Shown piece by piece: positions 1-5,961 of a stretch of DNA of 5,961 nt. The stretch comes from Candidatus Zhuqueibacterota bacterium. Its GTDB lineage: Bacteria; SM23-31. Location: NCBI GenBank assembly GCA_022562855.1, contig JADFON010000130.1:1-5961 (forward strand), given 5' to 3'. The notes under the pieces were generated by a model. It saw nothing but the letters and a program-made list of their open reading frames with translations, was not told where the DNA came from and searched no databases. Position numbers and translations under genes: made by a program. The first letter of the stretch is position 1, and the number at the start of each line of letters is the position of its first letter.

Positions 1-880
1 GGCAGTAGTAATCGCTCTTGCAAGATATTTATCACAATGCAAGATACAGAATAATAAACTTGTTGACCTTTTGATTGTGTTTGCGTTGGTTGCCGTTCCG
101 GTTTTTTTGATCAAAGAGCAACCGGACCTGGGAACTAGTTTAGTCTACTTGTCGATTATTATTCCGATACTCTATTGGGCTGGAATCCAGCCTTTTACAT
201 TATTTGTTATTTTATCGCCTTTTTTGAGCGTCGTTACATCGTTCCAGTTTATATACTTTTTGATATGGATGCTTGTAATAATCGGTGTATTATATCTATC
301 ACAAAAGAGGTTGATTGTAATTATCGGTCTGTTTTTGATTAACATTGCAGTAGGTTTGGTCACTCCCGAGTTGTGGAACAATCTAAAGCCGTATCAGCAG
401 CAGAGAATAATAATTCTTATCGATCCACAGCAAGATGCACGCGGAACCGGTTACCAGGTAATTCAATCGATGAACGCTATCGGTTCCGGGGGGATTTCCG
501 GTAAAGGTTTTTTAAAAGGGACGCAGACTCAGCTTAAATTTTTACCCGAACAAAGTACAGATTTCATATTTTCAGTACTTGGAGAAGAATTTGGGTTTAT
601 CGGGATAATGACAGTCCTATTGCTGTATTTTTTACTTATTAGCAGGATGATTTATATAGCCGTAAATGCGAAAAATAAGTTTAAAAGCCTGGTCGTGATG
701 GGTTTTGCATCTATAATTCTGTTTCATATTTTTGTTAATACCGGCATGACGGTCAATTTAATGCCGGTTACAGGACTTCCTCTTCCATTTCTTAGTTACG
801 GAGGGTCCTTTCTTGTTACGCTGCTCATGATGATCGGGATAACACTGAACATTGCATACAAACGAACGTCTTCTTATTGA
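1..880 (+). CDS. rodA: RodA, SEDS-family peptidoglycan glycosyltransferase (5' truncated by window edge)
   Basis: Polytopic inner-membrane SEDS protein that polymerises lipid II into glycan strands for side-wall elongation, normally working with a class B PBP (PBP2) in the rod complex. The frame is open from base 2 to the stop at 878-880, giving 292 visible residues. There is no start inside the window; a TTG at base 71 is only an internal codon. Family length is about 370-420 aa, so roughly 80-130 N-terminal residues are missing. Diagnostic blocks are visible: KEQPDLGT, then LKPYQQQRI, then DARGTGYQVIQS, the AIGSGGISGKG turn, GTQTQLKFLPE, TDFIF (its Asp corresponds, as I recall, to the essential catalytic Asp of RodA), GEEFGFIG, and the C-terminal NTGMTVNLMPVTGLPLPFLSYGGS signature. 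The GTQ...FLPEQSTDFIF wording favours RodA over FtsW or SpoVE. The sequence ends normally at a short Tyr-terminated tail, and hydrophobic helices alternate throughout. Confidence 0.95.
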   Translation, partial: AVVIALARYLSQCKIQNNKLVDLLIVFALVAVPVFLIKEQPDLGTSLVYLSIIIPILYWAGIQPFTLFVILSPFLSVVTSFQFIYFLIWMLVIIGVLYLSQKRLIVIIGLFLINIAVGLVTPELWNNLKPYQQQRIIILIDPQQDARGTGYQVIQSMNAIGSGGISGKGFLKGTQTQLKFLPEQSTDFIFSVLGEEFGFIGIMTVLLLYFLLISRMIYIAVNAKNKFKSLVVMGFASIILFHIFVNTGMTVNLMPVTGLPLPFLSYGGSFLVTLLMMIGITLNIAYKRTSSY

Positions 881-902
881 TTTAACTGTAATGATTTACC
901 AA

Positions 903-914
903 TGTGTTGACACT
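903..914 (+). repeat. left terminal inverted repeat of the 175-bp element
   Basis: TGTGTTGACACT, a perfect inverse of 1066-1077. It carries the hexamer TTGACA (907-912), the consensus bacterial -35 sequence, facing inward, with no good -10 at the matching distance. Confidence 0.75.
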
Positions 915-1065
915 ATTACTAACCACGTGAGTGGTCACTACGTGATAAGAAAGCAGAGATTGCCAACGTGGCGAGCGTAGCCTCCAAAAAAAGGGAGCCG
1001 CGTCAGCGGCAGGTCCAACTATTGGGCAGGTAGGCTGAGAAATCTTTAAACAAAAAGTACATAAA

Positions 1066-1077
1066 AGTGTCAACACA
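1066..1077 (-). repeat. right terminal inverted repeat of the 175-bp element
   Basis: AGTGTCAACACA, a perfect inverse of 903-914. Read on the minus strand it holds TTGACA, followed after 17 nt by TTTAAA (4 of 6 matches to TATAAT). A weak inward promoter that would transcribe the element leftward is therefore possible. Confidence 0.75.
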
Positions 1078-1090
1078 GTAGATAAAATAC

Positions 1091-1096
1091 TATAAT
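1091..1096 (+). promoter_or_regulatory. possible -10 box for lgt
   Basis: A perfect TATAAT lies 44 nt before the lgt start codon and 13 nt beyond the right end of the inserted element. The -35 window at the usual spacing falls inside the right inverted repeat (TGTCAA or nearby) and matches the consensus poorly. If used, the promoter would be a hybrid of the element end and the host sequence, or would depend on an activator. AT-rich sequence makes chance hits common. Confidence 0.3.
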
Positions 1097-1140
1097 TTAA
1101 CTATTCGGTAAGGTGTCTTAATAAATGACTGGTCAACATA

Positions 1141-1956
1141 ATGTATCCTGTTCTTTTTAAAATTGGTTGGTTTGAAGCGCATTCCTATGGTCTTCTTCTG
1201 ATGGGGTCGTTTCTTGCCGGGATATATCTCGGTGTTTGGAGAGCGAAAAAGACTCATGTCGACCCTAACCAAATAATAGATATATCCATAATTCTCATTA
1301 TATCAGGAATAGTAGGCTCACGTGGATTGTATGTACTTTTTCACCTTGAAGAGTTTCGGGGGCAATGGCTGAATGTTATAAATCCTTTTCAAAGCGACGG
1401 GTCTATTGGCATAGCCGGTTTGACGGTATTAGGTGGTATTATACTGTCAATATTCAACAGTATTATTTATCTCCGTTATAAAAAAATACCCCTGTTACCC
1501 ATTTTCAATATAATGGCTCCATCGTTGGCGCTTGGATTTGTATTTACCAGGATCGGATGTTATTTGCACGGCTGCTGTTATGGCACACCCGCTTCGATTG
1601 GATGGAGTGTTGTATTTCCTGCCAACAGCCCCGCCGGTTTTCAGTATCCGGGTCAACAGTTGCATCCGGCTCAGATCTATGCATCGTTTGCAGGTGCAAT
1701 TAATTTCACATTACTTATCCTTAGTGAAAAAATAACGTTCTTTAAGGATAAGACATTTTTCTCATTTTTGATTTTATACGGCATTTCGAGATTTATTGTA
1801 GATATATTCCGTTATTATGAGGAAAGCATGGTAATATTAAATATATCCGGTCAAAGCTATTCGCTTAACCAGGGAATCAGCATATTGCTCGTTGTCGGTG
1901 GAGCTGTCGGTATTTATATTTTCAGTAAAAAACCCGAACAAATAAGGAATAAATGA
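1141..1956 (+). CDS. lgt: Prolipoprotein diacylglyceryl transferase (Cys-rich Lgt variant)
   Basis: Integral inner-membrane enzyme that transfers diacylglycerol from phosphatidylglycerol to the lipobox cysteine of prelipoproteins, the first step of lipoprotein maturation. It is 271 aa, within the usual 260-300. Seven or so hydrophobic segments are visible. Family blocks are an N-terminal YPVLFKIGWFEAHSYGLLL, GSRGLYVLF (Arg61), GLTVLGG (93-99), TRIGCYLHGCCYG (136-148, Arg137, Gly148), LHPAQIYAS (174-182) and GISRFIVDIFR (214-224, Arg217). Against the E. coli enzyme, Arg143, Gly154 and Arg239 have counterparts. However, His103 aligns with Leu97, Asn146 with Cys140, Glu151 with Cys145, and Glu243 with Asp221. 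The GC...GCCYG form is, to my recollection, a recurrent Lgt branch in several phyla. The ATG at 1141 fits the family N-terminus but has no good Shine-Dalgarno sequence. A TPR protein follows 46 nt downstream. Confidence 0.92.
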   Translation: MYPVLFKIGWFEAHSYGLLLMGSFLAGIYLGVWRAKKTHVDPNQIIDISIILIISGIVGSRGLYVLFHLEEFRGQWLNVINPFQSDGSIGIAGLTVLGGIILSIFNSIIYLRYKKIPLLPIFNIMAPSLALGFVFTRIGCYLHGCCYGTPASIGWSVVFPANSPAGFQYPGQQLHPAQIYASFAGAINFTLLILSEKITFFKDKTFFSFLILYGISRFIVDIFRYYEESMVILNISGQSYSLNQGISILLVVGGAVGIYIFSKKPEQIRNK

Positions 1957-1987
1957 GTTATATTAGTGTGGAATAATGTAACTCAAC

Positions 1988-1994
1988 AGGAGGG
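1988..1994 (+). promoter_or_regulatory. ribosome binding site of the TPR protein gene
   Basis: AGGAGGG with 8 nt to the ATG at 2003. It fixes the start of that gene and shows that this organism uses strong Shine-Dalgarno signals for some genes. Confidence 0.75.
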
Positions 1995-2002
1995 TTTCGA
2001 TA

Positions 2003-2773
2003 ATGCGGTATAGAATATCGTCAAATATCTCCGTTTTTTTTGTAATTGTTCTTATTGCTTCGCTGCAATGTGCATTTAGTCAAAGAGGGAGTGGAGAGGT
2101 GACCGACACTCAAAAAGAGGAAGACCTCATTGAACTGCTGAATGCTCAACAAACCCAAACGTCTGAAAATCCGGTATCTCCTGAAATTCAACAATTAAGA
2201 CAAAGAATTACTGATCTCGAAAGAAGCAATACTACTTTCCAGGGCGAAGTAAACACATTAAAATCGGATATCGTGATCAAGGATGAAAAAATCCGCCAGT
2301 TAGAAATCGTTACAAGTTCCAGCGCCGCTTCAACGGAACAACAGGAGAGCCGAGAAGAACAGAGGATGCCCGTTGCAAGGACTACTCCGTCTTCTACAAT
2401 GTCGCCTTACAATTCCCAATATTCCGAAGCGAGGGTGATGTTCGAGAACAGTAAATATGATGATGCTATTAAAATGTTTGGGATGTTATTGGAAGAAAAC
2501 AGGTCAAATGCGCTCGCTGATAACTGCCAGTACTGGATAGGTGAATCGTATTTTGCAAAAAAAGATTATAAGCAGGCGATTATAGCATTCGAAAAGGTGT
2601 TTAATTTTCTGAACTCCAACAAAGATGCAGACGCGCAATTCAAACTCGGTTATTCTTATTTCCAGATGGGCAGCATGGAAGAAGCAAAAAGAGAATTTAT
2701 GAAACTTAAATCAAACTATCCGAAGAGCGATTATATTGTGAGAGCAGATTCATTCCTGCAAAAGATAGGCTGA
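2003..2773 (+). CDS. Exported coiled-coil/TPR protein, CpoB (YbgF)-like
   Basis: A 256-aa protein with a signal peptide: basic MRYR, a hydrophobic core at 11-21, and a likely signal peptidase I site after AFS (24-26), leaving Gln27. Residues 60-101 form a charged coiled coil (EIQQLRQRITDLERS...), as in the oligomerising helix of CpoB. A Ser/Thr/Gln-rich linker (about 104-138) follows. Residues 139-256 hold three TPR-like units: YSEARVMFENSKYDDAIKMF, then NCQYWIGESYFAKKDYKQAI, then AQFKLGYSYFQMGSMEEAKR, closing with LKSNYPKSDYIVRADSFLQ. The YWIGE...Y..AI..FEKV and KLGYSYFQMG wording is typical of the C-terminal domain of CpoB/YbgF, which links Tol-Pal constriction with peptidoglycan synthesis in proteobacteria. 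No tol-pal genes are visible here, so that specific role is inferred only from architecture; another periplasmic TPR scaffold is possible. It is probably co-transcribed with lgt and ends before a strong terminator. Confidence 0.8.
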   Translation: MRYRISSNISVFFVIVLIASLQCAFSQRGSGEVTDTQKEEDLIELLNAQQTQTSENPVSPEIQQLRQRITDLERSNTTFQGEVNTLKSDIVIKDEKIRQLEIVTSSSAASTEQQESREEQRMPVARTTPSSTMSPYNSQYSEARVMFENSKYDDAIKMFGMLLEENRSNALADNCQYWIGESYFAKKDYKQAIIAFEKVFNFLNSNKDADAQFKLGYSYFQMGSMEEAKREFMKLKSNYPKSDYIVRADSFLQKIG

Positions 2774-2800
2774 AATATAATTTTAAGAAGTTGAATTTTA

Positions 2801-2830
2801 AAAAAACGGGAACCAAGGTTCCCGTTTTTT
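2801..2830. terminator. symmetrical intrinsic terminator after the lgt-TPR unit
   Basis: A perfect inverted repeat: AAAAAACGGGAACC (2801-2814), two bases AA, then GGTTCCCGTTTTTT (2817-2830). The GC-rich stem is bordered by A6 on the left and T6 on the right, so it can terminate transcription from either strand. It lies 27 nt past the TPR gene stop and just before the flagellin promoter, insulating the two units. Confidence 0.93.
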
Positions 2831-2873
2831 ATTGCCCATTTTCTTCAAATCAAAAAATAATTTAAAAAAATGT

Positions 2874-2900
2874 TAAAGTTAATTTAGGTGTTGCCGATAA
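2874..2900 (+). promoter_or_regulatory. sigma-28 (FliA) promoter of the flagellin gene
   Basis: TAAAGTTA (2874-2881), exactly 11 nt, then GCCGATAA (2893-2900). The enterobacterial FliA consensus is TAAAGTTT-N11-GCCGATAA, so 15 of 16 positions match at the ideal spacing. Transcription would start near 2906-2908, giving a leader of about 80 nt. The flagellin gene directly downstream is the classical late FliA target, which makes the call strong. Confidence 0.92.
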
Positions 2901-2904
2901 CTTG

Positions 2905-2981
2905 AATAAGCGACGTACACTCAAATATCGAAAACACAACTTATTTGGCAATAAGTACACTAATTTTCCTTTTTAAGGAGG
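2905..2981 (+). promoter_or_regulatory. structured leader of the flagellin mRNA
   Basis: The leader contains a perfect hairpin CTTATT-TGGC-AATAAG (2940-2955). An earlier AATAAG (2905-2910) could pair with the same CTTATT instead, giving two mutually exclusive folds. A 7-bp direct repeat GTACACT occurs at 2915-2921 and 2955-2961, each copy close behind an AATAAG. Immediately before the start, TCCTT (2967-2971) can pair with AAGGA (2975-2979) inside the Shine-Dalgarno sequence. Flagellin leaders are known sites of post-transcriptional control (for example CsrA with FliW). Whether this one is regulated is inference. Confidence 0.4.
2975..2981 (+). promoter_or_regulatory. ribosome binding site of flagellin
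   Basis: AAGGAGG, complementary to the 16S rRNA tail, 6 nt before the ATG at 2988. It fits a very highly expressed protein and fixes the start. The GGA it contains is also the core of CsrA sites. Confidence 0.85.
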
Positions 2982-2987
2982 TTAAGA

Positions 2988-3833
2988 ATGGCAATAGGCG
3001 ACTCCACCCGTATTAATACCAATATTGCTGCATTCAATGCCCTGAACGCGCTTAAATCCGTCAACCGAAGTTTGGAAATCAGCCAATTACGGCTTGCCAC
3101 AGGCAGGCGGATTAACGAAGTGTCTGATGATCCCGCAGGTTTTACAATTTCAAGAAGACTTGAAGCAAGAGCCAGGGGAATTTCGGTTGCTATAGATAAT
3201 GTAGGAACAGCTAAGAACGTTCTGTCAATTGCCGAAGGGGGATTGCTCAATATTAGTGATATCCTTATAACGATAAAAGAAAAAGTAACCCAGGCAGCGA
3301 GCGACACACTGGGATCGGCGGAAAGAAATGCAATAAAAATCGAAATCGATCAACTTACGGATGAGATCAATAATATTGTCAGCGAAACGACCTTTAACGA
3401 TATTGCTCTAATTGACGGAACATATTCGAATATCTCTTTTCAGACCGGAGAAGGTACTACTAATACCCTTACCGTTAATTTTACGACCGTTGCCGATACT
3501 ACCGGATTGTCGATTACGTCCGCAAATTTATCTTCGAGAGTGTTTACTGCATCCGGTGCAAGCATAGCGCTTAGCAATGTTAACGCTGCAATTGAGACTA
3601 TTTCGGCAGCCTTACAGGAGGTTGGCGCAATTTCTTCGCGTCTTACAACCAAAGAATCCACTCTCGGAATAGCGCTGATCAATACGGAAGCAACAAGAAG
3701 CAGAATTCTCGATGTAGACATAGCTTCAGAACAACTTAGGGCTACAAGAAGCTTGATCTTACAGCAGACTGCAACAGCGCAATTAGCGCAGGCAAATATT
3801 ACTCCGCAAAACGTGCTCGCGTTATTTAGGTAA
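2988..3833 (+). CDS. fliC: Flagellin, compact D0-D1 type
   Basis: Filament subunit, exported through the flagellar type III apparatus and polymerised outside the cell. It is 281 aa, at the short end of the family. The N-terminal D0/D1 is plain: RINTNIAAFNALNALKSVNR (8-27), LATGRRINEVSDDPAG (36-51, the equivalent of L-S-G-x-R-I-N...DD-A-G), RRLEARARG, and ETTFNDIALIDG (133-144). The C-terminal D1/D0 is also clear: EVGAISSRLTTKESTL (211-226), ATRSRILDVDIASEQLRATR (235-254), ILQQTATAQLAQAN (257-270) and a final VLALFR. Only about 60 residues of Thr/Ser-rich sequence (about 145-205) lie between, so domains D2/D3 are essentially absent. There is no signal peptide, as expected. In the region matching the TLR5-binding helix of Salmonella FliC, Arg90 aligns with Thr95 and Leu94 with Lys99, while Glu114 aligns with Glu119. 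The gene is a single-gene unit between a FliA promoter and a terminator. Confidence 0.96.
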   Translation: MAIGDSTRINTNIAAFNALNALKSVNRSLEISQLRLATGRRINEVSDDPAGFTISRRLEARARGISVAIDNVGTAKNVLSIAEGGLLNISDILITIKEKVTQAASDTLGSAERNAIKIEIDQLTDEINNIVSETTFNDIALIDGTYSNISFQTGEGTTNTLTVNFTTVADTTGLSITSANLSSRVFTASGASIALSNVNAAIETISAALQEVGAISSRLTTKESTLGIALINTEATRSRILDVDIASEQLRATRSLILQQTATAQLAQANITPQNVLALFR

Positions 3834-3880
3834 CAATTTTCGAGTCGTTAGCTTTGTTGTGTTATAAACAAATACGGGTG

Positions 3881-3912
3881 AAGGCAGCTTTTCTAAAAAG
3901 CTGCCTTTTTTT
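3881..3912 (+). terminator. intrinsic terminator of the flagellin gene
   Basis: A 12-bp perfect stem AAGGCAGCTTTT (3881-3892), loop CTA, AAAAGCTGCCTT (3896-3907), then further T residues to 3912. It starts 47 nt after the flagellin stop and closes that transcription unit. Confidence 0.93.
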
Positions 3913-3937
3913 GTTTCCCTTGTTACCAACATATTAC

Positions 3938-3964
3938 TTGACATAATATAAAAGATTTTATACT
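3938..3964 (+). promoter_or_regulatory. putative promoter of the unknown gene, overlapped by a palindrome
   Basis: TTGACA (3938-3943, 6 of 6) and TATACT (3959-3964, 5 of 6) are separated by 15 nt, slightly short of the optimal 17. A near-perfect palindrome TATAAAAGATTTTATA (3947-3962; 7-bp arms, 2-bp centre) fills the spacer and enters the -10 box, where a dimeric repressor could block RNA polymerase. The position just after a terminator and about 50 nt before a start codon favours a real promoter. The AT-rich context weakens the case. Confidence 0.5.
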
Positions 3965-4015
3965 TTTTTAATCTTAACCTTTTGTTCAATTTATTAATCA
4001 TCAATTCCGAAACTT

Positions 4016-5161
4016 ATGTCCGAAGCGATTGAAAAAGACAAGATTTTTCTGGAAATTCGTCAGACTATAAAGTTCCTGTTGCGTGAGCGGGACCAGGGCA
4101 AAGACAATTTCGAGATTTCGGATTTTTTTAAGCCGGATCTTGAAACCGAAATATTGAATAATTTTGATAATGCAATCAGCAGAAAAGAATATGAGGAAAC
4201 GGTACTTGCTCTTTTTGGGGCACAAGGAAGGAGAAGAAATATAACCATCGGAGCAGTGAGGAAAGAGGTTAATAAACTTATTCGGCAATACAGGATGCGA
4301 TCGAAGAAGCAAATCCTTCAAAAATTAATCGTTCAATTTCAGCCGGTGCCATCAGATGTGCAATTACTAAAAGATTATGTTGCGGAGAGCTATAATAGAG
4401 CGATGAAGGAACCTCTCAAATTGAAAATCGCCTCCTATGTAAAAGAAGGCACAACAAATCTTCGTAATGTTATGAGCATATTAAGGAGAGAGAAATACGA
4501 TATCGATCAAAGATTTGTAAAGGAAATACTCGAAAAGATAATCAAAGACGTTGAGAGAGTAAGAAAAAGATTACAAAGAGGGAAAACCAGCAGATCCTCG
4601 GTCAAAAAGTTTGCGACGGTAAAACCTGCTGTGGCTTCAATAAAGAGACTTCGCGACCAGATGCAAAAATCTCTTATCCGTAAAACAAAAAATAAGAAGT
4701 CGCGCTTTATCCGGGAAAAATGCCCCAAATTCCGTTTCGAATTGACAGAAAATATTGTTGAAGATAATATCCGAACGCTCATTTATTCCGGTAAAAAGGG
4801 TACGTCGGAGATAAGTGTAAGAACTTCTCTTGATAAGGACAAAATTACCGATGTTGAAATACTGTGCCTGAAGAAAGGTAACAAAAAGCCTTCTGTCTTT
4901 AGTGTCGAGGAATTTTTAATGGCGATAGAGAAAAATCAAAAAGACGTTTTTTTACAGCATTGGCTGAAAAGCGCAAATAAGCAGGTCAAATTTACTAACG
5001 TGCAGGAATTGATCTGGTATCTGCAGAGCATCCTTAATGAGAGGTTTAACCTTCCTGAAGGTGTTGCGAATTATTTAGACAAGAGATTTGTTCAGCACCT
5101 GATAGAACTGGACCTGAACTTAACTAAATATGTTATTGAAAAGGCGCTTGAAAATGTTTAA
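4016..5161 (+). CDS. Uncharacterised basic cytosolic protein
   Basis: I do not recognise this 381-aa protein. It has no signal peptide and no membrane segment, and is highly charged and mostly helical. Residues 1-67 are acidic/mixed (FLEIRQTIKFLLRERDQG, then ISDFFKPDLETEILNNF). From about 72 to 240 it is strongly basic, with Arg/Lys clusters at 72-74 (RRR), 157-159, 181-190 (RVRKRLQRGK), 207-213 and 222-233 (RKTKNKKSRFIR), which would suit RNA, DNA or acidic-surface binding. Residues 238-290 look like a small beta-rich section, and 296-381 are helical again (FSVEEFLMAIEKNQKDVFLQ, ELIWYLQSILNERF, FVQHLIELDLNLTKYVIEKA). No catalytic motif is evident. The start at 4016 is the only ATG in frame after a stop at 3995, and it has no Shine-Dalgarno sequence. 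Its stop overlaps the following gene by 8 bp, implying co-translation. It follows the flagellin gene but has its own promoter, so a motility role is not shown. Confidence 0.8.
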   Translation: MSEAIEKDKIFLEIRQTIKFLLRERDQGKDNFEISDFFKPDLETEILNNFDNAISRKEYEETVLALFGAQGRRRNITIGAVRKEVNKLIRQYRMRSKKQILQKLIVQFQPVPSDVQLLKDYVAESYNRAMKEPLKLKIASYVKEGTTNLRNVMSILRREKYDIDQRFVKEILEKIIKDVERVRKRLQRGKTSRSSVKKFATVKPAVASIKRLRDQMQKSLIRKTKNKKSRFIREKCPKFRFELTENIVEDNIRTLIYSGKKGTSEISVRTSLDKDKITDVEILCLKKGNKKPSVFSVEEFLMAIEKNQKDVFLQHWLKSANKQVKFTNVQELIWYLQSILNERFNLPEGVANYLDKRFVQHLIELDLNLTKYVIEKALENV

Positions 5162-5961
5162 TCGAATTAAATTAATTCCTCTACTCGGATATTTATGGAG
5201 TAATTGCGCCTTTATAATTTTGTCGTCAAATATAGTATTGGGACAACAAGAAGAAGCCAAAGTTGTTGGATCAACCTCACTTGCAATAATCGATCTCCCT
5301 GTTGCCGGTATTTTGAACCATGGCGACTACGCGATGGGTTTAAGAATTTATCCGAAAGGAGGCGTTCTCGGAGACTTCTCGGTTGGTGTTTTTAACCGGT
5401 TCCTGGCGGTGTTGTACTATGGTGGAGAGAACGTGATTGGAGAAGGCGACGTAAATTGGAACCCTCATCTGGGGCTGGATGTCCGGTTAAGAATTATCGA
5501 GGAGAATTTCATATTACCCGTCATAGTGGTGGGAATCAACACTCAGGGTTTCGGTGGTTTCAAAGACAAAACCGATCGTTATACTATAAAATCAAGAGGG
5601 ATTTATGTTGTGAGCAGCCGGAATTATGTTACGATATTGGGGGATATAGGAATTCATGCCGGCACAAATTTCAGCTTTGAAAGAGATGACAATGACAAAG
5701 ACCTTAATTTCTTTGGCGGTACAAACGTTTCAATAAAAAACAGGGCGGAAATATTGTTAGAATACGACCTGGCGATTAACGATAATGAGGATCAATCCGA
5801 GGGAGCGAATAACGGTTACCTCAACGCAGGAATTCGTTTTATTATTTCAAATAATTTCCGTTTGACGTTTCATTTTAAGAATTTGTTTGAAAATACACAA
5901 TCGAGGAAGGATTTTGGCAGGGAAATTAGAATTGAATACCGAAACAGCTTTATTAGCACGA
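5154..5961 (+). CDS. Exported, probable outer-membrane beta-barrel protein (3' truncated by window edge)
   Basis: The frame from the ATG at 5154 stays open to the end of the window, giving 269 visible residues without a stop. The ATG lies inside the end of the preceding gene (8-bp overlap), with a weak AAAAGG 9 nt upstream. The N-terminus is a signal peptide: MFNRIK, a hydrophobic stretch to Leu29, and a likely cleavage near IVLG/QQ (30/31). The mature part lacks long hydrophobic helices. It shows alternating hydrophobic/polar, Gly- and aromatic-rich strands separated by acidic loops: GDYAMGLRIYP, GDFSVGVFNRFLAVLYYGG, PHLGLDVRLRI, LPVIVVGINTQGFGGF, IYVVSSRNYVTILGDIGIHAG, AEILLEYDLAINDN, LNAGIRFIISNNFRLTFHFKNLF. 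Acidic loops at 177-183 (RDDNDKD) and 209-216 resemble extracellular or Ca-binding turns. This is the look of an outer-membrane barrel, faintly like YjbH-type proteins. I cannot name a family or substrate. Confidence 0.78.
   Translation, partial: MFNRIKLIPLLGYLWSNCAFIILSSNIVLGQQEEAKVVGSTSLAIIDLPVAGILNHGDYAMGLRIYPKGGVLGDFSVGVFNRFLAVLYYGGENVIGEGDVNWNPHLGLDVRLRIIEENFILPVIVVGINTQGFGGFKDKTDRYTIKSRGIYVVSSRNYVTILGDIGIHAGTNFSFERDDNDKDLNFFGGTNVSIKNRAEILLEYDLAINDNEDQSEGANNGYLNAGIRFIISNNFRLTFHFKNLFENTQSRKDFGREIRIEYRNSFIST

What the first reader, a model, noticed from the sequence alone, without database searches (positions are those of the whole stretch)
903..1077. Short mobile-like repeat with perfect 12-bp inverted ends and a folded GC-rich core between rodA and lgt
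The exact inverse pair TGTGTTGACACT / AGTGTCAACACA encloses 151 bp of non-coding, GC-rich sequence with several tetraloop-type hairpins. This matches a MITE, or an element that could be transcribed as a structured RNA. No transposase and no clear target duplication are visible, so the family is unidentified and may be new.
Basis: partly seen in the sequence, partly recalled or inferred. Interest (0 to 1): 0.6.

Follow-up and report, generated by a model that had tools for sequence, protein, structure and literature searches.

The report
Small hitchhiking transposon of IS481 type
The sequence between rodA and lgt is a 208-base non-coding "hitchhiker" transposon whose ends match a complete IS481-type jumping gene elsewhere in the same genome; it is a real mobile element, but of an ordinary, well-known kind.

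Summary
The 12-bp inverted pair is the core of longer, imperfect terminal repeats of about 30 bp. The element is 887-1094 (208 bp), flanked by the direct repeat ATTTAAC (880-886, 1095-1101). The same genome holds two more short elements with such ends and 7-bp direct repeats (C304, 279 bp; C157, 213 bp). It also holds two complete 1.17-kb insertion sequences with matching ends (C91, C77), whose single gene is an IS481-family transposase (NF033577, 263 bits, cut-off 224). In a same-family genome the rodA stop lies 12 bp before lgt with no insert. The interior is not derived from the insertion sequence found: it is a mosaic of palindromic repeats that also occur alone elsewhere in the genome, and these give the GC-rich hairpins. 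The fold is not shared among copies, so a dedicated structured RNA is not supported. Best reading: a low-copy MITE moved in trans by an IS481-family transposase, a new member of a known kind and of low general interest. The mosaic interior is the only unusual feature.

The parts
880..886 (.). target-site duplication, left copy (ATTTAAC); its first base is the last base of the rodA stop codon TGA 878-880
   Evidence: exact 7-bp direct repeat abutting both ends
887..1094 (+). complete element (MITE), 208 bp
   Evidence: ends aligned with 12 other termini in the same genome; direct repeat on both sides
887..919 (+). left terminal inverted repeat, TGTAATGATTTACCAATGTGTTGACACTATTAC
   Evidence: alignment of ends; 97% identical to C304 over the first 79 bp of the element
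923..948 (+). internal dispersed palindromic repeat CCACGTGAGTGGTCACTACGTGATAA, present alone at seven other loci without the ends
957..971 (+). remnant of dispersed repeat R1 (AGATTGCCACGTCGCTACGCTCCTCG in the other two copies), cut short here
   Evidence: alignment with C304 and C157; 8 genomic places with R1
972..1045 (+). variant of dispersed repeat R2 (CGAGCGTAGCC..GAGAAATCT) with a GC-rich hairpin stretch in its middle; source of the folded core
1059..1094 (-). right terminal inverted repeat, TATAGTATTTTATCTACTGTGTTGACACTTTTATGT read on the minus strand; close to the transposase-proximal end of the IS
   Evidence: 93-96% identity to IS_C77 and IS_C91 ends over 25-31 bp; alignment
1095..1101 (.). 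target-site duplication, right copy (ATTTAAC)

Best explanation
The element at 887-1094 is a MITE: a short, non-coding, non-autonomous transposon with ~30-bp imperfect terminal inverted repeats (TGTA...TACA type). Inferred mechanism: the IS481-family DDE transposase encoded by full-length IS copies in the same genome binds the GTGTTKACA-containing ends in trans, cuts and joins them, and inserts the element in A+T-rich DNA, duplicating 6-7 bp of target (here ATTTAAC just after rodA). Shown here: related ends, duplications, several copies with different flanks, intact partner transposase genes, and an uninterrupted rodA-lgt junction in relatives. Inferred: that this transposase moved this element, and that it still can. 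The GC-rich folded interior consists of dispersed palindromic repeats that occur elsewhere in the genome on their own, either captured by or inserted into the MITE ancestor; no function of theirs is shown.
For: Ends: 14 termini from 3 short elements, 2 complete ISs and 4 partial or solo copies align on TGTA.T..TTT.TC....GTGTTKACA; reversed control 0 hits. Partner: L047:1564-2628 is an IS481 transposase above its curated cut-off with rve and HTH domains; the C77 copy is 88% identical and intact, C287 is partial. The ISs are 1170 and 1171 bp. Duplications: ATTTAAC (window), ATTAATG (C304), AATTATT (C157), each 7 bp; random A+T-rich flank pairs reach 7 bp with frequency 0.003. Uninterrupted junctions: in relative G002 the rodA stop is 12 bp before lgt; G003 and G005 also have gaps under 20 bp. 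No match in 40 other genomes searched, nor in the plasmid and phage collections. Published IS481 features, TSDs of 2-15 bp and mostly 6, and TGT...ACA ends in the related IS481EU, agree (PMC10045372).
Against: Copy number is low (three found). The two complete ISs lack clear duplications, though IS copies without duplications are well documented (PMC11708052). Similarity to the IS found is confined to the ~30-bp ends, so the MITE is not a simple internal deletion of that IS. In C157 the duplication is offset by one base, so one end is uncertain by 1 bp. The relatives with uninterrupted junctions are only 50-54% identical in Lgt, so they are not strict same-species empty sites. Transposition itself was not observed.
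Confidence: 0.93

Rival explanations
1. A structured non-coding RNA or cis-regulatory leader of lgt that happens to have inverted ends.
For: Strong predicted fold of the whole stretch (z -5.1) and a position directly upstream of lgt.
Against: No Rfam family match. The same ends lie at unrelated loci. The copies have different interiors and folds with weaker z-scores (-2.8, -1.7). Absent from the lgt leaders of relatives.
Confidence: 0.03
2. A REP/REPIN-type palindromic repeat array, moved by a RAYT-like transposase rather than by the IS481 enzyme.
For: The interior modules are palindromic and dispersed on their own.
Against: The unit that has direct repeats and conserved ends is bounded by IS481-type termini, not by the palindromic modules, and the modules occur without those ends. 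A RAYT gene was not searched for.
Confidence: 0.03
3. A chance inverted repeat in an A+T-rich gap.
For: A 12-bp pair arises in 10% of shuffled windows.
Against: Recurrence of the ends at many loci, duplications and a transposase partner.
Confidence: 0.01

Closest known systems
IS481 family insertion sequences (NCBIfam NF033577; PMC10045372)
   Same: TGT...ACA-type ends, short target duplications, and a single DDE transposase gene in the partner copies C91 and C77.
   Different: The window element carries no transposase gene and shares only its ~30-bp ends with the partner IS.
Bacterial MITEs, e.g. MITECca01 of Cardinium (IS982-derived, about 240 bp; PMC9769881)
   Same: Length of 200-280 bp, no coding capacity, ends matching an IS in the same genome.
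   Different: Partner family is IS481 rather than IS982; only three copies; the interior is a mosaic of other dispersed repeats rather than a remnant of the IS.
Non-autonomous IS481EU families of parabasalids (PMC10045372)
   Same: Non-autonomous elements with TGT...ACA ends related to IS481-type transposases.
   Different: Eukaryotic hosts, and different duplication lengths (about 4, 15 or 25 bp).
REP/REPIN palindromic repeats
   Same: The interior modules (R1, R2, CCACGTGAGTGG...) are short, dispersed and palindromic.
   Different: The element as a whole is bounded by IS-type ends with target duplications; no link to a RAYT was tested.

Membership tests
MITE | short length, under about 300 bp | tested here: met
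   208, 279 and 213 bp
MITE | terminal inverted repeats | tested here: met
   ~30-bp imperfect ends with a 12-bp exact core
MITE | no transposase gene inside | tested here: met
   only a 64-aa antisense frame overlaps it
MITE | target-site duplication | tested here: met
   7-bp direct repeats at all three copies
MITE | several copies with different flanks | tested here: met
   three copies, C136, C304, C157; copy number is low
MITE | ends match an autonomous partner in the same genome | tested here: met
   C91 and C77 ISs
MITE | mobilised in trans by the partner transposase | not testable with these tools
   needs an experiment
IS481 family (as mobilising partner) | IS481-family DDE transposase | tested here: met
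   NF033577, 263 bits against cut-off 224, E 3.5e-78; the next best model, IS3, is below its cut-off
IS481 family (as mobilising partner) | TGT...ACA termini | tested here: met
   TGTA...TACA in both ISs, C304 and C157; the window's right end reads TATA, one substitution
IS481 family (as mobilising partner) | TSD of 2-15 bp, mostly 6 bp (PMC10045372) | tested here: met
   6-7 bp at the three short elements; near match (C77) or none (C91) at the full ISs
Structured RNA family | match to a known family or a fold shared by the copies | tested here: not met
   no Rfam match at gathering score; folds differ among copies
REP/REPIN | bounded by REP palindromes and associated with a RAYT transposase | tested here: inconclusive
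   interior modules are REP-like and dispersed, but the bounds are IS-type; RAYT not searched

The most novel reading that the evidence does not exclude
The IS481-type MITE acts as a carrier that collects and spreads the genome's own palindromic repeats (R1, R2, CCACGTGAGTGG...), so that those repeats are dispersed partly by an IS481 transposase in trans, and the MITE interior is a record of repeat capture.
Probability: 0.12. Interest if true: 0.4.

Novelty: new member of a known kind. Interest (0 to 1): 0.2.

Why it matters
It documents a bacterial MITE whose autonomous partner is an IS481-family IS in the same genome, in a phylum of which only six genomes were held in the genome set searched. 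My literature searches turned up no detailed description of an IS481-linked bacterial MITE, though they cover open-access papers only. It also explains a folded intergenic stretch upstream of lgt that could be mistaken for a regulatory RNA. Otherwise it is an ordinary mobile element.

Tried and rejected
Rfam scan: no match. Plasmid and phage collections with the element: no match. I first suspected IS21 (repeated motifs near the end) and IS66 (GTAA start, 8-bp duplication); both were dropped once the transposase scored as IS481, IS21 being far below its cut-off. A strict fixed-length pattern for the ends missed most copies because of a 1-bp indel before GTGTT; the gapped pattern recovered them. 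Literature searches for IS481-derived MITEs gave no detailed bacterial case; searching papers for the repeat letters gave only unrelated hits among those listed. A promoter-like match at 1067-1096 is at chance level (1 found, 0.8 expected).

Full report
What is there. The window (G000:C136, a draft genome of 2.51 Mb in 491 contigs, 79.6% complete) carries rodA (2-880), lgt (1141-1956), a TPR protein, a flagellin and two further genes. On its own a 12-bp pair is not remarkable: 10% of dinucleotide shuffles of the window contain one.

True extent. Comparison with the rest of the genome shows that the 12-bp pair is the inner part of a longer terminal repeat. A second element at C304:1034-1312 is 97% identical to the window element over its first 79 bp and 95% over its last 61 bp, with a different middle and different flanks. 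A third, at C157:3166-3378, has ends of the same type and parts of the interior. The three are 208, 279 and 213 bp long. Each is flanked by a 7-bp direct repeat: ATTTAAC at 880-886/1095-1101 in the window, ATTAATG at C304, and AATTATT at C157, the last offset by one base on one side. Random A+T-rich flank pairs reach 7 bp with a frequency of 0.003. The exact duplication length is 6 or 7 bp, depending on the side to which one terminal A/T is assigned (inference from the sequences).

Partner. Ends of the same type bound two complete insertion sequences, C91:1487-2656 and C77:1440-2610 (1170 and 1171 bp, 87% identical). Each has one intact gene. The C91 protein scores 263 bits against the NCBIfam IS481 model (cut-off 224, E 3.5e-78) and has HTH and rve domains. 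The C77 protein is 88% identical, and a partial copy lies at C287. Further solo or contig-edge ends lie at C87, C72 and probably C277. The features agree with published ones: IS481 members make 2-15 bp duplications, mostly 6 bp, and the related IS481EU elements have TGT...ACA termini (PMC10045372). The full ISs lack a clean duplication (C77 has a near match), a known occurrence after recombination, decay or adjacent deletion (PMC11708052).

Uninterrupted site. In the same-family genome G002 the rodA stop codon is followed by 12 bp and then lgt; in G003 and G005 the gap is also under 20 bp. None of 40 other genomes searched has a match to the element. The insertion is therefore specific to this lineage as far as it is sampled. 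Because these relatives are distant (Lgt 50-54% identical), this supports recent insertion without proving it.

Interior. The MITE interior does not resemble the IS: similarity stops after the ~30-bp ends. It is built from dispersed palindromic repeats found elsewhere without the ends. CCACGTGAGTGGTCACTACGTGA occurs at seven other loci. R1, AGATTGCCACGTCGCTACGCTCCTCG, has 8 places within 3 mismatches, and R2, GTCATTTCGAGCGTAGCCGAGAAATCT, has 9. C304 and C157 keep the order R1-spacer-R2; the window copy has lost most of R1 and carries an R2 variant with a GC-rich hairpin stretch in its middle. The fold as a whole is driven partly by the inverted ends (z -5.1 with ends; -2.2 without) and is not shared with the other copies. 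No Rfam family matches.

Mechanism. The most likely course, partly inferred, is that the IS481-family transposase acts in trans on the GTGTTKACA-bearing ends of the MITE and inserts it in A+T-rich DNA with duplication of 6-7 bp. Related ends, duplications, several copies and intact partner genes are shown. Trans-mobilisation and current activity are not. At this site the gap between rodA and lgt is 260 bp; without the element and one copy of the duplication it would be 45 bp. Any effect on lgt expression is unknown.

Verdict. This is a new member of a known kind. The one unusual aspect is the mosaic interior of dispersed palindromes, which could mean that the MITE carries and spreads them; the present evidence does not decide this.

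Noticed in passing
L047 (C91) 1541-1566, with matching places in L048 and L049: The ISs carry a strong palindrome (AAGGGATAGGC..GCCTATCCCTT) between the transposase-proximal end and the gene, possibly a terminator or attenuator against read-through from outside.
   Followed up: no
L011, L012, L013, L017 (C99, C251, C118, C417): R2-like dispersed repeats with variable runs of short GC-rich units (AGGCCCAACTACGGGGC...), apparently expanding and contracting between loci.
   Followed up: partly
L050 (C72) 1956-2006: A solo MITE-type end without a partner end, lying between inverted copies of a different repeat (TTGACACTGATCTCCACTGATTT).
   Followed up: partly
window 4016-5161: A 381-aa protein with no Pfam or NCBIfam match, downstream of a flagellin gene.
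   Followed up: no
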